A DNA stretch of 64,000 nucleotides. It comes from Spartobacteria bacterium LR76. GTDB lineage: Bacteria > Verrucomicrobiota > Verrucomicrobiia > Chthoniobacterales > Terrimicrobiaceae. Location of the stretch: contig QAYZ01000016.1 of assembly GCA_003054655.1 (NCBI GenBank), positions 620,001 through 684,000 on the forward strand, read 5' to 3'. How positions within the stretch are numbered: the first letter of the stretch is position 1; each line of letters begins with the position of its first letter. The position numbers and the translations under genes were made by a program. Below, one piece after another: positions 1 through 64,000 of the stretch. The notes under the pieces were generated by a model. It saw only the letters and a list, made by a program, of their open reading frames with translations. It was not told the origin of the DNA and ran no database searches.

Positions 1-1
1 T

Positions 2-856
2 CCTCGCTTTGGCAAGGCGCTCAATGAACTGCGCCAGAGCGTAACCTCCCGGGTGGAGGAGCGCGAGCAGGCCCTGGCATCCCAGGCTGATGCGGAAGCT
101 CTTTCCCGCGTCGACATTTCTCTCCCCGGCATTCCGGCCGAGCAGGGTGCTTTGCACCCGCTGACTCATTTGCTCGACCGCGCCGTGCGTATCTTCCGCC
201 GTCTCGGCTTTGCCGTCGCGGAAGGCCCGGATATCGAGGACGAGTGGCATTGCTTCGATGCCCTCAATACCCCGCCGGATCACCCCGCTCGCAACGAGCA
301 GGATACCTTTTATCTCCCGGATGGCCGGTTGCTGCGTACGCACACCTCGACCGTACAGATTCGCGTCATGGAAAACCAGGCCCCGCCGGTGCGCATCGTC
401 GCCCCGGGCGCGGCCTATCGCCGCGACGAGGTGGATGCCACCCATCTGGCCCAGTTTACCCAGATGGAGGGCCTCTACGTGGATCGCAACGTCTCGGTGG
501 CCGATCTCAAGGGCACGACGGAGTATTTCTTCCGCCAACTCTTTGGTTCCGAGACCGAGGTGCGGTTCCGTCCGCATTTCTTCCCCTTTACCGAGCCAAG
601 CTATGAGATCGACATCCGCGCCAAGTCCCTTGGCGGCAAGTGGATGGAACTCGCCGGTTGCGGCATGGTTGATCCTGCTGTCTTCGAGGCGATCTGCCAG
701 AAGCGCGGTGACCGCGCCTTCGATCCCGATGTGGTCAGCGGCTTTGCCTTCGGGTTCGGCCTCGACCGCCTGGCGATGAACCTGGCGCAGGTGCCGGACA
801 TTCGCATGCTCGTGGAAAACGACCTTCGCTTTCTCAAGCAGTTCTCTGCTCTATGA
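2..856 (+). CDS. pheS: Phenylalanine--tRNA ligase alpha subunit (5' truncated)
   Basis: This is the catalytic alpha subunit of the (alpha-beta)2 cytoplasmic enzyme that charges tRNA-Phe. The reading frame is open from the first bases of the window (FGKALNELRQSV...), so the N-terminal tRNA-binding coiled coil is cut and roughly 50-60 residues are missing. A GTG at 53 is an internal codon, not the start. Class II synthetase motifs are visible: the motif 2 region (RTHTSTVQIR, then YRRDEVDATHLAQFTQMEG) and motif 3 near the C terminus (GFGLDRLAM). The stop overlaps the pheT start (ATGA at 853), as expected for a translationally coupled pheST operon. Identity is certain; only the 5' end is unknown. 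Confidence 0.97.
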   Translation, partial: PRFGKALNELRQSVTSRVEEREQALASQADAEALSRVDISLPGIPAEQGALHPLTHLLDRAVRIFRRLGFAVAEGPDIEDEWHCFDALNTPPDHPARNEQDTFYLPDGRLLRTHTSTVQIRVMENQAPPVRIVAPGAAYRRDEVDATHLAQFTQMEGLYVDRNVSVADLKGTTEYFFRQLFGSETEVRFRPHFFPFTEPSYEIDIRAKSLGGKWMELAGCGMVDPAVFEAICQKRGDRAFDPDVVSGFAFGFGLDRLAMNLAQVPDIRMLVENDLRFLKQFSAL

Positions 857-3198
857 ATATTTCTCTGAATTGGCTGCGTGAATTCGTCGACTGGACGGGC
901 ACGCCCGAGGAACTCGCCACGCTCCTGACCCGTACGGGCCTGGAAGTCGGCAACATCGCGACGCGTGGGGCGGATTTCCCCAAGGTCGTCATCGCTCAGA
1001 TCCTCGAAGCAACCCAGCACCCGAATGCCGACCGCCTGAGCGTCTGCCGCGTCGATGATGGGTCCGGCCATCCGCGCCAGATCGTCTGCGGGGCGAAGAA
1101 CTTCAAGGTGGGCGACAAGGTGCCGCTCGCGCTTCCGGGTGCCGTTCTGCCCGGCGATTTCAAGATCAAGGTCGGCAAGCTCCGCGGAGTGGAGAGCGAA
1201 GGCATGCTGTGCAGCGCCAAGGAACTCTCTCTCGCCGCCGATGCGGATGGTCTGCTCATCCTGCCTGCCGATGCTCCGGTCGGTCAGCCCATTGCCACGC
1301 TTTTCCCGCCCGAAACGGCCTTCGAGATCGAGATCACGCCCAATCGCCCCGACTGGCTCAGCCATGTCGGCATCGCACGCGAGGTGGCGGCTTTCACGAA
1401 TCAGCCGCTCAAGTGGACCCGCCCGGCAGCGCCGCAGACGACGGAATACGCGGGTCGCATCGGCAATCTGGAGCGTTGCCCTTTCTACACGCTTCAGCGC
1501 ATCACGGGCGTCAAGGTAGGTCCGAGCCCGGACTGGCTGCGGCAGCGCCTGGAATCCGTGGGGCTTCGTTCCATCAACAACGTCGTCGACGTGACGAATT
1601 TCGTCATGCTGGAGATCGGCCAGCCGCTTCACGCCTTCGACGCAGCCAAGGTAAATGGCGATGTCCAGGTGCGCCTCGCCGGGGAAGGGGAGAAGTTCCT
1701 CGCCCTCGATGGACGCGAGTACACCCTGAGCGCCGACGACCTCGTGATTGCAGACTCCGCTCGTTCACTGGCTCTCGCTGGCGTGATGGGTGGCGAGGAA
1801 TCCGGCGTCACCGAGACGACGACGGAAATTCTCCTGGAAAGCGCGATTTTCCAAACCAGCGGTGTCCGCCGCACCGGTCGCCGCCTCGATCTGCACAGCG
1901 ACTCGAGTTATCGCTTCGAGCGCGGCATCGATCCGGCCGGCGTATTGGCTGCATCGGCTCGCGCCACGCAGCTCATTCTGGAACTGGCTGGGGGCACGGT
2001 CGCAGGCTCCGCGGAGGTTTCCGGAACCGAGCCCCAGGCTCCATCTCCGGTGGCTCTGCGTCAGGGCAAAGTCAATGCAGTGCTCGGCCTGGAGCTGACG
2101 GCAGAAGAAATCGCCTCGGCCTTGTCCGGGCTTGGCCTGACTGCGAAGGAAGTATCCGAAATTGCGACGACCTGGGGCATCCCGAGCCATCGGCTCGACC
2201 TGACCCGCGAGGTTGATCTCGTGGAAGAAGTGGCTCGTGTCGTCGGTATTGACCGTATCCCGTCCAAGGTGTCAGCGAATCCCGCAGAGCCGACCAAGGC
2301 GGATGCCTCCTATGATTTCCAAATCCGCGTGCGCGGTCGCCTCGCCGGGCTGGGCCTGAGCGAAGCCCGCACGAGCACGCTGGTGTCCCCGGCCTCCGTC
2401 TGGAGCGAAGCCGAAGCGATCAAGCTCAAGAATCCGCTGGGGGAGGATCAGTCCTTTCTCCGCAGCAGCCTCATCCCGGGCCTCCTCGCGGCGGTGGAGC
2501 GCAATCTCCGTTACGGCGCCGCCTCGGTGGCCTTGTTTGAAATTGGGCGCACCTTCCATGCCAGGGGGCGGGAGGAAAGTCCCACTCTCGCCATCGCGCT
2601 GACCGGCCAGAGCCGCGCAAGTTCCTGGCGGGACGGAGCGGCCAAGCCTTTCGACTGGTGGAATCTCAAGGGCATCATTGCCGCGCTGATTCCGGTCGAG
2701 CTGGAGTGGAAAAAAGCCGATGCCCAGGGTGACCTTGCGCTTGTATCGACTGTTTCCGCCAATGGGAAGACCCTCGGCCTGATCGGCCAGCTTTCTCCGG
2801 CAGCCGCCCGCAAACTCGATGCGCGTGAGTCGGTGCTCGTCGCCGAGATCGATCTTTCGGCGTTGCAGTCAATTCCTGCCTCTCCGGTTTACCGCGAGAT
2901 TCCGAAGTATCCGGCAACCACGCGCGATATCGCCATCGTTGTTCCCGCCACCTTGCCCTACGGCGAGATCGAGAAGACCTTGCTGGCTGTCCGCGAGCCT
3001 CTGCTGGTGGACATCGAGCCCTTCGATGTCTTCAGCGATGCGACTGGGGCGAAGCTCGCCGCAGACCGGAAATCTGTCGCGATCTCCTTGACATTCCGCG
3101 CTCCCGAGCGGACGCTCAACAGCGACGAAGTTACTGCTTCGGTCAGCCGCTTGAGGGACAAGCTCAAGGCCGATCTCGGAGCGGAGTTTCGCGAATAG
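853..3198 (+). CDS. pheT: Phenylalanine--tRNA ligase beta subunit
   Basis: Beta subunit of phenylalanyl-tRNA synthetase, 781 aa, a normal length for the long bacterial form. Domains in order are an N-terminal core, an EMAP/OB-fold tRNA-binding domain (about residues 40-150, with QHPNADRLSVCRVDDG), B3/B4 editing domain, B5, a catalytic-like core and a C-terminal anticodon-binding FDX-ACB domain (about 690-781, starting near YREIPKYPATTRDIA). The ATG overlaps the pheS stop by four bases, so the two subunits are probably made in equal amounts. No attenuator is visible because the operon start is outside the window. Confidence 0.97.
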   Translation: MNISLNWLREFVDWTGTPEELATLLTRTGLEVGNIATRGADFPKVVIAQILEATQHPNADRLSVCRVDDGSGHPRQIVCGAKNFKVGDKVPLALPGAVLPGDFKIKVGKLRGVESEGMLCSAKELSLAADADGLLILPADAPVGQPIATLFPPETAFEIEITPNRPDWLSHVGIAREVAAFTNQPLKWTRPAAPQTTEYAGRIGNLERCPFYTLQRITGVKVGPSPDWLRQRLESVGLRSINNVVDVTNFVMLEIGQPLHAFDAAKVNGDVQVRLAGEGEKFLALDGREYTLSADDLVIADSARSLALAGVMGGEESGVTETTTEILLESAIFQTSGVRRTGRRLDLHSDSSYRFERGIDPAGVLAASARATQLILELAGGTVAGSAEVSGTEPQAPSPVALRQGKVNAVLGLELTAEEIASALSGLGLTAKEVSEIATTWGIPSHRLDLTREVDLVEEVARVVGIDRIPSKVSANPAEPTKADASYDFQIRVRGRLAGLGLSEARTSTLVSPASVWSEAEAIKLKNPLGEDQSFLRSSLIPGLLAAVERNLRYGAASVALFEIGRTFHARGREESPTLAIALTGQSRASSWRDGAAKPFDWWNLKGIIAALIPVELEWKKADAQGDLALVSTVSANGKTLGLIGQLSPAAARKLDARESVLVAEIDLSALQSIPASPVYREIPKYPATTRDIAIVVPATLPYGEIEKTLLAVREPLLVDIEPFDVFSDATGAKLAADRKSVAISLTFRAPERTLNSDEVTASVSRLRDKLKADLGAEFRE

Positions 3199-3467
3199 TT
3201 CTTCCGACAATTTAACAGATTTTGCCCGCTGAAAGGCGGGTGCGAATTTGCCCTGCTGTGTTCGCGATTACACGACGCAAACTCCCGATCCGATAAATAC
3301 AATCGTCCCGGAGGCTTGGCTGGGTGGCGTGATGACATGCCTTCACTGGAAGTCAGAGCGCTGTCTGGCGGTCATCCACCCTAATCATAGGGGAACGGGA
3401 TATGCGTCAGAACGGCACGAGCAGGGCAAAACTCTTTCCAGCGGCGGTACCTCAGGGTGCCGCAGCT

Positions 3468-4217
3468 TCAGTTTTTATCGTCTGTCTCGAGGATGATCTT
3501 CTTCTTCGTGCCGGAGCTGATCTGGGCGACATGCAGCCCCACGAGCCTAGCCATCATCACGACCACCATGATCTGCCCGACTACCGCCTCAAAGGCGGAA
3601 AGACTGCGCGAGATTTCGCTGGTCGGGAGGATGTCTCCGAAGCCGACCGAAGTGAGAGTGGTGAAGCTGAAATAAACCAGCCACCCAGGATTCACCACGA
3701 GATTGGTTTGCGTCGGACGACCGTCGAGATTGGTCACCGTAAATGCGCCTGGCAGGAACATCTCGACCAGACAGTAGATAAAGCCCATCAGTACCCCGAC
3801 GAGCAGATAAAGACAGGCGGCTCCGCAGAGGATGTTGCCATCCACGATGGGAGCCTCGAATACGTCGCGTGTCACCACGGCGATGACGTAGCTGAGGAAA
3901 AGGGACTGACCCACCAGATGGATCGCAACGAAGGACTGTTGTTGGACAAAGACGGTGCTCAGGTACAGCAATGCCAGCATCATGCCGCCCAGCACGATGG
4001 TCAGGGCGCGGTTCTTAGCTTTCGGCCAGATTGCCCAGGCTGCACCTACCGTGAGGATCAGGATAAACGGAGCGAGAGAGGCGTCCTTGGAATCCTTGGG
4101 GAAGATGCGGCCGATATGCGGGGCGAAAGGTGCACCGAGCATCATGATCAGGAGGGCGACGAGTAGAACGACGAACGGATTTTCGCGCAGAAATCGTCCC
4201 AGGGACTTGAGACTCAT
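3468..4217 (-). CDS. Two-pore-type potassium/ion channel protein
   Basis: Membrane protein of 249 aa with about six hydrophobic segments and a P-loop near the C terminus. The pore reads TLTSVGFGD, a variant of the K+ channel selectivity filter TVGYGD, followed by a last helix (the Ion_trans_2 arrangement). A cytoplasmic Lys-rich tail (SSGTKKKIIL) follows; there is no RCK/TrkA-N regulatory domain. The role in ion homeostasis or membrane potential is inferred from the filter. The gene stands alone and is convergent with pheT and divergent from the HAD gene. The Phe in the filter still occurs in functional K+ channels. Confidence 0.85.
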   Translation of the reverse strand: MSLKSLGRFLRENPFVVLLVALLIMMLGAPFAPHIGRIFPKDSKDASLAPFILILTVGAAWAIWPKAKNRALTIVLGGMMLALLYLSTVFVQQQSFVAIHLVGQSLFLSYVIAVVTRDVFEAPIVDGNILCGAACLYLLVGVLMGFIYCLVEMFLPGAFTVTNLDGRPTQTNLVVNPGWLVYFSFTTLTSVGFGDILPTSEISRSLSAFEAVVGQIMVVVMMARLVGLHVAQISSGTKKKIILETDDKN

Positions 4218-4303
4218 ATTTGCTGTCCTATACGGCTGACGGAGAGGAAACGCAATTCCGGTCTGCCAAATTCCCGTGACGCGGCCCTGTCCTCCGGGTA
4301 CTC

Positions 4304-4924
4304 ATGGAACCCGTCATGGTTCTTGAGATTCCCGCACGCACGTTCGACGGCTATATTTTTGACTGCGACGGCACGATTGCCGATTCCATGCCGATCCACT
4401 TCATCGCCTGGACCAAGGCGGTGAAGGAAATGGGCGGCGAGATCCCCGAGGATCTGTTTTACCAGTGGGGGGGCAAGCCGACCGCGGTGATCGTTGAAAA
4501 TCTGAATGAAAAATTCGGTTACACCATGGATGTCGCCGAGACAGTTCATCGGAAGGAAAGCTACTATCTGGAGCAGATCGCAGCGGTTCAACCGATCCAG
4601 CCGGTGCTGGATATTGCGAAATCTCTGCATGGGATGAAGCCCATGGCCATCGCCTCCGGCGGGCACCGCCTGCTGGTCGAGGCCACACTGAACGCCCTTG
4701 GCATCCTTGAGATGTTCGATGCCATCGTCTGTTCGGAGGATTACCAGCGCGGCAAGCCGTTCCCTGATCCGTTTCTCGAGGCGGCTCGCCGGATCAAGAT
4801 CGAACCCCCTGGCTGCGTCGTGTTTGAAGACAGCCCAACAGGTATCGCTGCGGCCAAGGCCGCCGGGATGGACTACGTTTGGGTGCCGAGCGCCGAGATG
4901 CATCAACCGCGCCAGGCTGCCTGA
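4304..4924 (+). CDS. HAD-superfamily hydrolase, beta-phosphoglucomutase-like
   Basis: Haloacid dehalogenase subfamily IA phosphatase/phosphomutase of 206 aa. Motif I is FDCDGTIADSMP (nucleophile Asp, general acid Asp), motif II is near IASGGH, the motif III Lys lies in the RGKPFPDPF stretch, and motif IV is VVFEDSPTGIAAAKAAGM. The helical cap between motifs I and II is the small type found in beta-phosphoglucomutase and sugar-phosphate phosphatases. The substrate cannot be read from sequence. A second in-frame ATG at 4316 is an alternative start. The gene is monocistronic between the divergent ion channel gene and the convergent cysteine desulfurase gene. Confidence 0.88.
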   Translation: MEPVMVLEIPARTFDGYIFDCDGTIADSMPIHFIAWTKAVKEMGGEIPEDLFYQWGGKPTAVIVENLNEKFGYTMDVAETVHRKESYYLEQIAAVQPIQPVLDIAKSLHGMKPMAIASGGHRLLVEATLNALGILEMFDAIVCSEDYQRGKPFPDPFLEAARRIKIEPPGCVVFEDSPTGIAAAKAAGMDYVWVPSAEMHQPRQAA

Positions 4925-4954
4925 CGCGGCTCGGGAAAAGAGGAGGCCCAGGGC

Positions 4955-6142
4955 TTAGCTCTGGGCCGCGAGAACCGGGCCTCCCGCAGGGCTGAGCTTC
5001 CGGAGCTTCTCGATCACGGCTGGAACGGCTTCGATAGCTTTGTCGATTTCTGCGTCGGTATTGAACCGACCAAAAGAGAATCGCAGGCTGCCGCGGGCGC
5101 GGTCATTGGAGAAGCCCATCGCCTTGAGCACGTGCGACGGATGCACTGACCCACTGGTGCAGGCAGATCCCGCGGAGCAGCAAATACCCTGGTCATCGAG
5201 GAGCATCAGTGCACCCTCGCTCTCGACGCCTTCAAAGGAAAGGCTTGAGGTGTTGGGCAGGCGGTTTTCCCGATCGCCATTCACCTCGGTACCCGCGACT
5301 TGAGCGAGCATGGCATTTTCAAAGCGGTCGCGAAATTCGCGCACCCGCGTACGTTCTTCTTCCTGATGAGTGGCGGCGAGCTCGGCAGCTTTACCGAGAC
5401 CGACGATGGAGGCGACGTTTTGCGTGCCGCCACGACGGGCGTTCTCCTGACTGCCGCGCAACCACGGGGTGAAGCGCATCCGGCGATTTACGTAAAGCGC
5501 ACCCACGCCCTTCGGGCAATGCAGCTTGTGGCCGGAGAGCGAAAGGAACTGCACGCCAAGGTCGCTGGCCCCGATGGGCAGCTTGCCCACAGCCTGCACG
5601 GCGTCGATGTGCAGAGGCACCTTCTTTTCGTTGGTGATCCTGGCAATCTCGTGAACCGGGAAAAGCACGCCGGTTTCGTTGTTTGCCCAAAGGAGGGTGA
5701 CCAGCGCGGTATCCGGGCGGATCGCCTTGGCGAGCTTGTCCAGGTCGAGATGACCGGCGGAATTCACCGGCAGCCACGTGATCTCGTAGCCGCGGCGGGC
5801 GAGATGCTCGCAGAGCTTGATCGTGGCGCTGTGCTCGACCGCAGTCGTGATAATGTGCGTCTTGTCCGGGTCGATCGACGCGGCGGAAAGAATGGCCGAG
5901 TTGATGGATTCCGACCCGCAGCTCGTGAACAGGACCTCCTCCGGCGTGGACCCGATCAGCGAAGAAACCTGCTCGCGGGCGGTATCGAGGGCAGACGCAG
6001 CCCGGCGGCCTAATCCGTACACACTGGATGGATTTCCGTACTCGTCCCGCAGCCACGGCATCATCGCGTCGAACACAGCGGGATCCACTTGCGTGGTGGC
6101 GTTGTTATCGAGGTAGATGATGGGTTGAGACGACGAATTCAT
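4955..6142 (-). CDS. Cysteine desulfurase (NifS/IscS family)
   Basis: PLP enzyme that takes sulfur from cysteine for Fe-S cluster assembly and thio-modification. It begins IIYLDNNATTQVDPAV, the PLP-binding Lys is in LSGHKLHCPKGVGALYV, and the catalytic Cys loop is SAGSACTSGSVHPSHVL. I chose the ATG at 6142 because it gives the family-typical N terminus; the frame stays open upstream to 6220, but that extension has no family counterpart. At about 395 aa it is normal for group I. No iscU/iscR/sufBCD neighbours are present, so a tRNA-thiolation or general role cannot be separated from Fe-S assembly. Confidence 0.94.
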   Translation of the reverse strand: MNSSSQPIIYLDNNATTQVDPAVFDAMMPWLRDEYGNPSSVYGLGRRAASALDTAREQVSSLIGSTPEEVLFTSCGSESINSAILSAASIDPDKTHIITTAVEHSATIKLCEHLARRGYEITWLPVNSAGHLDLDKLAKAIRPDTALVTLLWANNETGVLFPVHEIARITNEKKVPLHIDAVQAVGKLPIGASDLGVQFLSLSGHKLHCPKGVGALYVNRRMRFTPWLRGSQENARRGGTQNVASIVGLGKAAELAATHQEEERTRVREFRDRFENAMLAQVAGTEVNGDRENRLPNTSSLSFEGVESEGALMLLDDQGICCSAGSACTSGSVHPSHVLKAMGFSNDRARGSLRFSFGRFNTDAEIDKAIEAVPAVIEKLRKLSPAGGPVLAAQS

Positions 6143-6179
6143 TTTTGCAAGTGTGGCACGATATGCAGGAGAGTGGCTA

Positions 6180-6824
6180 ATGGCAATCATCAGAGTCGTG
6201 GAATCCGAGCTTCTGGACACCCTCGATGCGCGAGATCCGGATGCGATCCGCAGCCGCAGAGATCTGCGGATGATTAATGCGTTGATGGGGAATCGGATAT
6301 GGTTTTTCCGTCGGTTCCGAAAATTTCCGGAACCGTTCTCTGGCGGGGTGGTTGAGATCGGCGCGGGGGATGGCGCGCTCTCCGCAGCCCTACACCGCCG
6401 TTATCCCTCAATGCCGGTGACGGCGCTCGATTTGCAGCCGAGGCCAAAAGGCTTGAGCGAGGATTTTTCATGGATTCAAGGCAACCTCTTTGACCTGCTG
6501 CCGCGTATTTCAGCGGATGTCCTACTGGGGGGCATGATCATTCACCACTTCACCGACGACCAACTCTCCATGCTCGGTTCTCATCTGGGAAGCTTCCGCG
6601 CGATCTTCGTCTGCGAGCCGTATCGCTCCTGGTTTTCGATGATGCTGGCCTCTCTCATGTGGCCGCTGGTTGGCCGGGTGACCCGGCATGACATGCCGGC
6701 AAGTATCCGGGCCGGGTTCCGGCGCGGGGAGTTGCCCCGGCTTCTCCAGCTAGGACCGTCGTGGGAGCTTCGCGAAACGGTCGACTGGCGGGGTTCCATC
6801 CGGCTGGCCGCCGTGCGACGATGA
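6180..6824 (+). CDS. SAM-dependent methyltransferase of the type III PKS cluster
   Basis: Class I methyltransferase of 214 aa. SAM-binding motif I is VVEIGAGDGALSAALH, followed by an acidic post-I segment (VTALDLQP) and a motif IV-like GGMIIHHF. The start is the ATG at 6180, just after an AGGAGAG-like Shine-Dalgarno; upstream in-frame codons lack one. The gene overlaps the next gene by ATGA and is followed by a type III polyketide synthase, so it most likely O- or C-methylates the polyketide product. That substrate assignment is inference from context. Confidence 0.82.
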   Translation: MAIIRVVESELLDTLDARDPDAIRSRRDLRMINALMGNRIWFFRRFRKFPEPFSGGVVEIGAGDGALSAALHRRYPSMPVTALDLQPRPKGLSEDFSWIQGNLFDLLPRISADVLLGGMIIHHFTDDQLSMLGSHLGSFRAIFVCEPYRSWFSMMLASLMWPLVGRVTRHDMPASIRAGFRRGELPRLLQLGPSWELRETVDWRGSIRLAAVRR

Positions 6825-7822
6825 AGACCGTGACCATCGTCGGCGGAGGTCTGGCCGGACTTTCCCTCGGTATTGCACTTTGCAGGCGGGGCGTGCCGGT
6901 CGACTTGCACGAGGCCGGGGACTATCCTCGCCATCGGGTTTGCGGGGAGTTCATCAGTGGGGTTTCGAACGAAACCCTGATGGAACTCGGGATAGCCGAC
7001 ACTCTGGAGGATGCGGAGAGACTTGAGACGCATGCGTGGTATCGAGGCGACGCCTGCCTTCACAAGGGAAGGCTGCCGACACCGGCCCGGGGAATTTCCC
7101 GATACCGTCTCGATGACCGGTTGCAGCGGCTGTTGACGGATTCCGGAGGACGAGTCTTTACGCGATCACGTGTGACCAGAGAGGAGGGAGAGGGCCGGGT
7201 GTGGTGCTCCGGGCGGGTACCGCAGCCGGGCGACTGGATCGGGTTGAAGGGCCATTTCTCGGATCTCCCAATGGAAAGCGATCTGGAGATGTACCTAGCG
7301 TCCAATGGCTATGTCGGTCTGGCCCGCATCGACAGGAAGGTGGTGAACATCTGCGGACTCTTCCGGTTGTCCCGGGAAATCTCCGGTCCGGATATCCTTG
7401 AGCGTTACGCCGAACTCGGCGGACTCGGGCATCTGGCGGACCGCATGCGCCAGGCCAACTGCCGGGATGACACCCGGTCGGCGGTGGCGGGCTTTCGCCT
7501 GGGCTGGCAGACCGGACGGCTCGACAGGTTTTCCCTGGGAGACGCGAGAGCCATGATTCCGCCTTTCTCCGGTAACGGGATGTCGATGGCTCTGGAATCC
7601 GCCGCCATCACGGCTCCGATCCTTGCGGCCTATGCAAAAGGCGACTTGAGCTGGGAGCATGCCGTCTCCCAGGCATCGCAAGCGATGAGATCGAGATTTT
7701 CCTCCCGCATGATTTTCGCCCGCATGCTGCATCCCTTCTTGACCTCCGCGCCAGGCCGGGCGTTCTTCTCCACCGCTTCGAGGCTCCTGCCGTACGGAGC
7801 TATCTTCCATCTTCTCCGCTAA
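6821..7822 (+). CDS. FAD-dependent oxidoreductase (geranylgeranyl reductase-like)
   Basis: Flavoprotein of 333 aa with an N-terminal dinucleotide-binding fold ([21 protein letters not shown]) and an E-x-R-type segment [13 protein letters not shown] typical of the geranylgeranyl reductase/aromatic hydroxylase superfamily. A third FAD motif region reads [23 protein letters not shown]. The start at 6821 overlaps the methyltransferase stop. It lies between a methyltransferase and a type III PKS, so it probably oxidises or hydroxylates an aromatic product, such as a resorcinol to a quinone. That reaction is inferred, not seen. Confidence 0.84.
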
Positions 7823-7827
7823 CTCCG

Positions 7828-8859
7828 ATGTATCTCCAATCCCTAGCCAGCGCATTTCCGGAAGCACGATTCACCCAGTTGGAAAGCTGGGAGTCCCTGG
7901 TGGCGGAAAATGCCATGAACCATCTCTCCCGCCGGGGGCGGAAGATCATGGAGACGGTGCTCAAAGGCGATTCCGGCGTCGATACGCGCCATTTTGCCAT
8001 CCCTCCGCGCGAGCTGTTCCGGTTGGATGCCGAGGGCCTGAACCACGCCTTTGAACGCGAGGCTCCTCCGCTGGCAACAGCCGCTCTGGAGAAAGCCTGT
8101 CGTGCCGTAGACGTCCCGCCGCAGGATCTCGACGCCCTGTTTGTCTGCACCTGCTCGGGCTATCTCTGCCCGGGCGTGTCCAGTTATGTCGCCGAGCGTT
8201 TCGGCATCCGCTCCGATGCCTATCTCAATGATGTCACCGGTCTGGGCTGCGGAGCCGCTTTGCCGACGCTGCATGCGGCGCAGTGTTTCCTCACGGCCAA
8301 TCCCGACGCCCTGGTGGCCGTCGTCGCGGTGGAGGTATGCTCCGCCGCATTCTATCTCGATGATGATGCCGGGGTGCTGGTGAGCGCCTGTCTCTTTGGA
8401 GACGGAGCGAGTGCATCCCTCTGGAGGCAGACGCCGGAAGGGAATCAATGGCATGCCAGGAATTTCCGCTCTCTTCACATCCCGACCGAGAGGGAGAAAA
8501 TCCGTTTCGTTAACGCCGGGGGCAAACTCCGTAATCAGCTCGCCCGCGAGGTGCCTCAGGTGGCGGCTCAAGCCGTCGAGCAGCTCTTCGCCCGCCGAAG
8601 CGTCGATCCCGACCAGATCATCGCCCACACCGGCGGCAAAGACGTGATCGATGCTCTTGAGGCCTCGCTTCCTGACTACAAGCTGGACGAAACCCGACGG
8701 GCGCTTCGGGACTATGGCAATCTCAGCAGTCCGTCGGTGCTGCTGGCCCTGGAGGATCGGTTGAAACAGGCGAATCCGGATGATTGCCGCTTATGGCTCA
8801 CGTCCTTCGGTGCGGGATTCGCTGCGCATAGCTGCGAGCTCTCACTCGGCGGCGCCTAG
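7828..8859 (+). CDS. Type III polyketide synthase (chalcone/stilbene synthase family)
   Basis: Homodimeric condensing enzyme of 343 aa that extends an acyl-CoA starter with malonyl-CoA and cyclises the chain, usually to pyrones or alkylresorcinols in bacteria. The complete Cys-His-Asn triad is visible: Cys141 in [10 protein letters not shown], His267 in IIAHTGGKD and Asn298 in [10 protein letters not shown]. The N-terminal thiolase-like half and the C-terminal GDGASASLW and [10 protein letters not shown] elements are intact. It is the last gene of a tight operon with a methyltransferase and an FAD oxidoreductase, which together look like a small biosynthetic gene cluster. Its end overlaps the convergent LAB_N gene by four bases. 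Confidence 0.93.
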
Positions 8860-9443
8860 CTGCGCGAGCGGTGGATCAATACGAGGTTGCGCACATAAAC
8901 GATCCAGCCTGTGAGATTGCCGAGGATGCCGACAATGTCCCGGCGCCAGATGAAGTAAACGAGCAGCATCGTTGAGCCGACCAGGCTCATCCACCAGAAC
9001 GACACGGGGATAACCGATCTCTTGCTCTTCTCGCTGACGAACCATTGCACGAGCATGCGCCCCATGAAAATGGCCTGCCCGGCGAGGCCCAGACTCACCC
9101 AGGCGATTCCGATCGGACTCGTGGTGTTAAAGATAAAGTGCAGGATGTTGCCAAACCATCCGAGTTCCTCGGTCTGCTGTTCGTAGTAGAGCCGGGCAAA
9201 CTCCTCGGGGGTCACAAGTCGGTCTGAGCCGCTGCCGATCCGTTTGATGACGTAGGCGATCGATCCGTCGTTCAGGCGGACGATCTTCACATTATCCTTG
9301 GCACCAGACAGGTCGACCTTCATGCGTACCTGCTGGCCGGAGATCAAAGCCGGATCGACGGGCCGCCCTAGATCATCGATTTCCTCGGCTCGCGTTCCAG
9401 CCAGGGAAAGACACGTCATCAGGAGTAAAATGATCAAACGCAT
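8856..9443 (-). CDS. Lipid A biosynthesis N-terminal (LAB_N) domain protein
   Basis: Exported or membrane protein of 195 aa with an N-terminal signal peptide ([17 protein letters not shown]), a short periplasmic domain and a C-terminal LAB_N domain. The LAB_N part shows [38 protein letters not shown] and the last membrane segments around [13 protein letters not shown]. This domain is found alone or fused to LpxB and to PQ-loop-like membrane proteins; its exact function is not settled. The signal-peptide-plus-periplasmic-domain arrangement suggests an envelope role. It supports a lipid A-containing outer membrane. Confidence 0.82.
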
Positions 9444-9518
9444 GAAGCGCGGCGTTATGGCATCCCGTCAGGATTCGCGCAAGAACGTCCGGTTGGTCCG
9501 CAGGAGTTCTCATCGGAA

Positions 9519-10274
9519 GTGACAGAATTCTTGAGCCTCACCGATTTGCCGGGAAGAATGCGCGCGAAAATGAAATCTACCACGCCGCGACATGTCGCCA
9601 TCATCATGGATGGAAATGGACGCTGGGCTCAGGAGCGGGGGCTGCCCCGGCTTGCAGGACATGAACAAGGCTCAAAATCCATTCGCTCCTGCGTCGAGGC
9701 AGCCATCGAGGCCGGGGTGGAGATCCTGACCCTTTATGCCTTCTCGGCGGAGAACTGGAAGCGGCCAGCCGCCGAAGTGAGCGGACTCATGTTGCTTCTT
9801 GAGCGGTTCCTCGACGAAAAGCTGGCGGAAATGCAAAAGGAAGGCGTGCGCCTCCTCGCGATAGGCCGCATCTCGCAACTGCCCGCCGCCTGTCAGCGCA
9901 AGCTCCAGCAGGCAATGACCCGTACGGCGGGAAATACGCGCCTCACCGTGATCCTTGCTTTGAGCTACAGCGGCCGCCTGGAAATAGTCGATGCCGTCCA
10001 GTCGATCCTCAAGGAGGTGCAGGCGGGAACCATCTCTGCGGATCAGGTTGATGCTGATTTGTTCGCCCGGCATCTCTACACGGCGGGGCTTCCTGATCCG
10101 GATCTCCTCATTCGCACGTCGGGGGAGATGAGGCTGTCCAATTTTCTGCTCTGGCAGCTCAGCTACACCGAGATCCATGTCACTCCCAAGTACTGGCCCG
10201 ATTTCGGCAAAGCCGATTTTCACGCCGCTTTGAAGGAATTTTCCTCGCGTTCCCGCCGATACGGGGGAGTATAG
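9519..10274 (+). CDS. uppS: Isoprenyl transferase / undecaprenyl diphosphate synthase
   Basis: cis-Prenyltransferase of 251 aa that makes the C55 carrier for peptidoglycan and O-antigen. The hallmark MDGNGRWAQERGLPRLAGH carries the Mg-binding Asp and substrate loop; ENWKRP and the C-terminal DLLIRTSGEMRLSNFLLWQ are also present. The GTG at 9519 follows an AGGAG at about 12 nt; ATGs at 9558 and 9570 are alternatives closer to the conserved core, so the N terminus is uncertain. No dxr/cdsA neighbours are seen. The pseudopilin gene follows on the same strand. Confidence 0.95.
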   Translation: MTEFLSLTDLPGRMRAKMKSTTPRHVAIIMDGNGRWAQERGLPRLAGHEQGSKSIRSCVEAAIEAGVEILTLYAFSAENWKRPAAEVSGLMLLLERFLDEKLAEMQKEGVRLLAIGRISQLPAACQRKLQQAMTRTAGNTRLTVILALSYSGRLEIVDAVQSILKEVQAGTISADQVDADLFARHLYTAGLPDPDLLIRTSGEMRLSNFLLWQLSYTEIHVTPKYWPDFGKADFHAALKEFSSRSRRYGGV

Positions 10275-10298
10275 AAATGGCAAGCGTTTTCTTTCAAA

Positions 10299-10727
10299 GT
10301 GCTTGACAAATTATTACAACCAGTTGTCAAATTTGATACGGTGTCGCAAAGGTCCTCCAGATTAAGTCAGGCCGGGTTCAGTTTGGCTGAACTCCTGATT
10401 GTTATTGCCGTGATTGGAGTGATGGCCGCGATCGCTGTTCCCAACATCGGCTCGATCACTTCGCATGCCTATTACGCGAAAAAAGAGCGTAACGCGCAGA
10501 ACGTCGCCATGGTCGCGGCTTCCGCGCGCGCGGCTGGAGCGACCAACCAGTGGACAACCGTCGAGGGTGCCTTGGAGGATATCGTCAATGGCATCCCTGT
10601 TAAGGTCGGAGAGGAAACCCTCGAGTTTCGTGTCCCATTGAACTCAGAGGACCGTACGGAACTAGCTGGCATCCTTCGTGTGGAAGAAGGTCGGGTTGTT
10701 TACGAGCCTTCAAGTTCGGCAAACTAA
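10299..10727 (+). CDS. Type II secretion / type IV pilin-like pseudopilin
   Basis: Small pilin-like protein with a class III leader cut before GFSLAELLIVIAVIGV; the conserved Glu5 and hydrophobic helix are present. The processed domain is short (about 115 aa). Start choice is open: the GTG at 10299 gives a 26-residue leader and lies beside a TTGACA hexamer, whereas the GTG at 10341 gives a more usual short leader (SQRSSRLSQA). The neighbouring sigma-54-type regulator downstream could control it, which is inference. Exact function (minor pseudopilin or surface filament) is not readable. Confidence 0.8.
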   Translation: MLDKLLQPVVKFDTVSQRSSRLSQAGFSLAELLIVIAVIGVMAAIAVPNIGSITSHAYYAKKERNAQNVAMVAASARAAGATNQWTTVEGALEDIVNGIPVKVGEETLEFRVPLNSEDRTELAGILRVEEGRVVYEPSSSAN

Positions 10728-10857
10728 CCTCTGAAATTGGTTTTTTTTGCGCACGCTGCGCCGTTTGCGTTGCGTTTTAGCCACGTCTCGGCTAATTAAG
10801 GAGACCTGACTCGTATCCGTGCAAACCTGCGTGTAGAGTTCTTGCCACTTTTTTTCG

Positions 10858-12285
10858 ATGCCCAAGCAGTCCATCCTCGTTGTTGATCGTGAACCTGACT
10901 TTCTTGAATGGGCCAAGCACCAGTTGGAAGGTGCTGGGGCCAGAGTCCTGACCGAGGACTCCGCAGACGCGGCCTACAAGACATTTTGCATGGAGAATCC
11001 CGACGTCGTGATGGCGGAGATGAATCTCCATCCGTTCTCGGGTCTCGACCTTTTGGCCAAGGTGCGCAAGCAGTCGCAAAACACGATGGTGATCATCATC
11101 AGCGCCTTCGGCACGAACCAAAACGTGATCGAGGCGATGAAGATGGGCGCCTTCGATTTCGTGCGCAAGGAGCAGTTGCCCTTCAACCTCAAGATTGTGG
11201 CAGATGCCGCGCTCAAGGCGGCAGCCGAGCTCAAGGCAGCCAATACCTTCAAACCTGTGCTCACCGTCGAGCAGTATCAGGATGAAATCGTTGGCAAGTC
11301 CGACGCCATGCAGCAGGTCTTTAAGATGATCGGACGTGTGGCGGCGAGCGATGCTCCTGTCATGGTTACGGGAGAGAGCGGCTCCGGCAAGGAGCTGGTC
11401 GCCCGAGCCATCCATAATTACAGCAGCCGCAGCAATAAGAGTTTCCTGGCCATCAACTGCGCAGCGATCCCTGAGAACCTCCTCGAGAGCGAGCTTTTCG
11501 GCCACGAGAAAGGCTCATTTACCGGCGCGCACAGTCAGCGAATCGGGCGTTTCGAGCAGTCCGACAACGGAACGCTTTTTCTCGACGAGATCGGCGAGAT
11601 GCCGCTTCAGATCCAGAGCAAGATTCTTCGCGTTTTGCAGGAAGGCGAGTTCTCCCGCGTGGGCGGTAATCAAACGATCCGGACCAATGTCCGCATCGTG
11701 TGCGCGACGAACAAGATCCTCGAAGAGGAGGTCGCCAAGAAGGCTTTCCGTGAAGATCTCTTCTACCGATTGAATGTCGTGCGCATTCATCTTCCGCCAT
11801 TGCGGTCGCGCGCCGAGGATATCCGGCTGCTCGCGGAATATTTCCTTCAAAAAATCGCGCATCAAAAGCACCGCCCGCTCCTGAAGCTTTCCGAGGAGGC
11901 CGCACGTGTCCTCGAGGGATACCCCTGGCCCGGCAATGTCCGCGAGCTGGAGAACACGATGCAGCGAGCCACCGTGCTCGCCACCGCCGACGTACTGCTG
12001 CCAAAGGACATCCCGCTCGGCCAGAGCTCTCTGAATGTTGAGACGGCTCCGATGCCTGCGGCCGGGGCCGACACTATGGAATCCGCTGTCGAGGCTTTGT
12101 TCGGAGCGGCGGCCAACGGCAACCTTCCGTTGCTGCCATGGCTGGAAAGGGAATTTACCCTGCGAGCCATGCAGAAGACCGGAAATAATCAGGTACGGGC
12201 CGCTCGCCTTCTCGGTATTACCCGCGCCACGCTCCGCAAGCGTCTGGAACGAAACGGTTCGCTGGGCGGAGTCGACGAAGAGTGA
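10858..12285 (+). CDS. Sigma-54-interacting NtrC-type response regulator with Glu at the phosphoacceptor site
   Basis: 475 aa with three domains: a receiver (about 1-120), an AAA+ sigma-54 activation domain (about 140-380) and a C-terminal Fis-type HTH (about 430-470). Walker A is GESGSGKE, the sigma-54 contact loop is GSFTGA (usually GAFTGA), and Walker B is GTLFLDEIGEM. In the receiver the phospho-Asp position is Glu54 (VVMAEMNL) and the acidic pair near residue 10 is Asp-Arg rather than Asp-Asp, while Lys (VRKEQ) remains. An Asp54Glu change makes NtrC phosphorylation-independent, so constitutive activity is plausible. It is followed by an aminotransferase gene with a 4-base overlap. Confidence 0.92.
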   Translation: MPKQSILVVDREPDFLEWAKHQLEGAGARVLTEDSADAAYKTFCMENPDVVMAEMNLHPFSGLDLLAKVRKQSQNTMVIIISAFGTNQNVIEAMKMGAFDFVRKEQLPFNLKIVADAALKAAAELKAANTFKPVLTVEQYQDEIVGKSDAMQQVFKMIGRVAASDAPVMVTGESGSGKELVARAIHNYSSRSNKSFLAINCAAIPENLLESELFGHEKGSFTGAHSQRIGRFEQSDNGTLFLDEIGEMPLQIQSKILRVLQEGEFSRVGGNQTIRTNVRIVCATNKILEEEVAKKAFREDLFYRLNVVRIHLPPLRSRAEDIRLLAEYFLQKIAHQKHRPLLKLSEEAARVLEGYPWPGNVRELENTMQRATVLATADVLLPKDIPLGQSSLNVETAPMPAAGADTMESAVEALFGAAANGNLPLLPWLEREFTLRAMQKTGNNQVRAARLLGITRATLRKRLERNGSLGGVDEE

Positions 12286-13097
12286 AACCGCTCTTCTCCT
12301 GGCAGTTTCAGGAGGACGAACTAATCGATGCCCCAGCGGTTCCGATTTGGGACCGGGGGTTTCGATATGGCATGAGCGTTTTTGAAACGGTCCTGATCCA
12401 TCGAGGTCGGACCGTCTTGGAGGCGGAACACCTCGAGCGCCTGCAAAAAGCTGCAGCCGCCGCCGGGTTTGGGTTGCCGGCGGGGCTGAGGCAGGCGCTT
12501 GATCACCGCATGGGGGGATTGGACGAGTCCATTTCCGGCATGATGCGGATTTATGTTACCGCCGGAGATGGCGCTCCCTTGGCGGCAACCCGGGAATCGC
12601 GCGTCTTCGTCTTTGGCGAGGAGGCTTTGCCGCCATCTGTCACCGAGCGGGAGAGCGGGTGGAATCTTCATGTTTGCCGGGTGCCAGCCACGGCAGTGCT
12701 GGGGGGATGGAAAACCGGCAATTACTGGCCGCACATCCAGGCGTTGGCGGAGGCTCGACAAAGCGGATGCGATGAAAGCGTCGTACTCGATCTCGCCGGG
12801 AGCGTGGTTTCAGCCTCGATGGCGAATCTCTTTGCCCTCATCGATGGGGCGTTGCTCACGCCTCCTCTTGTTTTCGGTGCTCGCGACGGCGTGCTGCGGG
12901 CCTGGGTGCTGCAAAACTCTTCCGCCCGCGAAGAGGTGATCACGCTCGATGATCTCTCCCGGGCGACCGAGTGTTTTCTTACCAACAGCCGCATAGGAAT
13001 CCAGCCTGCGCGCTCCATCGAGGGACGGGAACTGCCCTCGCAGTCCACCGGACGTTTTCTTTACGATACCTACCGTGAAAACATCCTCGGCGCTTGA
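12282..13097 (+). CDS. Class IV aminotransferase (aminodeoxychorismate lyase / BCAT-like)
   Basis: Fold-type IV PLP enzyme of 271 aa. N-terminal WDRGFRYGMSVFETV is the family signature, the PLP Lys is Lys144 in GGWKTGNYW, and the C-terminal SRATECFLTNSRIGIQP stretch binds PLP phosphate. Length and motifs fit 4-amino-4-deoxychorismate lyase (PabC, folate synthesis) at least as well as branched-chain or D-amino acid aminotransferase; no pabA/pabB is adjacent to decide. The GTG start overlaps the preceding stop by four bases and the 3' end overlaps mfd by 23 bases. Confidence 0.82.
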   Translation: MKPLFSWQFQEDELIDAPAVPIWDRGFRYGMSVFETVLIHRGRTVLEAEHLERLQKAAAAAGFGLPAGLRQALDHRMGGLDESISGMMRIYVTAGDGAPLAATRESRVFVFGEEALPPSVTERESGWNLHVCRVPATAVLGGWKTGNYWPHIQALAEARQSGCDESVVLDLAGSVVSASMANLFALIDGALLTPPLVFGARDGVLRAWVLQNSSAREEVITLDDLSRATECFLTNSRIGIQPARSIEGRELPSQSTGRFLYDTYRENILGA

Positions 13098-16000
13098 TCG
13101 CATCATTCAGTGCGTTGAGCCGGTCCTGAAGGAACGATTGAGCCGGCCGGGCGCATTTTCAGAGGTCTGCGAGTCGGCTCAGCCCTTTGTCGCCAGCCTG
13201 GTGATCCGGGCCCAGGCCAGGCGGCGAGTCTGGGTCGAGTGTCCGACCTTGAAGGCGCAGGAGGCGTTTGCCGCAGAGCTGGCCGTGTGGAATTCCGCGA
13301 CGCGCATTTTTCCCGACCTCGAGGCGCCCGCAGAGGAAAATAATGCCGTATTGTCTGATCCTGAAACGGCGGCGGAACGCCTGGAGCTGCTGCAGATGCT
13401 CGGCGGCAGGGACTATCGCGGACCGGTTGTCATCCATACGGAACAGTGGGCGCATCATGTCCCCACCTCGCAATCGATCGCCGGAGCGGTGCTGCACCTT
13501 GAAAAGGACCAGACGATCTCCCTGGCGGAGGCTACGGAGAAGCTGTCCGCCGCCGGCTACGAGCGCACCGCCCAGGTGGGAACTCGGGGGCAATACGCGG
13601 TGCGAGGCGGTATTTTTGACGTTTACTCGTGGCAGGCGCCGCTGCCGTTCCGCGTGGAGCTCGATGATGACCGTATCGACTCCATCCGCGAGTTTCACCC
13701 CGATACCCAGATCTCCATCTCCGCGCTGGAACGATGCGAGATCCTGGCAGGAAGCCTCGACCGCCGGTTGTGTCTGCTGGAGAACTACGTCGGGAAAGGA
13801 GACCTGATCATTTCCTCCGGCCCGGTCGGGCGTGGCGAGATCGTCCTTGATGCGGGTGGAGAGAATGATCCTGCAGCCTTTTTTCCACAACCGTTCTCGG
13901 AGTTCCACGCAGGGGACCTCGTGCTCGACGCCGCACGACGCGGACAGTTCTTTCGACAGCTTGAGGAATGGCGGCGCGCCGGCTGGCTGGTTGCCTTGCT
14001 GGCAAATAGCGATGGTGAGATAGAGCGCTTTCAGGAGCTGGCTCGTGAACACCGCCATGACGTGGGGGATCTGGTCTTTCTCAAGCTGCCGCTTTCCCGA
14101 GGGTTCATCTGTCCCGCCGCCAGGCTGGCGGTGCTTTCCGACGCCGAGCTTTTCGGTCGCGGAGCCGCCTTGCGATTGCAGCGGCTGGCCCTGCGCCGCG
14201 AACGCGCGGTGGCGAGCCGGGCCGCCACCGACTTCAGCGAGTTTGCCCCGGGCGATCATGTTGTCCATCTGGATCATGGCATTGGTCGATTCGAGGGTTT
14301 GCAGGAGCGCCCGGGAACGGGTGAGGGGGAGATGCTGGTGCTGGAATATGCAAACTCGGCCAAGCTCTATGTGCCGCTCGATCAAGCCTGGCAGGTCTCG
14401 CGCTATGTCGGCCTGGGAAAAAAGAATCCCGAGCTTTCGGAGTTGGGCGATGCCAGATGGGAGCGGGCCAAGCAGAAGGCCCAGAAATCGATTTTTGACT
14501 ATGCGGCCAGCATGCTGCGCATCCAGGCAGAGCGGGAGATTGCTCCGGGCTTTGCCCATCCGCCGGACTCTCACTGGCAGGAGGAGTTTGAAGATTCGTT
14601 CCCGTACAAGGAAACAGTCGACCAGGAGAGGGCGATCGCGGAGGCCAAGCATGACATGGAGTCCGATATGCCCATGGATCGGCTGGTTTGCGGAGATGTG
14701 GGATTCGGAAAGACCGAGGTGGCGATCCGCGCCGTTTTCAAGGCGGTGATGAGCGGCAAGCAGGTCGCCGTGCTCGCACCCACCACGGTGCTGGCCCAGC
14801 AACATTATCAAAATTTCCGCGAGCGGATGAGTGATTACCCCGTCAATGTGGAGCTGCTCAGCCGGTATCGCACGCCTGCGGAGCAAAAAAAGGTGCTGCG
14901 CGGACTGGCCGAGGGCGGGGTGGATATCGTGGTTGGCACGCATCGGCTGGTTTCAGCCGACGTCCAGTTCAAGGACATCGGCCTCGTGGTTGTCGACGAG
15001 GAGCAGCGCTTCGGGGTAAAGCACAAGGACCGGCTCAAGGAGCGGTTTCGGCAAGTCGATGTCCTGACGCTTTCTGCCACGCCGATTCCCCGCACGCTCT
15101 ATCTCGCGCTCATGGGCGCACGCGACATGTCTGTCATCGAGACCCCGCCGGCCAATCGCCAGTCGGTGGAAACCGTGGTTTGCGCCTACGATGAGAGAGT
15201 CTTTCGAGATGCCATCAACCGGGAACTGAATCGCGGCGGGCAGGTGTATTTCCTTCACAATCGCGTCGGCTCCATCGAAAAGGTCGCCGCACGCATCAAG
15301 GAACTCTGCCCGAAGGCCAAGGTGATCGTCGGTCACGGGCAGATGCCCGAGGGCGCATTGGAGGATGTCATGAGGACCTTCGTGGGAGGCAAGGCTGATG
15401 TACTCGTCTCAACCACGATCATCGAAAGCGGGATCGATATCCCGAATGCGAATACGATCATCATCGATCGTGCTGACTTGTTTGGCCTGGCCGACCTGTA
15501 CCAACTGAGAGGCCGTGTCGGGCGTTCTCAAAGCAAGGCCTACGCCTACCTGATGCTGCCCCGGGACTTGATGGGCGCAGCTCGCAAGCGGGTTTCCGCG
15601 ATCAAGCAATACAGCGAGCTGGGCTCCGGCTTCAAAATCGCCATGCGCGATCTTGAGATCCGCGGAGCAGGGAATCTGCTGGGAACGGCGCAGAGCGGCC
15701 ACATTATCACCGTCGGCTTTGATTTGTACTGCAAGCTCCTGAAGCAGGCAGTGGATACGCTCAAGGGCAATCGCCGGGGAAAACGCCCGCCATCCGGATT
15801 GCGGCTCGATTTCGTCACGACCGACGAGGCGCAATGGATTTCCCCGGGAGTCGAGATGGCAGGCAGTTTCCTGCCCGCCTCCTATGTGGCCGACTCGCGG
15901 ACCAGGATCGTCTGCTACCGCAAGCTGGCGGAGGTTTCGGAAATCGACGGCGTCAACCAGTTGGAGACCGAATGGCGCGACCGTTTTGGTCCGCTGCCGC

Positions 16001-16215
16001 TTCCGGCGGAGAATGCACTGCTCTGTGCCCGCATCCGCATCGAGGCAGCTCGCAAGCGCATCACGATGGTGGAATCCCGGGACGGAAAACTCATGCTCAC
16101 GCAACGTCGGGAGTTGCTGCAAAAGGATGGCCGGTTTCCCCGCTTGACGGCCTCCGACCCGGATTCTAGGTTGCGAGAGATATTGTCTTTTTTGGAATCC
16201 ATTCCCTGTACATGA
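13075..16215 (+). CDS. mfd: Transcription-repair coupling factor
   Basis: SF2 translocase that removes stalled RNA polymerase and recruits UvrA to the transcribed strand, 1046 aa (slightly short; many are about 1150). Order: UvrB-like N-terminal domains (1-350), RNA polymerase-interacting CarD-like domain near residue 385 ([20 protein letters not shown]), helicase core with Walker [19 protein letters not shown] box ([14 protein letters not shown]), motif [12 protein letters not shown], motif [11 protein letters not shown], and a C-terminal TRCF domain. The GTG start lies inside the preceding gene. uvrA is also in this window, about 4 kb downstream. Confidence 0.96.
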
Positions 16216-17189
16216 AGCATTTTGTCGTTTTCTCCGTGGCGCTTTTGATTGCCGGTATTGCGCTCGCGCAGAAAGCAGAAGTCATCGATGGCATCGCCGC
16301 TCTCGTCAACAATGACGTGGTCACCATCTCGCAGGTGCGAGAGCTTGTCGGCGCTCGCGAGCGGTCGCTGCGTCAGCTCTACAGCGGCAACGAGTTGCGG
16401 GCGAAGCTCGAGGAGGTGCGCCTGGCTGCGATCAAGGATCTCATCGATCGCCAGCTCATCCTGCAGGAGTTCAAGAAGCTTCAGGAAAAGGGTGCGAGCA
16501 TCCCCGACTATGTGATCGACGATCGCGTGCAGACCATCATCCGCGAAGAGTTCGGCGGTGATCGCTCTGCGTTCATTCGCACCCTTCAGGCTCAGGGATA
16601 CACATTGACGCGCTTCAAGGAGATCGAGCGCGAAAAGATCATCGTTCAGGCCATGCGCCAGTCAAAGGTAAACAACGACTTCGTCATCTCTCCGACGCAG
16701 ATCCAAGCCTACTACAACAAGAACAAGATGTCTTACGCGACCCCGGAGCAGGTCAAACTCCGGATGATCGTCATCCGCGAAGAGAATTCCTCGGATGTGG
16801 CCTCGACCGACAAGCAGGGTATCGCCAAGGAGATCCGGGAAAAGATCGCTGGCGGCGCGGAGTTCGACCGCATGGCCCAGATGTACTCCGAAGACCCGAA
16901 TACTCAGGAGGTGGGGGGAGACTGGGGATGGATCGAGCGCGGCACGCTCAATGATCAGCTCACTAGCGTGGCATTTTCCCTGCGCCCGGGCGAGGTAAGC
17001 CCCGTCGTACAGATCAGCGGCACCTACTACATCCTCATGATCGAGGCCAAGAAGAACGCCGCCGTGAAGCCGATTTCCGATGTCCGCGATGAGATTGAAC
17101 GCAATCTCATCCAGCAGGAGCGCATGAAAGCCCAGGAACGCTGGATCGATACACTCCGCCAGAAGGCTTACATCAAAATCCTCTCCTAG
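16212..17189 (+). CDS. SurA-like periplasmic peptidyl-prolyl isomerase
   Basis: Exported chaperone/PPIase of 325 aa: signal peptide (HFVVFSVALLIAGIALA), a SurA N-terminal helical domain opening with IDGIAALVNNDVVTISQV, and one parvulin (PpiC) domain at about 175-285 with the typical GGDWGWIERGTL and VAFSLRPGEVSPVVQ elements. SurA proper has two parvulin domains; this has one. It would help fold outer-membrane beta-barrel proteins such as the porin elsewhere in the window (inference). It overlaps the mfd stop by ATGA and precedes pdxA by two bases, so mfd-PPIase-pdxA is one operon. Confidence 0.87.
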   Translation: MKHFVVFSVALLIAGIALAQKAEVIDGIAALVNNDVVTISQVRELVGARERSLRQLYSGNELRAKLEEVRLAAIKDLIDRQLILQEFKKLQEKGASIPDYVIDDRVQTIIREEFGGDRSAFIRTLQAQGYTLTRFKEIEREKIIVQAMRQSKVNNDFVISPTQIQAYYNKNKMSYATPEQVKLRMIVIREENSSDVASTDKQGIAKEIREKIAGGAEFDRMAQMYSEDPNTQEVGGDWGWIERGTLNDQLTSVAFSLRPGEVSPVVQISGTYYILMIEAKKNAAVKPISDVRDEIERNLIQQERMKAQERWIDTLRQKAYIKILS

Positions 17190-17191
17190 GC

Positions 17192-18115
17192 GTGAAGCCT
17201 CGTATCGGCCTCACCTTTGGCGATCCGGCTGGGATTGGACCGGAGGTGATAACCTCCGCCCTGCGCTCTTCCCTCATTCCGCAGGAGGTGGAGTATACCG
17301 TCATCGGTGCCGATGGCGCAGAGAGTTTCTTGCCCGGAAAACCCAATCGGGATTCCGCCCTGCACGCCTTGGCCGCACTGGAGCAGGCAGCCGAACTGTG
17401 CCGTTCGGGCGATCTGGACGGTGTTGTTACAGGCCCGATCTCGAAGAAGGCCATGCACGAGATCGGCTTCGACTTTCCGGGGCAGACGGAATTCTTCGCC
17501 TCCTGGGCTGGGGTGGAGAACTACGCAATGTGTCTCACGGGAGGAAAGATCACGGTGGCGCTCGTCACCGCCCACGTTCCGCTCCGTGAAGTGCGGTCCC
17601 TGCTCACCGAGGAAGAAATCGTCCGGGTGGGCGTGCTTTTGACGAATTTCCAAAGACTTCGGGGAATGAAATGCCCCCGCATCGCCGTCGCCGGGTACAA
17701 TCCCCACGCAGGTGAAGGAGGCGACCTCGGGCGGGAGGAGATCGAAATCATCGCGCCAGCCATTGAGGTTCTCAAGAACCGCTTTGGCGCTCTCGGGGAG
17801 TTTTCGGGACCGCATTCGCCCGATACGGTCTTCTGCCGTAGCGTTGAGGGTGAATTTGATGGCGTGCTCTGCATGTATCACGACCAGGGATTGATTCCCC
17901 TCAAGCTGCACGCCTTCGATCAAGGAGTGAATGTCACGCTCGGATTGCCGTTTGTCCGTACGAGTCCGGACCACGGAACCGCATATGAGATTGCGGGCAA
18001 GGGGATTGCCCGACCGGATAGCACGATCCAGGCGATCACCCTGGCGGTCGATCTGGTTTCCGGTTCCCAACGACTTAAGTCGACTGAAGGAACCGAATTT
18101 TCTTGCCTTTCGTGA
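17192..18115 (+). CDS. pdxA: 4-hydroxythreonine-4-phosphate dehydrogenase
   Basis: NAD-dependent, metal-dependent enzyme of pyridoxal 5'-phosphate synthesis (DXP-dependent route), 307 aa. Family marks are GLTFGDPAGIGPEV at the N terminus, GVVTGPISK, the metal-binding His in VTAHVPLREV, YNPHAGEGG, and MYHDQGLIPLK, plus the C-terminal VRTSPDHGTAYEIAGKG. It is a little shorter than E. coli PdxA at the C terminus. The GTG start is two bases after the PPIase stop, as seen in surA-pdxA operons of proteobacteria. Confidence 0.95.
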   Translation: MKPRIGLTFGDPAGIGPEVITSALRSSLIPQEVEYTVIGADGAESFLPGKPNRDSALHALAALEQAAELCRSGDLDGVVTGPISKKAMHEIGFDFPGQTEFFASWAGVENYAMCLTGGKITVALVTAHVPLREVRSLLTEEEIVRVGVLLTNFQRLRGMKCPRIAVAGYNPHAGEGGDLGREEIEIIAPAIEVLKNRFGALGEFSGPHSPDTVFCRSVEGEFDGVLCMYHDQGLIPLKLHAFDQGVNVTLGLPFVRTSPDHGTAYEIAGKGIARPDSTIQAITLAVDLVSGSQRLKSTEGTEFSCLS

Positions 18116-18147
18116 CGGGCGCAATCTAACCTCCACGCGATTTCCTT

Positions 18148-18741
18148 ATGATAAAAGCTGCCGCTTCCCTCCTCGTACTATTTGCTGCTGCGACCGCCCA
18201 GGCAGGTTCATTCGGCGGCCCTCCGCCGTTCACGAACGGCTCGCCGCTCCCCACCGGGGACGACGGTGTTTATCAGGCCTCGATGCGAGGAAAGAACCTA
18301 AGCGGTATTTTCACGTTCACCTACTCTTCAGGAGCCGTCTCATCCAGTTCCTCCAACAACTATTACGTTTTTGTTAACGGTCAGGTGTATTCGGGATCTG
18401 TGCAGGCCAGCATTTCGACCAGCTCCATCTCGGGTGTGCTCGATACATCCAGTAGCGCCAGCGGTGTCACCGGGAGCGGCTATTTTAATGGTTCGATCGA
18501 CAAAAACTCATCAACGGCAGCATTCGATGGGGATGGAAAGTTTACCTTGGTTGACGGAAATGACAGCGCCGATTCCAGTTACTCCACTACTACCACTCAC
18601 ACTTACACGAGCAGTGATGGATCGACCGTGACCGAAACCTCTAGCCAAAGCACGGATTCCTCCACTGGCGGTCCGACTTTTGCCGGAAGCTACAACTTCA
18701 AATTCCAAGGGGTTCGTGCTTACATTCCCGCCACGGACTAG
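18148..18741 (+). CDS. Exported Ser/Thr-rich protein, copy 1 of a tandem pair
   Basis: 197 aa with a clear signal peptide (IKAAASLLVLFAAATAQA), then a motif-like GGPPPFTNGSPLPTGDDGVYQ and a long Ser/Thr/Gly-rich region with YYVFVNGQVY and a Thr-Ser stretch near the end. No catalytic motif is seen. It is probably a surface or periplasmic protein with beta-sheet repeats, but the function is unknown. Copy 2 starts 738 bp downstream and is almost identical at the ends, differing most around residues 100-115 where it carries two extra codons. No good Shine-Dalgarno precedes either copy. Confidence 0.75.
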   Translation: MIKAAASLLVLFAAATAQAGSFGGPPPFTNGSPLPTGDDGVYQASMRGKNLSGIFTFTYSSGAVSSSSSNNYYVFVNGQVYSGSVQASISTSSISGVLDTSSSASGVTGSGYFNGSIDKNSSTAAFDGDGKFTLVDGNDSADSSYSTTTTHTYTSSDGSTVTETSSQSTDSSTGGPTFAGSYNFKFQGVRAYIPATD

Positions 18742-18832
18742 ATTTCTGACGCGGCATTCGCAATTTAGCAAAGAGGTATTTACCTTCCTTGAGGTAAGTA
18801 GCCTCGATTGCTGTTTGGGGATATTTCTGTCT
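18716..18832 (+). pseudogene. Remnant of pseudopilin gene start left by the tandem duplication
   Basis: The 3' end of copy 1 and about 90 bases after it match the start of the pseudopilin gene that follows copy 2. The out-of-frame reading gives FVLTFPPRTRFLTRH, then SKEVFTFLEV, like the leader and cleavage site of the intact gene (FVLTFPPRTRLLTRY, then GKEAFTFLEV). Just after this the frame shifts by an inserted base and the hydrophobic helix is lost. It is therefore a dead fragment that marks the right boundary of the duplicated unit. Confidence 0.7.
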
Positions 18833-18885
18833 AGTTACATCGTGATTGACCCGAATGTGAGAAGAATAGTTTTTCAACGCTTCAT

Positions 18886-19485
18886 ATGATAAAAGCTGCC
18901 GCTTCCCTCTTCGTCCTTTTTGCTGCTGCGACCGCCCATGCAGGTTCATTTGGCGGACCTCCGCCATTTACGAACGGCTCGCCGCTCCCCACCGGAGACG
19001 ACGGCGTTTATCAGGCCTCAATGCGAGGGAAAAACCTTAGCGGTATTTTTACGTTTACCTACTCTTCGGGAGCCGTCTCATCGAGTTCCTCCAACAACTA
19101 TTACGTTTTTGTTAACGGTCAGGTGTATGAAGGATCTGTCCAGGCCAGTCTCTCGACCGATTCCATTTCAGGCGTTCTTGATACCGGTTTTTCCGCCAAT
19201 TCACCTCTTGTTACTGGCAGCGGATATTTTAATGGTTCGATCGACAAAAACTCATCGACTGCAGCATTCGATGGAGATGGAAAATTTACCTTGGTTGACG
19301 GAAATGATAGCGCCGATTCCAGTTACTCCACTACTACCACTCATACTTACACGAGCAGCGATGGATCGACCGTGACCGAAACCACTAGCCAAAGCGCGGA
19401 TTCCTCCAGTGGCGGTCCGACTTTTGCCGGAAGTTATAATTTCAAATTCCAAGGAGTTCGTGCTTACATTCCCGCCACGGACTAG
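18886..19485 (+). CDS. Exported Ser/Thr-rich protein, copy 2 of a tandem pair
   Basis: 199 aa; same signal peptide and layout as the upstream copy, with QAHAG-type cleavage context and the same GGPPPFTNGSPLPTG start of the mature protein. It differs mainly in the centre (SANSPLVTGSGY against SASGVTGSGY) and by scattered synonymous changes. The last 26 bases overlap the pseudopilin reading frame that starts at a GTG inside this gene, so the two may be translationally coupled. The function is unknown. Confidence 0.75.
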   Translation: MIKAAASLFVLFAAATAHAGSFGGPPPFTNGSPLPTGDDGVYQASMRGKNLSGIFTFTYSSGAVSSSSSNNYYVFVNGQVYEGSVQASLSTDSISGVLDTGFSANSPLVTGSGYFNGSIDKNSSTAAFDGDGKFTLVDGNDSADSSYSTTTTHTYTSSDGSTVTETTSQSADSSSGGPTFAGSYNFKFQGVRAYIPATD

Positions 19486-20020
19486 ACTTCTGACGCGATA
19501 TTGGGAATCTGGCAAAGAGGCTTTTACCTTCTTGGAGGTACTAGCCTCTATCGCTATTCTGGCCATTCTCGCCGCCCTCCTGATCACTCTTTCTCCAAAG
19601 ATTCGGGATCGGTTTGAGGCCGCTCGCTGCGCCAATAACATGCGACAATTGCATGTCGCATTCTCGGCTTATATTGATGCCAACAACCACTGGCCGCAGG
19701 AGCCTGAGGAACTTTGGAACAAGCCGCCCCGGGACTACGGAGAGTGGTGGATCAACGAACTCAAGCCGTACCTGGACGACACGAACGCCTGGAAATGCCC
19801 TGCCGTAACGCGGGCGACGCGCGAGATGTCCGATCAGAAGCGGCCGGTCATTCATTATACGCCGACGATGTTTGATGAAAACCGGCAGACACCATTCAAG
19901 TGGCCCGGTCAGCCGTGGTTCATTGAGATCGGAGACATGCATGGACATGGCGCTTTGATCTGCTTGCCGGACGGTTCGGTTCGTTCTTTGAATGATCTGA
20001 TCGGTTCAAGCAGAAGGTAG
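19460..20020 (+). CDS. Type II secretion-like pseudopilin with H-x9-DG-type C-terminal domain
   Basis: Pseudopilin of about 186 aa. The class III leader ends before AFTFLEVLASIAILAILAAL, with the conserved Glu5 in the helix. The mature domain has RCANNMRQLHVAFSAYIDANN, common in planctomycete/verrucomicrobial pseudopilins, and a C-terminal LICLPDGSVRSLNDL. I place the start at the GTG at 19460 because AAGGAG lies just upstream; the frame is open further 5' but that part lies entirely inside the preceding gene. It is probably a minor pseudopilin; no other gsp genes adjoin it. Confidence 0.75.
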   Translation: MLTFPPRTRLLTRYWESGKEAFTFLEVLASIAILAILAALLITLSPKIRDRFEAARCANNMRQLHVAFSAYIDANNHWPQEPEELWNKPPRDYGEWWINELKPYLDDTNAWKCPAVTRATREMSDQKRPVIHYTPTMFDENRQTPFKWPGQPWFIEIGDMHGHGALICLPDGSVRSLNDLIGSSRR

Positions 20021-20134
20021 ATTTTTCGCTTCGGCCTCTTAAGAAAGAAAGCAAACCTCGGCTGCCTGGGAGCGGCATCGCAGCGAAGTTGTACCGTGCG
20101 CCCTCAAACGGTTGAGGAAGACACGCTTGTTTTA

Positions 20135-20153
20135 TCGAAATTGTCATTTTCGA
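20135..20153. promoter_or_regulatory. Dyad upstream of uvrA, candidate operator
   Basis: A perfect inverted repeat TCGAAA-N7-TTTCGA lies about 50-65 bp before the uvrA ATG, next to a TATGCT hexamer at 20155-20160 that could be a -10 element. uvrA is commonly under LexA control, so a damage-response operator is a reasonable guess; no verrucomicrobial LexA consensus was available to compare. A second short dyad (CCTCAA...TTGAGG) at 20102-20117 may end transcription of the pseudopilin gene. Confidence 0.4.
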
Positions 20154-20201
20154 TTATGCTTTGAGCCCGGCAGGATTTCCCCATAATAGCGGATTCTGGT
20201 C

Positions 20202-23090
20202 ATGCCGGTCGTCAATCACTCGGTTATTCGCATCAAGGGGGCGAGACAGCACAACCTGCAGAATATCGACGTCGAGATTCCGCGGAACAAGCTGGTCGTC
20301 CTGACGGGATTAAGCGGCTCAGGCAAGTCTTCTCTGGCTTTCGATACGCTTTACGCCGAGGGACAGCGCAAGTACGTCGAGAGTCTTTCCGCCTATGCTC
20401 GGCAGTTTCTGGACCAGATGCAGAAGCCGGATGTCGATTATATCGAGGGGCTTTCTCCGGCGATTGCGATCGAGCAGCGAAATTCCGCCGCCAACCCGAG
20501 GTCGACCATCGCGACCACGACGGAGATTTACGATTACCTGAGGCTCCTTTTTGCCGCGATCGGCAAACCGCATGATCCGGCCACGGGAGAGGCTGTCGTC
20601 CGCCAGACTCCCCAGCAGATCACCGACGAGATCCTTTCCTGGCCTGAAGGCACGAAGATCATCCTGCTTGCCCCGTTGGTAAATCATGAGGCCGGGGAGT
20701 TTCGTGACGTTATCGAAAAGGCGCGTCGCGAGGGTTTCGTCCGCCTGAGAATCGATGGGCAGACGGTGGAGCTCGGCACCCCGACGCTACCCAAGCTCGC
20801 CAAGACCGTGGCGCACACCATCGAGGCGGTAGTGGATCGACTGGTGGTCAAGGACGGCATCCGGCAAAGGCTGGCGGATTCCATCGAGAGCGCTCTGCGG
20901 TGGGGGTCTGGAAAAATCACGATCAGCCGATTGGTTGCCCCAGAGGCAGAATGGGAGGAGCGTAAGTTTTCGACGGACTTCAGCAATCCCGCGACGGGCT
21001 TCACCATGCCGAAGCTCACGCCCAAGCACTTCTCTTTCAACAGCCACCATGGTGCCTGCCCGGCGTGCCATGGAATTGGCACGGAGTTGTTTTTCGATCA
21101 TGATCTGATGGTCGATCCGGCCAAAACGCTTGCTCAGGGTGCAATCAAGCCCTGGCGGGTGGGAAACAAGAGGATGCGCCTGTATTACGGAGCCATCCTG
21201 GAGGCGTTGCGCACGGATACCCCGGTGCCGGAGGATGTTCCATTCCGGGATTTGCCGCAAAAATTCAAGAGCCTGCTCTTTGAGGGCAGCGGTGAACGGG
21301 GAGTAACGGTTCAGACGTCTGCCGAGCGCAAGGTGACCAAGCCTTTTGAAGGGTTGGTCGCCCAGATGGAGCGGCTCTTCGAGACGAGTGAAAGCGAGTT
21401 CACGCGCAAGCGTCTCCGGGCATTCCAAAGCCGCCGCGTGTGCCGGATCTGCCAGGGTGCCAGACTGCGGCCTGAGATCCTGGCGGTAACGATTCCGATT
21501 TCGGACGGCAGGGAAATCAATATTGATCAGTTTTGCGACCTCCCGATTGCCGAGGCTTATGATATTGCCTCCGGGATCGTATTGAGCGCCACCGAGGAGG
21601 AGATCGTTCATGATGTCCTGCGCGAGATTCGTCAGCGGCTGGGTTTTCTGAATGAGGTCGGGCTGGGGTATCTGCAGCTCAGCCGGGAAAGCGGCACGCT
21701 CAGCGGCGGCGAGGCGCAGCGCATTCGGCTCGCGACCCAGATCGGCTCCGGGCTGGCTGGCGTGTTGTACGTGCTGGATGAGCCGAGCATCGGCCTGCAC
21801 CAGCGTGATAACGACCGGCTGATCGGAACCCTGCGGACCTTGCGGGAACTCGGCAACAGCGTGATCGTCGTCGAGCATGACGAGGACACGATCCGTGCGG
21901 CCGACCACATTCTCGACATCGGCCCGGGAGCGGGTCCGCGCGGTGGAAAGATCGTCGCCCAGGGTTCGCTCGACGAGATCCTGAAATGCGAGGACTCTCT
22001 CACGGCCCAGTATCTCAACAAAGGGCTCAAGATTTCCGTGCCCAAGTACCGCGTGCCTCCCCGCAAACTGCGCAAACTCGCGGGCGAGATCGGAGACGGC
22101 TGGCTCACGGTCTTTGGGGCCACCGAGAATAACCTCAAGAACGTCACCGCAGCCTTCCCGGTGGGTTGTCTGACCTGCGTGACGGGTGTCTCCGGCAGCG
22201 GAAAGTCGACGCTGGTAAACGACATTCTGCGTGCCGTGCTGGCACGTGATCTCAACGGTGCCAAGGAGCGACCGGGAGCCTTCAAGCGAATCGTAGGCAC
22301 CGAGCAGTTTGACAAGGTCGTGGTGATCGACCAGACGCCGGTGGGACGTACGCCGCGCTCGAATCCCGCCACCTACTCGGGTGCCCTCGGGCCGATCCGC
22401 GATCTCTTCAGCGAACTGCCTGCGGCGCGAATCCGCGGCTACGATGCCAGCCGGTTCTCCTTCAATGCCAAGGGAGGCCGTTGCGAGCACTGCCAGGGTG
22501 ACGGCTTCATCAAAATCGAGATGCACTTCCTCGCCGACGTCTACGTGGAGTGCGAGGTCTGCCATGGCAGGCGGTACAATCGCGAAACCCTCGAGATCAC
22601 GTACAAGGGAAAGAATATCGCCGATGTGCTGGCCATGACAGTGGATGAGGCGTCCCGTTTCTTCCGCAATATCCCGGCGCTGTCATCCAAGCTGGAGACC
22701 TTGCAAGATGTCGGTCTCGGCTATCTTCGCCTTGGCCAATCCGCCACCACTCTCTCTGGCGGCGAGGCGCAACGCATGAAGCTGGCCGCGGAGCTGGCCC
22801 GACGTGCCACCGGACGCACGATTTACCTGCTAGACGAACCGACCACCGGGCTCCATTTTGCAGATATCCACAAGCTCCTGGAAGTGCTGATGAAGCTCCG
22901 CGACGCCCATAACACCCTGATCGTGATCGAACATAACCTCGAGGTGATCAAATGCGCGGACTGGATCATCGACCTCGGCCCCGAGGGTGGAGCCGGAGGC
23001 GGCACCCTCGTCTGTGAGGGAACCCCGGAAGAAGTCGCGGCAAATCCCCACAGCCACACCGCAGCCTATCTGGCTCGCATGCTCAAATGA
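20202..23090 (+). CDS. uvrA: UvrABC system protein A
   Basis: Damage-recognition ATPase of nucleotide excision repair, 962 aa, with two ABC modules. Walker A motifs are [10 protein letters not shown] (about residue 33) and [10 protein letters not shown] (about 660); signature motifs are [12 protein letters not shown] and [12 protein letters not shown]. The second zinc module is intact (CEHCQGDGF ... [10 protein letters not shown]). In the first, only the distal pair ([10 protein letters not shown]) is present: the stretch before FSFNSHHG, where the proximal CxxC normally sits, has no Cys. The downstream TPR gene overlaps by ATGA. Confidence 0.97.
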
Positions 23091-25465
23091 TGAAAGCCTG
23101 CCGGTTACTTGCTCTCGCGTCTTTTGCCATCCTGGGCAGCCTATCGGCCGCTGATCAGCTCTCAGATGTCCGCAAGGCTCTCGCCGACGGCCTCCCGGAT
23201 GTTGCCCTCTATCGAATCGGACTTCTCGGTGACGCTGCTTCCGGTCCGGATGCGCTTTTGCTGAAAGCCCGGGCGTTGAATGCCCTCGGCCGATATGACG
23301 AAGCGGTACAAACGCTCCAGGCCGGGCAGAATCTCACCGACGAGGCCGTGCTTGTCCTCGCTCGCGCCCAAGGCAAGACAGGGCGACTCGACGAGGCTCT
23401 CGCTCTTTATCAAAAGCTGGCGGCTGATCCTCAGTACGCCACGGAAGCCTACCTCTCGCAGGCGGCGATTCTCGAGAAGCTGAACAAACCGGCCAGGGCG
23501 ACCCAGTTGCTTGACGACCTCGCAAAGAATGGTCCGCTGGCTCCGGAGTTGGCCCTGAAGCTGGCGGAGATTCGGCTGGGAGATGGAAACCCGGCGGCTG
23601 CGCTGGATCTGCTAAACGGGATCAACGGGCTTAACGGCGACCAGCTTGCTGCCCAGCAATACCTCCTGGCCAAGGTCAACCTGGCTCAAGGCAATACCGG
23701 GCAGGCTGAAAAACTCCTTTCCTCCATCAAGTCTCCCTCGTCGCAAATCGCCGCCGACGTGGTTACTCTGCGAGGGAATGCCTTGGTACAGCAGAAGGAC
23801 TATAGTGAGGCCGAGCGGGTCCTGGAGGATTTCATCGAGAAAAGTCCCAACTCTGCGGCTCTCGACGGGCCGTTTCTTTTGCTCGATCGAGTTTATGCGG
23901 CCCAAGGAGCCGCTTCCGGAGCCGAACTCAAGCGCTGGGCGGCCGATGCCGACGCACCAGGACGTGCTCAGCTAGCTCTCTTTTTTCTCGCAAAGAGTGA
24001 AGCGCGAAACAGCAAGATCCAGCGCAGCCGGGAACTTTTCAGCCAGTTTCTGCAATCCTCGCCGCCCGGGTCGCAACTGGCGAACGAAGCCAGCATCGCG
24101 CTCGCCCAATCCTACCAGGCGGAGGGGCTTTATCCGCAGGCCATGGCGGCGCTGCAGGGGACTCCGGAATCCGGGCGTACAGGATTCATGCGCGGCGTAA
24201 TCCTTGCTGCTGACGGCGACTTTCGTAATGCCTCAATCTGCTTTCAACAGGCGTCCGGCGACCCGTCGCTAAAACAGTCTGCTTTGGTCAATGCCTGCAT
24301 TTCCGCGACTCTTGCTGGCATCCCCCGTTCGGAGAACAAAGCCTGGCAGGAGCTGGCTTCGCTGCCTGATGCCCAGACGATCCTTCGTCAGGTGGAACTC
24401 AATGAGGGCTTGCTGCTGGCGGCTCAGAAGCGCCCCGAGGCAGGTCCCCTTCTTGAGCGTTTGGCGGCGGGAGATTCGGCGGAAGCTCAACGCGCCCGGC
24501 TCGCTCTCGCGGAGTGGCAGTACGCCCAGCTCAACATCAAGCAGGCGAGGGAGACGCTCAAGCCGCTGCTGGTGGTGAGCAACTCCCCGGAACGCGAGCA
24601 GTCCGAGTATCTGGCGATCTTCCTTGAGGATACCGGTGACGCTTCCTCCGAGCAGGAGTCTTTGCGCCAGGCCGAGGCCTTCCTGAAAGCCTACCCGTCG
24701 TCCCAGTACGAACCCGACGTGAGGATGAAGATCGGCGAATTGTATTTCCGCCGAGGTGATTACCTCGGAGCCATTGCCCAGTTTGATACCGTGGCCGAGG
24801 AGTTTCCCGCCTCGCCATTGGCAGACAAGGCGGTTTTCCTCAAGGCTCAAGCCATGGCGCGCTCCATGGACCCTCGCCTGATGGAGGAGGCCATCGATAC
24901 CTACGAAAAGGTTGCCTCGGGCAGCGGCGCGCTGGCCCTCAGGGCTCGACTGGCCCAGGCCGTCCTTTACGACTCGCTCCACCGGCCCAAGGAAGCCCTG
25001 GGCATTCTCGATAAAATCCTCGCCTCAAAGCCGTCGACGGATCTACGGAGTCGTGTCCTGGTGGAAAAAGGTGATATTCAGTTTGCCCAGGGAGCCAGTG
25101 CGCCTGATCAATACAAGCAGGCGATTGCCTCGTGGGATCAAGTGGCGGCAGATCCGTCCGCTCCCCGCCAGTGGTCCAACCAGGCTCTGGCCAAGATGGG
25201 CGCTGCCTACGAGAAGCTCGGAGACGCCCAGGGGGCGCTGAATTGCTACTACCGTGTCTTCTCGCAGGACCAGAAGGGAGAGCCGGAATACTTCTGGTAC
25301 TACAAGGCGGGATTTGACGCCGGACGTCTTTTGGAATCACAAAAGCTTTGGAAAGAGGCGATCGCAGTCTATGAAAAGATCGCCGCGCTTGAAGGGCCGC
25401 GGGCTGAAGAGGCTCGCAACAGGGTAAACAAGCTCCGACTTGAAAATTTCCTTTGGGAAAACTGA
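23087..25465 (+). CDS. Exported tetratricopeptide-repeat protein
   Basis: 792 aa with a signal peptide (ACRLLALASFAILGSLSAA) and an almost wholly helical body made of TPR-like repeats from residue 40 to the end (for example ALNALGRYDEAVQTLQAG and LYFRRGDYLGAIAQFDTVAEEFP). A central part resembles YbgF/BamD-type repeats with outer-membrane or periplasmic scaffolding roles. No catalytic residues are recognised. It overlaps the uvrA stop by four bases, although a DNA-repair link is unlikely given its export signal. Probable role: protein-protein scaffold in the envelope. Confidence 0.8.
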   Translation: MMKACRLLALASFAILGSLSAADQLSDVRKALADGLPDVALYRIGLLGDAASGPDALLLKARALNALGRYDEAVQTLQAGQNLTDEAVLVLARAQGKTGRLDEALALYQKLAADPQYATEAYLSQAAILEKLNKPARATQLLDDLAKNGPLAPELALKLAEIRLGDGNPAAALDLLNGINGLNGDQLAAQQYLLAKVNLAQGNTGQAEKLLSSIKSPSSQIAADVVTLRGNALVQQKDYSEAERVLEDFIEKSPNSAALDGPFLLLDRVYAAQGAASGAELKRWAADADAPGRAQLALFFLAKSEARNSKIQRSRELFSQFLQSSPPGSQLANEASIALAQSYQAEGLYPQAMAALQGTPESGRTGFMRGVILAADGDFRNASICFQQASGDPSLKQSALVNACISATLAGIPRSENKAWQELASLPDAQTILRQVELNEGLLLAAQKRPEAGPLLERLAAGDSAEAQRARLALAEWQYAQLNIKQARETLKPLLVVSNSPEREQSEYLAIFLEDTGDASSEQESLRQAEAFLKAYPSSQYEPDVRMKIGELYFRRGDYLGAIAQFDTVAEEFPASPLADKAVFLKAQAMARSMDPRLMEEAIDTYEKVASGSGALALRARLAQAVLYDSLHRPKEALGILDKILASKPSTDLRSRVLVEKGDIQFAQGASAPDQYKQAIASWDQVAADPSAPRQWSNQALAKMGAAYEKLGDAQGALNCYYRVFSQDQKGEPEYFWYYKAGFDAGRLLESQKLWKEAIAVYEKIAALEGPRAEEARNRVNKLRLENFLWEN

Positions 25466-25474
25466 CCTCTTTAT

Positions 25475-26554
25475 ATGCCTAGATCACACGTCAAACTGTT
25501 CATTCCCGGACCCATCGAGGTTTCGGAGAAAACCTATCGTGCCATGACCGAGCCGATGATCGGTCACCGCAGCGGCGACTTCAAAGCCCTCTACGGCGGT
25601 ATCCAGCCGAAGCTCCAGGAGCTTTTCGGCACCAAGCGCCCGGTGTTCCTTTCCACCTCCTCGGCCTGGGGCGTGATGGAGGGATCGATCCGCAACCTCG
25701 TTGGTAAAAAAGTGCTCAACTGCATGTGCGGCGCGTTTTCGGACAAGTGGTTCGACGTCAGCAAGCGCGTGGGCAAGGCCGCCGACACTCTCCAGGTGGA
25801 GTGGGGGAAGCCGGTTCTCCCGGAGCAGATCGAGGCAAAGCTTTCCGAGGGCGGTTTTGACGCCGTGACTCTCATTCACAACGAAACCTCCACCGGTGTC
25901 CGCAGTCCGCTGCCGGAGATCGCCGAGGTGATGAAGAAATTCCCCGACGTGATGCTCATCGTCGACTCCGTTTCGTCGTTCTCGACCGAGTCGATCCCGA
26001 TGGACGAACTCGGCATCGACGTGCTGCTCACCGGCAGCCAGAAGGCGCTCGCGCTGCCTCCGGGTCTCGCGCTCTTCTCGGTCTCCGAGCGCGCCATGGA
26101 GCGGGCCAAGACCATCGAGGGACGCGGCTACTACTTTGACTTCGTGGAGTTCGCCAAGAACCAGGAACAGGACATGACGCCCAGCACCCCGGTGATTCCG
26201 CTCATCTACGCCCTGCGTTCGAAGCTGGAAGACATCTTCAGCGAGGGCTTGGAAAACCGTTACGCCCGCCACAAGAAGCTCAACAGCATCGTGCACGAGT
26301 GGGTGAAGTCCAAGGGCTTCGAGTTCTTCGCACCCGAGGGCTATCGCTCGCTTTCGCTCACCTGCGTGGCCAACAACCGCGACGTGGATGTCGCCGCATG
26401 GATCAAGCGCCTGCGTGAGAAGCACCAGTTCGTCATCGATGGCGGCTACGGAAAGCTGAAGGGTAAGACCTTCCGCATTTCCAACATGGGTGACGAAACC
26501 GAGGAAACCATCGGCGAACTCCTCGCCGCCCTCGACGACACGCTCGAGGCCTAA
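25475..26554 (+). CDS. Class V aminotransferase (alanine-glyoxylate / serine-pyruvate type)
   Basis: PLP fold-type I enzyme of 359 aa. The N terminus reads KLFIPGPIEVSEKTYRAM followed by MIGHRSGDF, characteristic of the AGXT/serine-glyoxylate aminotransferase branch. The PLP Lys lies in LLTGSQKALALPPGLAL, the PLP Asp in LIVDSVSSFS, and the substrate Arg region in GKTFRISNMGD. Serine-glyoxylate, alanine-glyoxylate or phosphoserine-type activities cannot be separated by eye. A strong terminator follows, so the uvrA-TPR-aminotransferase run probably ends here. Confidence 0.88.
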   Translation: MPRSHVKLFIPGPIEVSEKTYRAMTEPMIGHRSGDFKALYGGIQPKLQELFGTKRPVFLSTSSAWGVMEGSIRNLVGKKVLNCMCGAFSDKWFDVSKRVGKAADTLQVEWGKPVLPEQIEAKLSEGGFDAVTLIHNETSTGVRSPLPEIAEVMKKFPDVMLIVDSVSSFSTESIPMDELGIDVLLTGSQKALALPPGLALFSVSERAMERAKTIEGRGYYFDFVEFAKNQEQDMTPSTPVIPLIYALRSKLEDIFSEGLENRYARHKKLNSIVHEWVKSKGFEFFAPEGYRSLSLTCVANNRDVDVAAWIKRLREKHQFVIDGGYGKLKGKTFRISNMGDETEETIGELLAALDDTLEA

Positions 26555-26572
26555 ACGGCCCCAGCATTCTTA

Positions 26573-26610
26573 AACCCGCGGAATGGGCTCGTCCTGTTCC
26601 GCGGGTTTTT
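26573..26610 (+). terminator. Rho-independent terminator
   Basis: An 11-bp GC-rich stem (AACCCGCGGAA / TTCCGCGGGTT) with a 13-base loop is followed by a run of T, 19 bases after the aminotransferase stop. Confidence 0.85.
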
Positions 26611-26636
26611 GGTTTTCCGGGGGAGAGGCCTGTGTT

Positions 26637-26966
26637 ATGCCAAGGCTCATGGCACGGGTTTTGATCGCCTTGCTGATGATGGGTTCACTGGTTTGCGCAG
26701 AAGAGCCCGTTTCCCTGTCTTTGGATGTAAACCACGCAGCATTTCTTCCGCCTGCTCAAGCGGAGCCATCCATCCCGCTAAAGCCGCTTCCGTACGCTCA
26801 TACGGACATCATCATCAAACTTCCGAGTATCCCAACGAACTATTTCGTAGTCGTATCTCCAACAGGACGCCTGATGATGATGCGAGTCCCTCCTTACGAT
26901 TACGTTCCACTTCCATCGGCAGTAGGAACTAGCCTCATCGCCAAGCCTCCCGCCGGGTTTCGCTGA
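26637..26966 (+). CDS. Small exported protein of unknown function
   Basis: 109 aa from the ATG at 26637, which follows a GGGAGAGG-like ribosome site; an earlier in-frame start at 26583 would run through the terminator. The N terminus is a signal peptide (RVLIALLMMGSLVCA, cut before EEP; no lipobox). The mature part has PPYDYVPLPSAVGTS and no recognised domain. It lies between the terminator and ileS and is probably read alone. Confidence 0.55.
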   Translation: MPRLMARVLIALLMMGSLVCAEEPVSLSLDVNHAAFLPPAQAEPSIPLKPLPYAHTDIIIKLPSIPTNYFVVVSPTGRLMMMRVPPYDYVPLPSAVGTSLIAKPPAGFR

Positions 26967-27034
26967 TCGGCCGTCGATCTTGGCAGCGCGCGTTTGACCC
27001 TGAGGGGCTGCGCTGGTAATGGTGTCCGTTTCTC

Positions 27035-29752
27035 ATGAGCAGTTACAAGGACACGCTGAATCTTCCCAAGACGGATTTCCCGATGAAAGCCGGGCTCACC
27101 ACCCGCGAACCGGAGATTCTCAAGAAGTGGGAGGAGAGTGGGCTGTACGAGCGCATTCAGGAGGCTCGCAAGGACGCGCCTGTCTACGTCCTGCACGACG
27201 GGCCGCCCTTTGCCAACGGCGATGTCCACATGGGCACGGCGCTCAACAAGGTGCTCAAGGATTTTGTGGTCAAGTCCCGCTCCATGAGTGGGTTCCGTGC
27301 TCCGTATGTCCCAGGCTGGGACTGCCACGGCCTGCCGATCGAGTTCAAGGTCGTGAAGGAATCCAAGGGCCTTTCCCCTGTCGAGATCCGCAAGCGCTCC
27401 GAGGAATACGCCCGGAAGTTCATCGACATCCAGCGCCGCCAGTTCCGCCGCCTCGGCGTGCTCGGCACTTGGGAGCATCCCTACCTGACGCTCGCTCCGG
27501 GTTATGAGGCGGAGATTGTCCGCTCCTTTGCGAAATTCGTGGAGAACGGCCTCGTTTATCAGAGCAAGAAGCCTGTTCTCTGGAGCACGGGCGCGCAGAC
27601 CGCGCTGGCTGAGGCCGAGGTGGAGTATCAGGACAAGACCTCACCGGCCATCTTCGTCAAATTTGCCGTCACCAGCGGTCCCTACGCGGGCAAGGCCAGC
27701 ATTGTCATCTGGACGACCACTCCGTGGACGCTTCCGGCCAACCTCGCCATCGCCGTGCATCCCGAGCACAACTACGTACGGGCCACGGTGGAAGGGCAGG
27801 GGGACGTGATCGTCGCCCAGGCTCTCTTGGATAACTTCGTCAAGGTCGCCGGAGCATCGTCATCGCAGGTTCACGAGGCCTTTGCCGGAGCCGATCTCGA
27901 AGGCACCAAGGCGAAGCATCCCTTTCTCGACCGCGAGGCCACGGTGTACACCGCTGATTTCGTCACCCTCGACACCGGCACGGGCGCGGTTCACATCGCG
28001 CCGGGCCATGGCGAGGATGACTACATGCTGGGCCGCCAGAAGGGCCTGACACTTCTTTCCCCGGTCGACGACAATGGCTGCTTCACCGAGGACGTCGGCG
28101 TGCCGGAACTCGTCGGCAAGTATGTCTTCAAGGCCAACGAGCGCGTGATCGAAATCCTCGCCGAGCGCGGGGCTCTCGTCGCGCGTGAGGATTACCAGCA
28201 CAGCTATCCGCATTGCTGGCGCTCCAAGACGCCCGTGATCTTCCGAGCCATCGAGCAGTTCTTCATCCGCATCGATGACCTGCGCGAGAAGGCGCTGGAA
28301 GCCGTCGACAGCACGACGTGGCTGCCGCATTGGGGCCGCAACCGCATTCGCGGCACGGTGGAATCCCGCCCCGATTGGTGCATCTCGCGCCAGCGTACCT
28401 GGGGTGTGCCGCTGCCCGTTTTCTACGACGCCTCCGGCTCTCCGATCCTCGATCCCGATGTCATCCGCAAGGTGGCTGACGTGATTGCGGAGAAGGGGAC
28501 CAATGCGTGGTTTGAGCTGAATGATGCCGAGTGGGCCGCCCTCGTGGGCCTTCCCACCACCATCTCACGCCGCAATGATACGCTCGACGTGTGGATCGAC
28601 TCTGGCGTGAGCCATCAGGCCGTGCTGCGTACGCATCCCGACCTGCAATTTCCGGCCGACCTCTACATTGAGGCGACAGACCAGCATCGCGGCTGGTTCC
28701 AGAGTTCGCTCATGACCTCGATCGCGCTCAATGGCGTGGCTCCGTACAAGGCCGTGCTCACGCATGGCTTCGTCGTCGATGTCGACACAAAAAAGAAAAT
28801 CTCCAAATCCGCCCAGGGCGGCTACCAGAAGCCGACCGAGGCCGAACATTACGTCAACAAGTACGGTGCCGACCTGCTGCGCCTGTGGGTGAGCAGCATC
28901 AACTTCACCGACGACGTCCCGTTCTCGGAGGAGATCTTCACCCGCCTCACCGACGCCTACCGCCGCATCCGCAACACCCTGCGCATTCTGCTCGCTAACT
29001 TGCACGACTACGACGCCTCGGCGTCCGTGCCGGAGGAAAGCCTCACGCTGGTCGACCGATGGATCCTCGCCCGTTTGCAGAACCTCGTGGCCACCTGCCG
29101 CGACGCCTACGACAAGCTGGAGTTCCACCGCGTCTATCACTCGGTGAACCAGTTCTGCGCCGTCGACCTAAGCAGTCTCTATGTCGACATCACGAAGGAC
29201 CGCCTGTACTGCGACGCCGCCTCGTCGGCCCGCCGCCGCGCAACGCAGTTCGCCATGCGCCAGGTCTTTGACACCCTGACCCGCCTGCTTGCGCCGATCC
29301 TTTCGTTCACCACGGAGGAGGCCTGGGGCTACTTCGATGGGCGCGACTCCATTCATCTGCAACTCTTCCCAGCGGTCGATCCGAAGTGGAAGAATGACGA
29401 GATCATCGCCACCTTCGACCATCTGCTCGCGCTGCGCGGGAATATCACACAAGCTCTCGAGTCGGCCCAGAAGGGCGGCGTGATCAGCGGAACGCTGGAA
29501 GCCCGTGTCGATCTCGCCGTACCGGCGGATGATGCAGCTCATGCAGTGAAGGCCGAACTCGACGAAATCTTCATCCTCAGCGATCTCCATATTCGCGAGG
29601 GGGCGGAGATCGCCGTCGATGTCGCCAAGACCGCCAATCGCAAATGCGAGCGCTGCTGGCGTTTCCGCCCCGAGGTGGGTTCCATCTCCGCTCATCCGGA
29701 GCTTTGCGGACGTTGCGCCGAGGCGGTCGACCTTTTTGCTGCCATCAAATGA
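27035..29752 (+). CDS. ileS: Isoleucine--tRNA ligase
   Basis: Class I synthetase of 905 aa that charges tRNA-Ile. The HIGH-type motif is [14 protein letters not shown], the KMSKS equivalent is [10 protein letters not shown], the editing CP1 domain lies in between (for example [15 protein letters not shown]), and a C-terminal zinc ribbon is seen (CERCWRF ... CGRCAEAV). Length and domain order are normal. No T-box leader is visible in the short upstream gap. Its stop overlaps lspA by ATGA; ileS-lspA is a common bacterial pair. Confidence 0.97.
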
Positions 29753-30231
29753 AGTGGCTGCTGGCCGTTTCCCTGCCCTTCTTCGTGATCGATCAGATCA
29801 CGAAGGAGCTGGTGCTACGGTATGTGCCGCTGGATGTGACGATTCCGGTCATTCCGGGATTTTTCAACATCATTCAGGCGCACAATACCGGAGCGGCTTT
29901 CAGCATGTTCCGGGATAATAACTACTTTTTCGTCGGGCTGGCCTCCACGGCATTGCTCGTGCTGGTCTTTCTCTTCTGGAAGGGAAAGTTTGCCTATCTG
30001 ACGACCAAGTGGGCTGGCGCACTGCTCGTGGCCGGTATCGCCGGAAACCTCATTGACCGTTTGCGGCATGGGTTCGTCGTGGATTTCCTCGACGTCATCC
30101 TGCCGTGGTATGGGCATTGGCCGACCTTTAACGTCGCCGACTCTTGCATCTGTGTCGCCGCAGGGTTGTTCGTAATCGCCAGTTTTCGCGAAGAACGCGC
30201 CCAGAAGAAGGCGAAAGCCGAAGCAAAATAG
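29749..30231 (+). CDS. lspA: Lipoprotein signal peptidase II
   Basis: Inner-membrane aspartyl protease that cleaves prolipoproteins, 160 aa with four membrane segments. The catalytic Asp pair lies in [17 protein letters not shown] and FNVADSCI, and NTGAAFSMF is also conserved. I use the ATG at 29749 that overlaps the ileS stop; the frame is open further upstream but only inside ileS. The C terminus is Lys-rich and cytoplasmic. Confidence 0.96.
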
Positions 30232-30250
30232 ACCGCCATCCATCCAAAGC

Positions 30251-30286
30251 AAAAGGGGTGAACCCGTTGCCGGGCCCACCCCTTGG
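30251..30286 (-). terminator. Terminator between lspA and porin (probably bidirectional)
   Basis: AAGGGGTG pairs with CACCCCTT, with an inner CCCG/CGGG extension (30253-30284). Read on the minus strand the stem is followed by a short T run, which suits the porin gene; lspA may share it. Confidence 0.65.
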
Positions 30287-30312
30287 ATTGGATAGGAAGT
30301 ACTCCTGAGCGA

Positions 30313-31707
30313 CTAGAATGTCACCGTCAGGCGTCCTCCGAGGAGGAAGGCGTTGTTCAGATCCTGGGTTCCACCCGGATTGATGATCAACTGCGCATCC
30401 GGCTGGATGGAGAGCCATGGTGTAATGACTGCTTCGTAGCTGAACTCGACCGCCATTTCCGCGCCGACTCCGGTCGATCCCTCGAGTTCGAGGTTATCCT
30501 GGGCACCATTGGAGAGCTGGGCGTAGGCAAAGCCCACGCCGAGGCGATCCTCATCGCGGGTCGGGATGAGACCGGTGTAAACGAGGCCGGTGTCGAAGTA
30601 GAAACCGAGGAAGTTGCGATCCTGCGGCTGGAAGGCGATCCGGCCGAAGAAACCGAGACCCTGCTGGGAGGGTTTCTCAACCGTCTGAGGATTCTTGCTC
30701 GCGACTCCCTTGCCGTCCTTGCTCAGGCCCTCAGTGGTGACCACGGAAGGAGCTTCACGGAACAGCATCTGGTCGAGGACCCAGTAGAAGCCGTAGTTCC
30801 AGTCATGATCTTCTGCAATCCCCGAGGAAGCGGAATCGGCGAGGGGGATGCCATCCTCGTCGTAGTACGGATCGGCAAAGCTGCCGGTGTGGAACCACAC
30901 GCCGAACTTTGCTTCGCCCGGGAGGGCAAAGGTTTCCTCGCCCTGATTCCAGCGGCCCTGGATTTCATTCATCCAGAAGTAGCCGTTGTTGGCATCGAGA
31001 TCCCAGCGGAAGCCGTGGCGGTTCACATTCTGGGCAAAGACGTTGCCCTGGAACACCGCACTTTGGAGCGTCAGCCAGTCAAAGGGATTGACCGCCACGC
31101 GCACGCCGAGAGTTCCCATCGGGTACCCGGGGCCGCCTTCCGGCAGGTTGGTGTACATCGACGGTGCCCAGCCAAACGTGCCGTTCAGAAAGAGCGAACT
31201 GTAGGTCGAGGTGAGAAACTCGCTGTCCGCGGTGATCTGTCCCACGCGGATGGAGAGCTTGTCATCAAAGAGGTTCTGCTGGAACCACATCTCAAGCATG
31301 CGCAGGGTGTTGAAGCCCGCGATGTTGGAAACCGTCAGAAAGTTGCCCGCGAGATCCTCGGAGGCATCACGACCGCTGAGCCAAAGCCAGGTCGTGCTGA
31401 CCGTCGCGCCTTTCCAGCCGACGAGCTTCTCGAGGTCCACCTCGGTGCCGAAGGTCATCAGGCCGGTATAGACCGTGCCCTGCTTAAGGCCGCCAGTGGT
31501 GTTGCCCCAGACTTCCGCAGAGTAGCTGCCGAAAAGATCGACACCATGGTCCTGCAGGGTGGTCCGGGCTCCGAACCAGTCTCCGGTGGCATTGTCCCAT
31601 TCCCACCAAGGCTTGGCGGGGTCACTGATTTGTTCCGAATTTGTAGTTACTCCGGCCATCAGTGAGGCGGCCGAGAGCAAGAGCGGTGCTAATGTGCGTT
31701 TCAGCAT
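30313..31707 (-). CDS. OprB-family carbohydrate porin
   Basis: Outer-membrane beta-barrel of 464 aa for sugar uptake. It has a signal peptide (LKRTLAPLLLSAASLMAG), then GDWFGARTTLQDHGVDLFGSY, the start signature of the OprB family, many amphipathic strands with aromatic girdles, and a C-terminal AFLLGGRLTVTF ending in Phe, as required for Bam insertion. The ATG at 31707 is chosen over one at 31761 because it directly starts a normal signal peptide. It is a single-gene unit with its own terminator. The specific sugar is unknown. Confidence 0.9.
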   Translation of the reverse strand: MLKRTLAPLLLSAASLMAGVTTNSEQISDPAKPWWEWDNATGDWFGARTTLQDHGVDLFGSYSAEVWGNTTGGLKQGTVYTGLMTFGTEVDLEKLVGWKGATVSTTWLWLSGRDASEDLAGNFLTVSNIAGFNTLRMLEMWFQQNLFDDKLSIRVGQITADSEFLTSTYSSLFLNGTFGWAPSMYTNLPEGGPGYPMGTLGVRVAVNPFDWLTLQSAVFQGNVFAQNVNRHGFRWDLDANNGYFWMNEIQGRWNQGEETFALPGEAKFGVWFHTGSFADPYYDEDGIPLADSASSGIAEDHDWNYGFYWVLDQMLFREAPSVVTTEGLSKDGKGVASKNPQTVEKPSQQGLGFFGRIAFQPQDRNFLGFYFDTGLVYTGLIPTRDEDRLGVGFAYAQLSNGAQDNLELEGSTGVGAEMAVEFSYEAVITPWLSIQPDAQLIINPGGTQDLNNAFLLGGRLTVTF

Positions 31708-31980
31708 GGTTGATAGAGAGGACGCCGATTCTCCAAAGCGCACCCTCTTGGTCAAGTGCAATTAATATGCAGTATCAAAAGGGAAGCATAGCGAGATACG
31801 AATTTTGAAATTTTCGCATTTGCGAAGACCCCCTGATCATGGGAAATAGGCGGGATCAGTAACGGACTTTACAACTGGGAGAAGCCCTCCCGTTCTCGAC
31901 GCAAGAAAAAGCCCCTCCTCACTCGATGGTGGTTTTACGCGCCCTTCGCGCTTATCGCCATCGGGGCGTTTGGTGCGTGG

Positions 31981-34446
31981 GTGGCATGGCTCATCTTTTC
32001 TGCGCAGTTTCGCCAGTCTGCGGCGCAGTTTGATTTGTCGCAGATGGATAAGATGGAAGCGGCTTCGGTTATTTTCGACCGGGACGGAGTAGAGATCGGC
32101 AAGATCTTCATCCAGAACCGCCATCCCGTGCCTCTCAGCAAAATATCGCCATGGATGGTAAAAGCGGTCATCGCTGCGGAGGATAACAAGTTCTACGAGC
32201 ATGGCGGCGTGGACTATATGGGTGTCCTTCGTGCCGCCCTGGCCAACTATCGCCGCGGCAAGATCTCGCAGGGTGCCAGCACGGTGACCCAGCAGTTGGC
32301 GCGCAATTCCTTCGAACTGCGGGAGCGCACGTACAAGCGCAAGTTTGTGGAAATGTTTCTCGCCCAGCGTATCGAGGAAAACTTCGACAAGGATCAGATC
32401 ATGGAGATGTATCTGAACCGGGTTTATTTCGGCAGCGGCTTCTACGGAGTGGAGGCGGCGGCGAAGGGATACTTCGGCAAAAGCGCTCTGAACCTCGACC
32501 CCGGCCAGGCGGCGGTATTGGCTGGCCTTTTGAAAAGCCCTCAGGCGCTCTCGCCGTGGAATAACAAGGAGGGGGCAACCCAGAACCGCAATTTCGTCCT
32601 GCGCCGCATGAAGGAGCAGGGATTCCTCACCGGCAAGCAGTTGGACGAGCAGATCAGCACCCCTCTTTATGTGCTGAAGCGCACGAATCCCTTCAAGGTC
32701 TCATATGCGGTGGATTATATCCGCCAGCAGGCGGTGGCTGCTTTGGGCTACGAGCGGGCCATGAATGGCGGGTTCCGCATCGACACCACTCTCGACCTGA
32801 AAATGCAAAAGGCGGCGGAGCAGTCGATGCGCGATGTGCTGGCCAAGGTGGAGCGCCTGCCCGGCTATTCTCATCCGACTTTTGAGTCCTACCGGGCTGC
32901 CTCCAAGCAGATCGAGGACCAGATCAACAAGGGCAACATGTCGGTCAAGATGCCGGAGCCGAAATATCTCCAGTGCGCAGTCATGGCTCTGGATAACTCG
33001 ACTGGCGGCATCCTCACGATGGTCGGCGGCAGGGATTTCAAGCACAGCGAATACAACCGCGCAACCATGGCGCGACGCCCGATCGGCACGGCATTCGTTC
33101 CGTTCGTCTATGCGGCGGCATATGAGAAGGGGATCTTCCCTGGGCAGATCGTGGAGGATTCCTGCATCGATAATCGCTACGTCATGGTCGGCGGTGACAC
33201 CGGCATCCTGGGAGAATGGGGCGTCGAGACGGCTAATAACGAATATGACGGGCCGATGACCACCCGCGAAGCTCTGGCCAGGGGCAAGAATGCGGCAACC
33301 GTGCGTCTCGGCTTCATGGCTGGACTCGATCAGGTCAAGAAGGTCTCGGAGGCCTCCGGTATCACGTCGCCGCTGCGCAACTATGCAAACTCTTTCCTCG
33401 GCAGCAGCGAAGCCACGCTGCAGGAGGTGACTCTTGGCTACACGGTGTTCCCCAATGGCGGCTGGCGGCCGAAGGAGCCCTTCATCATCCAGCGCATCAC
33501 GGATGCCGAAGGGCGCATCGCATTCTCTTCCGAGAAGCAAAAGGTCAAGGCGCTCAGCCCGGAAGCGGCTTATCAGACCCATGCTGGACTCGTGGACGCC
33601 CTCCAGAAGGGGACCGGGTCCATCGCCTACAATGAGTATGGACTCGGCCGTTTCCCGGCAGCGGGCAAGACCGGCACAGCGTATAATTTCACCGACACCT
33701 ATTTCTTCGGCTACGATAGCTCGGTGACCTGCGGCGTGTGGGTCGGGTTTGATCGGCCTACGAAGATCTTTCGCGGAGCTTTTGGCCGCGACCTGGCCCT
33801 TCCCATCTGGAGCAAGGTGATGAATGCCGCGGCGGAGGAACTGCCTGCGACGGATTTCAAACGTCCCGACACTCTCAAGGCGGTCGAGATTTGCAGTGTC
33901 TCGGGTCTGCTCGCCACTCCTCAGTGCCAGCAAAACCTGCGCAATACCTCCGCTGGTGCCAGCAACAAGATGGCGTATACCTACACCGAGTGGGCCACCT
34001 CAGCCCAGTTGCCGACAGTGGCGTGCGATATTCATGGCGGCGGACTGCGCAACTATGCCAAGGCGTACAATCAGGAGGAGTGGCCGCGTGCGACGCTCGC
34101 GGTGGACCTCGCCACGATCCGCCCGATCGCCATGGCGGAGCCTACGCTTCTCGGCTTGAGCGATGTCTACAACTCCGTGCGGCCGGACGCCCAGCGTTTC
34201 GACGAAAACATCCCGGTGGCCAAGGCCATCCCGGTGACTCGCGAGGACAGGGGCGAGGCTCCGGCACAGGCTCCCCAGGAGGGGGCGGCACCATCTGCTC
34301 CCGTGGCGGAGACAGTGAGTGATGCGCAGCCGACCCCGGTCGGTCCTGAACCGGAGGTGCGGCGAGCCGAGGCAGTGAAACCGCTCGATACGCATTTCGA
34401 TGCGCCCGCGATTTCCGCCCCGACCCCGGAGCCGATTAATTTCTAG
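31981..34446 (+). CDS. Class A penicillin-binding protein homologue with degenerate transpeptidase domain
   Basis: Membrane-anchored peptidoglycan glycosyltransferase (GT51) of at least 821 aa. The glycosyltransferase part is intact (VIAAEDNKFYEHGG with catalytic Glu67, QGASTVTQQLARN, IMEMYLNRVYFG). In the transpeptidase half the SxxK motif is TAFV (residues 370-373), SxN is GKN (435-437), while KTGTA is kept, so crosslinking activity is doubtful. The GTG at 31981 cuts through the membrane anchor: the same frame runs upstream to 31837 and encodes a basic tail (NWEKPSRSRRKKK) plus the anchor, but has no ATG, GTG or TTG. The tail is Pro/Ala-rich; the 3' end overlaps ribD. Confidence 0.88.
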   Translation: MAWLIFSAQFRQSAAQFDLSQMDKMEAASVIFDRDGVEIGKIFIQNRHPVPLSKISPWMVKAVIAAEDNKFYEHGGVDYMGVLRAALANYRRGKISQGASTVTQQLARNSFELRERTYKRKFVEMFLAQRIEENFDKDQIMEMYLNRVYFGSGFYGVEAAAKGYFGKSALNLDPGQAAVLAGLLKSPQALSPWNNKEGATQNRNFVLRRMKEQGFLTGKQLDEQISTPLYVLKRTNPFKVSYAVDYIRQQAVAALGYERAMNGGFRIDTTLDLKMQKAAEQSMRDVLAKVERLPGYSHPTFESYRAASKQIEDQINKGNMSVKMPEPKYLQCAVMALDNSTGGILTMVGGRDFKHSEYNRATMARRPIGTAFVPFVYAAAYEKGIFPGQIVEDSCIDNRYVMVGGDTGILGEWGVETANNEYDGPMTTREALARGKNAATVRLGFMAGLDQVKKVSEASGITSPLRNYANSFLGSSEATLQEVTLGYTVFPNGGWRPKEPFIIQRITDAEGRIAFSSEKQKVKALSPEAAYQTHAGLVDALQKGTGSIAYNEYGLGRFPAAGKTGTAYNFTDTYFFGYDSSVTCGVWVGFDRPTKIFRGAFGRDLALPIWSKVMNAAAEELPATDFKRPDTLKAVEICSVSGLLATPQCQQNLRNTSAGASNKMAYTYTEWATSAQLPTVACDIHGGGLRNYAKAYNQEEWPRATLAVDLATIRPIAMAEPTLLGLSDVYNSVRPDAQRFDENIPVAKAIPVTREDRGEAPAQAPQEGAAPSAPVAETVSDAQPTPVGPEPEVRRAEAVKPLDTHFDAPAISAPTPEPINF

Positions 34447-35458
34447 CGACTCTGCCCGTCAGGCACACGTCGTCCCCGATGCGCTGATAGCTGACGCTCT
34501 CGAGCGCAAAACCTTCCACGCTGGCTCCAACCCCGCGGCCGGCAACTGTCGGGGTGGGGCCTCCCGCAATCATGGGAGCAAGGTACAGGCAGACCTCGTC
34601 GACCAGCTTGCGATCGAAGGCCTCTCCAAGCAGACGGCCACCTCCCTCCAGCAGGACGCTCGGGACGCCCCGCTCGCCGAGCTGCCGTAGCGCCCTGGCC
34701 AGCGGAACGTTCTGAAATACGGTGGCGGGATCCGGCGATTGCAGGACTCGTGCGGAAGCCGGGAGATTGCCGGTACGAGTCCATACGGCGCGAAGCGGCT
34801 GTTTTGCGACCGGCATGCCGCGGACAGTCAGTTGCGGATCATCGATGCGGACCGTTTCGCCTCCCACCATGATCGCACCCATGCGCGAGCGAAGCTTCAT
34901 GACTTCACGGCGGGATCGCTCGTTGCTCAGCCAGCGGCTCTCGGGATGGGATGCGATCCTGCCATCCAGCGTCATGGCGGCTTTCGCCACGACATACGGA
35001 AGGCCGGTCGCGATCCATTTATTCCAATGCCGGTTGAGCTCCGCGCACTCTTCCCCGAGCACGCCGGATGTGACCTTGATGCCGTGACCGGCCAGCAGCT
35101 TGTCGGCCCGCCCGGCATGTTTTGGGTTGGGGTCTGTCGCTCCGTAGACCACGCGACTGAAGCCCGCATGAGCAATCGCATCGCAGCATGGAGGGGTGCG
35201 GCCATGAGTGGAGCATGGCTCCAGGGTCACGTAGATGGTTGCCCCCCGTGCCGAGCGATTCAGCGCTCGCAAGGCCTCGATTTCCGCATGGGGCAGGCCT
35301 GCACCCTTGTGCCACCCGGCAGCGATAATGCGACCGCCCGAGACGATGACAGCCCCCACCGCGGGATTTGGGTGTGTCCGCCCGACTCCCTTGCGAGCTT
35401 CCGCAAGGGCAGCGCGCATGAACTTGCGGTCATCTAGGTCTCGCTTTTGCGATGGCAT
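34436..35458 (-). CDS. ribD: Bifunctional riboflavin biosynthesis protein (deaminase/reductase)
   Basis: 340 aa catalysing deamination and then reduction of the pyrimidine intermediate in riboflavin synthesis. The N-terminal zinc deaminase shows PHAEIEALR and VTLEPCSTHGRTPPCCDAI with the zinc His/Cys ligands and catalytic Glu; the C-terminal RibD_C reductase shows VVAKAAMTLDGRIA and VLLEGGGRLLGEAF. Its end overlaps the convergent PBP gene by 11 bases. No other rib genes adjoin. Confidence 0.94.
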   Translation of the reverse strand: MPSQKRDLDDRKFMRAALAEARKGVGRTHPNPAVGAVIVSGGRIIAAGWHKGAGLPHAEIEALRALNRSARGATIYVTLEPCSTHGRTPPCCDAIAHAGFSRVVYGATDPNPKHAGRADKLLAGHGIKVTSGVLGEECAELNRHWNKWIATGLPYVVAKAAMTLDGRIASHPESRWLSNERSRREVMKLRSRMGAIMVGGETVRIDDPQLTVRGMPVAKQPLRAVWTRTGNLPASARVLQSPDPATVFQNVPLARALRQLGERGVPSVLLEGGGRLLGEAFDRKLVDEVCLYLAPMIAGGPTPTVAGRGVGASVEGFALESVSYQRIGDDVCLTGRVARN

Positions 35459-35487
35459 TGAGTCAGATTTGAAGAAACTTCCCCTCC

Positions 35488-36465
35488 ATGCAACTCAGCT
35501 TTCGGCTTAAGGAGCAGCTTTTTCACGAACTCGCCCAGTTGGCGCAGAGCGGTTTTTCCTTTCTCGGCGCTCTGGAGGTCATGGGACGCAATCCCGCCAG
35601 CCGCCTGAGCGCAGCCGCCCGGTTGATTCATTCCAACTGGCGTTCCTCCGTCAGCGATGCACTCGTTGCTTCCGGCTTTCCCGCCCGCGATGCGGTGATC
35701 GTCGAGGTGGGGGAGAAGTCAGGACGGCTCGAGGAAGTTTTTCGTGAACTGAGCGTGCATTATGCGGAACTCGACGCCGCCAGAAAAATGCTCGTGATGC
35801 GCTCGGCGTATCCGGTGGTGGTTTTTCATGCGGGTGTCATTCTGCTTTCGATCCCGCTCGCCATTGTCTCGGGAGGCTGGATGCATTACCTCGGAGTAGT
35901 CGTCCCGACACTCGGGGTGTTTTATCTGATCCTTGGTGGTCTGTGGGTGCTATGGAGGTGGCTTCGCAAAAAGCTGGCGGCCGACATTCATCTGGCGAAG
36001 GCATTTCAACGCGTGCCGTTTCTTGGACAGGCTTTCGCCACCTGGTCCTCCTGGAGCTATGCCTCAGTCGCCGCGATTTCCATACGAGCGGGCGGCGGAT
36101 TTCTCGAGGCGTTCTCATCCGCCGGCCAGGCATGTGGAAATGCCGTCATGGCGGCGGCCTCTCAGAATGTTGTCCATCGGGTTGCCTCCGGTGCCGCCGA
36201 TTTGGGAGAAGCCTTTCGCACAGAACCCGGCCTGCCGGAGGAACTCGTGCGGGCGGTCGAGACCGGGGAGGCGGCTGGCAAACTCGATCAGGAACTCTCC
36301 CGCGTCTCGTCCCGCTTTCAAAGGGCGGCGCTCGACCAGTTGAACCTCATTTCCGCGTGGACCCCTCGAGTCTTTTACGCCTTTGTCGTGGTTTTCGTAG
36401 GCTGGCTGATCATCCATATGGCAAGCGAACTCGGCAGTTCGTTTGGCAATGTTTTAGGAAATTGA
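35488..36465 (+). CDS. Type II secretion system F (GspF/PilC-like) inner-membrane protein
   Basis: 325 aa with two T2SSF repeats, marked by VEVGEKSGRLEEVFREL and VETGEAAGKLDQELSRV, each after a helical bundle, and three membrane segments (about 105-130, 145-165 and C-terminal 290-315). It lacks the roughly 70-residue N-terminal extension of E. coli GspF. It would be the platform protein for a type II secretion or pilus machine, together with pseudopilins at 10.3 and 19.5 kb; no GspE/GspD is in the window. Confidence 0.82.
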   Translation: MQLSFRLKEQLFHELAQLAQSGFSFLGALEVMGRNPASRLSAAARLIHSNWRSSVSDALVASGFPARDAVIVEVGEKSGRLEEVFRELSVHYAELDAARKMLVMRSAYPVVVFHAGVILLSIPLAIVSGGWMHYLGVVVPTLGVFYLILGGLWVLWRWLRKKLAADIHLAKAFQRVPFLGQAFATWSSWSYASVAAISIRAGGGFLEAFSSAGQACGNAVMAAASQNVVHRVASGAADLGEAFRTEPGLPEELVRAVETGEAAGKLDQELSRVSSRFQRAALDQLNLISAWTPRVFYAFVVVFVGWLIIHMASELGSSFGNVLGN

Positions 36466-36657
36466 GACAACTTGACTCGTTCCAGAGTGACAGAATTTTC
36501 CTTTTTATGGGCCATAATGACTCAGTTTAAGAGGCGCTCTTGAGAGGCATTTATTGCCTTTCTGTCTGATGATAAGCTGTTTACGGACTCCATTCTGATC
36601 TAGAAATCAAGCGGCATGGTTTAGGCTCATTGGAAGTCGTTAGGAGGAAATCACCAA

Positions 36658-37113
36658 ATGAGCATCATTCGATATCGCAACCCCGACTTGGTTACATGGT
36701 CACCGTATGACCGTCTCTCGTCCCTGCGGGATCTCCTGGATTCCGCGTTTCAACTGGCGAGCAATGCTCCGGGAAATCCCGAGAGCTGGACTCCAGCGTT
36801 GGACGTTTTTGAGGACGAAGAGAAGGTCACCGTCCGCGTCGAACTGGCCGGAGTGAAGAAGGAAGACTTCGACATTTCCCTGCAGGATGACGTGCTGACC
36901 ATCTCAGGCGAACGCAAGGCGGAAACGGAGCAGCGCGGCAGCGAAAGCTTCCGCAGCGAGCGGTATTTCGGGTCCTTCACCCGCAGTGTCACGCTCCCGT
37001 CTCCGGTGAAAGCCGACGCTGTCACGGCGACTTATCAGGACGGAGTCCTGACGGTCACGCTGCCCAAGGCCGAGGAAGCCAAACCGAGGAAAATCCAAGT
37101 CAATCTGGAATAA
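36658..37113 (+). CDS. Small heat-shock protein Hsp20 family (copy 1)
   Basis: Alpha-crystallin-domain chaperone of 151 aa, which holds unfolded proteins during stress. The core domain runs from about residue 45 (PALDVFEDEEKVTVRVELAGVK) to the end with GVLTVTLPK as the beta-9 strand and an Ile-x-Val tail (KIQVNLE). A strong AGGAGG site sits 10 nt before the ATG. The 190 bases upstream include a small hairpin (AGGCA-TTTAT-TGCCT at about 36547-36561). Co-oriented with a second Hsp20 gene 61 bp downstream. Confidence 0.93.
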   Translation: MSIIRYRNPDLVTWSPYDRLSSLRDLLDSAFQLASNAPGNPESWTPALDVFEDEEKVTVRVELAGVKKEDFDISLQDDVLTISGERKAETEQRGSESFRSERYFGSFTRSVTLPSPVKADAVTATYQDGVLTVTLPKAEEAKPRKIQVNLE

Positions 37114-37174
37114 TCAATTCCGGTGCCCGACTTCGGTCGGGCGCCACCAATCAACCCAAGGAGGAGTTTGAAAA

Positions 37175-37549
37175 ATGAGCACATTGACCACATGCAGCCC
37201 CACGTCATCGACGCAAAGCCGCCGCATCGAGTACATCACGCCCCGCGCCAACCTGCACCACGACGGTGAAGGGTACACGCTGGAGCTGGAGATGCCCGGC
37301 GTAGCCAAGGACGGCGTGGAAATCACCGTGGAAGACGGCAAGCTGACCCTGACGGGCCGCCGGGCCGAGGAGCAATCCTTCGGTCGCCCGGTTTACCGTG
37401 AGCGGTCGCAGAACGAATACCGCAGGGTGTTCGATCTCGATCCCAGCATCGACACCGACAAGATCACGGCATCGATGAACCAGGGATTGCTCACCGTGCG
37501 ACTGCAAAAGTCCGAGGCGGTGAAGCCTCGCAAGATCACCGTCGCTTGA
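37175..37549 (+). CDS. Small heat-shock protein Hsp20 family (copy 2)
   Basis: 124 aa alpha-crystallin-domain chaperone, shorter at the N terminus than its neighbour. The core shows LELEMPGVAKDGVEITVEDG and ends NQGLLTVRLQKSEAVKPRKI. An AAGGAGG ribosome site precedes the ATG. The two proteins are only moderately alike, so this is an old pair rather than a recent duplication. A terminator follows, so the two form a heat-shock operon. Confidence 0.93.
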   Translation: MSTLTTCSPTSSTQSRRIEYITPRANLHHDGEGYTLELEMPGVAKDGVEITVEDGKLTLTGRRAEEQSFGRPVYRERSQNEYRRVFDLDPSIDTDKITASMNQGLLTVRLQKSEAVKPRKITVA

Positions 37550-37575
37550 CGGAGAGTTGAGTAACGAGCCAGTCG

Positions 37576-37612
37576 AGGGCGCGGGCGATGAGTCCGCGCC
37601 CTTTGCCTTTTC
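37576..37612 (+). terminator. Terminator after the hsp20 pair
   Basis: Stem GGGCGCGG / CCGCGCCC (37577-37601) with a 9-base loop, followed by T-rich TTTGCCTTTTCC. Confidence 0.75.
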
Positions 37613-37648
37613 CGGCCTTGGCAGATTTCCGTTGAGGCGCTGGCAAAG

Positions 37649-38722
37649 GTGTCTCATAGTCGCGGCTTGGACACGTCGCTGGTTATCGAGCAGGTTACAT
37701 TTGGCGGAAAAGGCCTGGGCCGCCTGCCGAACGGAAAGGTATGTTTTGTTCCGCGCGTCATTCCAGGCGAGCGCATCGAGTGCCGCATTACCCGGGAGAA
37801 GTCGAAGCATGCCGAAGCCGAACTGGTGCGCGTACTGGAGGCGTCGATGGACCGGGTGCGTCCGAAATGCCCCGTTTATGGAACCTGCGGGGGCTGTTCG
37901 TACCAACATATCGGCTATGAGCGCCAGCTCGCGATTAAGACTCAGCAGGTCGAGGATGCTCTCCGGCGGCTGGGGGGCATTCCTGCGCCGGTTGTCCATC
38001 CCGCCATCCCTTCCCCGCAGCAATACGGATATCGCAACCGCATCAGCGTGCATGTGCGGGCCGGAAGAGTCGGTTTCTTCGGCGCAAAGAGCCACCGGGT
38101 CGTTGATGTGGCGGAGTGCTCCATTGCCTCGGAACTGGTGAATGAGGAACTCAAGGCCCTGCGGGAATCCCAGCCCAGAGACGGAGAGTATTCATTGCGC
38201 GAGCCGAGCGATTACCGTGGATTTCGCCAGGTGAACTCTGCTGCAGGCGAGCTTTTGCGAGAGGCCGTGAGCGCGTTTTCCTCGCCGGGTGGAGATCTCC
38301 TGGTCGACGCATATTGCGGAGCGGGATTCTTCGCCCATCACCTGCGCGAACAATACGCCCAGGTCGTCGGCATCGAATGGAGTGAGGATGCCGTGAGAGC
38401 AGCCCGAGATCGTCGCGGAGGCAATGAAATTTACCTGCTGGGCGACGTCGCTCAGCACCTCGCGGCAGCGCTGGAATCCGGTCCGGCGGAGAAAACCACC
38501 GTCTTGTTCGATCCTCCGGCTGAGGGCGTCGATCGTGATGTGATCGGGCACCTGCTCTCCCGGGAACCGGGGCGTATCATCTACGTTTCCTGCAATCCCG
38601 CCACACTGGCCCGGGATATTAAGATGCTCTCATCGAAGTATTCCTTCCAGGAGGCGAGGCCGGTTGACATGTTCCCGCAAACCGCCGAGATCGAGGTCGT
38701 CGCTCTCCTCCATCGTCTATGA
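37649..38722 (+). CDS. 23S rRNA (uracil-5-)-methyltransferase, RlmD/TrmA family
   Basis: 357 aa SAM-dependent RNA methyltransferase. It has an N-terminal TRAM-like RNA-binding domain (1-60, with GGKGLGRLPNGKVCFVPRVI), Cys residues for a 4Fe-4S cluster (RPKCPVYGTCGGCSYQH), a SAM domain (LLVDAYCGAGFFAHHL) and the catalytic Cys motif YVSCNPATLARDI near the C terminus. RlmD against RlmC/TrmA cannot be decided from sequence. It starts at a GTG and overlaps the aldo/keto reductase gene by four bases. Confidence 0.88.
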   Translation: MSHSRGLDTSLVIEQVTFGGKGLGRLPNGKVCFVPRVIPGERIECRITREKSKHAEAELVRVLEASMDRVRPKCPVYGTCGGCSYQHIGYERQLAIKTQQVEDALRRLGGIPAPVVHPAIPSPQQYGYRNRISVHVRAGRVGFFGAKSHRVVDVAECSIASELVNEELKALRESQPRDGEYSLREPSDYRGFRQVNSAAGELLREAVSAFSSPGGDLLVDAYCGAGFFAHHLREQYAQVVGIEWSEDAVRAARDRRGGNEIYLLGDVAQHLAAALESGPAEKTTVLFDPPAEGVDRDVIGHLLSREPGRIIYVSCNPATLARDIKMLSSKYSFQEARPVDMFPQTAEIEVVALLHRL

Positions 38723-39903
38723 TGCACTATCGTCGCTTTGGCCGTACGGAACTCCAGATGCCGGTATTTTCCTGCGGGGGGATGAGGTATCAACAGGACT
38801 GGAAGGATACGGACTTTTCCAACATCCTGCCGGAAAATCAGAAACGGCTGGTCAGTTGTATCGAGCGTTCGCTCGCCGTGGGCATCAACCACATCGAAAC
38901 GGCGAGGGGATATGGAAGCTCCGAGGTTCAGCTCGGGCAGATCCTGCCACAATTTGACCGCGACAAGCTCATCGTTCAGACCAAGGTGGCCCCGGCGGAG
39001 GAGGCTGATTTTCTCAAGACCTTCGAGACCAGCATGGACCGGCTGAAGCTGGAACACGTCGACCTGCTGTCGTTTCATGGGATCAATAATCGTGCACTAC
39101 TCGACCTGACCTTGCGCAAAGGCGGAGCGCTCGAGGTCGGTCGCCGGCTGCAAAAGGAGGGTCGTGTGCGCTTCCTGGGCTTCTCCACGCATGGGGCGTG
39201 CGATGTCATCACCGAAGCGGTGGAGACCGGGGAGTTCGATTACGTCAACCTGCACTGGTACTGGATCAACCAGGTGAACTGGCCCGCCATCGAGGCGGCG
39301 ACGCGGCACGACATGGGCGTATTCATCATCAGCCCCAATGACAAGGGCGGGAAGCTTTACGAACCCTCGGAAAAGCTGCGCAAGCTCTGCGAACCCTACT
39401 CGCCGATGATCTTCAATGATCTCTTTTGCCTGCTCCGTCCGCAGGTGCACACGCTCAGTCTGGGCGTTGCAAAGCCTGAGGACTTTGACGAGCATCTCAA
39501 GGCTCTCGAGCTTTGGCACGACGCGGAGAAGATCGTGGCGGAGGTCGGAGGACGTTTGGAAGAGGAACTCCGGGGCTCTCTTGGCTTCGATTGGATCGCC
39601 CGCTGGCAGGAGGGACTTCCGGCCTGGGAAGACGTGCCGGGAGAAGTCAATGTCTGGGAGATTCTTCGCCTGTGGAATTATGCCAAGGCTCTCGACATGA
39701 TCGAGTTTGGCAAGATGCGCTACAACCTTCTGGGCAACGGCGACCACTGGTTTCCCGGGCGCAATGCGGCCAACCTCGACGTGGCGGCCATTTCCCGCGC
39801 GGTCAAAGGCAGCCCGTTTGCCGAACGCATCCCGGGCGTGCTTGCCGAGGCGCACGAGCTCCTGTGGGACAAACCCGTGGAGCGACTGAGCAAGAGCGAC
39901 TAG
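38719..39903 (+). CDS. Aldo/keto reductase with extended C terminus
   Basis: 394 aa: an NADPH-dependent (beta/alpha)8 reductase core (RRFGRTELQMPVFSCGGMR, NHIETARGYGSSEVQLG with the catalytic Asp replaced by Glu and Tyr present, VDLLSFHGIN, GFSTHGACDVI). The C-terminal 130 residues align by eye with the ferredoxin-containing AKR branch (VWEILRLWNYAKALDM and RYNLLGNGDHWFPGRNA), but the usual 4Fe-4S Cys cluster (CxxCxYCxPC) is missing, so it has probably lost the cluster. The substrate is unknown. Overlaps the preceding methyltransferase by ATGA. Confidence 0.85.
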   Translation: MMHYRRFGRTELQMPVFSCGGMRYQQDWKDTDFSNILPENQKRLVSCIERSLAVGINHIETARGYGSSEVQLGQILPQFDRDKLIVQTKVAPAEEADFLKTFETSMDRLKLEHVDLLSFHGINNRALLDLTLRKGGALEVGRRLQKEGRVRFLGFSTHGACDVITEAVETGEFDYVNLHWYWINQVNWPAIEAATRHDMGVFIISPNDKGGKLYEPSEKLRKLCEPYSPMIFNDLFCLLRPQVHTLSLGVAKPEDFDEHLKALELWHDAEKIVAEVGGRLEEELRGSLGFDWIARWQEGLPAWEDVPGEVNVWEILRLWNYAKALDMIEFGKMRYNLLGNGDHWFPGRNAANLDVAAISRAVKGSPFAERIPGVLAEAHELLWDKPVERLSKSD

Positions 39904-39909
39904 GCTCCT

Positions 39910-40143
39910 TTACTCCAGATCCTGCGAGGTGACGGTCGTCTGTGCCCGGGAGCCGAGCTCCCTGGCGTGAGCGATGACTTCCTCGGTATCTTCGTTGAAG
40001 CGATATCCGTGGCAGTTCGGGCAGGAGGAGACCCGCATCGTCACGATGGAGTCGCAACCCTCGCAAATTTTGAAATTTGCAGCGTTTTCGATGATCTTCT
40101 TTGCGCGTTCGGCCCGCTCGGCCAAGTGCTGATCGTCTGCCAT
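39910..40143 (-). CDS. Small zinc-ribbon protein
   Basis: 77 aa from an ATG at 40143. Two CxxC pairs are seen, CEGC and CPNCHGYRF, separated by about 14 residues, which make a rubredoxin-like zinc ribbon, then an acidic helix (NEDTEEVIAHARELG). It is probably a nucleic-acid or protein-binding accessory; no partner can be named. It is divergent from the rhodanese gene 87 bp away. An upstream in-frame extension exists but lies antisense to that gene and is unlikely. Confidence 0.72.
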   Translation of the reverse strand: MADDQHLAERAERAKKIIENAANFKICEGCDSIVTMRVSSCPNCHGYRFNEDTEEVIAHARELGSRAQTTVTSQDLE

Positions 40144-40230
40144 TGTGCTCGCAGTCATACGCCAGGACATTGCCAAACTCAAGGTTTCCCTGGAGTTGCA
40201 GATGTTTCGCCCGCCGATATAGTGCGGCGC

Positions 40231-40611
40231 ATGAAATATCTCGCCGTTATTTTGTCTGTCCTGGCTCTCCTTGCTGGTTCGGTCCTGGCCTCCGACATCA
40301 GCCTGCCAGATCTCAAGAAAGCGATCGATTCCAAGAGCGTCACCCTCATCGACGTGAACGGAACCGAGAGCTACAACTCGGGCCACATCCCCGGTGCCAT
40401 TGACTTTTTCGCCTATCAGAAAGACCTCGCAGGCAAGCTCCCGGCGGACAAAAACGCCCTTGTCGTGGCCTACTGCTACAGCCCTCAATGCCCGGCTTAC
40501 AAGCTGGCGGTCGATGCGGCGGAAAAACTCGGATATACCAACGTGAAACACTTCGCTCCGGGTATCTCCGGCTGGGAGGAAGCCGGGCAGCCGACCCAAA
40601 GGGGAAACTAG
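40231..40611 (+). CDS. Exported rhodanese-like domain protein
   Basis: 126 aa: signal peptide (KYLAVILSVLALLAGSVLA) plus one rhodanese domain. The domain carries VTLIDVNGTESYNSGHIPGAIDF and the active-site loop VVAYCYSPQCPAYKLA with the catalytic Cys. Single-domain periplasmic rhodaneses handle sulfane sulfur or cyanide; the exact role is unknown. The stop overlaps the convergent PEP-CTERM protease gene end by four bases. Confidence 0.87.
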   Translation: MKYLAVILSVLALLAGSVLASDISLPDLKKAIDSKSVTLIDVNGTESYNSGHIPGAIDFFAYQKDLAGKLPADKNALVVAYCYSPQCPAYKLAVDAAEKLGYTNVKHFAPGISGWEEAGQPTQRGN

Positions 40612-41489
40612 CGGGTCCTCCGAATCCGGCGACCCGCCATTCCGGCGGAAATCGCTCCGGCGAGACTCAAGAGAGTCAGGCTGGATGGTTCCGGGACGGT
40701 AGCGAGCGTGCTCGAGATGAAGCTATAGTACGAGCTTAACTGGATAAAATAGGTGTCGCCATTGGAGTTTACGGCTTCCATGAGACCAACGAGCGACCAC
40801 GTGCCGGTCGATGAGTTATAGGCGAAGGCGGCCCCGCCCGAGTCGCCGGTTACAGCCTCGGCGGTGTTTGTCACCGTGGTACGATTGCGGCCCTGCGAGG
40901 AAACCGTTCCATAGGTGGTGGCAAAGTCCGTGGTCGTATAGGTCGACACGGCCACCTGCACGCTGGTGGACGTGACGGTGTTGAGTCCCCAGCTTTTTGC
41001 GCCCCCTCCGTATCCCACCATAACCACCTCGGTGCTGAAGCTGATTGGCGTGGAACTGCTGATGGAAAGAGTCGGCAGATCGGGCTCGGAAGAAATCTGA
41101 AACATCGTGATGTCTGCGGAACCCGAGGAGACGGCGGACCCCGCCACGATGGAGTAGGTCACACCATTCAACGTGTAGGTTCCGCTGGAGAGATCGACAT
41201 GCGCTGCGGTAATGACCCATCCGTTGCCGAGATAGACTCCTGAAGCACCTCCCACCGAGCCGACATAGTCCCAGCCCGTGATCCCGCTTTCTCCCCATCC
41301 GGTGTCCCAGTTCGACACGGTGGAACTGGTCGGTTCTGTTGTCTGGTAGGTTGTGTTGTCAACCAATACGGCTGACGCTGAACTCAGCGAGGCAAGCAAT
41401 GCGATGCCGATGAAGCCAAGCGAAAGAATGGCCCTTGGCTGGCACTTGATCCCGAGTAACGTGATGGATATGAAGGAAGGCAGCTTCAT
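40608..41489 (-). CDS. Trypsin-like serine protease with PEP-CTERM sorting signal
   Basis: 293 aa. The N terminus is a signal peptide (LSLGFIGIALLASLSSASA). The chymotrypsin-fold triad is visible: His in GWVITAAHVD, Asp in GSADITMFQI, Ser in AVTGDSGGAAF. The C-terminal tail is a PEP-CTERM signal (VPEPSSLTLLSL, a hydrophobic helix, then RRIRRTR), so the protein is handled by an EpsH/XrtA-type exosortase and probably attached to the surface or biofilm matrix. I use the ATG at 41489. It is divergent from rlmN. Confidence 0.9.
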   Translation of the reverse strand: MKLPSFISITLLGIKCQPRAILSLGFIGIALLASLSSASAVLVDNTTYQTTEPTSSTVSNWDTGWGESGITGWDYVGSVGGASGVYLGNGWVITAAHVDLSSGTYTLNGVTYSIVAGSAVSSGSADITMFQISSEPDLPTLSISSSTPISFSTEVVMVGYGGGAKSWGLNTVTSTSVQVAVSTYTTTDFATTYGTVSSQGRNRTTVTNTAEAVTGDSGGAAFAYNSSTGTWSLVGLMEAVNSNGDTYFIQLSSYYSFISSTLATVPEPSSLTLLSLAGAISAGMAGRRIRRTR

Positions 41490-41504
41490 GGCAGACGACA
41501 ACGG

Positions 41505-42623
41505 TTGAACCATCCCGTCTGGGCAAAGTTGCAAAAAATTTTATTCGTGGACTTTCTCTCACTCACTCAGGACGAACTCGGAGCCGAACTCGAAAAGCTC
41601 GGCGAACCGCGCTATCGCAGCGGGCAGCTCTGCTCGTGGGTCTATGGCCGCCGGGTGGGGGAGTTTGCCGGGATGACCAATCTTCCAGCGGCATTGCGGG
41701 AAAAGTTTTCCTCCCGGTTTTCCCTACGCCCCCTGATGAAGGTCCGCGAAACGGGATCGAAGGATACCACCCGGAAGTTCCTCTTTCAGCTTGAGGACCA
41801 GCAACTGATCGAAACGGTGCTCATCCCGGCCTCTCCGGCGCTGTATGGAGAACGAGCGGATCGACGAACCATCTGCATCTCCAGCCAGGTGGGATGCGCC
41901 TATGGCTGCCGATTCTGCGCCAGCGGCCTTGACGGCTGGAAACGCAACCTCACCGCCGGGGAGATCGTGGCTCAGTTTCTTGCGGTCGAGGAAATCAGCG
42001 GGGAGAAGATTAACAACATCGTCTTCATGGGGATGGGCGAGCCATTTGCCAATTACGATAACCTGCTGCAAGCCATTCAGATCATCAACGCTCCCTGGGG
42101 CCTCGGCCTGGGTGCCCGTCATATCACGGTCTCGACCAGCGGACTGGTGCCTCGCATCAGGGACTTCGCCGACCAGCCGCTCCAGATCCGCCTGGCCATT
42201 TCCCTGCACGGCGCGACCGACGAAGTGCGGAGCCGGATCATGCCGGTCAACCGTAAATATCCCGTGGCCGAGCTCATGGAGGCCTGCGAGTACTTTTCCG
42301 CCCGCAAAAAGCAGCACATCACCTTTGAGTATATCCTGATCCAAGGGGTGAACGACATGCCCGAGCAGGCCTATGAGCTGGCCCGGCATGCCCGCCGGTT
42401 TCAGGCCAAGATCAACCTCATCCCGTACAATTCCGTCGAGGGGCTGGAATGGGAGCGTCCGGATGTGCCGACCCAGGAGCGATTTCTCGGGATACTTCAC
42501 GATAGAGGAGCATCTGCCACCCTGCGTCGGGAGAAGGGACACGATATCGCCGCAGCCTGCGGCCAGTTGCGGCTGCAGGCGGAGCGCAAGAAATCCTTTG
42601 CACCCGAGGGAAGCGTGGAGTAA
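41505..42623 (+). CDS. rlmN: 23S rRNA/tRNA adenine-C2 methyltransferase, radical SAM
   Basis: Radical-SAM enzyme of up to 372 aa that methylates A2503 of 23S rRNA and A37 of tRNAs. The cluster motif is SQVGCAYGCRFCASG (CxxxCxxC), followed by GMGEPFANYDNL and VSTSGLVP. Two starts are possible, TTG at 41505 and GTG at 41547; neither has a clear ribosome site, and both give the family N terminus (FLSLTQDELGAEL). The two catalytic Cys required for the RlmN mechanism are expected in the C-terminal region and at AACGQLR (Cys355). Confidence 0.94.
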   Translation: MNHPVWAKLQKILFVDFLSLTQDELGAELEKLGEPRYRSGQLCSWVYGRRVGEFAGMTNLPAALREKFSSRFSLRPLMKVRETGSKDTTRKFLFQLEDQQLIETVLIPASPALYGERADRRTICISSQVGCAYGCRFCASGLDGWKRNLTAGEIVAQFLAVEEISGEKINNIVFMGMGEPFANYDNLLQAIQIINAPWGLGLGARHITVSTSGLVPRIRDFADQPLQIRLAISLHGATDEVRSRIMPVNRKYPVAELMEACEYFSARKKQHITFEYILIQGVNDMPEQAYELARHARRFQAKINLIPYNSVEGLEWERPDVPTQERFLGILHDRGASATLRREKGHDIAAACGQLRLQAERKKSFAPEGSVE

Positions 42624-42633
42624 GGAAAATCCA

Positions 42634-43287
42634 ATGGCTGACGACGATTTCGACGAAACGCCTGAGGTCTGGGATGAGTACCAGTGGGAGCGCTTTCTCC
42701 AGCAGCAGGATAGAAACACCGAAAAATATTTCGGCCTGCTCGAAAAGTATATCGATCATCCCGAGCGCGACAATATCATCGCCCGTGAGATGGGATGGGA
42801 GTCCCATGACGAGGACGACGAGGTATGCTGGGAGGAAGTCTCCGAGGAGTTCTGTGATGAACAGGACGGCGAGCAGTCCGAAGCCTCTGATGAGGATTTT
42901 GACGAATTCTCCAAGTCGCCGATCTATCAGGACACGTTGAAGCTCCACACGTGGATCAACAGTTGGATGGATCGCGACGGTAGTCTCAAGGATGACGCCG
43001 AAGCCATCCGCCTGGCCACCCGCTCCGCGGTCTGTGGTGCGAAGCTCGCTGCGGCACTCTGCGGTGATGAGTACACGGAGATCGGCATGACCATCGCCTA
43101 TCTGAAGCGGGGGCTCAAGGCCGCCAACGACGCTCTCGACGCTGCCGCCAAACTCGTCGACCTCGGCAAAATGACGCCGCGCCAGCGCACGTCCGTGAAT
43201 CGTCTTTTATTCCGCGTCCGGGATCGCATCGTTGACCTGATGAGCGAGTATCGGGCGGAATGGCGCAAGCGCTACGGCGCATCCTAG
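42634..43287 (+). CDS. Acidic protein of unknown function
   Basis: 217 aa from an ATG with a TAAGGA ribosome site, 10 bases after rlmN. The N-terminal half is strongly acidic (Glu/Asp runs such as DEDFDEFSKS and WESHDEDDE). The C-terminal half is helical and basic with YLKRGLKAANDALDAAAKL, ending KRYGAS. No conserved domain is recognised and no signal peptide is seen. Location after rlmN on the same strand suggests co-transcription. It may be lineage-specific; the function is unknown. Confidence 0.65.
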   Translation: MADDDFDETPEVWDEYQWERFLQQQDRNTEKYFGLLEKYIDHPERDNIIAREMGWESHDEDDEVCWEEVSEEFCDEQDGEQSEASDEDFDEFSKSPIYQDTLKLHTWINSWMDRDGSLKDDAEAIRLATRSAVCGAKLAAALCGDEYTEIGMTIAYLKRGLKAANDALDAAAKLVDLGKMTPRQRTSVNRLLFRVRDRIVDLMSEYRAEWRKRYGAS

Positions 43288-43293
43288 TCCGCT

Positions 43294-43512
43294 GTGTCGA
43301 TCCGTACCCTCGTGGTCGCCGGTGTGGCGTGTCTCCTCGCTGCGGCCTTTTTCATGGCGGTATTCCTTCCTCGGGAGTTTTCCACGCTTCCCGCATCGTC
43401 TTTTCGCACCAAGGTGCTTTCCTCAGCGTCGGGCAGGGACGGAGTCACCGTCAAGGTCAGGACGGATGATTCTCCAGATGCCGTGATTGTGGAATGGGGA
43501 GTCTCGAAATGA
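43294..43512 (+). CDS. Small single-pass membrane protein
   Basis: 72 aa from a GTG: a strongly hydrophobic N-terminal segment (TLVVAGVACLLAAAFFMAVF) and a short polar domain (ASGRDGVTVKVRTDDSPDAVI). It follows the acidic protein by six bases and its stop overlaps the next gene (ATGA), so the three look like one operon. Nothing else is known; a membrane anchor or small periplasmic protein is the only supportable description. Confidence 0.55.
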   Translation: MSIRTLVVAGVACLLAAAFFMAVFLPREFSTLPASSFRTKVLSSASGRDGVTVKVRTDDSPDAVIVEWGVSK

Positions 43513-43928
43513 GGAAGCTCCTCGCGGTTTGTCTGTTGCTGTCACTCGGCAGCTTGTACGCCGATGGAGATATTCTCTGGGTGGCGTCGGCTCGGGCGGA
43601 AAAGGAGGGCAGGACGGCCTCTTCTCTGCAGGAGGTGCTCCCGGCGGTGGAAAAGGATTTGGGATGGAAGTCCCTTAAGCTCGAGAAGGAGAAGAAATGG
43701 AACATCTCAGTGGGAGGGGAGAATACCTTCCAGTTTGAGAACGGATACACGCTGCGAGTTGGCTGCGAATCGATGGATGCCAGCCGGTACGTGTTTTCCG
43801 TGGCGTTGTCCGATCCCCAAGGCTTCCTGCTCACGACGAAAGTCGAGGCGGCCAAGCGCGTACCGCTGATCCTGGCCGGACCTGAGGAGGACGGCCGCCG
43901 CCAGATCCTTGTCGTCCTCGTCCGCTAG
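43509..43928 (+). CDS. Small exported protein of unknown function
   Basis: 139 aa with a signal peptide (RKLLAVCLLLSLGSLYA) and a mature domain of about 120 residues rich in beta strands (GENTFQFENGYTLRVG; YVFSVALSDPQG). The ATG at 43509 overlaps the preceding stop by four bases; an in-frame ATG at 43494 is less likely. No family is recognised. It is convergent with the YkgJ-family gene 10 bases downstream. Confidence 0.6.
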   Translation: MRKLLAVCLLLSLGSLYADGDILWVASARAEKEGRTASSLQEVLPAVEKDLGWKSLKLEKEKKWNISVGGENTFQFENGYTLRVGCESMDASRYVFSVALSDPQGFLLTTKVEAAKRVPLILAGPEEDGRRQILVVLVR

Positions 43929-43938
43929 GGGGGAGGCG

Positions 43939-44490
43939 CTAATTGATCTCGCGCAGGCCTTCGCGCACGGCGGCAGGCAAACCGGAGACTCCCCAGCCGC
44001 CGAGTTCGGCGTCGATTTTCTCAAGACGGCGAATAAGGTCGATCACCTCGGCTCGGGCGTATGGCCCCCCTGCGCCGGAGCAAAAGTGTGTGCGGCAGGC
44101 GAAGGGGCGATCCTTGTAGATGATGCAGCGCCCGGTCTGGGGATGAAGCATGGGGCAGGCTCCATCCTCGCGTTCCGGCAGCTTCGTTCGCCCGGCTGCG
44201 CGCAGGGCCTTGGCCGCCACCAGGGCTTCACCTTTGGTCAGGAAAGGGACGATGCCGGTCAGCTTGAACTGGCAGCACTCGGTCTGCAGCGTGCAGTTTC
44301 GCTCGATTGGTCGAGCCGCCAGATCGGCATAGACCTTGCGGACGTCTTCGATGGCCTGGAGATGGAATGGGTCGCCTCGGCGAGCAGGTTTCACGGGAAT
44401 TAAAAAATGGGTTGTTGGCGGCTCGCGGGAATGACACAGCTCTCCCGGATGGGCGGCGAAAGCCTTATTATCGCCGCTTTCGCGAAACAA
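43939..44490 (-). CDS. YkgJ-family Cys-cluster protein (putative Fe-S/zinc binding)
   Basis: 183 aa with the Cys pattern of the CxxCxxCC/YkgJ family: RNCTLQTECCQF, then GACPMLHPQTGRCIIYKDRPFACRTHFC. These Cys and the His-Pro-Gln segment are expected to bind an Fe-S cluster or zinc; biochemical function is not established for this family. Start codon uncertain: the first 30 residues are weakly conserved-looking, and a GTG at 44394 would give a shorter protein starting before KPARRGDPF. Confidence 0.78.
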   Translation of the reverse strand: MFRESGDNKAFAAHPGELCHSREPPTTHFLIPVKPARRGDPFHLQAIEDVRKVYADLAARPIERNCTLQTECCQFKLTGIVPFLTKGEALVAAKALRAAGRTKLPEREDGACPMLHPQTGRCIIYKDRPFACRTHFCSGAGGPYARAEVIDLIRRLEKIDAELGGWGVSGLPAAVREGLREIN

Positions 44491-44567
44491 GCAACAACAT
44501 CGCTAGAATGGCGCAGGGCTTCATATCCATGCTGGCCCGGAACTGAGATTCCGGCTATCGAGAAAGA

Positions 44568-46058
44568 ATGGGTGAGAAAATCGAACCGAGTACCCAGGGA
44601 GTTTCTCGCCGAAGTATCTTGAAGTCGGCAGCGGGTTTCGGGGCATTGCTGGCGGCGGGCGAGATGGCTGCCGGGGCGAGAGCGAAGGCGAGCGATGTCC
44701 AGCCTGCCGAGCGGCAGTCTGTTATTGTTCTCGGTGCAGGCATGTCCGGTCTGGTCGCCGGACTTTTGCTCCATCGAGCCGGGCATGATGTCACGATCCT
44801 GGAATATCAAAACCGGGTGGGGGGCCGCATCTGGTCACAGACCATGAGGAACGGGCTGATCGCAGAACATGGTGCCGGGCATTTCAAGTCCAACATGCCT
44901 CATGTTTTTGATCTGATCTCCCGGCATAAGCTTCCGCTGGTGAGCCTGAACGCACCGCTTACCCGCTATCAGGTAGACGGAAAGACGGCCGACTCGGCCT
45001 CCCTTTTCTCCTGGCCCTGGGACCTCAATGCCATCGAGCGGAGAGTCGGCGTGCCAACGGCGGTCATTCGATATTTTCTTGCGCATGGCTTCAATATGCA
45101 CTCCGTGTTAGCGGATTCCTGGCCCAGCGAGGAGATATTCCGGCGACTGGACGGGATAACCATCGGTGAGCTCCTCAAAACGGCTGGGGCATCCGACGCG
45201 TTTATCCAGATTTTCCAGGCCCATATCGGCGAGGGCGGGGTGAATATCGGGGCCTTGTCTGGACTGCCCAATCTCGCCTTCCATCTCAGCAACGAAAACA
45301 GCTATCGCATCGCGGACGGAAACCAAAAACTCCCGGCCGCGCTCGCGGCCTTGCTCGGGGATAGGATCATCCTGGAGGCAGTGGTGAGGCGGGTGGCTCA
45401 GCGCGGAGGAAAGACGGAGGTTTCCACGGCTGACGGAAAGACGTTCCGCGCGGACCGCGTTGTCTGCACGATACCGCCGACTGTCCTGAATGAAGTCGAC
45501 TTTCAACCGGCACTTTCCGAGGCCAAGTTGAAGTCGATCAGCCAGATGATCTGGGCAAAGACGCTCAAGGTTTTTGTGCAGACTCGCACTCCGTCATGGA
45601 TGAAGCGGCAGGTCTATGGATGGCCCATGGTGGGAAGCGACCGATCGTGGCAGCGGGCTTTCGACGTTTCAGACAATCAGGCTGCCGGAGGTCTCGGGAC
45701 TGTTTTCTTTAGCCTCGAGGGAGGCGCGGAGGAATCGTTTGTCGCTCTGCCTAAGTCCCGGCGCGCCACCGCTGTTATCGAGGCCTTTCAGACGGATAAT
45801 CCGGACCTGTTTGACGAGGTGCTCGCCTCCGAAAGCTTTTATTGGGGGGATGAACCCTGGATTCGTGCGTCGCTTGGTGGGCCGGGAGTCCGGCAAGGGT
45901 GGATGTACCAGGAATGGGCCAAACCTGAGGGGTGCATCCATTTTGCAGGCGACTGGACCACCTGCAAGCGTGGCTGGACGGAGGGTGCCATCATCAGCGG
46001 TATCCGGGCAGCGAGGCAAATCGACCCGGCTGCCTCCTGGGAGAGCCTGGGCGCGTAG
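44568..46058 (+). CDS. Tat-exported flavin amine oxidase
   Basis: 496 aa FAD enzyme. The N terminus carries a twin-arginine motif (SRRSILK) followed by a hydrophobic region, so it is exported folded. The mature part has the dinucleotide fold [21 protein letters not shown], the [12 protein letters not shown] loop of the monoamine oxidase/L-amino acid oxidase/polyamine oxidase family, and the C-terminal [25 protein letters not shown]-binding end. Substrate is not readable; the family includes amine and amino acid oxidases and phytoene-desaturase-like enzymes. Monocistronic. Confidence 0.88.
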
Positions 46059-46125
46059 GAGACGCCCGAGTCCTGGACGAAAAAATCGCTTCTAGAGGGA
46101 AGCCGGATGACTAGAATCTCCCGAG

Positions 46126-46674
46126 ATGCGAGCCGATAAATGGACACGAGCTTTGGCCAGGGTCCTGGATCGAATCCGGCTCGGACCCCGTCGGAAAGCG
46201 AGGAGATTCGATAACTGGGAGATCGTTCCGAGACTCCCGGAAGCGCTGGAAGACCATGATGCGGAACCCCTCGAAACTCCGCGCAGCCGCAATCTGCCTG
46301 TCCTCCTTCTTCTCACTGGCGCTCTCGTTTGGTTGATCGTCCAGCCGCCGGTGTTCTTTCCGAAGCCAGAAGAGTCCCTGGACAAGCCGCTCGCCCTGTC
46401 TCCGGTCAGCCCGCCTCCGGTTGATTCTGCTGCATTAACACCGCAGGAGACAAGAGATGTTTCTGTTCCCTCGGCCATCAGCGCTGTCCCGGCTCCGAGT
46501 TCCGTGTCGCCCGCTCCCATCCCCTCGGCCACGCCTGGCGCGAGTGTCGTGACGGTGCATCCCAAGGTACGTGCGCGGGAAGCAAAGGTCGTCGTGGGAG
46601 ATGATGATTCCGATCGCTTCAAGGTGATGCCCGATCCGGAGACTCCTCCATCTGCCGCAACCAGCCAGCCATAG
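46126..46674 (+). CDS. Single-pass membrane protein, Pro/Ser-rich, unknown function
   Basis: 182 aa: a basic N terminus (DRIRLGPRRKARRF), an acidic linker, one membrane segment (NLPVLLLLTGALVWLIV at about 55-72) and a Pro/Ser/Val-rich tail (SVSPAPIPSATPG). The pattern suggests a membrane-anchored protein with an extended periplasmic linker of TonB or septal-protein type, but no C-terminal domain is seen. It sits before the tRNA on the opposite strand. Confidence 0.5.
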   Translation: MRADKWTRALARVLDRIRLGPRRKARRFDNWEIVPRLPEALEDHDAEPLETPRSRNLPVLLLLTGALVWLIVQPPVFFPKPEESLDKPLALSPVSPPPVDSAALTPQETRDVSVPSAISAVPAPSSVSPAPIPSATPGASVVTVHPKVRAREAKVVVGDDDSDRFKVMPDPETPPSAATSQP

Positions 46675-46698
46675 GCATCCACCTGACAGGCTAAAGAT

Positions 46699-46772
46699 TG
46701 GCTACCCGGCATGGATTCGAACCATGAATAAAGGCTCCAAAGGCCTCTGTGTTACCGTTACACCACCGGGTA
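46699..46772 (-). tRNA. tRNA-Gln (anticodon UUG)
   Basis: Read on the minus strand it folds completely: 7-bp acceptor stem TACCCGG/CCGGGTA with the weak U1-A72 pair typical of tRNA-Gln, D stem GTGT/ACAC, anticodon stem GAGGC/GCCTT around loop CTTTGGA (anticodon TTG, U33 present), T arm CATGG TTCGAAT CCATG, then G plus encoded CCA. Its 74 bases are canonical. Confidence 0.96.
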
Positions 46773-46822
46773 AGGAGCGGGACAATATGGGTGTTTATCG
46801 CCCCTAAAGCAACGGAATTCCG

Positions 46823-47923
46823 CTAACGAATCAGGCCCCAGCGCTTGCTGAACGGCCAGTAAACAAAGAGTCCGCGCCCCGCAATATTCTGCTCGGGTAC
46901 CGGCCCCCAGAAGCGGCTGTCACTGCTGTGGTAGCTGTTATCGCCAAGGGCGAAATAGGACTTCGCAGGGACGCGAAACGTGCTGTCGGCTGTGGTCAGA
47001 TAGTCGGCTTGGGCAAAGTTAGAATATCCCTGATACCCGTCCTTTGCGGCGATCACGCGTTGGAACACCCACTCACTAGGCAGCGCTCCATTGATGAAAA
47101 GCTGCGGCGCAGCGATGCGCAGAGTGTCTCCCGGCATGCCTGCGAGACGCTTGATGTAATGCTGAGAGTCAATTCCAGCAGGCATCCGGATACCGGTTAT
47201 CCCCTTGGTCTTGAAGACGAAGACATTGCCCCGCTGCGGCGGGAGGAAGTTGTACGACATCTTGTCCACAAAGACCTGATCGCCGGTATCGACATACCCT
47301 CGCACGATCGGCTCGCCTTTGCGGAGCAGCTTTTGCTCCGAGATGCCAAAAGAGCTCCGCAGCGTCACCTCGGGTGCAAATACTGTATAGCGGCTGTTTT
47401 CGCCGATGATGTCGGTGAAGGTGAAGAAGTTCAGGTAAGTCTTCTCCCTGATCGCCAGGATGATGTCATCACTCTTGGCCACCTCGTTGAAATACGAGCG
47501 GCCAAGCCAGACGAATTCAAACGCCCGCTGCAGGATATTCGGCGGGGGATCTTTTTGCGGAGCGGCCACGATGCCGTAAAGGGTCGGCTGCATGGAGCCA
47601 GTCGGGATCTTGAACGGCTGGAGAAAATACGCGCGTACACCTGCCGCGATGACGATCGCAACGACAAACACCTCGACGTTCTCACGCCAGCCGGCGTCTT
47701 TCATCGGAGGGACGATCCTGCCGACCTGCTTGTCGATGCGCTCGATGACCTTGCCGATTTCCTCGCGTTTGCGCGTCTTCAAGGCTGCCGTCATCGCCGC
47801 CTCAAGCTCGCGCAGCGTATCGAGGTCGGCGGGGGCAAGGATGTCCTCCTTGTAATGGATGAGACGCCTGACCGCGTGGCGGTAGTGTTTGCCTTCCTTG
47901 ATGTGCCGCGGTGTGAAGAACAT
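46823..47923 (-). CDS. lepB: Signal peptidase I
   Basis: Membrane serine protease that removes Sec/Tat signal peptides, 366 aa (longer than E. coli LepB, 324 aa). Box B has the catalytic Ser in IPTGSMQPTL, the catalytic Lys is in YIKRLAGMPGD, and box E is GDNSYHSSDSRFWGPVP. A cytoplasmic N-terminal helical region of about 90 residues (HYKEDILAPADLDTLRELE) precedes the single clear membrane segment (VEVFVVAIVIAAGVRAYFL). It sits just downstream of lepA (5-base gap), the usual lepA-lepB operon. Confidence 0.95.
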   Translation of the reverse strand: MFFTPRHIKEGKHYRHAVRRLIHYKEDILAPADLDTLRELEAAMTAALKTRKREEIGKVIERIDKQVGRIVPPMKDAGWRENVEVFVVAIVIAAGVRAYFLQPFKIPTGSMQPTLYGIVAAPQKDPPPNILQRAFEFVWLGRSYFNEVAKSDDIILAIREKTYLNFFTFTDIIGENSRYTVFAPEVTLRSSFGISEQKLLRKGEPIVRGYVDTGDQVFVDKMSYNFLPPQRGNVFVFKTKGITGIRMPAGIDSQHYIKRLAGMPGDTLRIAAPQLFINGALPSEWVFQRVIAAKDGYQGYSNFAQADYLTTADSTFRVPAKSYFALGDNSYHSSDSRFWGPVPEQNIAGRGLFVYWPFSKRWGLIR

Positions 47924-47928
47924 AAAAA

Positions 47929-49722
47929 CTAGCTGGTCCGGAGGACCTGGATAAAGGCTTCCTGCGGGATATTCACCGTGCCGATGGCCTTCATGCGCTT
48001 CTTGCCTTCCTTCTGCTTCTCCAGCAGCTTGCGCTTACGGGTGATGTCGCCGCCGTAGCACTTGGCCGTCACGTTCTTGCGCATGGCGCTCACGTTTTCA
48101 CGGGCGACAATCTTGCCGCCGATGGCTGCCTGGATGGAGACCTGATAGAGCTGGGTCGGAATGACCTCCTTGAGCTTCGCGGCGAGGGCACGGCCTCGGG
48201 CTTCGGCCTTTTCCCGGTGAACGATGGAGGAAAACGCGTCGACCGGCTCGCCATTGACGAGCATCTCGAGCTTCACGAGGTCGGAGGCACGATACCCGGA
48301 GGGCTCATAGTCCATGGAGCCGTAGCCGCGCGTGAGGGTTTTGATCTTGTCGTGGAAATCGACGAGGATTTCGTTGAGCGGCAGGGTGGCCGTGATCATG
48401 ACGCGGCGGGAATCGAGGGACTCGGTGTGCTCCACCGTGCCTCGCTTGTCGAGCATGAGCTGCATCATGTCGCCGATGTTTTCATTCGGGATCATGACAA
48501 AGCACTTCACAACCGGCTCGCGGATTTCCTCGATCACGCTCATGTCGGGCAGATTGGCCGGGTTGTCGACCTCCAGCCGCTCGCCATTGGTCCGGATGAC
48601 CTCATAGATCACGCTCGGATACGTCGCGATGATATCCATGTTGTACTCGCGACGGAGACGTTCCTGAATGATCTCCATGTGGAGCAGGCCGAGGAATCCG
48701 CAACGGAAACCGAAACCGAGGGCAACCGAACTTTCCGGCTGGAAGACAAAGGCGGCGTCGTTGAGCTGCAACTTGCCCATGGCCATCTTGAGATGTTCAA
48801 AATCCGCCGTATTAATCGGATAGATGCCGCTGTAAACCATGGGGTTGACCTCCTGGAATCCGGGCAGGGGTTCCGAGGCCGGGCGGCGGGCATCGGTGAG
48901 CGTGTCGCCGATCTTGATCTCCGCCGTGCTCTTGATGTTGGCGATGAAGTATCCGACATCGCCCGCGTTGAGCTGCTTCTGCTGAAACATCTTCGGTGTG
49001 AAAACGCCGACTTCCTTGATCTCGTAGCTCTTGTTTGTCGACATCAGCTTCACGGCTGTGCCGGGGATCACGGAGCCGGACATCACGCGGATGTAGCTGA
49101 CGACGCCACGATAACCGTCGAAGACCGAGTCAAAAACCAGGCCGCGAAGGGTATCATCCTGGGCCTTCGGAGCCGGAATGCGAGCGACGACGGCCTCCAG
49201 GATGTCCTGAATGCCGATGCCTGCCTTGGCGCTGGCCGCAATGGCCTCATCGGCGGGAATGGCCAGGATGTCCTCGAGCTGCTTCTTGACCGTCGGGAGA
49301 TCGGCGTTCGGAAGATCGATCTTGTTGATGACCGGGATGATCGTCAGGCCCTGCTTGAGCGCCAGATGGACGTTGGCCACGGTTTGGGCCTCTACGCCCT
49401 GGGCGGCATCCACGATAAGCAATGCGCCTTCGCAAGCGGCGAGGCTGCGGGAAACCTCGTAGGCGAAGTCCACGTGACCGGGGGTGTCGAGGAGGTTCAG
49501 GCGGTAGTCGTTACCGTCCTTGGCCCGGTAGCGCATGGCGACCGGATGGGCCTTGATCGTAATACCGCGCTCCCGTTCCAGATCCATGGAATCCAGGAGC
49601 TGGTCCTGCTTCTCACGTTCGGCAATGGTGCCCGTACTCTCAAGCAGACGATCGGACAACGTCGTCTTGCCATGGTCAATATGCGCGATGATGCAAAAAT
49701 TGCGCGTGCGTTCGATGGACAT
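47929..49722 (-). CDS. lepA: Elongation factor 4 (LepA)
   Basis: Ribosome-associated GTPase of 597 aa. G1 is [15 protein letters not shown], switch I is in [14 protein letters not shown]3 is [11 protein letters not shown]4 is [12 protein letters not shown]. The EF-G-like domains follow and the LepA-specific C-terminal domain ends near [17 protein letters not shown]. Length and all G motifs are normal. The operon is lepA-lepB; it is divergent from the gene at 49769. Confidence 0.97.
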
Positions 49723-49768
49723 CAGGAAAGGGTGGCGAATATCCTAGACGGAATCCCTCGGGTCAACA

Positions 49769-50257
49769 GTGCAAAAAGAGCAATCCACACAATTTCAGTT
49801 CACGCCGCAGTTGATGTTCGTCCTCGCGATGGTCGGAATGGCCCTGGCGATCCCCATGGTTTGCGTCGTTCTGGCCTACAAAGCCTACTCGACACCCAAG
49901 CGCGGCGATCTGCCGCCCGAGGCTCTCGCACCGTTGCAGAAGGCTCTGGAAGACGTGGCGACGAAAAAATTGGCCCAGCCGCCGCAGTTGAATACCGGGA
50001 CGTTAATACTGGAGGTTCCCGCCAGCAGCACGGAGGCAGGCATGGCATTGATCCAGCGCGCGGCATCCAATTTCGGTGGATTGGTCCTGCCCAAGGCGGA
50101 CCCGGACAAGGTGCTGGTGCAGATATCAGCCGATCATAGCGATGCTTTTGCCAGGTCGTTAAAAGGCGAAAACGTGGAGCCGATGAGTAAATCGACGACC
50201 GGAGGTGACACCGTGCTTATTGAGGTCCATATTGTCAGTGTTCCTCCCATGCCATGA
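49769..50257 (+). CDS. Membrane-anchored protein of unknown function
   Basis: 162 aa from a GTG: cytoplasmic N-terminal 12 residues, a membrane helix (LMFVLAMVGMALAIPMVCVVL) and a periplasmic domain with a Pro-rich linker and a beta-rich part (TLILEVPASSTEAGMALIQRAASNFGG). It overlaps the nucleosidase gene by ATGA, so the two are co-translated. No known domain is recognised. Confidence 0.6.
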   Translation: MQKEQSTQFQFTPQLMFVLAMVGMALAIPMVCVVLAYKAYSTPKRGDLPPEALAPLQKALEDVATKKLAQPPQLNTGTLILEVPASSTEAGMALIQRAASNFGGLVLPKADPDKVLVQISADHSDAFARSLKGENVEPMSKSTTGGDTVLIEVHIVSVPPMP

Positions 50258-50904
50258 TCGCCGTCGTTTTCGCCCTGGAATATGAAAGCGCAGTCTACCG
50301 GGCTCGCTCGAAGCCCCAGTTACTCGTCGACTCCTGGGTGCTCGGAGCGATGGGCGTGCGGTGCATTCCGCCGTTTGAGGCAAAGCTTTCCCGCGTTTCT
50401 CCAGACATTGTCATTTCTGCGGGCTTTGCCGGCGGCCTGACTCCTGAGACTCAGGTTGGCGATCTGGTCATTGGCCAGAACTTCACCGATCCCGGGCTTT
50501 TGGAGAAACTTTCCGGATTGCCGGGGTGGCGGCTAGGGGACCTGTATACTGCCGATGCCATCGTCGAGGTCTCTACGGAGAAGCTTCGACTTGGGGCTTC
50601 AACGGGTGCCGTGGTGGCAGATCTTGAGACGGCCCATCTGGCCGAGGTATGCCAGCGGCGCGGAATTCCGCTCGTCAGCATCCGGTGCATCAGTGATGCC
50701 GCCGGTGACGATATGCCGGTGCCGGCTGATGTCTTGATGAATCCGCTGACAGGACGCCCCGAACCGCTGGCTTTGTTCCGCCATCTTGTCAGCAAGCCGT
50801 TATGCGTCCCGGCGTTTAACGCACTTCTGCGTAACGCCAAGACGGCTCAGTCGACGCTGGCCCGGGGCCTCGATCAGGTCGTCTCGACGCTGCTCCGGAA
50901 CTGA
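50254..50904 (+). CDS. Nucleoside phosphorylase / MTA-SAH nucleosidase-like protein
   Basis: 216 aa of the PNP/UDP superfamily. The N terminus IAVVFALEYESAVYR, the central PDIVISAGFAGGLTPETQVGDLVIG, and VVADLETAHLAEVCQRRGIPLVSIRCISDAAGDD (Glu of the catalytic E-x-A region, Asp before the C-terminal helix) fit 5'-methylthioadenosine/SAH nucleosidase or a futalosine-hydrolase-like enzyme. The position where MTAN carries ME-x-A reads LETA. The last host gene before the mobile element. Confidence 0.8.
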   Translation: MIAVVFALEYESAVYRARSKPQLLVDSWVLGAMGVRCIPPFEAKLSRVSPDIVISAGFAGGLTPETQVGDLVIGQNFTDPGLLEKLSGLPGWRLGDLYTADAIVEVSTEKLRLGASTGAVVADLETAHLAEVCQRRGIPLVSIRCISDAAGDDMPVPADVLMNPLTGRPEPLALFRHLVSKPLCVPAFNALLRNAKTAQSTLARGLDQVVSTLLRN

Positions 50905-51120
50905 TTTCCCGGATCTTTTTTCATCAGTTAGCCGCCTAACTATCTCCGCGGCGCTGTTAATAACTCGCTCCTGCGTAGCTTCCGTACGGGGCGCTCTGAG
51001 TTATTTCCCAAGTTATCCACAACCAACTAACTCGCTCATTTGCACCATGATATTTAAAACATCATATAATATATGTCATATATAGTAGACCTAGGGGCGT
51101 GCAAAATATCACGCTTCTAC
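50905..51120. other. Host intergenic stretch with a perfect DnaA box and AT-rich tract
   Basis: No gene is seen. It holds a perfect DnaA box TTATCCACA (51013-51021), inverted repeats (AATAACTC at about 50958 with GAGTTATT at about 50997; AGTTAG/CTAACT at 50926-50941), a strongly AT-rich run at about 51050-51085, and an imperfect hairpin (AGTAGA...TCTACT with inner GCGTG/CACGC, 51085-51121). This is the insertion side of the mobile element. Confidence 0.6.
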
Positions 51121-51132
51121 TGAGTCTTCCGC

Positions 51133-51292
51133 GATCACTTGTCGCAGATCGCTGAAAACCGGAAATAACAGGAACTAGCAGTAATTACGTTGATAACCAA
51201 CGTGTTACGAGTCTCGCGCATCGCGGCATTTCCGGCATGAGTTGTCGCGGAAGATACCTTCCCTGATCACTTGTCGCAAACTCTGAAAATCG
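51133..51292. repeat. Candidate transposase-binding end repeats
   Basis: Two direct copies of GATCACTTGTCGCA (51133-51146 and 51265-51278), each followed by a less exact CTGAAAA-containing half, 132 bp apart, with a third TTGTCGC at 51242-51248. The Mu left end also has CACTTGAAG...GAAAA-type sites, so these fit a multi-site transpososome end. A small dyad ACGTTG-ATAAC-CAACGT lies at about 51187-51203. Confidence 0.6.
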
Positions 51293-51500
51293 TTGTAAGA
51301 TGCTGATTATCAGTTGCGTAACATCATCACGCAATCGCTCTGCGATAAGTTAGCGAGGAACGTTTTAGGGTGTGAGGTGTGAAGTCCCAAACGGCAAATG
51401 CAGGCACGCTGCACGTTCTTTGCAGACACCCTGAAACCGAGCTGCCCTTTCTGATGAGCAAAACGGGACACGCCCGAAACTGTATAAACTTCAACACCCA

Positions 51501-51785
51501 TCATATGAAGCGTTCCTTGGTTACCCGGTCGAACTCACCAACCGGAATTCGTATCACCCGCCGGAAAGATTTGTGCTTTTTCCGTCCAGTCGGTGGTTTT
51601 TGGGTTCGGAGGTCGATGGCTCGAAGATCGCCGCAATCGATCATGTTGGTGACGTGTTGCGGGTCAACCTTCCAGGCTTCCGCAACCTCATTGATCGTGA
51701 GCAACGATCTTTTTGGAAACAACGTTGCGCAGGAGATTTCCCGAAGGATCGTTTCCGAGTCGGGCTGATGTTCAACGGGGCTCAT
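51501..51785 (-). CDS. Excisionase-like HTH protein at the left end of the element
   Basis: 94 aa from an ATG at 51785 (ATGA overlap with the upstream 63-aa gene). The core LTINEVAEAWKVDPQHVTNMIDCGDLRAIDLR is a MerR/excisionase-type winged-helix (HTH_17) pattern, followed by a basic stretch (GRKKHKSF). It is the last gene of the leftward operon and lies about 200 bp from the end repeats, so it could be a DNA-bending or regulatory protein for end activity (inference). Confidence 0.6.
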   Translation of the reverse strand: MSPVEHQPDSETILREISCATLFPKRSLLTINEVAEAWKVDPQHVTNMIDCGDLRAIDLRTQKPPTGRKKHKSFRRVIRIPVGEFDRVTKERFI

Positions 51786-51973
51786 TCTTCCTCGATCGAG
51801 ATATGGATGCGAATTAGGTCCCCTGCCTTGCTGGTCACCTCGACCTTCCCGTCCTCCGCAAGTTGAGGACAGTCCCCGACCTGGGCGGCATATACTAAAG
51901 CTTCGTCGAGCGAGATCCCGTTCAGGCGAGAAATCCCGCTTGCCAGCTCTTCCAGTTGCCAGGGTGTCATCAT
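51782..51973 (-). CDS. Small unknown protein between tape measure and HTH gene
   Basis: 63 aa, overlapped by four bases at each end (ATGA with the tape-measure stop and with the HTH start). Starts MMTPWQLEELASGISRLNG; no domain is recognised, and the C-terminal IRIHISIEEE could be a beta strand. The tight coupling suggests a true gene; phage tail operons often have such small coupled genes. Confidence 0.5.
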   Translation of the reverse strand: MMTPWQLEELASGISRLNGISLDEALVYAAQVGDCPQLAEDGKVEVTSKAGDLIRIHISIEEE

Positions 51974-54669
51974 CGGCCTTGCTCCAGCGCCTGAACGCGG
52001 GATTTGAGATTTGAGAGCTCCGAGGCGTTTTTCGAGCCGTACTGGTCGAGAGCCTGCTCAACACCCTTGAGGCCTTCGACGGTCTGCTTTGAAATCTCCT
52101 CGATTTTGCCTTTCACACCATCAAATCCCCCTTTTACGTCCGTTCCGCCTCCCGCGTTCCCCTGTGAGGCTCCTCCACCTGGAGGCTGGCTAGCTTGGGC
52201 TGGCGTCTGAGGTCCGGCAGCGCCCGGAGGTTGGACTGGCGACCCGGAAGCCGAAGGAACAATAGGCGTATACCCGGGCATTCCCGGTTGATCGGCCTTG
52301 TAAGCGTCGAGAGGACTCGGGACACTTGAAGCACCAACCTTCCTGTAACCCGGCATCCCTGGTTGCTGGTTCCTCGATTCATCGATCCGGTTTCCGCCGA
52401 CCTCGATCGGCTTGTCCATCGCGTCCGAGGTTATCGCTCCTCGGACTAGCTTTGCCCGGGCATCTATACGCCCACTGATATAGTTCTCGCGATCGGAACC
52501 TCCTCCGCTAGCTCCCTGAGCTTTGCGAGTCTTGCGCTCGTTTTCTCTGGCTGATTCGGCATCGGCTTTCTCCTGGGCCTGTCGCTCGGCGTTCCGCACC
52601 GCCAACGTATCCTGCAGGCGCTCCTCGGCCGCAAGTGCCGCCCGCTGGTCTGACTCCCCTCGGATCTTTGCGATCTCAAGTTCCAGATCGCGCTCTTGCT
52701 CTTTCCCCTGGGCTGTCCTTTCGAGGATTGTTGCCTCCGTCTCGCCTCGGGCGCGAAGATCGGCGATGGCAGACGCATTCTGTTCCCGGAGGAGTGCCAG
52801 TTGATCACTCAGCGAGTCGATCCGGCGTTTATCCTCGCGCTCTTGAGTTTCAGCAGCTTCTTTCCGGAGAGCTGCCTGTTCCTGGAGGGCCTGTGTTTCG
52901 GCCTGGATCTGAGCCAGAGAGATATTCTGGCGAGCCTTATCGATTTGCGGCTCAGCCTCAGCCCGATATTTATCCAAGGATTCCTGCGCAGTCTTCCCTT
53001 TTTCTTCTGCCGTCGTCTGATAGTTGACGGCTTCAAGATACCCTTTCACGGCGTTGAGCTGACTGGCGATCGTCTCTGCTTGAGATCTCGCCGAATCCGT
53101 CTCCTGCTTTGCCTGTTCCGGGTTCATGCGGCCCGTTTCTCCGAACCATTTCGCCTCGGTGGTCTGGACGTTCTTTTGTGCAGCCTCAAGACTCTCCGTC
53201 AGGTATTTGACGAAGGCAGCTTCTGCGCCCTTTGCCAAACCAAGCTCTTCGCTGACTCCCGTGTCTTTTACCTTTTGGTATGCGGTCTGGGTGTTTTGTC
53301 TGGCACGGATCTCTTCATCAAAAATCTTGGTTGCCTCCCCCACCTTTTCCGCGAGCTTCCCCTCGATGGTCGAAACGACCTGCTTTTCGCTTTCCGTGCT
53401 GCGGGTGAGACGGCGATCCTCATAGCCACTTTGGACAGCTCGACGCTGGGCGTTGAAATCCGCCTGAATGCGAGCTCTGGCGTCCTGGTCGTTTCCAGCT
53501 TTGGCCAGCGCGTCCTGCATCTGGACGTCCAGCTCAGCTATTTGCTTTTTGGTCGAGGCTTCGTCCAGCTCGTCCATGCGCTGGGCCGCAGTACGAATCG
53601 AATCGGCCAAAGTCGCGAAAGATTTTGCCGCATCGGCAGCCTCTTTTTTGAGAGACTCCAGCCTAGACTGGTTCAACTCTCTGACGCCCTGCTCGGCTTT
53701 CTGGGCGGCTTTTGCGACTTCGGACAAGCCATCGGCCACTGCATCCTTTGGCGGCGCGAGATAGTCGAGGAGACGTTTCACCTGAGTGAGTCCCTTTGAG
53801 ATGTCATCGAGACCCTGCTTAAATCCTTCAAAGGCTGGTTTCGAAAGTTCCGCAGACAACTGCTGAAAAGCGTCTTTCAGATTCGACATCTTCGTCGTGA
53901 GCGTATTCGCACTCCGCACCCCCGCCTCGGCAAAAGCCGCCGTGCGCATTTGCAGAAACTCATAGAGGTTTCCCTGCTCCTTGGCGGTCTCGATCATCTC
54001 TTTAGTGATTCCGAGAATCCGCGCCGCTGCCGCGTCCTCGGTAATATTCCCGGTGAGAATGGCCCGGGTCTCCTGTAGGATCTGCGATGACTGAATGCCA
54101 AGACCCGCCAGGGTCTGGCTCATGGTCACGATGGTGTCGATTTGCTGCTCGATCGTCATGCCGCTGGCGGCCATGGCACCGGCTGCACCCTGGTAAGCCT
54201 GCACCAACTCGTCGAACGAGGCAGGACTCTCCATGGCCTTTTGCTTGAGCAGCTCAATAGCTGCCGCGCTGGCTTCCATGGCGGCGTCAAAATCGGCGAA
54301 GCGTCCAGTCTGATCGAACTGTTTGAGGACAGCAGCGATACCGAGCTGCGAGTTTTCCAAAGTGGAGTTGAACTCAACTCCGCTGCTGATCATCTTGGCG
54401 AACCCCGCGACGACCGCGCCCGTAAGCCCGATGACGATTCCGACCAGACCCGCAAGACCCGTCCCCAACTTGTCAACAACGGTGCCGAGCACCGGGATCT
54501 CGCGCATACCCTCGCGAAGAGCGGAAAACGCCTGCCCTAACCTGCCGCCGGTGCTTCCAAGGGCCTCCCCGGCCTTGTCTGCTTCCTTCGCGACACCCTT
54601 CAGCCCGGATGATGCCTTGTCGATACCGGAGGTATCTGCGGATGACCCAATCTTGATCAGGAATCCCAT
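51970..54669 (-). CDS. Phage tail tape-measure protein
   Basis: 899 aa. The N terminus IKIGSSADTSGIDKASSGLKG and a TMP segment MTIEQQIDTIVTMSQTLAGLG / NLYEFLQMRTAAFAEAGVRSAN are typical of lambdoid/Siphovirus tape measures; two hydrophobic segments lie near residues 70-95. The middle 400 residues are long charged coiled coil with many Gln/Glu/Arg. Near the C terminus two copies of QPGMPGY occur in a Gly/Pro-rich linker, followed by a final coiled coil. It sets tail length in a siphovirus-like tail. It is read leftward with the two small genes below it. Confidence 0.82.
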   Translation of the reverse strand: MGFLIKIGSSADTSGIDKASSGLKGVAKEADKAGEALGSTGGRLGQAFSALREGMREIPVLGTVVDKLGTGLAGLVGIVIGLTGAVVAGFAKMISSGVEFNSTLENSQLGIAAVLKQFDQTGRFADFDAAMEASAAAIELLKQKAMESPASFDELVQAYQGAAGAMAASGMTIEQQIDTIVTMSQTLAGLGIQSSQILQETRAILTGNITEDAAAARILGITKEMIETAKEQGNLYEFLQMRTAAFAEAGVRSANTLTTKMSNLKDAFQQLSAELSKPAFEGFKQGLDDISKGLTQVKRLLDYLAPPKDAVADGLSEVAKAAQKAEQGVRELNQSRLESLKKEAADAAKSFATLADSIRTAAQRMDELDEASTKKQIAELDVQMQDALAKAGNDQDARARIQADFNAQRRAVQSGYEDRRLTRSTESEKQVVSTIEGKLAEKVGEATKIFDEEIRARQNTQTAYQKVKDTGVSEELGLAKGAEAAFVKYLTESLEAAQKNVQTTEAKWFGETGRMNPEQAKQETDSARSQAETIASQLNAVKGYLEAVNYQTTAEEKGKTAQESLDKYRAEAEPQIDKARQNISLAQIQAETQALQEQAALRKEAAETQEREDKRRIDSLSDQLALLREQNASAIADLRARGETEATILERTAQGKEQERDLELEIAKIRGESDQRAALAAEERLQDTLAVRNAERQAQEKADAESARENERKTRKAQGASGGGSDRENYISGRIDARAKLVRGAITSDAMDKPIEVGGNRIDESRNQQPGMPGYRKVGASSVPSPLDAYKADQPGMPGYTPIVPSASGSPVQPPGAAGPQTPAQASQPPGGGASQGNAGGGTDVKGGFDGVKGKIEEISKQTVEGLKGVEQALDQYGSKNASELSNLKSRVQALEQGR

Positions 54670-54672
54670 GAC

Positions 54673-55053
54673 CTAAAAGTCCTCCTCGGGAGCATCGGTA
54701 TCTTTCCATTCGTCGCCCTCTCCCTGCTTTCGCTCCAGGCGCTCTACCATCTCGTAGAGGTCCTCGAACGCTGCGATTACCGGGAGCATCGACGATTCAA
54801 TCGAGGCGGCGAGTTCCTTGGATCGGACGCTGATTTTCTCCACGCCCTCATGCAGTCCCTTTTCCAGGGAATCCAGAGCCTCGGGCGTAAGGAAACTCGG
54901 CCTGTTTTCGTAGGGAGCTTCCCTCAGTAGATCGCAAAACTTCGAGAAGGACTCTTTCATCGCATCGATATGATGCGTCATCATTTCGGCTGTCACCGAG
55001 GCGTCCTCTATCTCTCTGCGAAGAGAGGCGAAATCTGGCTTTTTGGAACTCAT
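54673..55053 (-). CDS. Unknown helical protein upstream of the tape measure
   Basis: 126 aa, acidic, predicted all helical (DALDSLEKGLHEGVEKISVRS; DLYEMVERLERKQGEGD). It ends three bases before the tape-measure start. In siphovirus genomes the gene before the tape measure is often a tail assembly chaperone; that role fits position but not any recognised motif. Confidence 0.5.
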   Translation of the reverse strand: MSSKKPDFASLRREIEDASVTAEMMTHHIDAMKESFSKFCDLLREAPYENRPSFLTPEALDSLEKGLHEGVEKISVRSKELAASIESSMLPVIAAFEDLYEMVERLERKQGEGDEWKDTDAPEEDF

Positions 55054-55727
55054 GGCTGGCGATAGAGAGCGCCAGCGTCAAAACAAGCATCTACTCTTTA
55101 GCTCGGAATCGGGCCAGAGGCAATGAAATACCAAAAGTGCGAGTAGGTACCTACTGCACATCGACCCCGTAGCGCGGCCCTCGGGGGATCGGCAATGCTT
55201 TTGCCCATCGTGAAACCGTCGCCCGCTACCCTGGAAATCCCTCGATTTCGTGAATCCGTTGACACCGCGCACGCGGTGATGAAGTGCACATCACATCACG
55301 AACAGAAGAAGCCCGCCGCCGTGTCATTTGACATCGCGCACACGGGCATGAACAAAAACACTGACGACTCGCCGTGCAGCGCCCCCAATGGTCCCCTGCC
55401 CGATCCCGAGCAACCGGAAAAGGAATGCCCGCAGGCCCCGCCGCCTGAGGAACCAAGATGCCCGCGCCATGGGACAGGAGGCGATCCCTATACCGACTGG
55501 CCGGGGTGCTTCTAGTCGGCCTCTCCAAGGTGTAACGACGCTGTTACTACTCGGGTCGCCCCAAAGAAAAAGAGCCGCGTATACGTATACATGGCTCGGA
55601 CTGGCTCAAAGAAAAGAGCCGTGTGTACGTACACACGGCTCTTTCTGAGGCAAGAAGCGCCTTTTATTGAAGGGGAGTAACCCCCGGGTTACCCGACCGC
55701 CGGATGGCAAGCCGGAATAAATTCTTT
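55054..55727. other. Gap with palindromes and no convincing gene
   Basis: A possible 56-aa Pro/Cys-rich reading frame (55348-55515, plus strand) has no ribosome site and odd composition. The clear signals are two neighbouring palindromes at 55571-55644 and one copy of a 19-base repeat at 55071-55089. The gap separates the repressor-side genes from the tail genes of the leftward operon. Confidence 0.5.
55571..55644. terminator. Two adjacent palindromes, the second 32 bp and perfect
   Basis: 55613-55644 is a perfect 32-base palindrome starting AAAGAGCC and ending GGCTCTTT around a GTGTGTAC/GTACACAC core. 55571-55597 is an imperfect copy with GAGCC/GGCTC and a TATACGTATA core. With A and T tracts on both sides the second works as a terminator on either strand, and would end leftward transcription from the HTH genes. 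Confidence 0.65.
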
Positions 55728-56318
55728 TTATTCAGTGGGTAGTGTCACCGGTGACACTGGCTCGGGATTGCGGGAGGTTTCGCCGTGGCCGATTTCATCG
55801 ACCGCCGCCTCTGCCGCCGAGAGGAGGCGCTGGGAGATCCTTTGCGCCAGTTGCCCGAGGCCGCTCGGGAGGGCCAGCGACGGCGGGAGGTCCCACCCGG
55901 CGAGCTTGACCATTTCGCCGAGCTTGTCGCTGAGCAGCCGGAGGGCGGCGACCGTCTCGTCGACCGACTCCAGAAGCTCCTGGGCGGCGGGCTTGTCCAG
56001 GCCGAGCGACTGCTGGAACTCTGCGGGTATCTCGCTGCGGCAATACAGCCGGAGCGCCTCGGCCTCCGTCAGCTCCCGGGCGAGCACGTAGTTGCGCCAC
56101 TTCTTGTTTCTGCCCCGCGTCAAGGCCTCGCGCCAGAGGTCGAGAGTTGCGTAGTCGTAATGAGCGAGGGACTTCCACTCGCCATTGTCGAGATACTCGG
56201 TGTGCTCGGAGACCGTCAGCCAGCAGCCCTTGAGGTCCCGCATCAGGAAGAGCGCCCCGATACCAGGGAGCTGGAGTTTAGTGATTTCCTTCCACCCTTG
56301 AGCGCGAAGATCGTCCAT
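55728..56318 (-). CDS. Unknown protein of the leftward operon
   Basis: 196 aa from an ATG at 56318, overlapping the preceding HTH gene by 41 bases. N-terminal RAQGWKEITKLQLPGIGALFLM, a Trp/Arg-rich centre (TRGRNKKWRNYVL) and a long helical C terminus with Leu heptads (VAALRLLSDKLGEMVKLAG), ending in a Pro/Thr tail. No known domain is recognised. A role linked to the neighbouring Xre regulator (for example an antitoxin/toxin or regulatory partner) cannot be shown. Confidence 0.5.
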   Translation of the reverse strand: MDDLRAQGWKEITKLQLPGIGALFLMRDLKGCWLTVSEHTEYLDNGEWKSLAHYDYATLDLWREALTRGRNKKWRNYVLARELTEAEALRLYCRSEIPAEFQQSLGLDKPAAQELLESVDETVAALRLLSDKLGEMVKLAGWDLPPSLALPSGLGQLAQRISQRLLSAAEAAVDEIGHGETSRNPEPVSPVTLPTE

Positions 56319-56523
56319 CGTGGGCGCTCCGGGAACCGGACTGCAAGGCCTTGGAAAGGATCGATTCGAGGGCGGCAAGGGCAAGGCCTTGGGGCTCGTG
56401 CCTTCCTTGCTCCCATTCTTGCAAGGTGCGGGTGCTGATCTGCCATTCCTTCGCCGCTTGGCTTTGGGATAGCTTGAGTTTCCGCCGGGCTTCTTTGATC
56501 CGATCCGCGATTGTGGATGGCAT
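56278..56523 (-). CDS. Xre-family HTH regulator
   Basis: 81 aa with a clear lambda-repressor-type HTH: IKEARRKLKLSQSQAAKEWQ, then STRTLQEWEQGRHEPQG. The C terminus is a short charged tail without a dimerisation domain. It is downstream of a near-consensus promoter (-35 56663-56658, -10 56641-56636, minus strand) and heads a leftward unit with the 196-aa gene. Confidence 0.7.
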   Translation of the reverse strand: MPSTIADRIKEARRKLKLSQSQAAKEWQISTRTLQEWEQGRHEPQGLALAALESILSKALQSGSRSAHDGRSSRSRVEGNH

Positions 56524-56591
56524 GAGGGTGATTTTCTCGATATACGTTGAGTCGTCATGAGCATGATACTTGAAGGTTGATGCTTGTGATC

Positions 56592-56621
56592 GCCGGACCG
56601 GTGTTCGCGCATCGGTCCGGC
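56592..56621 (-). promoter_or_regulatory. 9-bp hairpin in the leader of the leftward transcript
   Basis: GCCGGACCG pairs perfectly with CGGTCCGGC around a 12-base loop. It lies a few bases after the expected start of transcription from the minus-strand promoter and about 70 bases before the HTH gene, so it would sit at the 5' end of the mRNA. It may stabilise the transcript or act as an attenuator. Confidence 0.55.
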
Positions 56622-56635
56622 ACTTTTCGATCCCA

Positions 56636-56663
56636 ACTATACGTAACTCACGGATAGTGTCAA
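56636..56663 (-). promoter_or_regulatory. Near-consensus sigma-70 promoter, leftward
   Basis: On the minus strand TTGACA (56663-56658) and TATAGT (56641-56636) with a 16-base spacer. ACTAT and ATAGT half sites flank the spacer, a possible operator. It should drive the HTH gene at 56523. Confidence 0.7.
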
Positions 56664-56679
56664 CTATTGGAAATGATCC

Positions 56680-57369
56680 CTACTTAACAGTCCGGAACTC
56701 TATGAGAACTCTCGTAGGGACCTTCGCGCTTTCGAGTTCATGCTGCCTTATCTCAAGACGATGCTTTTCCTCAAATGCCTCTAGAAACGTGTCGAGTTCC
56801 TCATACAATAGAGGAAACAATTTCGCTGGAAGCCGTCCCGCGGACACTGAAAGAAGGCGCACAAGGTGATTTTCGAAAACAAAATCCCTGAATGCCTCCA
56901 AGGAAGCAAATTTGCTCTCTTGTCTGACGGTTGAGGAGAGTACCTTACCAAGATCTTTAACTGAGCCTGATCCGTCTTGCAGCGCTTTTAGTGCCGCAAA
57001 GTAGGCGTCCATGGCTGTTTCTAGAAGATCATCGTACGCGAAGGCATATGTTGTGCCGTGAGGAACTGATGTAAAATATCCCGCGAAGGCCGAAATGAAG
57101 GGTTTCTGCGGAAGTTGTCCAGTTGCCAACCATCGCTGATTGATCGAAAAACGTTCGCATATCGTGCTGCCAATATCCGCGCGTAACGCAGTCCGCGCAT
57201 GTTCGATGCTCTTGAGTTGGTCCAGCGAGATGGAAAGCATTTTTGCAAAAGGCTTTTGGGTCATTCCGGTATCTAGCCGAATTGAGCGTACCCGATCGCA
57301 AATATCACGCTGCCGCTGTGATAGCTGGGATGAGGTAACGCTACCCTTGCTTGTGGCTGAACGTCTCAC
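56680..57369 (-). CDS. Probable element repressor (HTH, CI-like)
   Basis: 229 aa: an N-terminal Xre HTH (DICDRVRSIRLDTGMTQKPFAK ... DQLKSIEHARTALRADI, residues 20-75) and a C-terminal all-helical domain of about 150 residues with no recognised peptidase or effector site. It starts at a GTG at 57369 and is divergent from the HTH gene at 57466; a 96-base region between them holds the operator dyad. By position it should be the lysogeny repressor. Confidence 0.65.
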   Translation of the reverse strand: MRRSATSKGSVTSSQLSQRQRDICDRVRSIRLDTGMTQKPFAKMLSISLDQLKSIEHARTALRADIGSTICERFSINQRWLATGQLPQKPFISAFAGYFTSVPHGTTYAFAYDDLLETAMDAYFAALKALQDGSGSVKDLGKVLSSTVRQESKFASLEAFRDFVFENHLVRLLSVSAGRLPAKLFPLLYEELDTFLEAFEEKHRLEIRQHELESAKVPTRVLIEFRTVK

Positions 57370-57410
57370 CCCTGAATTCTAGAGGAATGCGCCGCATAAA
57401 TGGAAGATCA

Positions 57411-57439
57411 TTGACATACACAGAAATGTGTAATAAACA
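57411..57439 (+). promoter_or_regulatory. Rightward promoter with operator dyad in the spacer
   Basis: TTGACA (57411-57416) and a TAAACA -10 (57434-57439) with a 17-base spacer. The spacer contains a perfect inverted repeat TACACA-GAAA-TGTGTA (57417-57432), placed exactly where a repressor would block polymerase. Confidence 0.65.
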
Positions 57440-57465
57440 CCTTTTTGGAGTAAATTATTTCCATT

Positions 57466-58023
57466 TTGAAAACGCCTAATCTGGTTCCTCTGGCTCTCCT
57501 GAAAATCCTACTCGCCTCGCGGGGAATGCGGATTTCGGACCTAGCGAACCCATGTGGGCGTAGTTGCTCGCACATTTACAACGTGGTGAGCGGTCAAAAA
57601 CAGAGTCCGAAGCTGATTGCCAAGATCGAGAAAGTGATCGGTCTCCCACTCTGGACAGCCCCGGAGGCCAAGGTTCCTGTGACCGTTGGTCCCAGCGGGC
57701 TCCAGATGATCGTTTCGGCAGTGGAGGCTGTCCTTTTGGAATCTCGCCTCGCCACACTCCGGGAGATCAACCCAGACGGGAACTTTTCCATTTCCGGGAT
57801 GCAGAGCGCGATCGCCATCAATGACAGGGCGCTCCTGGATCGACTCGTTTCCCATTCCAACCGGGAGGGAGTCACCGCTGACGAACACCATGCGGAAGCA
57901 AGCGCCACGTTTTCCAGGTCCGAAATTCCCTCCGATTTGGGGGCTGCCCAAAAAGATTACCTGCCGGGAGAAGCGCCGCTTCCGGCCTCGTCGCCTGGGC
58001 AGCCTCCACCCCTTTTTCACTAG
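57466..58023 (+). CDS. HTH regulator heading the rightward operon (Cro/Ner-like)
   Basis: 185 aa starting at TTG. The N-terminal part is an Xre-type HTH (LLKILLASRGMRISDLANPCG, then SHIYNVVSGQKQSPKLIAKIEKVIG); the C terminus is Pro-rich and probably disordered. The ribosome site GGAG (57447-57450) is 15 bases from the TTG, which is too far. An in-frame ATT at 57457 would be well placed, so the true start may be non-standard. First gene after the operator-bearing promoter. Confidence 0.6.
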   Translation: MKTPNLVPLALLKILLASRGMRISDLANPCGRSCSHIYNVVSGQKQSPKLIAKIEKVIGLPLWTAPEAKVPVTVGPSGLQMIVSAVEAVLLESRLATLREINPDGNFSISGMQSAIAINDRALLDRLVSHSNREGVTADEHHAEASATFSRSEIPSDLGAAQKDYLPGEAPLPASSPGQPPPLFH

Positions 58024-58562
58024 GATGAACGGCACGGCGCGCAATTTCATTTTCCCCGGCTTGCTGGGAGACAACGACAGCCACAACTGCCAGCGTCAAA
58101 ACAAGCAACCCAGCAAGTCGGTCCTTTTTTCGCCGAATCACGCTTTGAGCAACAAAACGGCGAACCGGAAGAGGACCCCGGTCGCCGGGCTGCAAGGCGC
58201 ACTCTCCATCGGGAAACCGGTGGGGAGTGCGTTTCTGCTCACGATCCGTTTCAGGATGCCTCTGCAAACTCAATGCACGGCACTGCAAAATGGTTTTGTT
58301 GGTGGATCCGCTGTCCTGACCCTGCCGAGGCATCCCAAGGCCGTACAGGACGATTTTCTCACTTTTCCCAATCCCGGGGCTTCCAGCCGCCTACCCGTCG
58401 CCCTTGGCGGCTCGCTTCATGTCGTACAAGGGTACAAGTGCTTCGGCGGCGGCTGTGGTGCCGCGATCGGGAACAGAGCGGCGCACAAGCACGCCTTCAG
58501 ACACGTGCCGCGCCGCTCTCGCTTTTTCTCCGGCAGGCCTCAGCCAGCCCTGAGTGCACACT
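58024..58562. other. Gap of the rightward operon, no firm gene
   Basis: A plus-strand frame from an ATG at 58025 runs to 58573 (182 codons), touching the preceding stop, but its product has no motif and unusual composition. On the minus strand a GTG-started frame would give a signal-peptide-like start (RRKKDRLAGLLVLTLAVVAVVV). Neither has a ribosome site. The second copy of the 19-base repeat lies at 58089-58107. Confidence 0.4.
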
Positions 58563-59102
58563 ATGAACGTTAAAGAGATACAAGACAGCATTCAGGAGAT
58601 TGGCTCCCTGCATGCGAAAATCGAGGAGACAGCCAAAACCCTCCGAACGGTGGAGGATAAACTCACGGTGCGCCTCGCCCAAACGGGAATAGGAGCCCGC
58701 AACGGAGACATCGACGATTACATCTCGCTTTACCGCAAGAAGGTTAAATTCCCCGACGACAGGATCAATGAACTGATCGAGGAGCGGAGCGAGCTGAACA
58801 AGGTCTATGAGGCGGCGTATAGTCGCCGTCAGGACCTCCTGAATCAGGTTTCCAAGTGGGCGGGAGCCTCGATGAAGCGTCGTATCGAGGAAATCGAAAA
58901 AGCTACGAGCCAGCTCGTGAGCAAGGCATCCAAGCTCATCGCGACCTTCTGCACGACCGAGGGCGAGGCAAAGGAATTTGCCGAGAAGTTGCCGGTGGTC
59001 TGCACACTCATTCGCAGGCGTAGAGCCCTCATGTCCCTCGGCACCTCCGATCCCGTCTTCCAAGCCAGGACCGTGATCCACGACATCGCTCAACCGATTT
59101 AG
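58563..59102 (+). CDS. Coiled-coil protein upstream of the capsid gene
   Basis: 179 aa from an ATG at 58563 (an in-frame GTG lies 9 bases earlier). Mostly helical with heptad-like stretches (VKEIQDSIQEIGSLHAKIEETAKTL; RINELIEERSELNKVYEAAYS). It precedes the capsid-like gene by 11 bases. Scaffolding protein, Gam-like DNA-end-binding protein or another helical phage protein are all possible; none can be chosen from sequence. Confidence 0.55.
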   Translation: MNVKEIQDSIQEIGSLHAKIEETAKTLRTVEDKLTVRLAQTGIGARNGDIDDYISLYRKKVKFPDDRINELIEERSELNKVYEAAYSRRQDLLNQVSKWAGASMKRRIEEIEKATSQLVSKASKLIATFCTTEGEAKEFAEKLPVVCTLIRRRRALMSLGTSDPVFQARTVIHDIAQPI

Positions 59103-59113
59103 TAACCACGACC

Positions 59114-60103
59114 ATGAATCGAATTTTGAACATCCGCCGTTTGGCTGAAAGCAGCACCGAAGGGGTAACTATTGTGAATATCGGCAAGTCCACTCAGAGC
59201 GCCGATTCTGTTTCCGGCGCAACTTCCAAGCTCACGCCGGAGATGATTAACAGAGTCCTCCTGGACTACGGAGCCGGAGCAAATACACGGGTGAAGAAGG
59301 TGCGTGGCCTTATCGCGCCGACTGTTACGGTGCCTCACCTAACCGGGCAATACGTGAAATCCGGAGTGCAGGCTACGCTCAAAATCCCGGATTCTCGCCG
59401 AGCACTGAGCACACAGGGTGTAACTCTTGAGTTTGACCTTTTTGGCGGGAAGTACAGTTGCCAACCGCATGCCCTTACCCTCCCGGTCGATGCGGCAGAG
59501 GATACCGATGCCGCATGGTTGCTTCGCGACGCTCTGGACTACTTTGGTGAAGTCACCGAGCAGATCACTGAAAAGGAGGCTATCGACAAGGCGCTGGCGG
59601 CTGCTGGCGCTCCCGTCGATATGGACTGGATCGATGCCGATCCGGTGGCGGTGATTGATCGTGCGATTCGGGAATTGATCCCGATCGCCAAGTCGACGGA
59701 GATCGCAGTCGTCTTTGGCATTCTCGCCTGGGAGAAGTTCAAGGCGAGTCCTGATGTGAAAGCCAGGGGAGCCGCCGCGCTGAGCTACTCGACTTGCCCC
59801 AACCTGTTTCATACCGGGGCGAGGTTTGACACCGCGTACTCGATCCATGACACGGCTCCGGCTGGCCTGGAGGACATCGATTTCATGTTCCCGCAGGATG
59901 ATGTCTTGATCCTTGCGAGCAGCGAGCGTGCTACCCGCCGCGATGCCTCGGCCTTGAAGAGTTTTTCACTTGATCCCAAGGTCTTGAATCCCGCCAACGT
60001 CGTACCCCTCAAAAGCGGTCGCGGCTGGCTGGTAACAATGGATTGGGCGATGGACATCCAGATCACCAACGAACCGGGAATCCGCCGCTATCGGGTCAAG
60101 TAA
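59114..60103 (+). CDS. Phage major capsid protein (HK97-like fold), probable
   Basis: 329 aa. The pattern from residue 115 on, LLRDALDYFGEVTEQITEKEA, then an insert (DPVAVIDRAIRELIPIAKS) and AVVFGILAWEKFKASPDVKARG, followed by GARFDTAYSIHDTAPAGLEDIDFMFPQDDVLILA, matches the spine helix / A-domain layout of gp13-type major capsid proteins. The C terminus ends in a beta strand (QITNEPGIRRYRVK). No maturation protease or portal is next to it. The identity rests on layout, not on a database match. Confidence 0.6.
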   Translation: MNRILNIRRLAESSTEGVTIVNIGKSTQSADSVSGATSKLTPEMINRVLLDYGAGANTRVKKVRGLIAPTVTVPHLTGQYVKSGVQATLKIPDSRRALSTQGVTLEFDLFGGKYSCQPHALTLPVDAAEDTDAAWLLRDALDYFGEVTEQITEKEAIDKALAAAGAPVDMDWIDADPVAVIDRAIRELIPIAKSTEIAVVFGILAWEKFKASPDVKARGAAALSYSTCPNLFHTGARFDTAYSIHDTAPAGLEDIDFMFPQDDVLILASSERATRRDASALKSFSLDPKVLNPANVVPLKSGRGWLVTMDWAMDIQITNEPGIRRYRVK

Positions 60104-60176
60104 ACAGCTTCGGTTTCTTGCGCTGCATCCGGGTAGAGCCCGGGTGCAGAGAAGAGACAGAGACTCACGAGCCAAG

Positions 60177-60668
60177 ATGAAGAAACACTGCAATAACTGG
60201 AAAGCCCGAGAACTCCACCGTGCAGAGTGCCTGCATGAGGTTTTCAGCCGGTATGCAGACGCCATTGAGGAAATCTCACTCAACGCGGTTTATCCCCGTA
60301 TCTCCTCCGCCCTCCGGCGCAAGAAGATCAAACTCGGAAAGGCCAGAGTATACCGCCACTACTCCCGGTGGATCGTAGAGAAAAGCCCGGCGGCACTTGT
60401 CAGGGAATACAAGCCTGGAACTCGGTTCAAGCTCTACAGGGACGCCGAGTACTGGGCTGTCATCTCTGCGGCCTTGGCCCAGCGGATCACGATTTACGCA
60501 GCGGCCAAGGATCGGAAGTCCGGTCCCTCGTCGCGTTCGGTGTACCGTCGCCTCCCTGCGGCATGTGAAGCGGTCTCCCTGCTAAGCCGGATGAGCGCGG
60601 CATCGCGCAAGCTGGCCAAAGCCGAGGTAAATCTCCTGGAACTCGTCTCCTCGCTATGCCCCCGGTAG
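60177..60668 (+). CDS. Small basic protein coupled to the transposase
   Basis: 163 aa, highly basic, with a pattern (YPRISSALRRKKIKLGKARVYRHYSRW, then SPAALVREYKPG) that looks like a nucleic-acid-binding fold. The ORF overlaps the transposase start by 13 bases, so the two are co-translated. A DNA-binding accessory of transposition, as seen for Tn7-like and IS21-type systems, is plausible but not shown. An upstream in-frame GTG at 60144 is an alternative start. Confidence 0.5.
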   Translation: MKKHCNNWKARELHRAECLHEVFSRYADAIEEISLNAVYPRISSALRRKKIKLGKARVYRHYSRWIVEKSPAALVREYKPGTRFKLYRDAEYWAVISAALAQRITIYAAAKDRKSGPSSRSVYRRLPAACEAVSLLSRMSAASRKLAKAEVNLLELVSSLCPR

Positions 60669-63172
60669 TTCCGAGTTTCCATGTCGATGATGCGGAGAGG
60701 CCGCTTTACACGGCGGCACAGATCGCCCGGGCGGCCCAGCGGAGCAAGCGGCATATCCTCGCCTCTCTCGCGCTGGTTCCATCGACAGCAGTACCGGAGG
60801 CTGGGAATATCGCCAAGGGATGGACGGTTGAGTCTCTCCCCGCGAGCATCCGCCAATCTCTCGAAACGGTCGCCCGAAAGAAGGGATACCGCTCGGTGCA
60901 TGCGCTCCTGGACGAGCCGACACCGCGCTGGATGCCTGAGATCAAAACCCAGGACATCGCACCGGCGGATATTCAAGCTGCCGAGAAGCTGCGCGAATGC
61001 CTGCGCCCTTATCTCCGGGCCTGCTCGGATCTCGACGTCGATCTTCCCGAACTCAAGGCCCTCACGCTCCGGGGATATGCCCGGGCCTTCGGATACGACA
61101 TCAAGGAAAGGCGACTGCTCCAGCTCGTAGAGCTGGTCAACGAACGCGACCGGGGCCTGGAGGAGTGGGACCGCCTGGAGATTTATCTGCCGAGGATCTA
61201 CAAAGCCGCACCGGCCCAATCGAAAGTCATCGAGTTTCCCGTGCGGTTTGAGGCTCTGGAGATCGCCCTCTCCTCGATCGAGAATGAGTCACCGGCTCCC
61301 GAGGAGATCGCCTTTATCTGGAAAGCCGCAGTAGATGCCTACCTCCTCCAGTCGGAAACCGTAGAGGATGAGTCAAAGCTCAAGAAGCAGCTAGCCGATT
61401 TCTTGCGGGTTCACGCGCCATGGATCGGGCGATCGGCCTCGGCGATCCTTCGCAACCTGGAACGAAAGATCAAGATCGCGAGGGAGAAGGGCATCGAGGA
61501 ACTGCGAGACCATCGTGCCGAGGCCTCGGGCAACTATCGCCGCCCAGACTTCGCCCAGGACAAGCTTCTCTTGGCCAAGGTGGCCACCTTCCATGAAGGA
61601 AATATTAGTCTTGCAAATCGGCTACTTCGAAAGGGCTGGACTCATCCGAATACCGGCGAGTTTTTCAAGTTCAGTTCGGATTACCTGGACTACATTTCTT
61701 TTAACCCTCGGGTGGATAAATCGAAGGTGCCGGATTTCATGCGCATGGCCGTTGCAGGGCCCGTGCAATCCATCCGCCCGCTGATCTACGGTCCCCGGGC
61801 CGCGAAGCTCGCAGCACCGAGCCGCCGCCGGGATTGGTCCGACGTGCAGCCCAACGACTGGCACACCTCCGACGACGAAACCGCGAATTCCTTCGTGTTT
61901 GTCGTCGATCCGGCCGGGGCCTACGAGTGCGAGGAATTTCGCTTCAACGTCCTGCGCCCGCAGATTCTTCCCCTGTACGACGTGGCCTCAGAAATGCCGC
62001 TGGCGCTCATCGTCTCGCCCACGGCGGGCTATAGCGCCGAGACAATCCGTAGCCTCGTGGTTCCCACATGGCTTGATCCTCGCGTGGGCATGCCGTTTCG
62101 AGGATGCCTTTTTGAGCGTGGCACATGGGAGGCTCAACAGGTGCAATCCCTGGTCAACTGGGCCAAGATCGACGCCTCCTTTGCTCGCCAGGGGATTTCG
62201 ATGCGCCTGCATAACGCCACGACGCCCAGGGCAAAAACGATCGAGCGGATCTTCGGCGTCGAACAGGACCGCACGTCTGTTCTTCCCGGATACATCGGAC
62301 GCGGCAAGGGCGATGGCCGATATGAGCGCGTCGATCGTTTTCTCCAGTCTCTCCGCAAGGCCGGGCAGCCACGCAAGGAGAACGTTGATCCTCGCGAGAT
62401 GCTTTTGAGCCTGGAGGAATTCACCTCGCGTCTCCAGGAAATCATGCGGGATCTCTCGAAAGAGCCAATCAACGGCTCTCGCCATCGCGGGCGAAGCCCT
62501 GAGGAGATGTGGGACGAGTCATTGTCTCAGGCGACCGTGCGCCCGCGTCAAGTCCTCCCGGCCAGCCTGGAGTATCTCCTCGCGACCAAGGAAACCGAGG
62601 TCAAGGTGTCGACCGATGGCATCCTCCTCACCATAGGCCGGGAGAGGTATCAGTATTGCGCAAGCGAGCGGCTCGGCCTTCTCGTCGGGCGCAAGGTCTC
62701 GGTGCGCTATGCAGGACGGGTGCCCGATCATATCATCGTTCGCGATCCGGTCGAAGATCCCAAGGGGCTGGCTCCCTTCACCGTGCCGCTCCGCCAGCGC
62801 ATTCCCGCGATGTCAGCGACTCGGGAGCAGTTCAAACAAGCCCGGGCTGAGGAAAACCTCTTTATCTCGCAGCAACGCGCTCTTTATCGGCTCATCGCCC
62901 CGTCGAACAATATCACCGTACAGAGGGCAGACCTCGGCACGGAATCCCTGCGGGCGGAGGGCGAAGCGATCTCCGCCGCCGAGCGAGAGTTTCAGAAGAA
63001 AGAGAGCAAGCGTCGGGAGCTATCGCCCAAGGCGGCAGAGCTGGGCCGCCGTCGTGGCCTGGATACCACGGGCCAAGACCCGGAGCGCGTAATCAGCGTG
63101 CTCGGCCCGATCGACGAGCTCAGACGCAAAATCCTTGCCCAAGAGGAAACCCAAACCGGAGCCGACGAATGA
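60656..63172 (+). CDS. MuA-like DDE transposase
   Basis: 838 aa. N-terminal residues 1-150 hold helix-turn-helix-like DNA-binding segments (AAQIARAAQRSKRHILASLAL). The RNase H-like core spans about 395-535: first Asp in NDWHTSDDETANSF (406/407), third acidic residue Glu530 in TTPRAKTIERIFGVEQ (compare QAKPVERAFG in MuA). The position of the second Asp reads LFERGTWE, giving Glu487. A Mu C-terminal beta-barrel domain (about 600-700, ERLGLLVGRKVSVRYAG) and a charged coiled-coil tail for ATPase contact follow. It overlaps the next gene by ATGA. Confidence 0.88.
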   Translation: MPPVVPSFHVDDAERPLYTAAQIARAAQRSKRHILASLALVPSTAVPEAGNIAKGWTVESLPASIRQSLETVARKKGYRSVHALLDEPTPRWMPEIKTQDIAPADIQAAEKLRECLRPYLRACSDLDVDLPELKALTLRGYARAFGYDIKERRLLQLVELVNERDRGLEEWDRLEIYLPRIYKAAPAQSKVIEFPVRFEALEIALSSIENESPAPEEIAFIWKAAVDAYLLQSETVEDESKLKKQLADFLRVHAPWIGRSASAILRNLERKIKIAREKGIEELRDHRAEASGNYRRPDFAQDKLLLAKVATFHEGNISLANRLLRKGWTHPNTGEFFKFSSDYLDYISFNPRVDKSKVPDFMRMAVAGPVQSIRPLIYGPRAAKLAAPSRRRDWSDVQPNDWHTSDDETANSFVFVVDPAGAYECEEFRFNVLRPQILPLYDVASEMPLALIVSPTAGYSAETIRSLVVPTWLDPRVGMPFRGCLFERGTWEAQQVQSLVNWAKIDASFARQGISMRLHNATTPRAKTIERIFGVEQDRTSVLPGYIGRGKGDGRYERVDRFLQSLRKAGQPRKENVDPREMLLSLEEFTSRLQEIMRDLSKEPINGSRHRGRSPEEMWDESLSQATVRPRQVLPASLEYLLATKETEVKVSTDGILLTIGRERYQYCASERLGLLVGRKVSVRYAGRVPDHIIVRDPVEDPKGLAPFTVPLRQRIPAMSATREQFKQARAEENLFISQQRALYRLIAPSNNITVQRADLGTESLRAEGEAISAAEREFQKKESKRRELSPKAAELGRRRGLDTTGQDPERVISVLGPIDELRRKILAQEETQTGADE

Positions 63173-64000
63173 ACGAAAGTAACGCCCCCATCAATCCGCT
63201 GAACATCGCTTACAGGCTGAATCTTGTTCGGAATTTTGAGGATAAGATTGCCATGAACGGAATCGAAGCTCAGCCCGGGATTCCTGAAATGATCTGGGCT
63301 TTGCAGTGGTTCAGTGAGCCGAAGAATTTCCCGGGAGGTCTTGATCGTTTCGCCGCGGAATTCATCGAGCAGAATCAAGAGCGGCTCGGTCCGCCGGCAT
63401 TGCGCGAATGCCTCGCGGCTGGCGGAATCGACGCCATCCTCGAGGAGCGGCTCAAGGAGGTAGTCCCAAATAGCTGGATTAAATATCGGTGCCGTTGGAA
63501 GTTTCTTAGCGACCTTGCTTTTGCGGAGGTGCCTACGCCAGGTGAACTGCACAAGGATCTTGTTGATGATGCAAAGGAGGTGCTTTCCGCCTATCTGCGC
63601 CGAGCATGTCATCAACCGGGAGTGGAGTTTTTTCCGTGCTCTCCGCTCAACATCCAAAGGTTCTACGATGAGGAGGCTTTTGGATCGTCAGAAAGGCCGC
63701 TCGGAGGGTTCATCCCGTGGTACTGGCCCAATATCTGGAATGATTTGATTAGCTGGATGGACCGCCGTGCAGAATTGATTTCCTCCGAAATTGCCAAAAC
63801 TCGGGTTTCTGAAGATGTCCGGAAGTGGGTTCGTTTGTCCCGCGAAACCCGGTTGCCCGTTTGGCTCAACGGATCCTCTCGATTTGGAAAAACAGAGACG
63901 CTCAAATCGATTTCTAAAGCCCGACCTGGAGCGTTCCGCCTCGTAGATACACCCGACGATAGTTCCGTGCTGAGCTTGTGCAGGGCTATTGCAAAGGCGT
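63169..64000 (+). CDS. P-loop ATPase, MuB/TniB/TnsC-like transposition partner (3' truncated)
   Basis: The frame from the ATG at 63169 is open to the window edge (277 codons). Walker A is NGSSRFGKTET at residues 235-242, followed by a beta strand and LVDTPDD. The start overlaps the transposase stop (ATGA), the arrangement of MuA-MuB and TniA-TniB. The 230 residues before the P-loop (with EFFPCSPLNIQRF and GGFIPWYWPNIWNDL) are not like the short MuB N terminus and are of unknown function. Walker B and sensors lie outside the window. Confidence 0.75.
   Translation, partial: MNESNAPINPLNIAYRLNLVRNFEDKIAMNGIEAQPGIPEMIWALQWFSEPKNFPGGLDRFAAEFIEQNQERLGPPALRECLAAGGIDAILEERLKEVVPNSWIKYRCRWKFLSDLAFAEVPTPGELHKDLVDDAKEVLSAYLRRACHQPGVEFFPCSPLNIQRFYDEEAFGSSERPLGGFIPWYWPNIWNDLISWMDRRAELISSEIAKTRVSEDVRKWVRLSRETRLPVWLNGSSRFGKTETLKSISKARPGAFRLVDTPDDSSVLSLCRAIAKA

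Follow-up and report, generated by a model that had tools for sequence, protein, structure and literature searches.

Class A penicillin-binding proteins (class A PBPs, aPBPs) are textbook bifunctional enzymes. Genome surveys count every aPBP gene as both a polymerase and a crosslinker, and one of them assigned a classical wall to Akkermansia for this reason (PMC8406291). Transpeptidase-dead forms are available as laboratory mutants: E. coli PBP1b S510A and pneumococcal PBP2a with an inactive transpeptidase polymerise without crosslinking, which other transpeptidases can then do (PMC5089857, PMC4632607). E. coli PBP1b S510A can polymerise and another transpeptidase can take over (PMC5089857), and the pneumococcal class B PBPs PBP2b and PBP2x were active together with a class A PBP that carried a mutationally inactivated transpeptidase (PMC4632607). 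E. coli PBP2 also interacts with PBP1A (PMC4632607), and in C. difficile the transpeptidase activity of PBP1 is dispensable for division and needed for growth (PMC12539705). Two further systems are relevant here, the SEDS-class B pairs (RodA-PBP2, FtsW-FtsI), in which a polymerase is combined with a monofunctional class B transpeptidase, and the monofunctional glycosyltransferases MtgA and SgtB.

We analysed a stretch of 64,000 nucleotides from Spartobacteria bacterium LR76 (contig QAYZ01000016.1, positions 620,001 to 684,000; hereafter the window), which encodes an aPBP that resembles each of these systems in part. With the PBP1A family (E. coli PBP1a and PBP1b, A. baumannii PBP1a) it shares the anchor, the GT51 catalytic Glu, the transpeptidase fold and the KTG motif; unlike these proteins, it has lost the SxxK nucleophile and Lys and the Ser of SxN, and it has a clade-specific block where active paralogues show W-x-P-x-N-S-D. 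Like the engineered mutants it is predicted to polymerise without crosslinking, but in its case the dead state arose in nature, is ancient and has been conserved. The division of labour that we propose below resembles that of the SEDS-class B pairs, with the difference that the polymerase would be a GT51 protein with a pseudo-transpeptidase domain rather than a SEDS protein, and that fused versions exist. The likeness to MtgA and SgtB is limited to the predicted GT51 activity, whereas the whole transpeptidase domain is kept and strongly constrained. In the literature searched on inactive or fused aPBPs and on the walls of Verrucomicrobia, composed mostly of papers outside subscription, the protein, the fusion and the pairing with PBP2 are undescribed.

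The gene and its start codon

The open reading frame at 31981-34446 (+) encodes 821 aa when counted from its GTG. Upstream of this codon, an N-terminal tail (ISxxxYxWEK) and a membrane helix are conserved in the orthologues. GTG 31981 is therefore an unlikely start, because half of the membrane helix would be lost; the probable full gene and its features are listed in Table 1. Wherever the N-terminus could be read in orthologues from the window's family, ATC, ATA or ATT stands at the point where ATG-started relatives begin, and in several genomes of this family, the window included, no ATG, GTG or TTG was found in frame ahead of the membrane helix. These alignments suggest that the window's family uses a conserved non-canonical start codon, such as is known for infC.

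The conserved AUC/AUA/AUU position was observed in the window and in loci L009-L031, L034, L043 and L082, that is, in the window's family, in f9 and in part of f13. In most of the window's family it is preceded, at a distance of 16-18 nt and usually out of frame, by an element resembling [ATG]TGGAAAAT. The neighbourhood of the dead aPBP gene shows no conservation past the genus, save for ribD, which also occurs there in a single f7 genome, and a Methyltransf_28 gene, which is divergent in f4, f8 and f34.

Table 1. Location of the features of the window's aPBP, of PBP2-2 and of the fused genes in related families
Feature	Location	Strand	Basis or remark
Transpeptidase-dead class A PBP, probable full CDS	31855..34446	+	863 aa from ATC at 31855
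Probable non-canonical start codon ATC	31855..31857	+	orthologue alignment: begin-point of ATG-started orthologues (MPSQKYSWE, MNHYSWE)
Membrane anchor helix	31927..32025	+	orthologue alignment; model helix 2-34
Glycosyltransferase (GT51) domain	32095..32613	+	Pfam; catalytic Glu motif EDNKFYEHGG at 32179-32208
Transpeptidase-fold domain, catalytically degenerate	32977..33702	+	Pfam, predicted structure, structural alignment
SxxK position, T-A-F-V	33088..33099	+	alignment; Thr codon 33088-33090
GGDTGILGEWGVE block, dead clade only	33190..33228	+	replaces W-x-P-x-N-S-D segment of active paralogues
SxN position, G-K-N	33283..33291	+	alignment
KTG motif, kept	33667..33675	+	Lys 68/68, Gly 68/68 in clade
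PBP2-2, separate gene in window's genome	G000:C11:812849-814597
Fusion ORF	L136:3125-7177	-	Pfam domains
Fusion ORF	L137:2-3784	+	Pfam domains
Fusion ORF	L138:363-4223	+	Pfam domains
Fusion ORF	L139:524-4570	+	Pfam domains
Fusion ORF	L140:1-4026	+	Pfam domains

A class A PBP with a degenerate transpeptidase site

Pfam recognises both domains of the window's protein (Transgly, 2e-63; Transpeptidase, 1e-15), with a transpeptidase score (58 and 60.6 bits in two scans) far below the 219-266 bits reached by the genome's class B PBPs. The score against the NCBIfam family TIGR02074 (PBP_1a_fam) is 493.6 bits, below the curated cut-off of 508.75. The class A anchor, the GT51 domain with its catalytic Glu and the C-terminal penicillin-binding transpeptidase fold are all present, but the SxxK nucleophile and general base and the SxN motif of class A PBPs are missing. 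The protein does not belong to the MtgA type either, which is defined as GT51 without a transpeptidase domain, given its full transpeptidase fold. It ends in a C-terminal tail of about 130 residues modelled by AlphaFold with low confidence, and carries no fused class B module (PBP_dimer plus active transpeptidase).

The sequence-only reading of this gene had stated that SxxK is replaced by T-A-F-V and SxN by G-K-N, and that KTG and the glycosyltransferase site are intact. Alignment with solved PBP1a chains bears this out: GTAFVPF corresponds to GSSFKPF in the SxxK helix of E. coli-type chains, GKN falls in their SxN loop, and the KTG motif and the glycosyltransferase site are preserved. It had also been asked whether another SxxK could supply the catalytic Ser. 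The protein has only two other such strings, an SRRK within the cytosolic tail and an SSEK (position 33526) within a loop, and neither aligns with the catalytic helix.

It is well established for PBPs that acylation requires the Ser-Lys pair. As this pair is lost, the window's protein is expected to be incapable of both crosslinking and covalent penicillin binding. Its GT domain should polymerise.

Orthologues and the active paralogue

The collection of orthologues covered 58 relatives, 113 genomes of the class and a further sample of the phylum, Verrucomicrobiota. The clade of the window's protein (the dead clade) comprises 68 orthologues with a complete or readable site, drawn from the window's order and from two families outside it. 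All of them have Thr at the nucleophile position. Clade membership was initially set by this very Thr, but when the motif columns were removed from the tree, the same 48 representatives still formed one clade (support 99; this and the other support values are SH-aLRT from quick searches). The Lys of SxxK is lost in 63 of the 68 proteins and kept in five. At the SxN column, Ser is present in 29/68 and Asn in 52/68, while at the KTG column Lys and Gly occur in all 68 and Thr follows Lys in 66. The catalytic Glu of the glycosyltransferase is found in every member (68/68). Since none of the aligned orthologues in the clade keeps Ser, a sequence error is refuted as the source of the altered site.

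The sister of the dead clade is made up of 20 aPBPs with an intact catalytic site, which come from the same families. As the two are sister clades across the same families, the dead and the intact aPBPs are ancient paralogues, and an intact aPBP is also present in nearly all genomes that carry the dead copy. The window's aPBP is no isolated case but an ancient and conserved paralogue.

The five T-x-x-K members are L042, L044, L052, L056 and L057, from f8 and f6. By parsimony, the common ancestor of the dead clade already lacked the Lys of SxxK, which suggests that it was regained in these proteins. They bear on the idea that Thr acts as the nucleophile of a slow transpeptidase, at least in the T-x-x-K members, which besides Lys have SKN and K[TS]G. 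The window's protein, however, lacks this Lys and has GKN for SxN, and the basal loss makes the T-x-x-K state look secondary. To our knowledge, Thr does not normally substitute for Ser in SxxK enzymes, and we consider a Thr nucleophile highly improbable.

Fold of and selection on the dead domain

Within the genus, dN/dS is 0.013-0.026 for the transpeptidase domain, 0.018-0.034 for the GT domain and 0.045-0.089 for the C-terminal tail. Hence the dead transpeptidase domain is under purifying selection like the GT domain. AlphaFold (with 56 orthologues) modelled the whole transpeptidase domain with high confidence (pLDDT about 90+). In the model Thr heads helix 388-401, GKN lies between two helices and KTG is on strand 579-585, as in active PBPs. 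The VIA-align comparison gave Z 47.8 against 3ue1 (A. baumannii PBP1a) and Z 45.7 against 4oon (380 residues, 1.9 A). An invariant block peculiar to the dead clade, DNR..GG..GILGEWG.E, occupies the place that W.P.NSDg takes in the active paralogues; positions 33190-33228 hold the core of this block.

The claim that transpeptidase chemistry is lost and the glycosyltransferase retained is thus well supported by the 68 orthologues, the structure prediction and dN/dS. The overall pattern in the transpeptidase domain looks like re-use rather than decay. A sequence error or a decaying pseudogene, for which only the altered motifs would speak, can be ruled out: the same state recurs in 68 genomes, the frame is intact and the transpeptidase dN/dS is about 0.02.

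Fusions of aPBP and PBP2 in related families

In related families we found single open reading frames of 1261-1380 aa that join a GT51 domain and a degenerate transpeptidase to a complete PBP2. In total there are eight such proteins in seven genomes of six families (f14, f17, f25, f27, f36, f38). Five of them (L136, L137, L138, L139 and L140) were recognised by their Pfam domains, and L120/G130, L141 and L142 by motifs or by a profile hit within one and the same frame. The pseudo-site of the fusions has LLQP for SxxK and MTG or similar for KTG. The fused class B module is intact (PBP_dimer plus Transpeptidase, with PPGSxFK, S[MFY]N and K[ST]GT).

The two groups degenerated differently: in the window's clade Ser was replaced by Thr and KTG was kept, while in the fusions Lys was replaced by Gln and KTG was lost. 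A shared origin of the window's dead clade and the pseudo-transpeptidases of the fusions was examined in two trees (AU p 0.229 and 0.239), which did not discriminate between the alternatives.

Another possibility is that the protein acts above all as a scaffold or stem-peptide sensor without enzymatic function, whose KTG pocket would bind D-Ala-D-Ala ends without cleaving them and regulate the GT or other synthases. Such a role would fit the invariant Lys and Gly of KTG, the nearly invariant Thr that follows (66/68), the invariant Thr at the nucleophile site and the block specific to the dead clade. Yet the catalytic residues of the GT are also invariant, so that polymerase activity is to be expected as well, and the KTG Lys is lost in the fusions. 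A mainly scaffolding or sensory function seems improbable to us.

PBP2-2 and its co-occurrence with the dead aPBP

The window's genome encodes three class B PBPs versus only two SEDS genes. In a tree of class B modules, one clade (PBP2-1) contains the genes adjoining RodA in f14, f17, f25, f27, f30, f36 and f38, where the f27 and f36 copies were assigned by position, being absent from the tree. The fused modules do not cluster with this RodA-adjoining PBP2 and group instead with a stand-alone PBP2, PBP2-2 (support 88), which was found in f1, f3, f7, f8, f15 and f34. On this tree, the fused PBP2 module is orthologous to stand-alone PBP2-2. In the window's genome PBP2-2 is a separate gene, not adjacent to that of the dead aPBP.

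A profile built on PBP2-2 and the fused modules separated the sequences of the class sample with a clean gap (at least 609 bits versus at most 537). With this profile, PBP2-2 was detected in 41/41 sampled genomes that carry a dead aPBP (as a separate gene in 34, fused in 7) versus 1/72 of the others; the fused part of this count is true by construction, so that the informative figure is 34/34. The Fisher p of 4e-30 for the co-occurrence is not a fair probability, as the genomes are related and the independent events few. Individual events carry more weight. Within the window's order, the reduced genomes G031 and G040 have lost both dead aPBP and PBP2-2. Conversely, all genomes of f15 retain the two, while no other (RodA-type) PBP2 above the cut-off was found in 15 of 17 f15 genomes; in two f15 genomes (G102 and G074) there is a single SEDS gene. 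A counter-example is G093, which has PBP2-2 without a dead aPBP.

The stand-alone PBP of G093 (L207:7810-9798) groups within the fused PBP2 modules, and fission or loss of an aPBP half is possible in this case. Among the 113 genomes sampled from the class, 64 have no detectable Transgly domain and thus neither aPBP nor MtgA.

Other crosslinkers are available in the window's genome (G000), namely the active aPBP and 13 proteins of the L,D-transpeptidase (YkuD) family. The dead aPBP could accordingly be a GT-only enzyme without a dedicated partner, its strands being crosslinked by whatever is present, notably by L,D-transpeptidases, as in the E. coli PBP1b-YcbB case, where PBP1b with an inactive transpeptidase supports YcbB-mediated crosslinking (PMC5089857). 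The median number of YkuD proteins is indeed 9 in genomes of the dead-clade families versus 2 in the others. However, this contrast is confounded by the 64/113 genomes without any aPBP, and several YkuD proteins also occur in aPBP genomes that lack the dead clade. Moreover, a partnerless enzyme leaves the PBP2 fusions and the 41/41 co-occurrence unexplained, and the peptidoglycan of Akkermansia, a genus not necessarily among the sampled genomes, is reported to be of type A1gamma with direct 4-3 crosslinks (PMC11382707). On balance we regard this explanation as doubtful.

As a main support for L,D-transpeptidases, the YkuD enrichment was weakened by the observation that most genomes with few YkuD proteins have no aPBP.

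Proposed mechanism and significance

We consider it probable that the dead aPBP and PBP2-2 form a split synthase, in which the former polymerises and the latter does most of the crosslinking. The intact GT51 domain would polymerise lipid II into glycan strands, while the transpeptidase domain, as a pseudoenzyme, would form no acyl-enzyme. The strands would be crosslinked mainly by PBP2-2 as a dedicated class B transpeptidase. PBP2-2 is a second PBP2 paralogue, surplus to the SEDS proteins (at most two, FtsW and RodA, versus three class B PBPs). The pseudo-transpeptidase domain would probably contact PBP2-2 physically and serve as a docking and substrate-presenting platform. In related families, both presumed partners are joined in one polypeptide (GT51, pseudo-transpeptidase and PBP2-2). 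The "structural role" suggested at first for the protein proved too vague; the gene fusions and the co-occurrence point more specifically to a division of labour with the class B transpeptidase PBP2-2. With regard to a third polymerase/crosslinker partnership, made of a GT51 pseudo-transpeptidase aPBP and an orphan PBP2-2, as two proteins or one fused protein, and retained in f15, we see the chances as evenly balanced.

A large bacterial lineage has thus long retained, alongside an intact aPBP, an aPBP that should not crosslink. Judging from its altered site, the dead aPBP should also escape inhibition by beta-lactams. If our proposal is true, the dead aPBP and PBP2-2 would represent a mode of wall building without a description in the literature searched. 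The natural PBP2 fusions provide a testable case both for direct coupling of an aPBP with PBP2 and for the function of a pseudo-transpeptidase.
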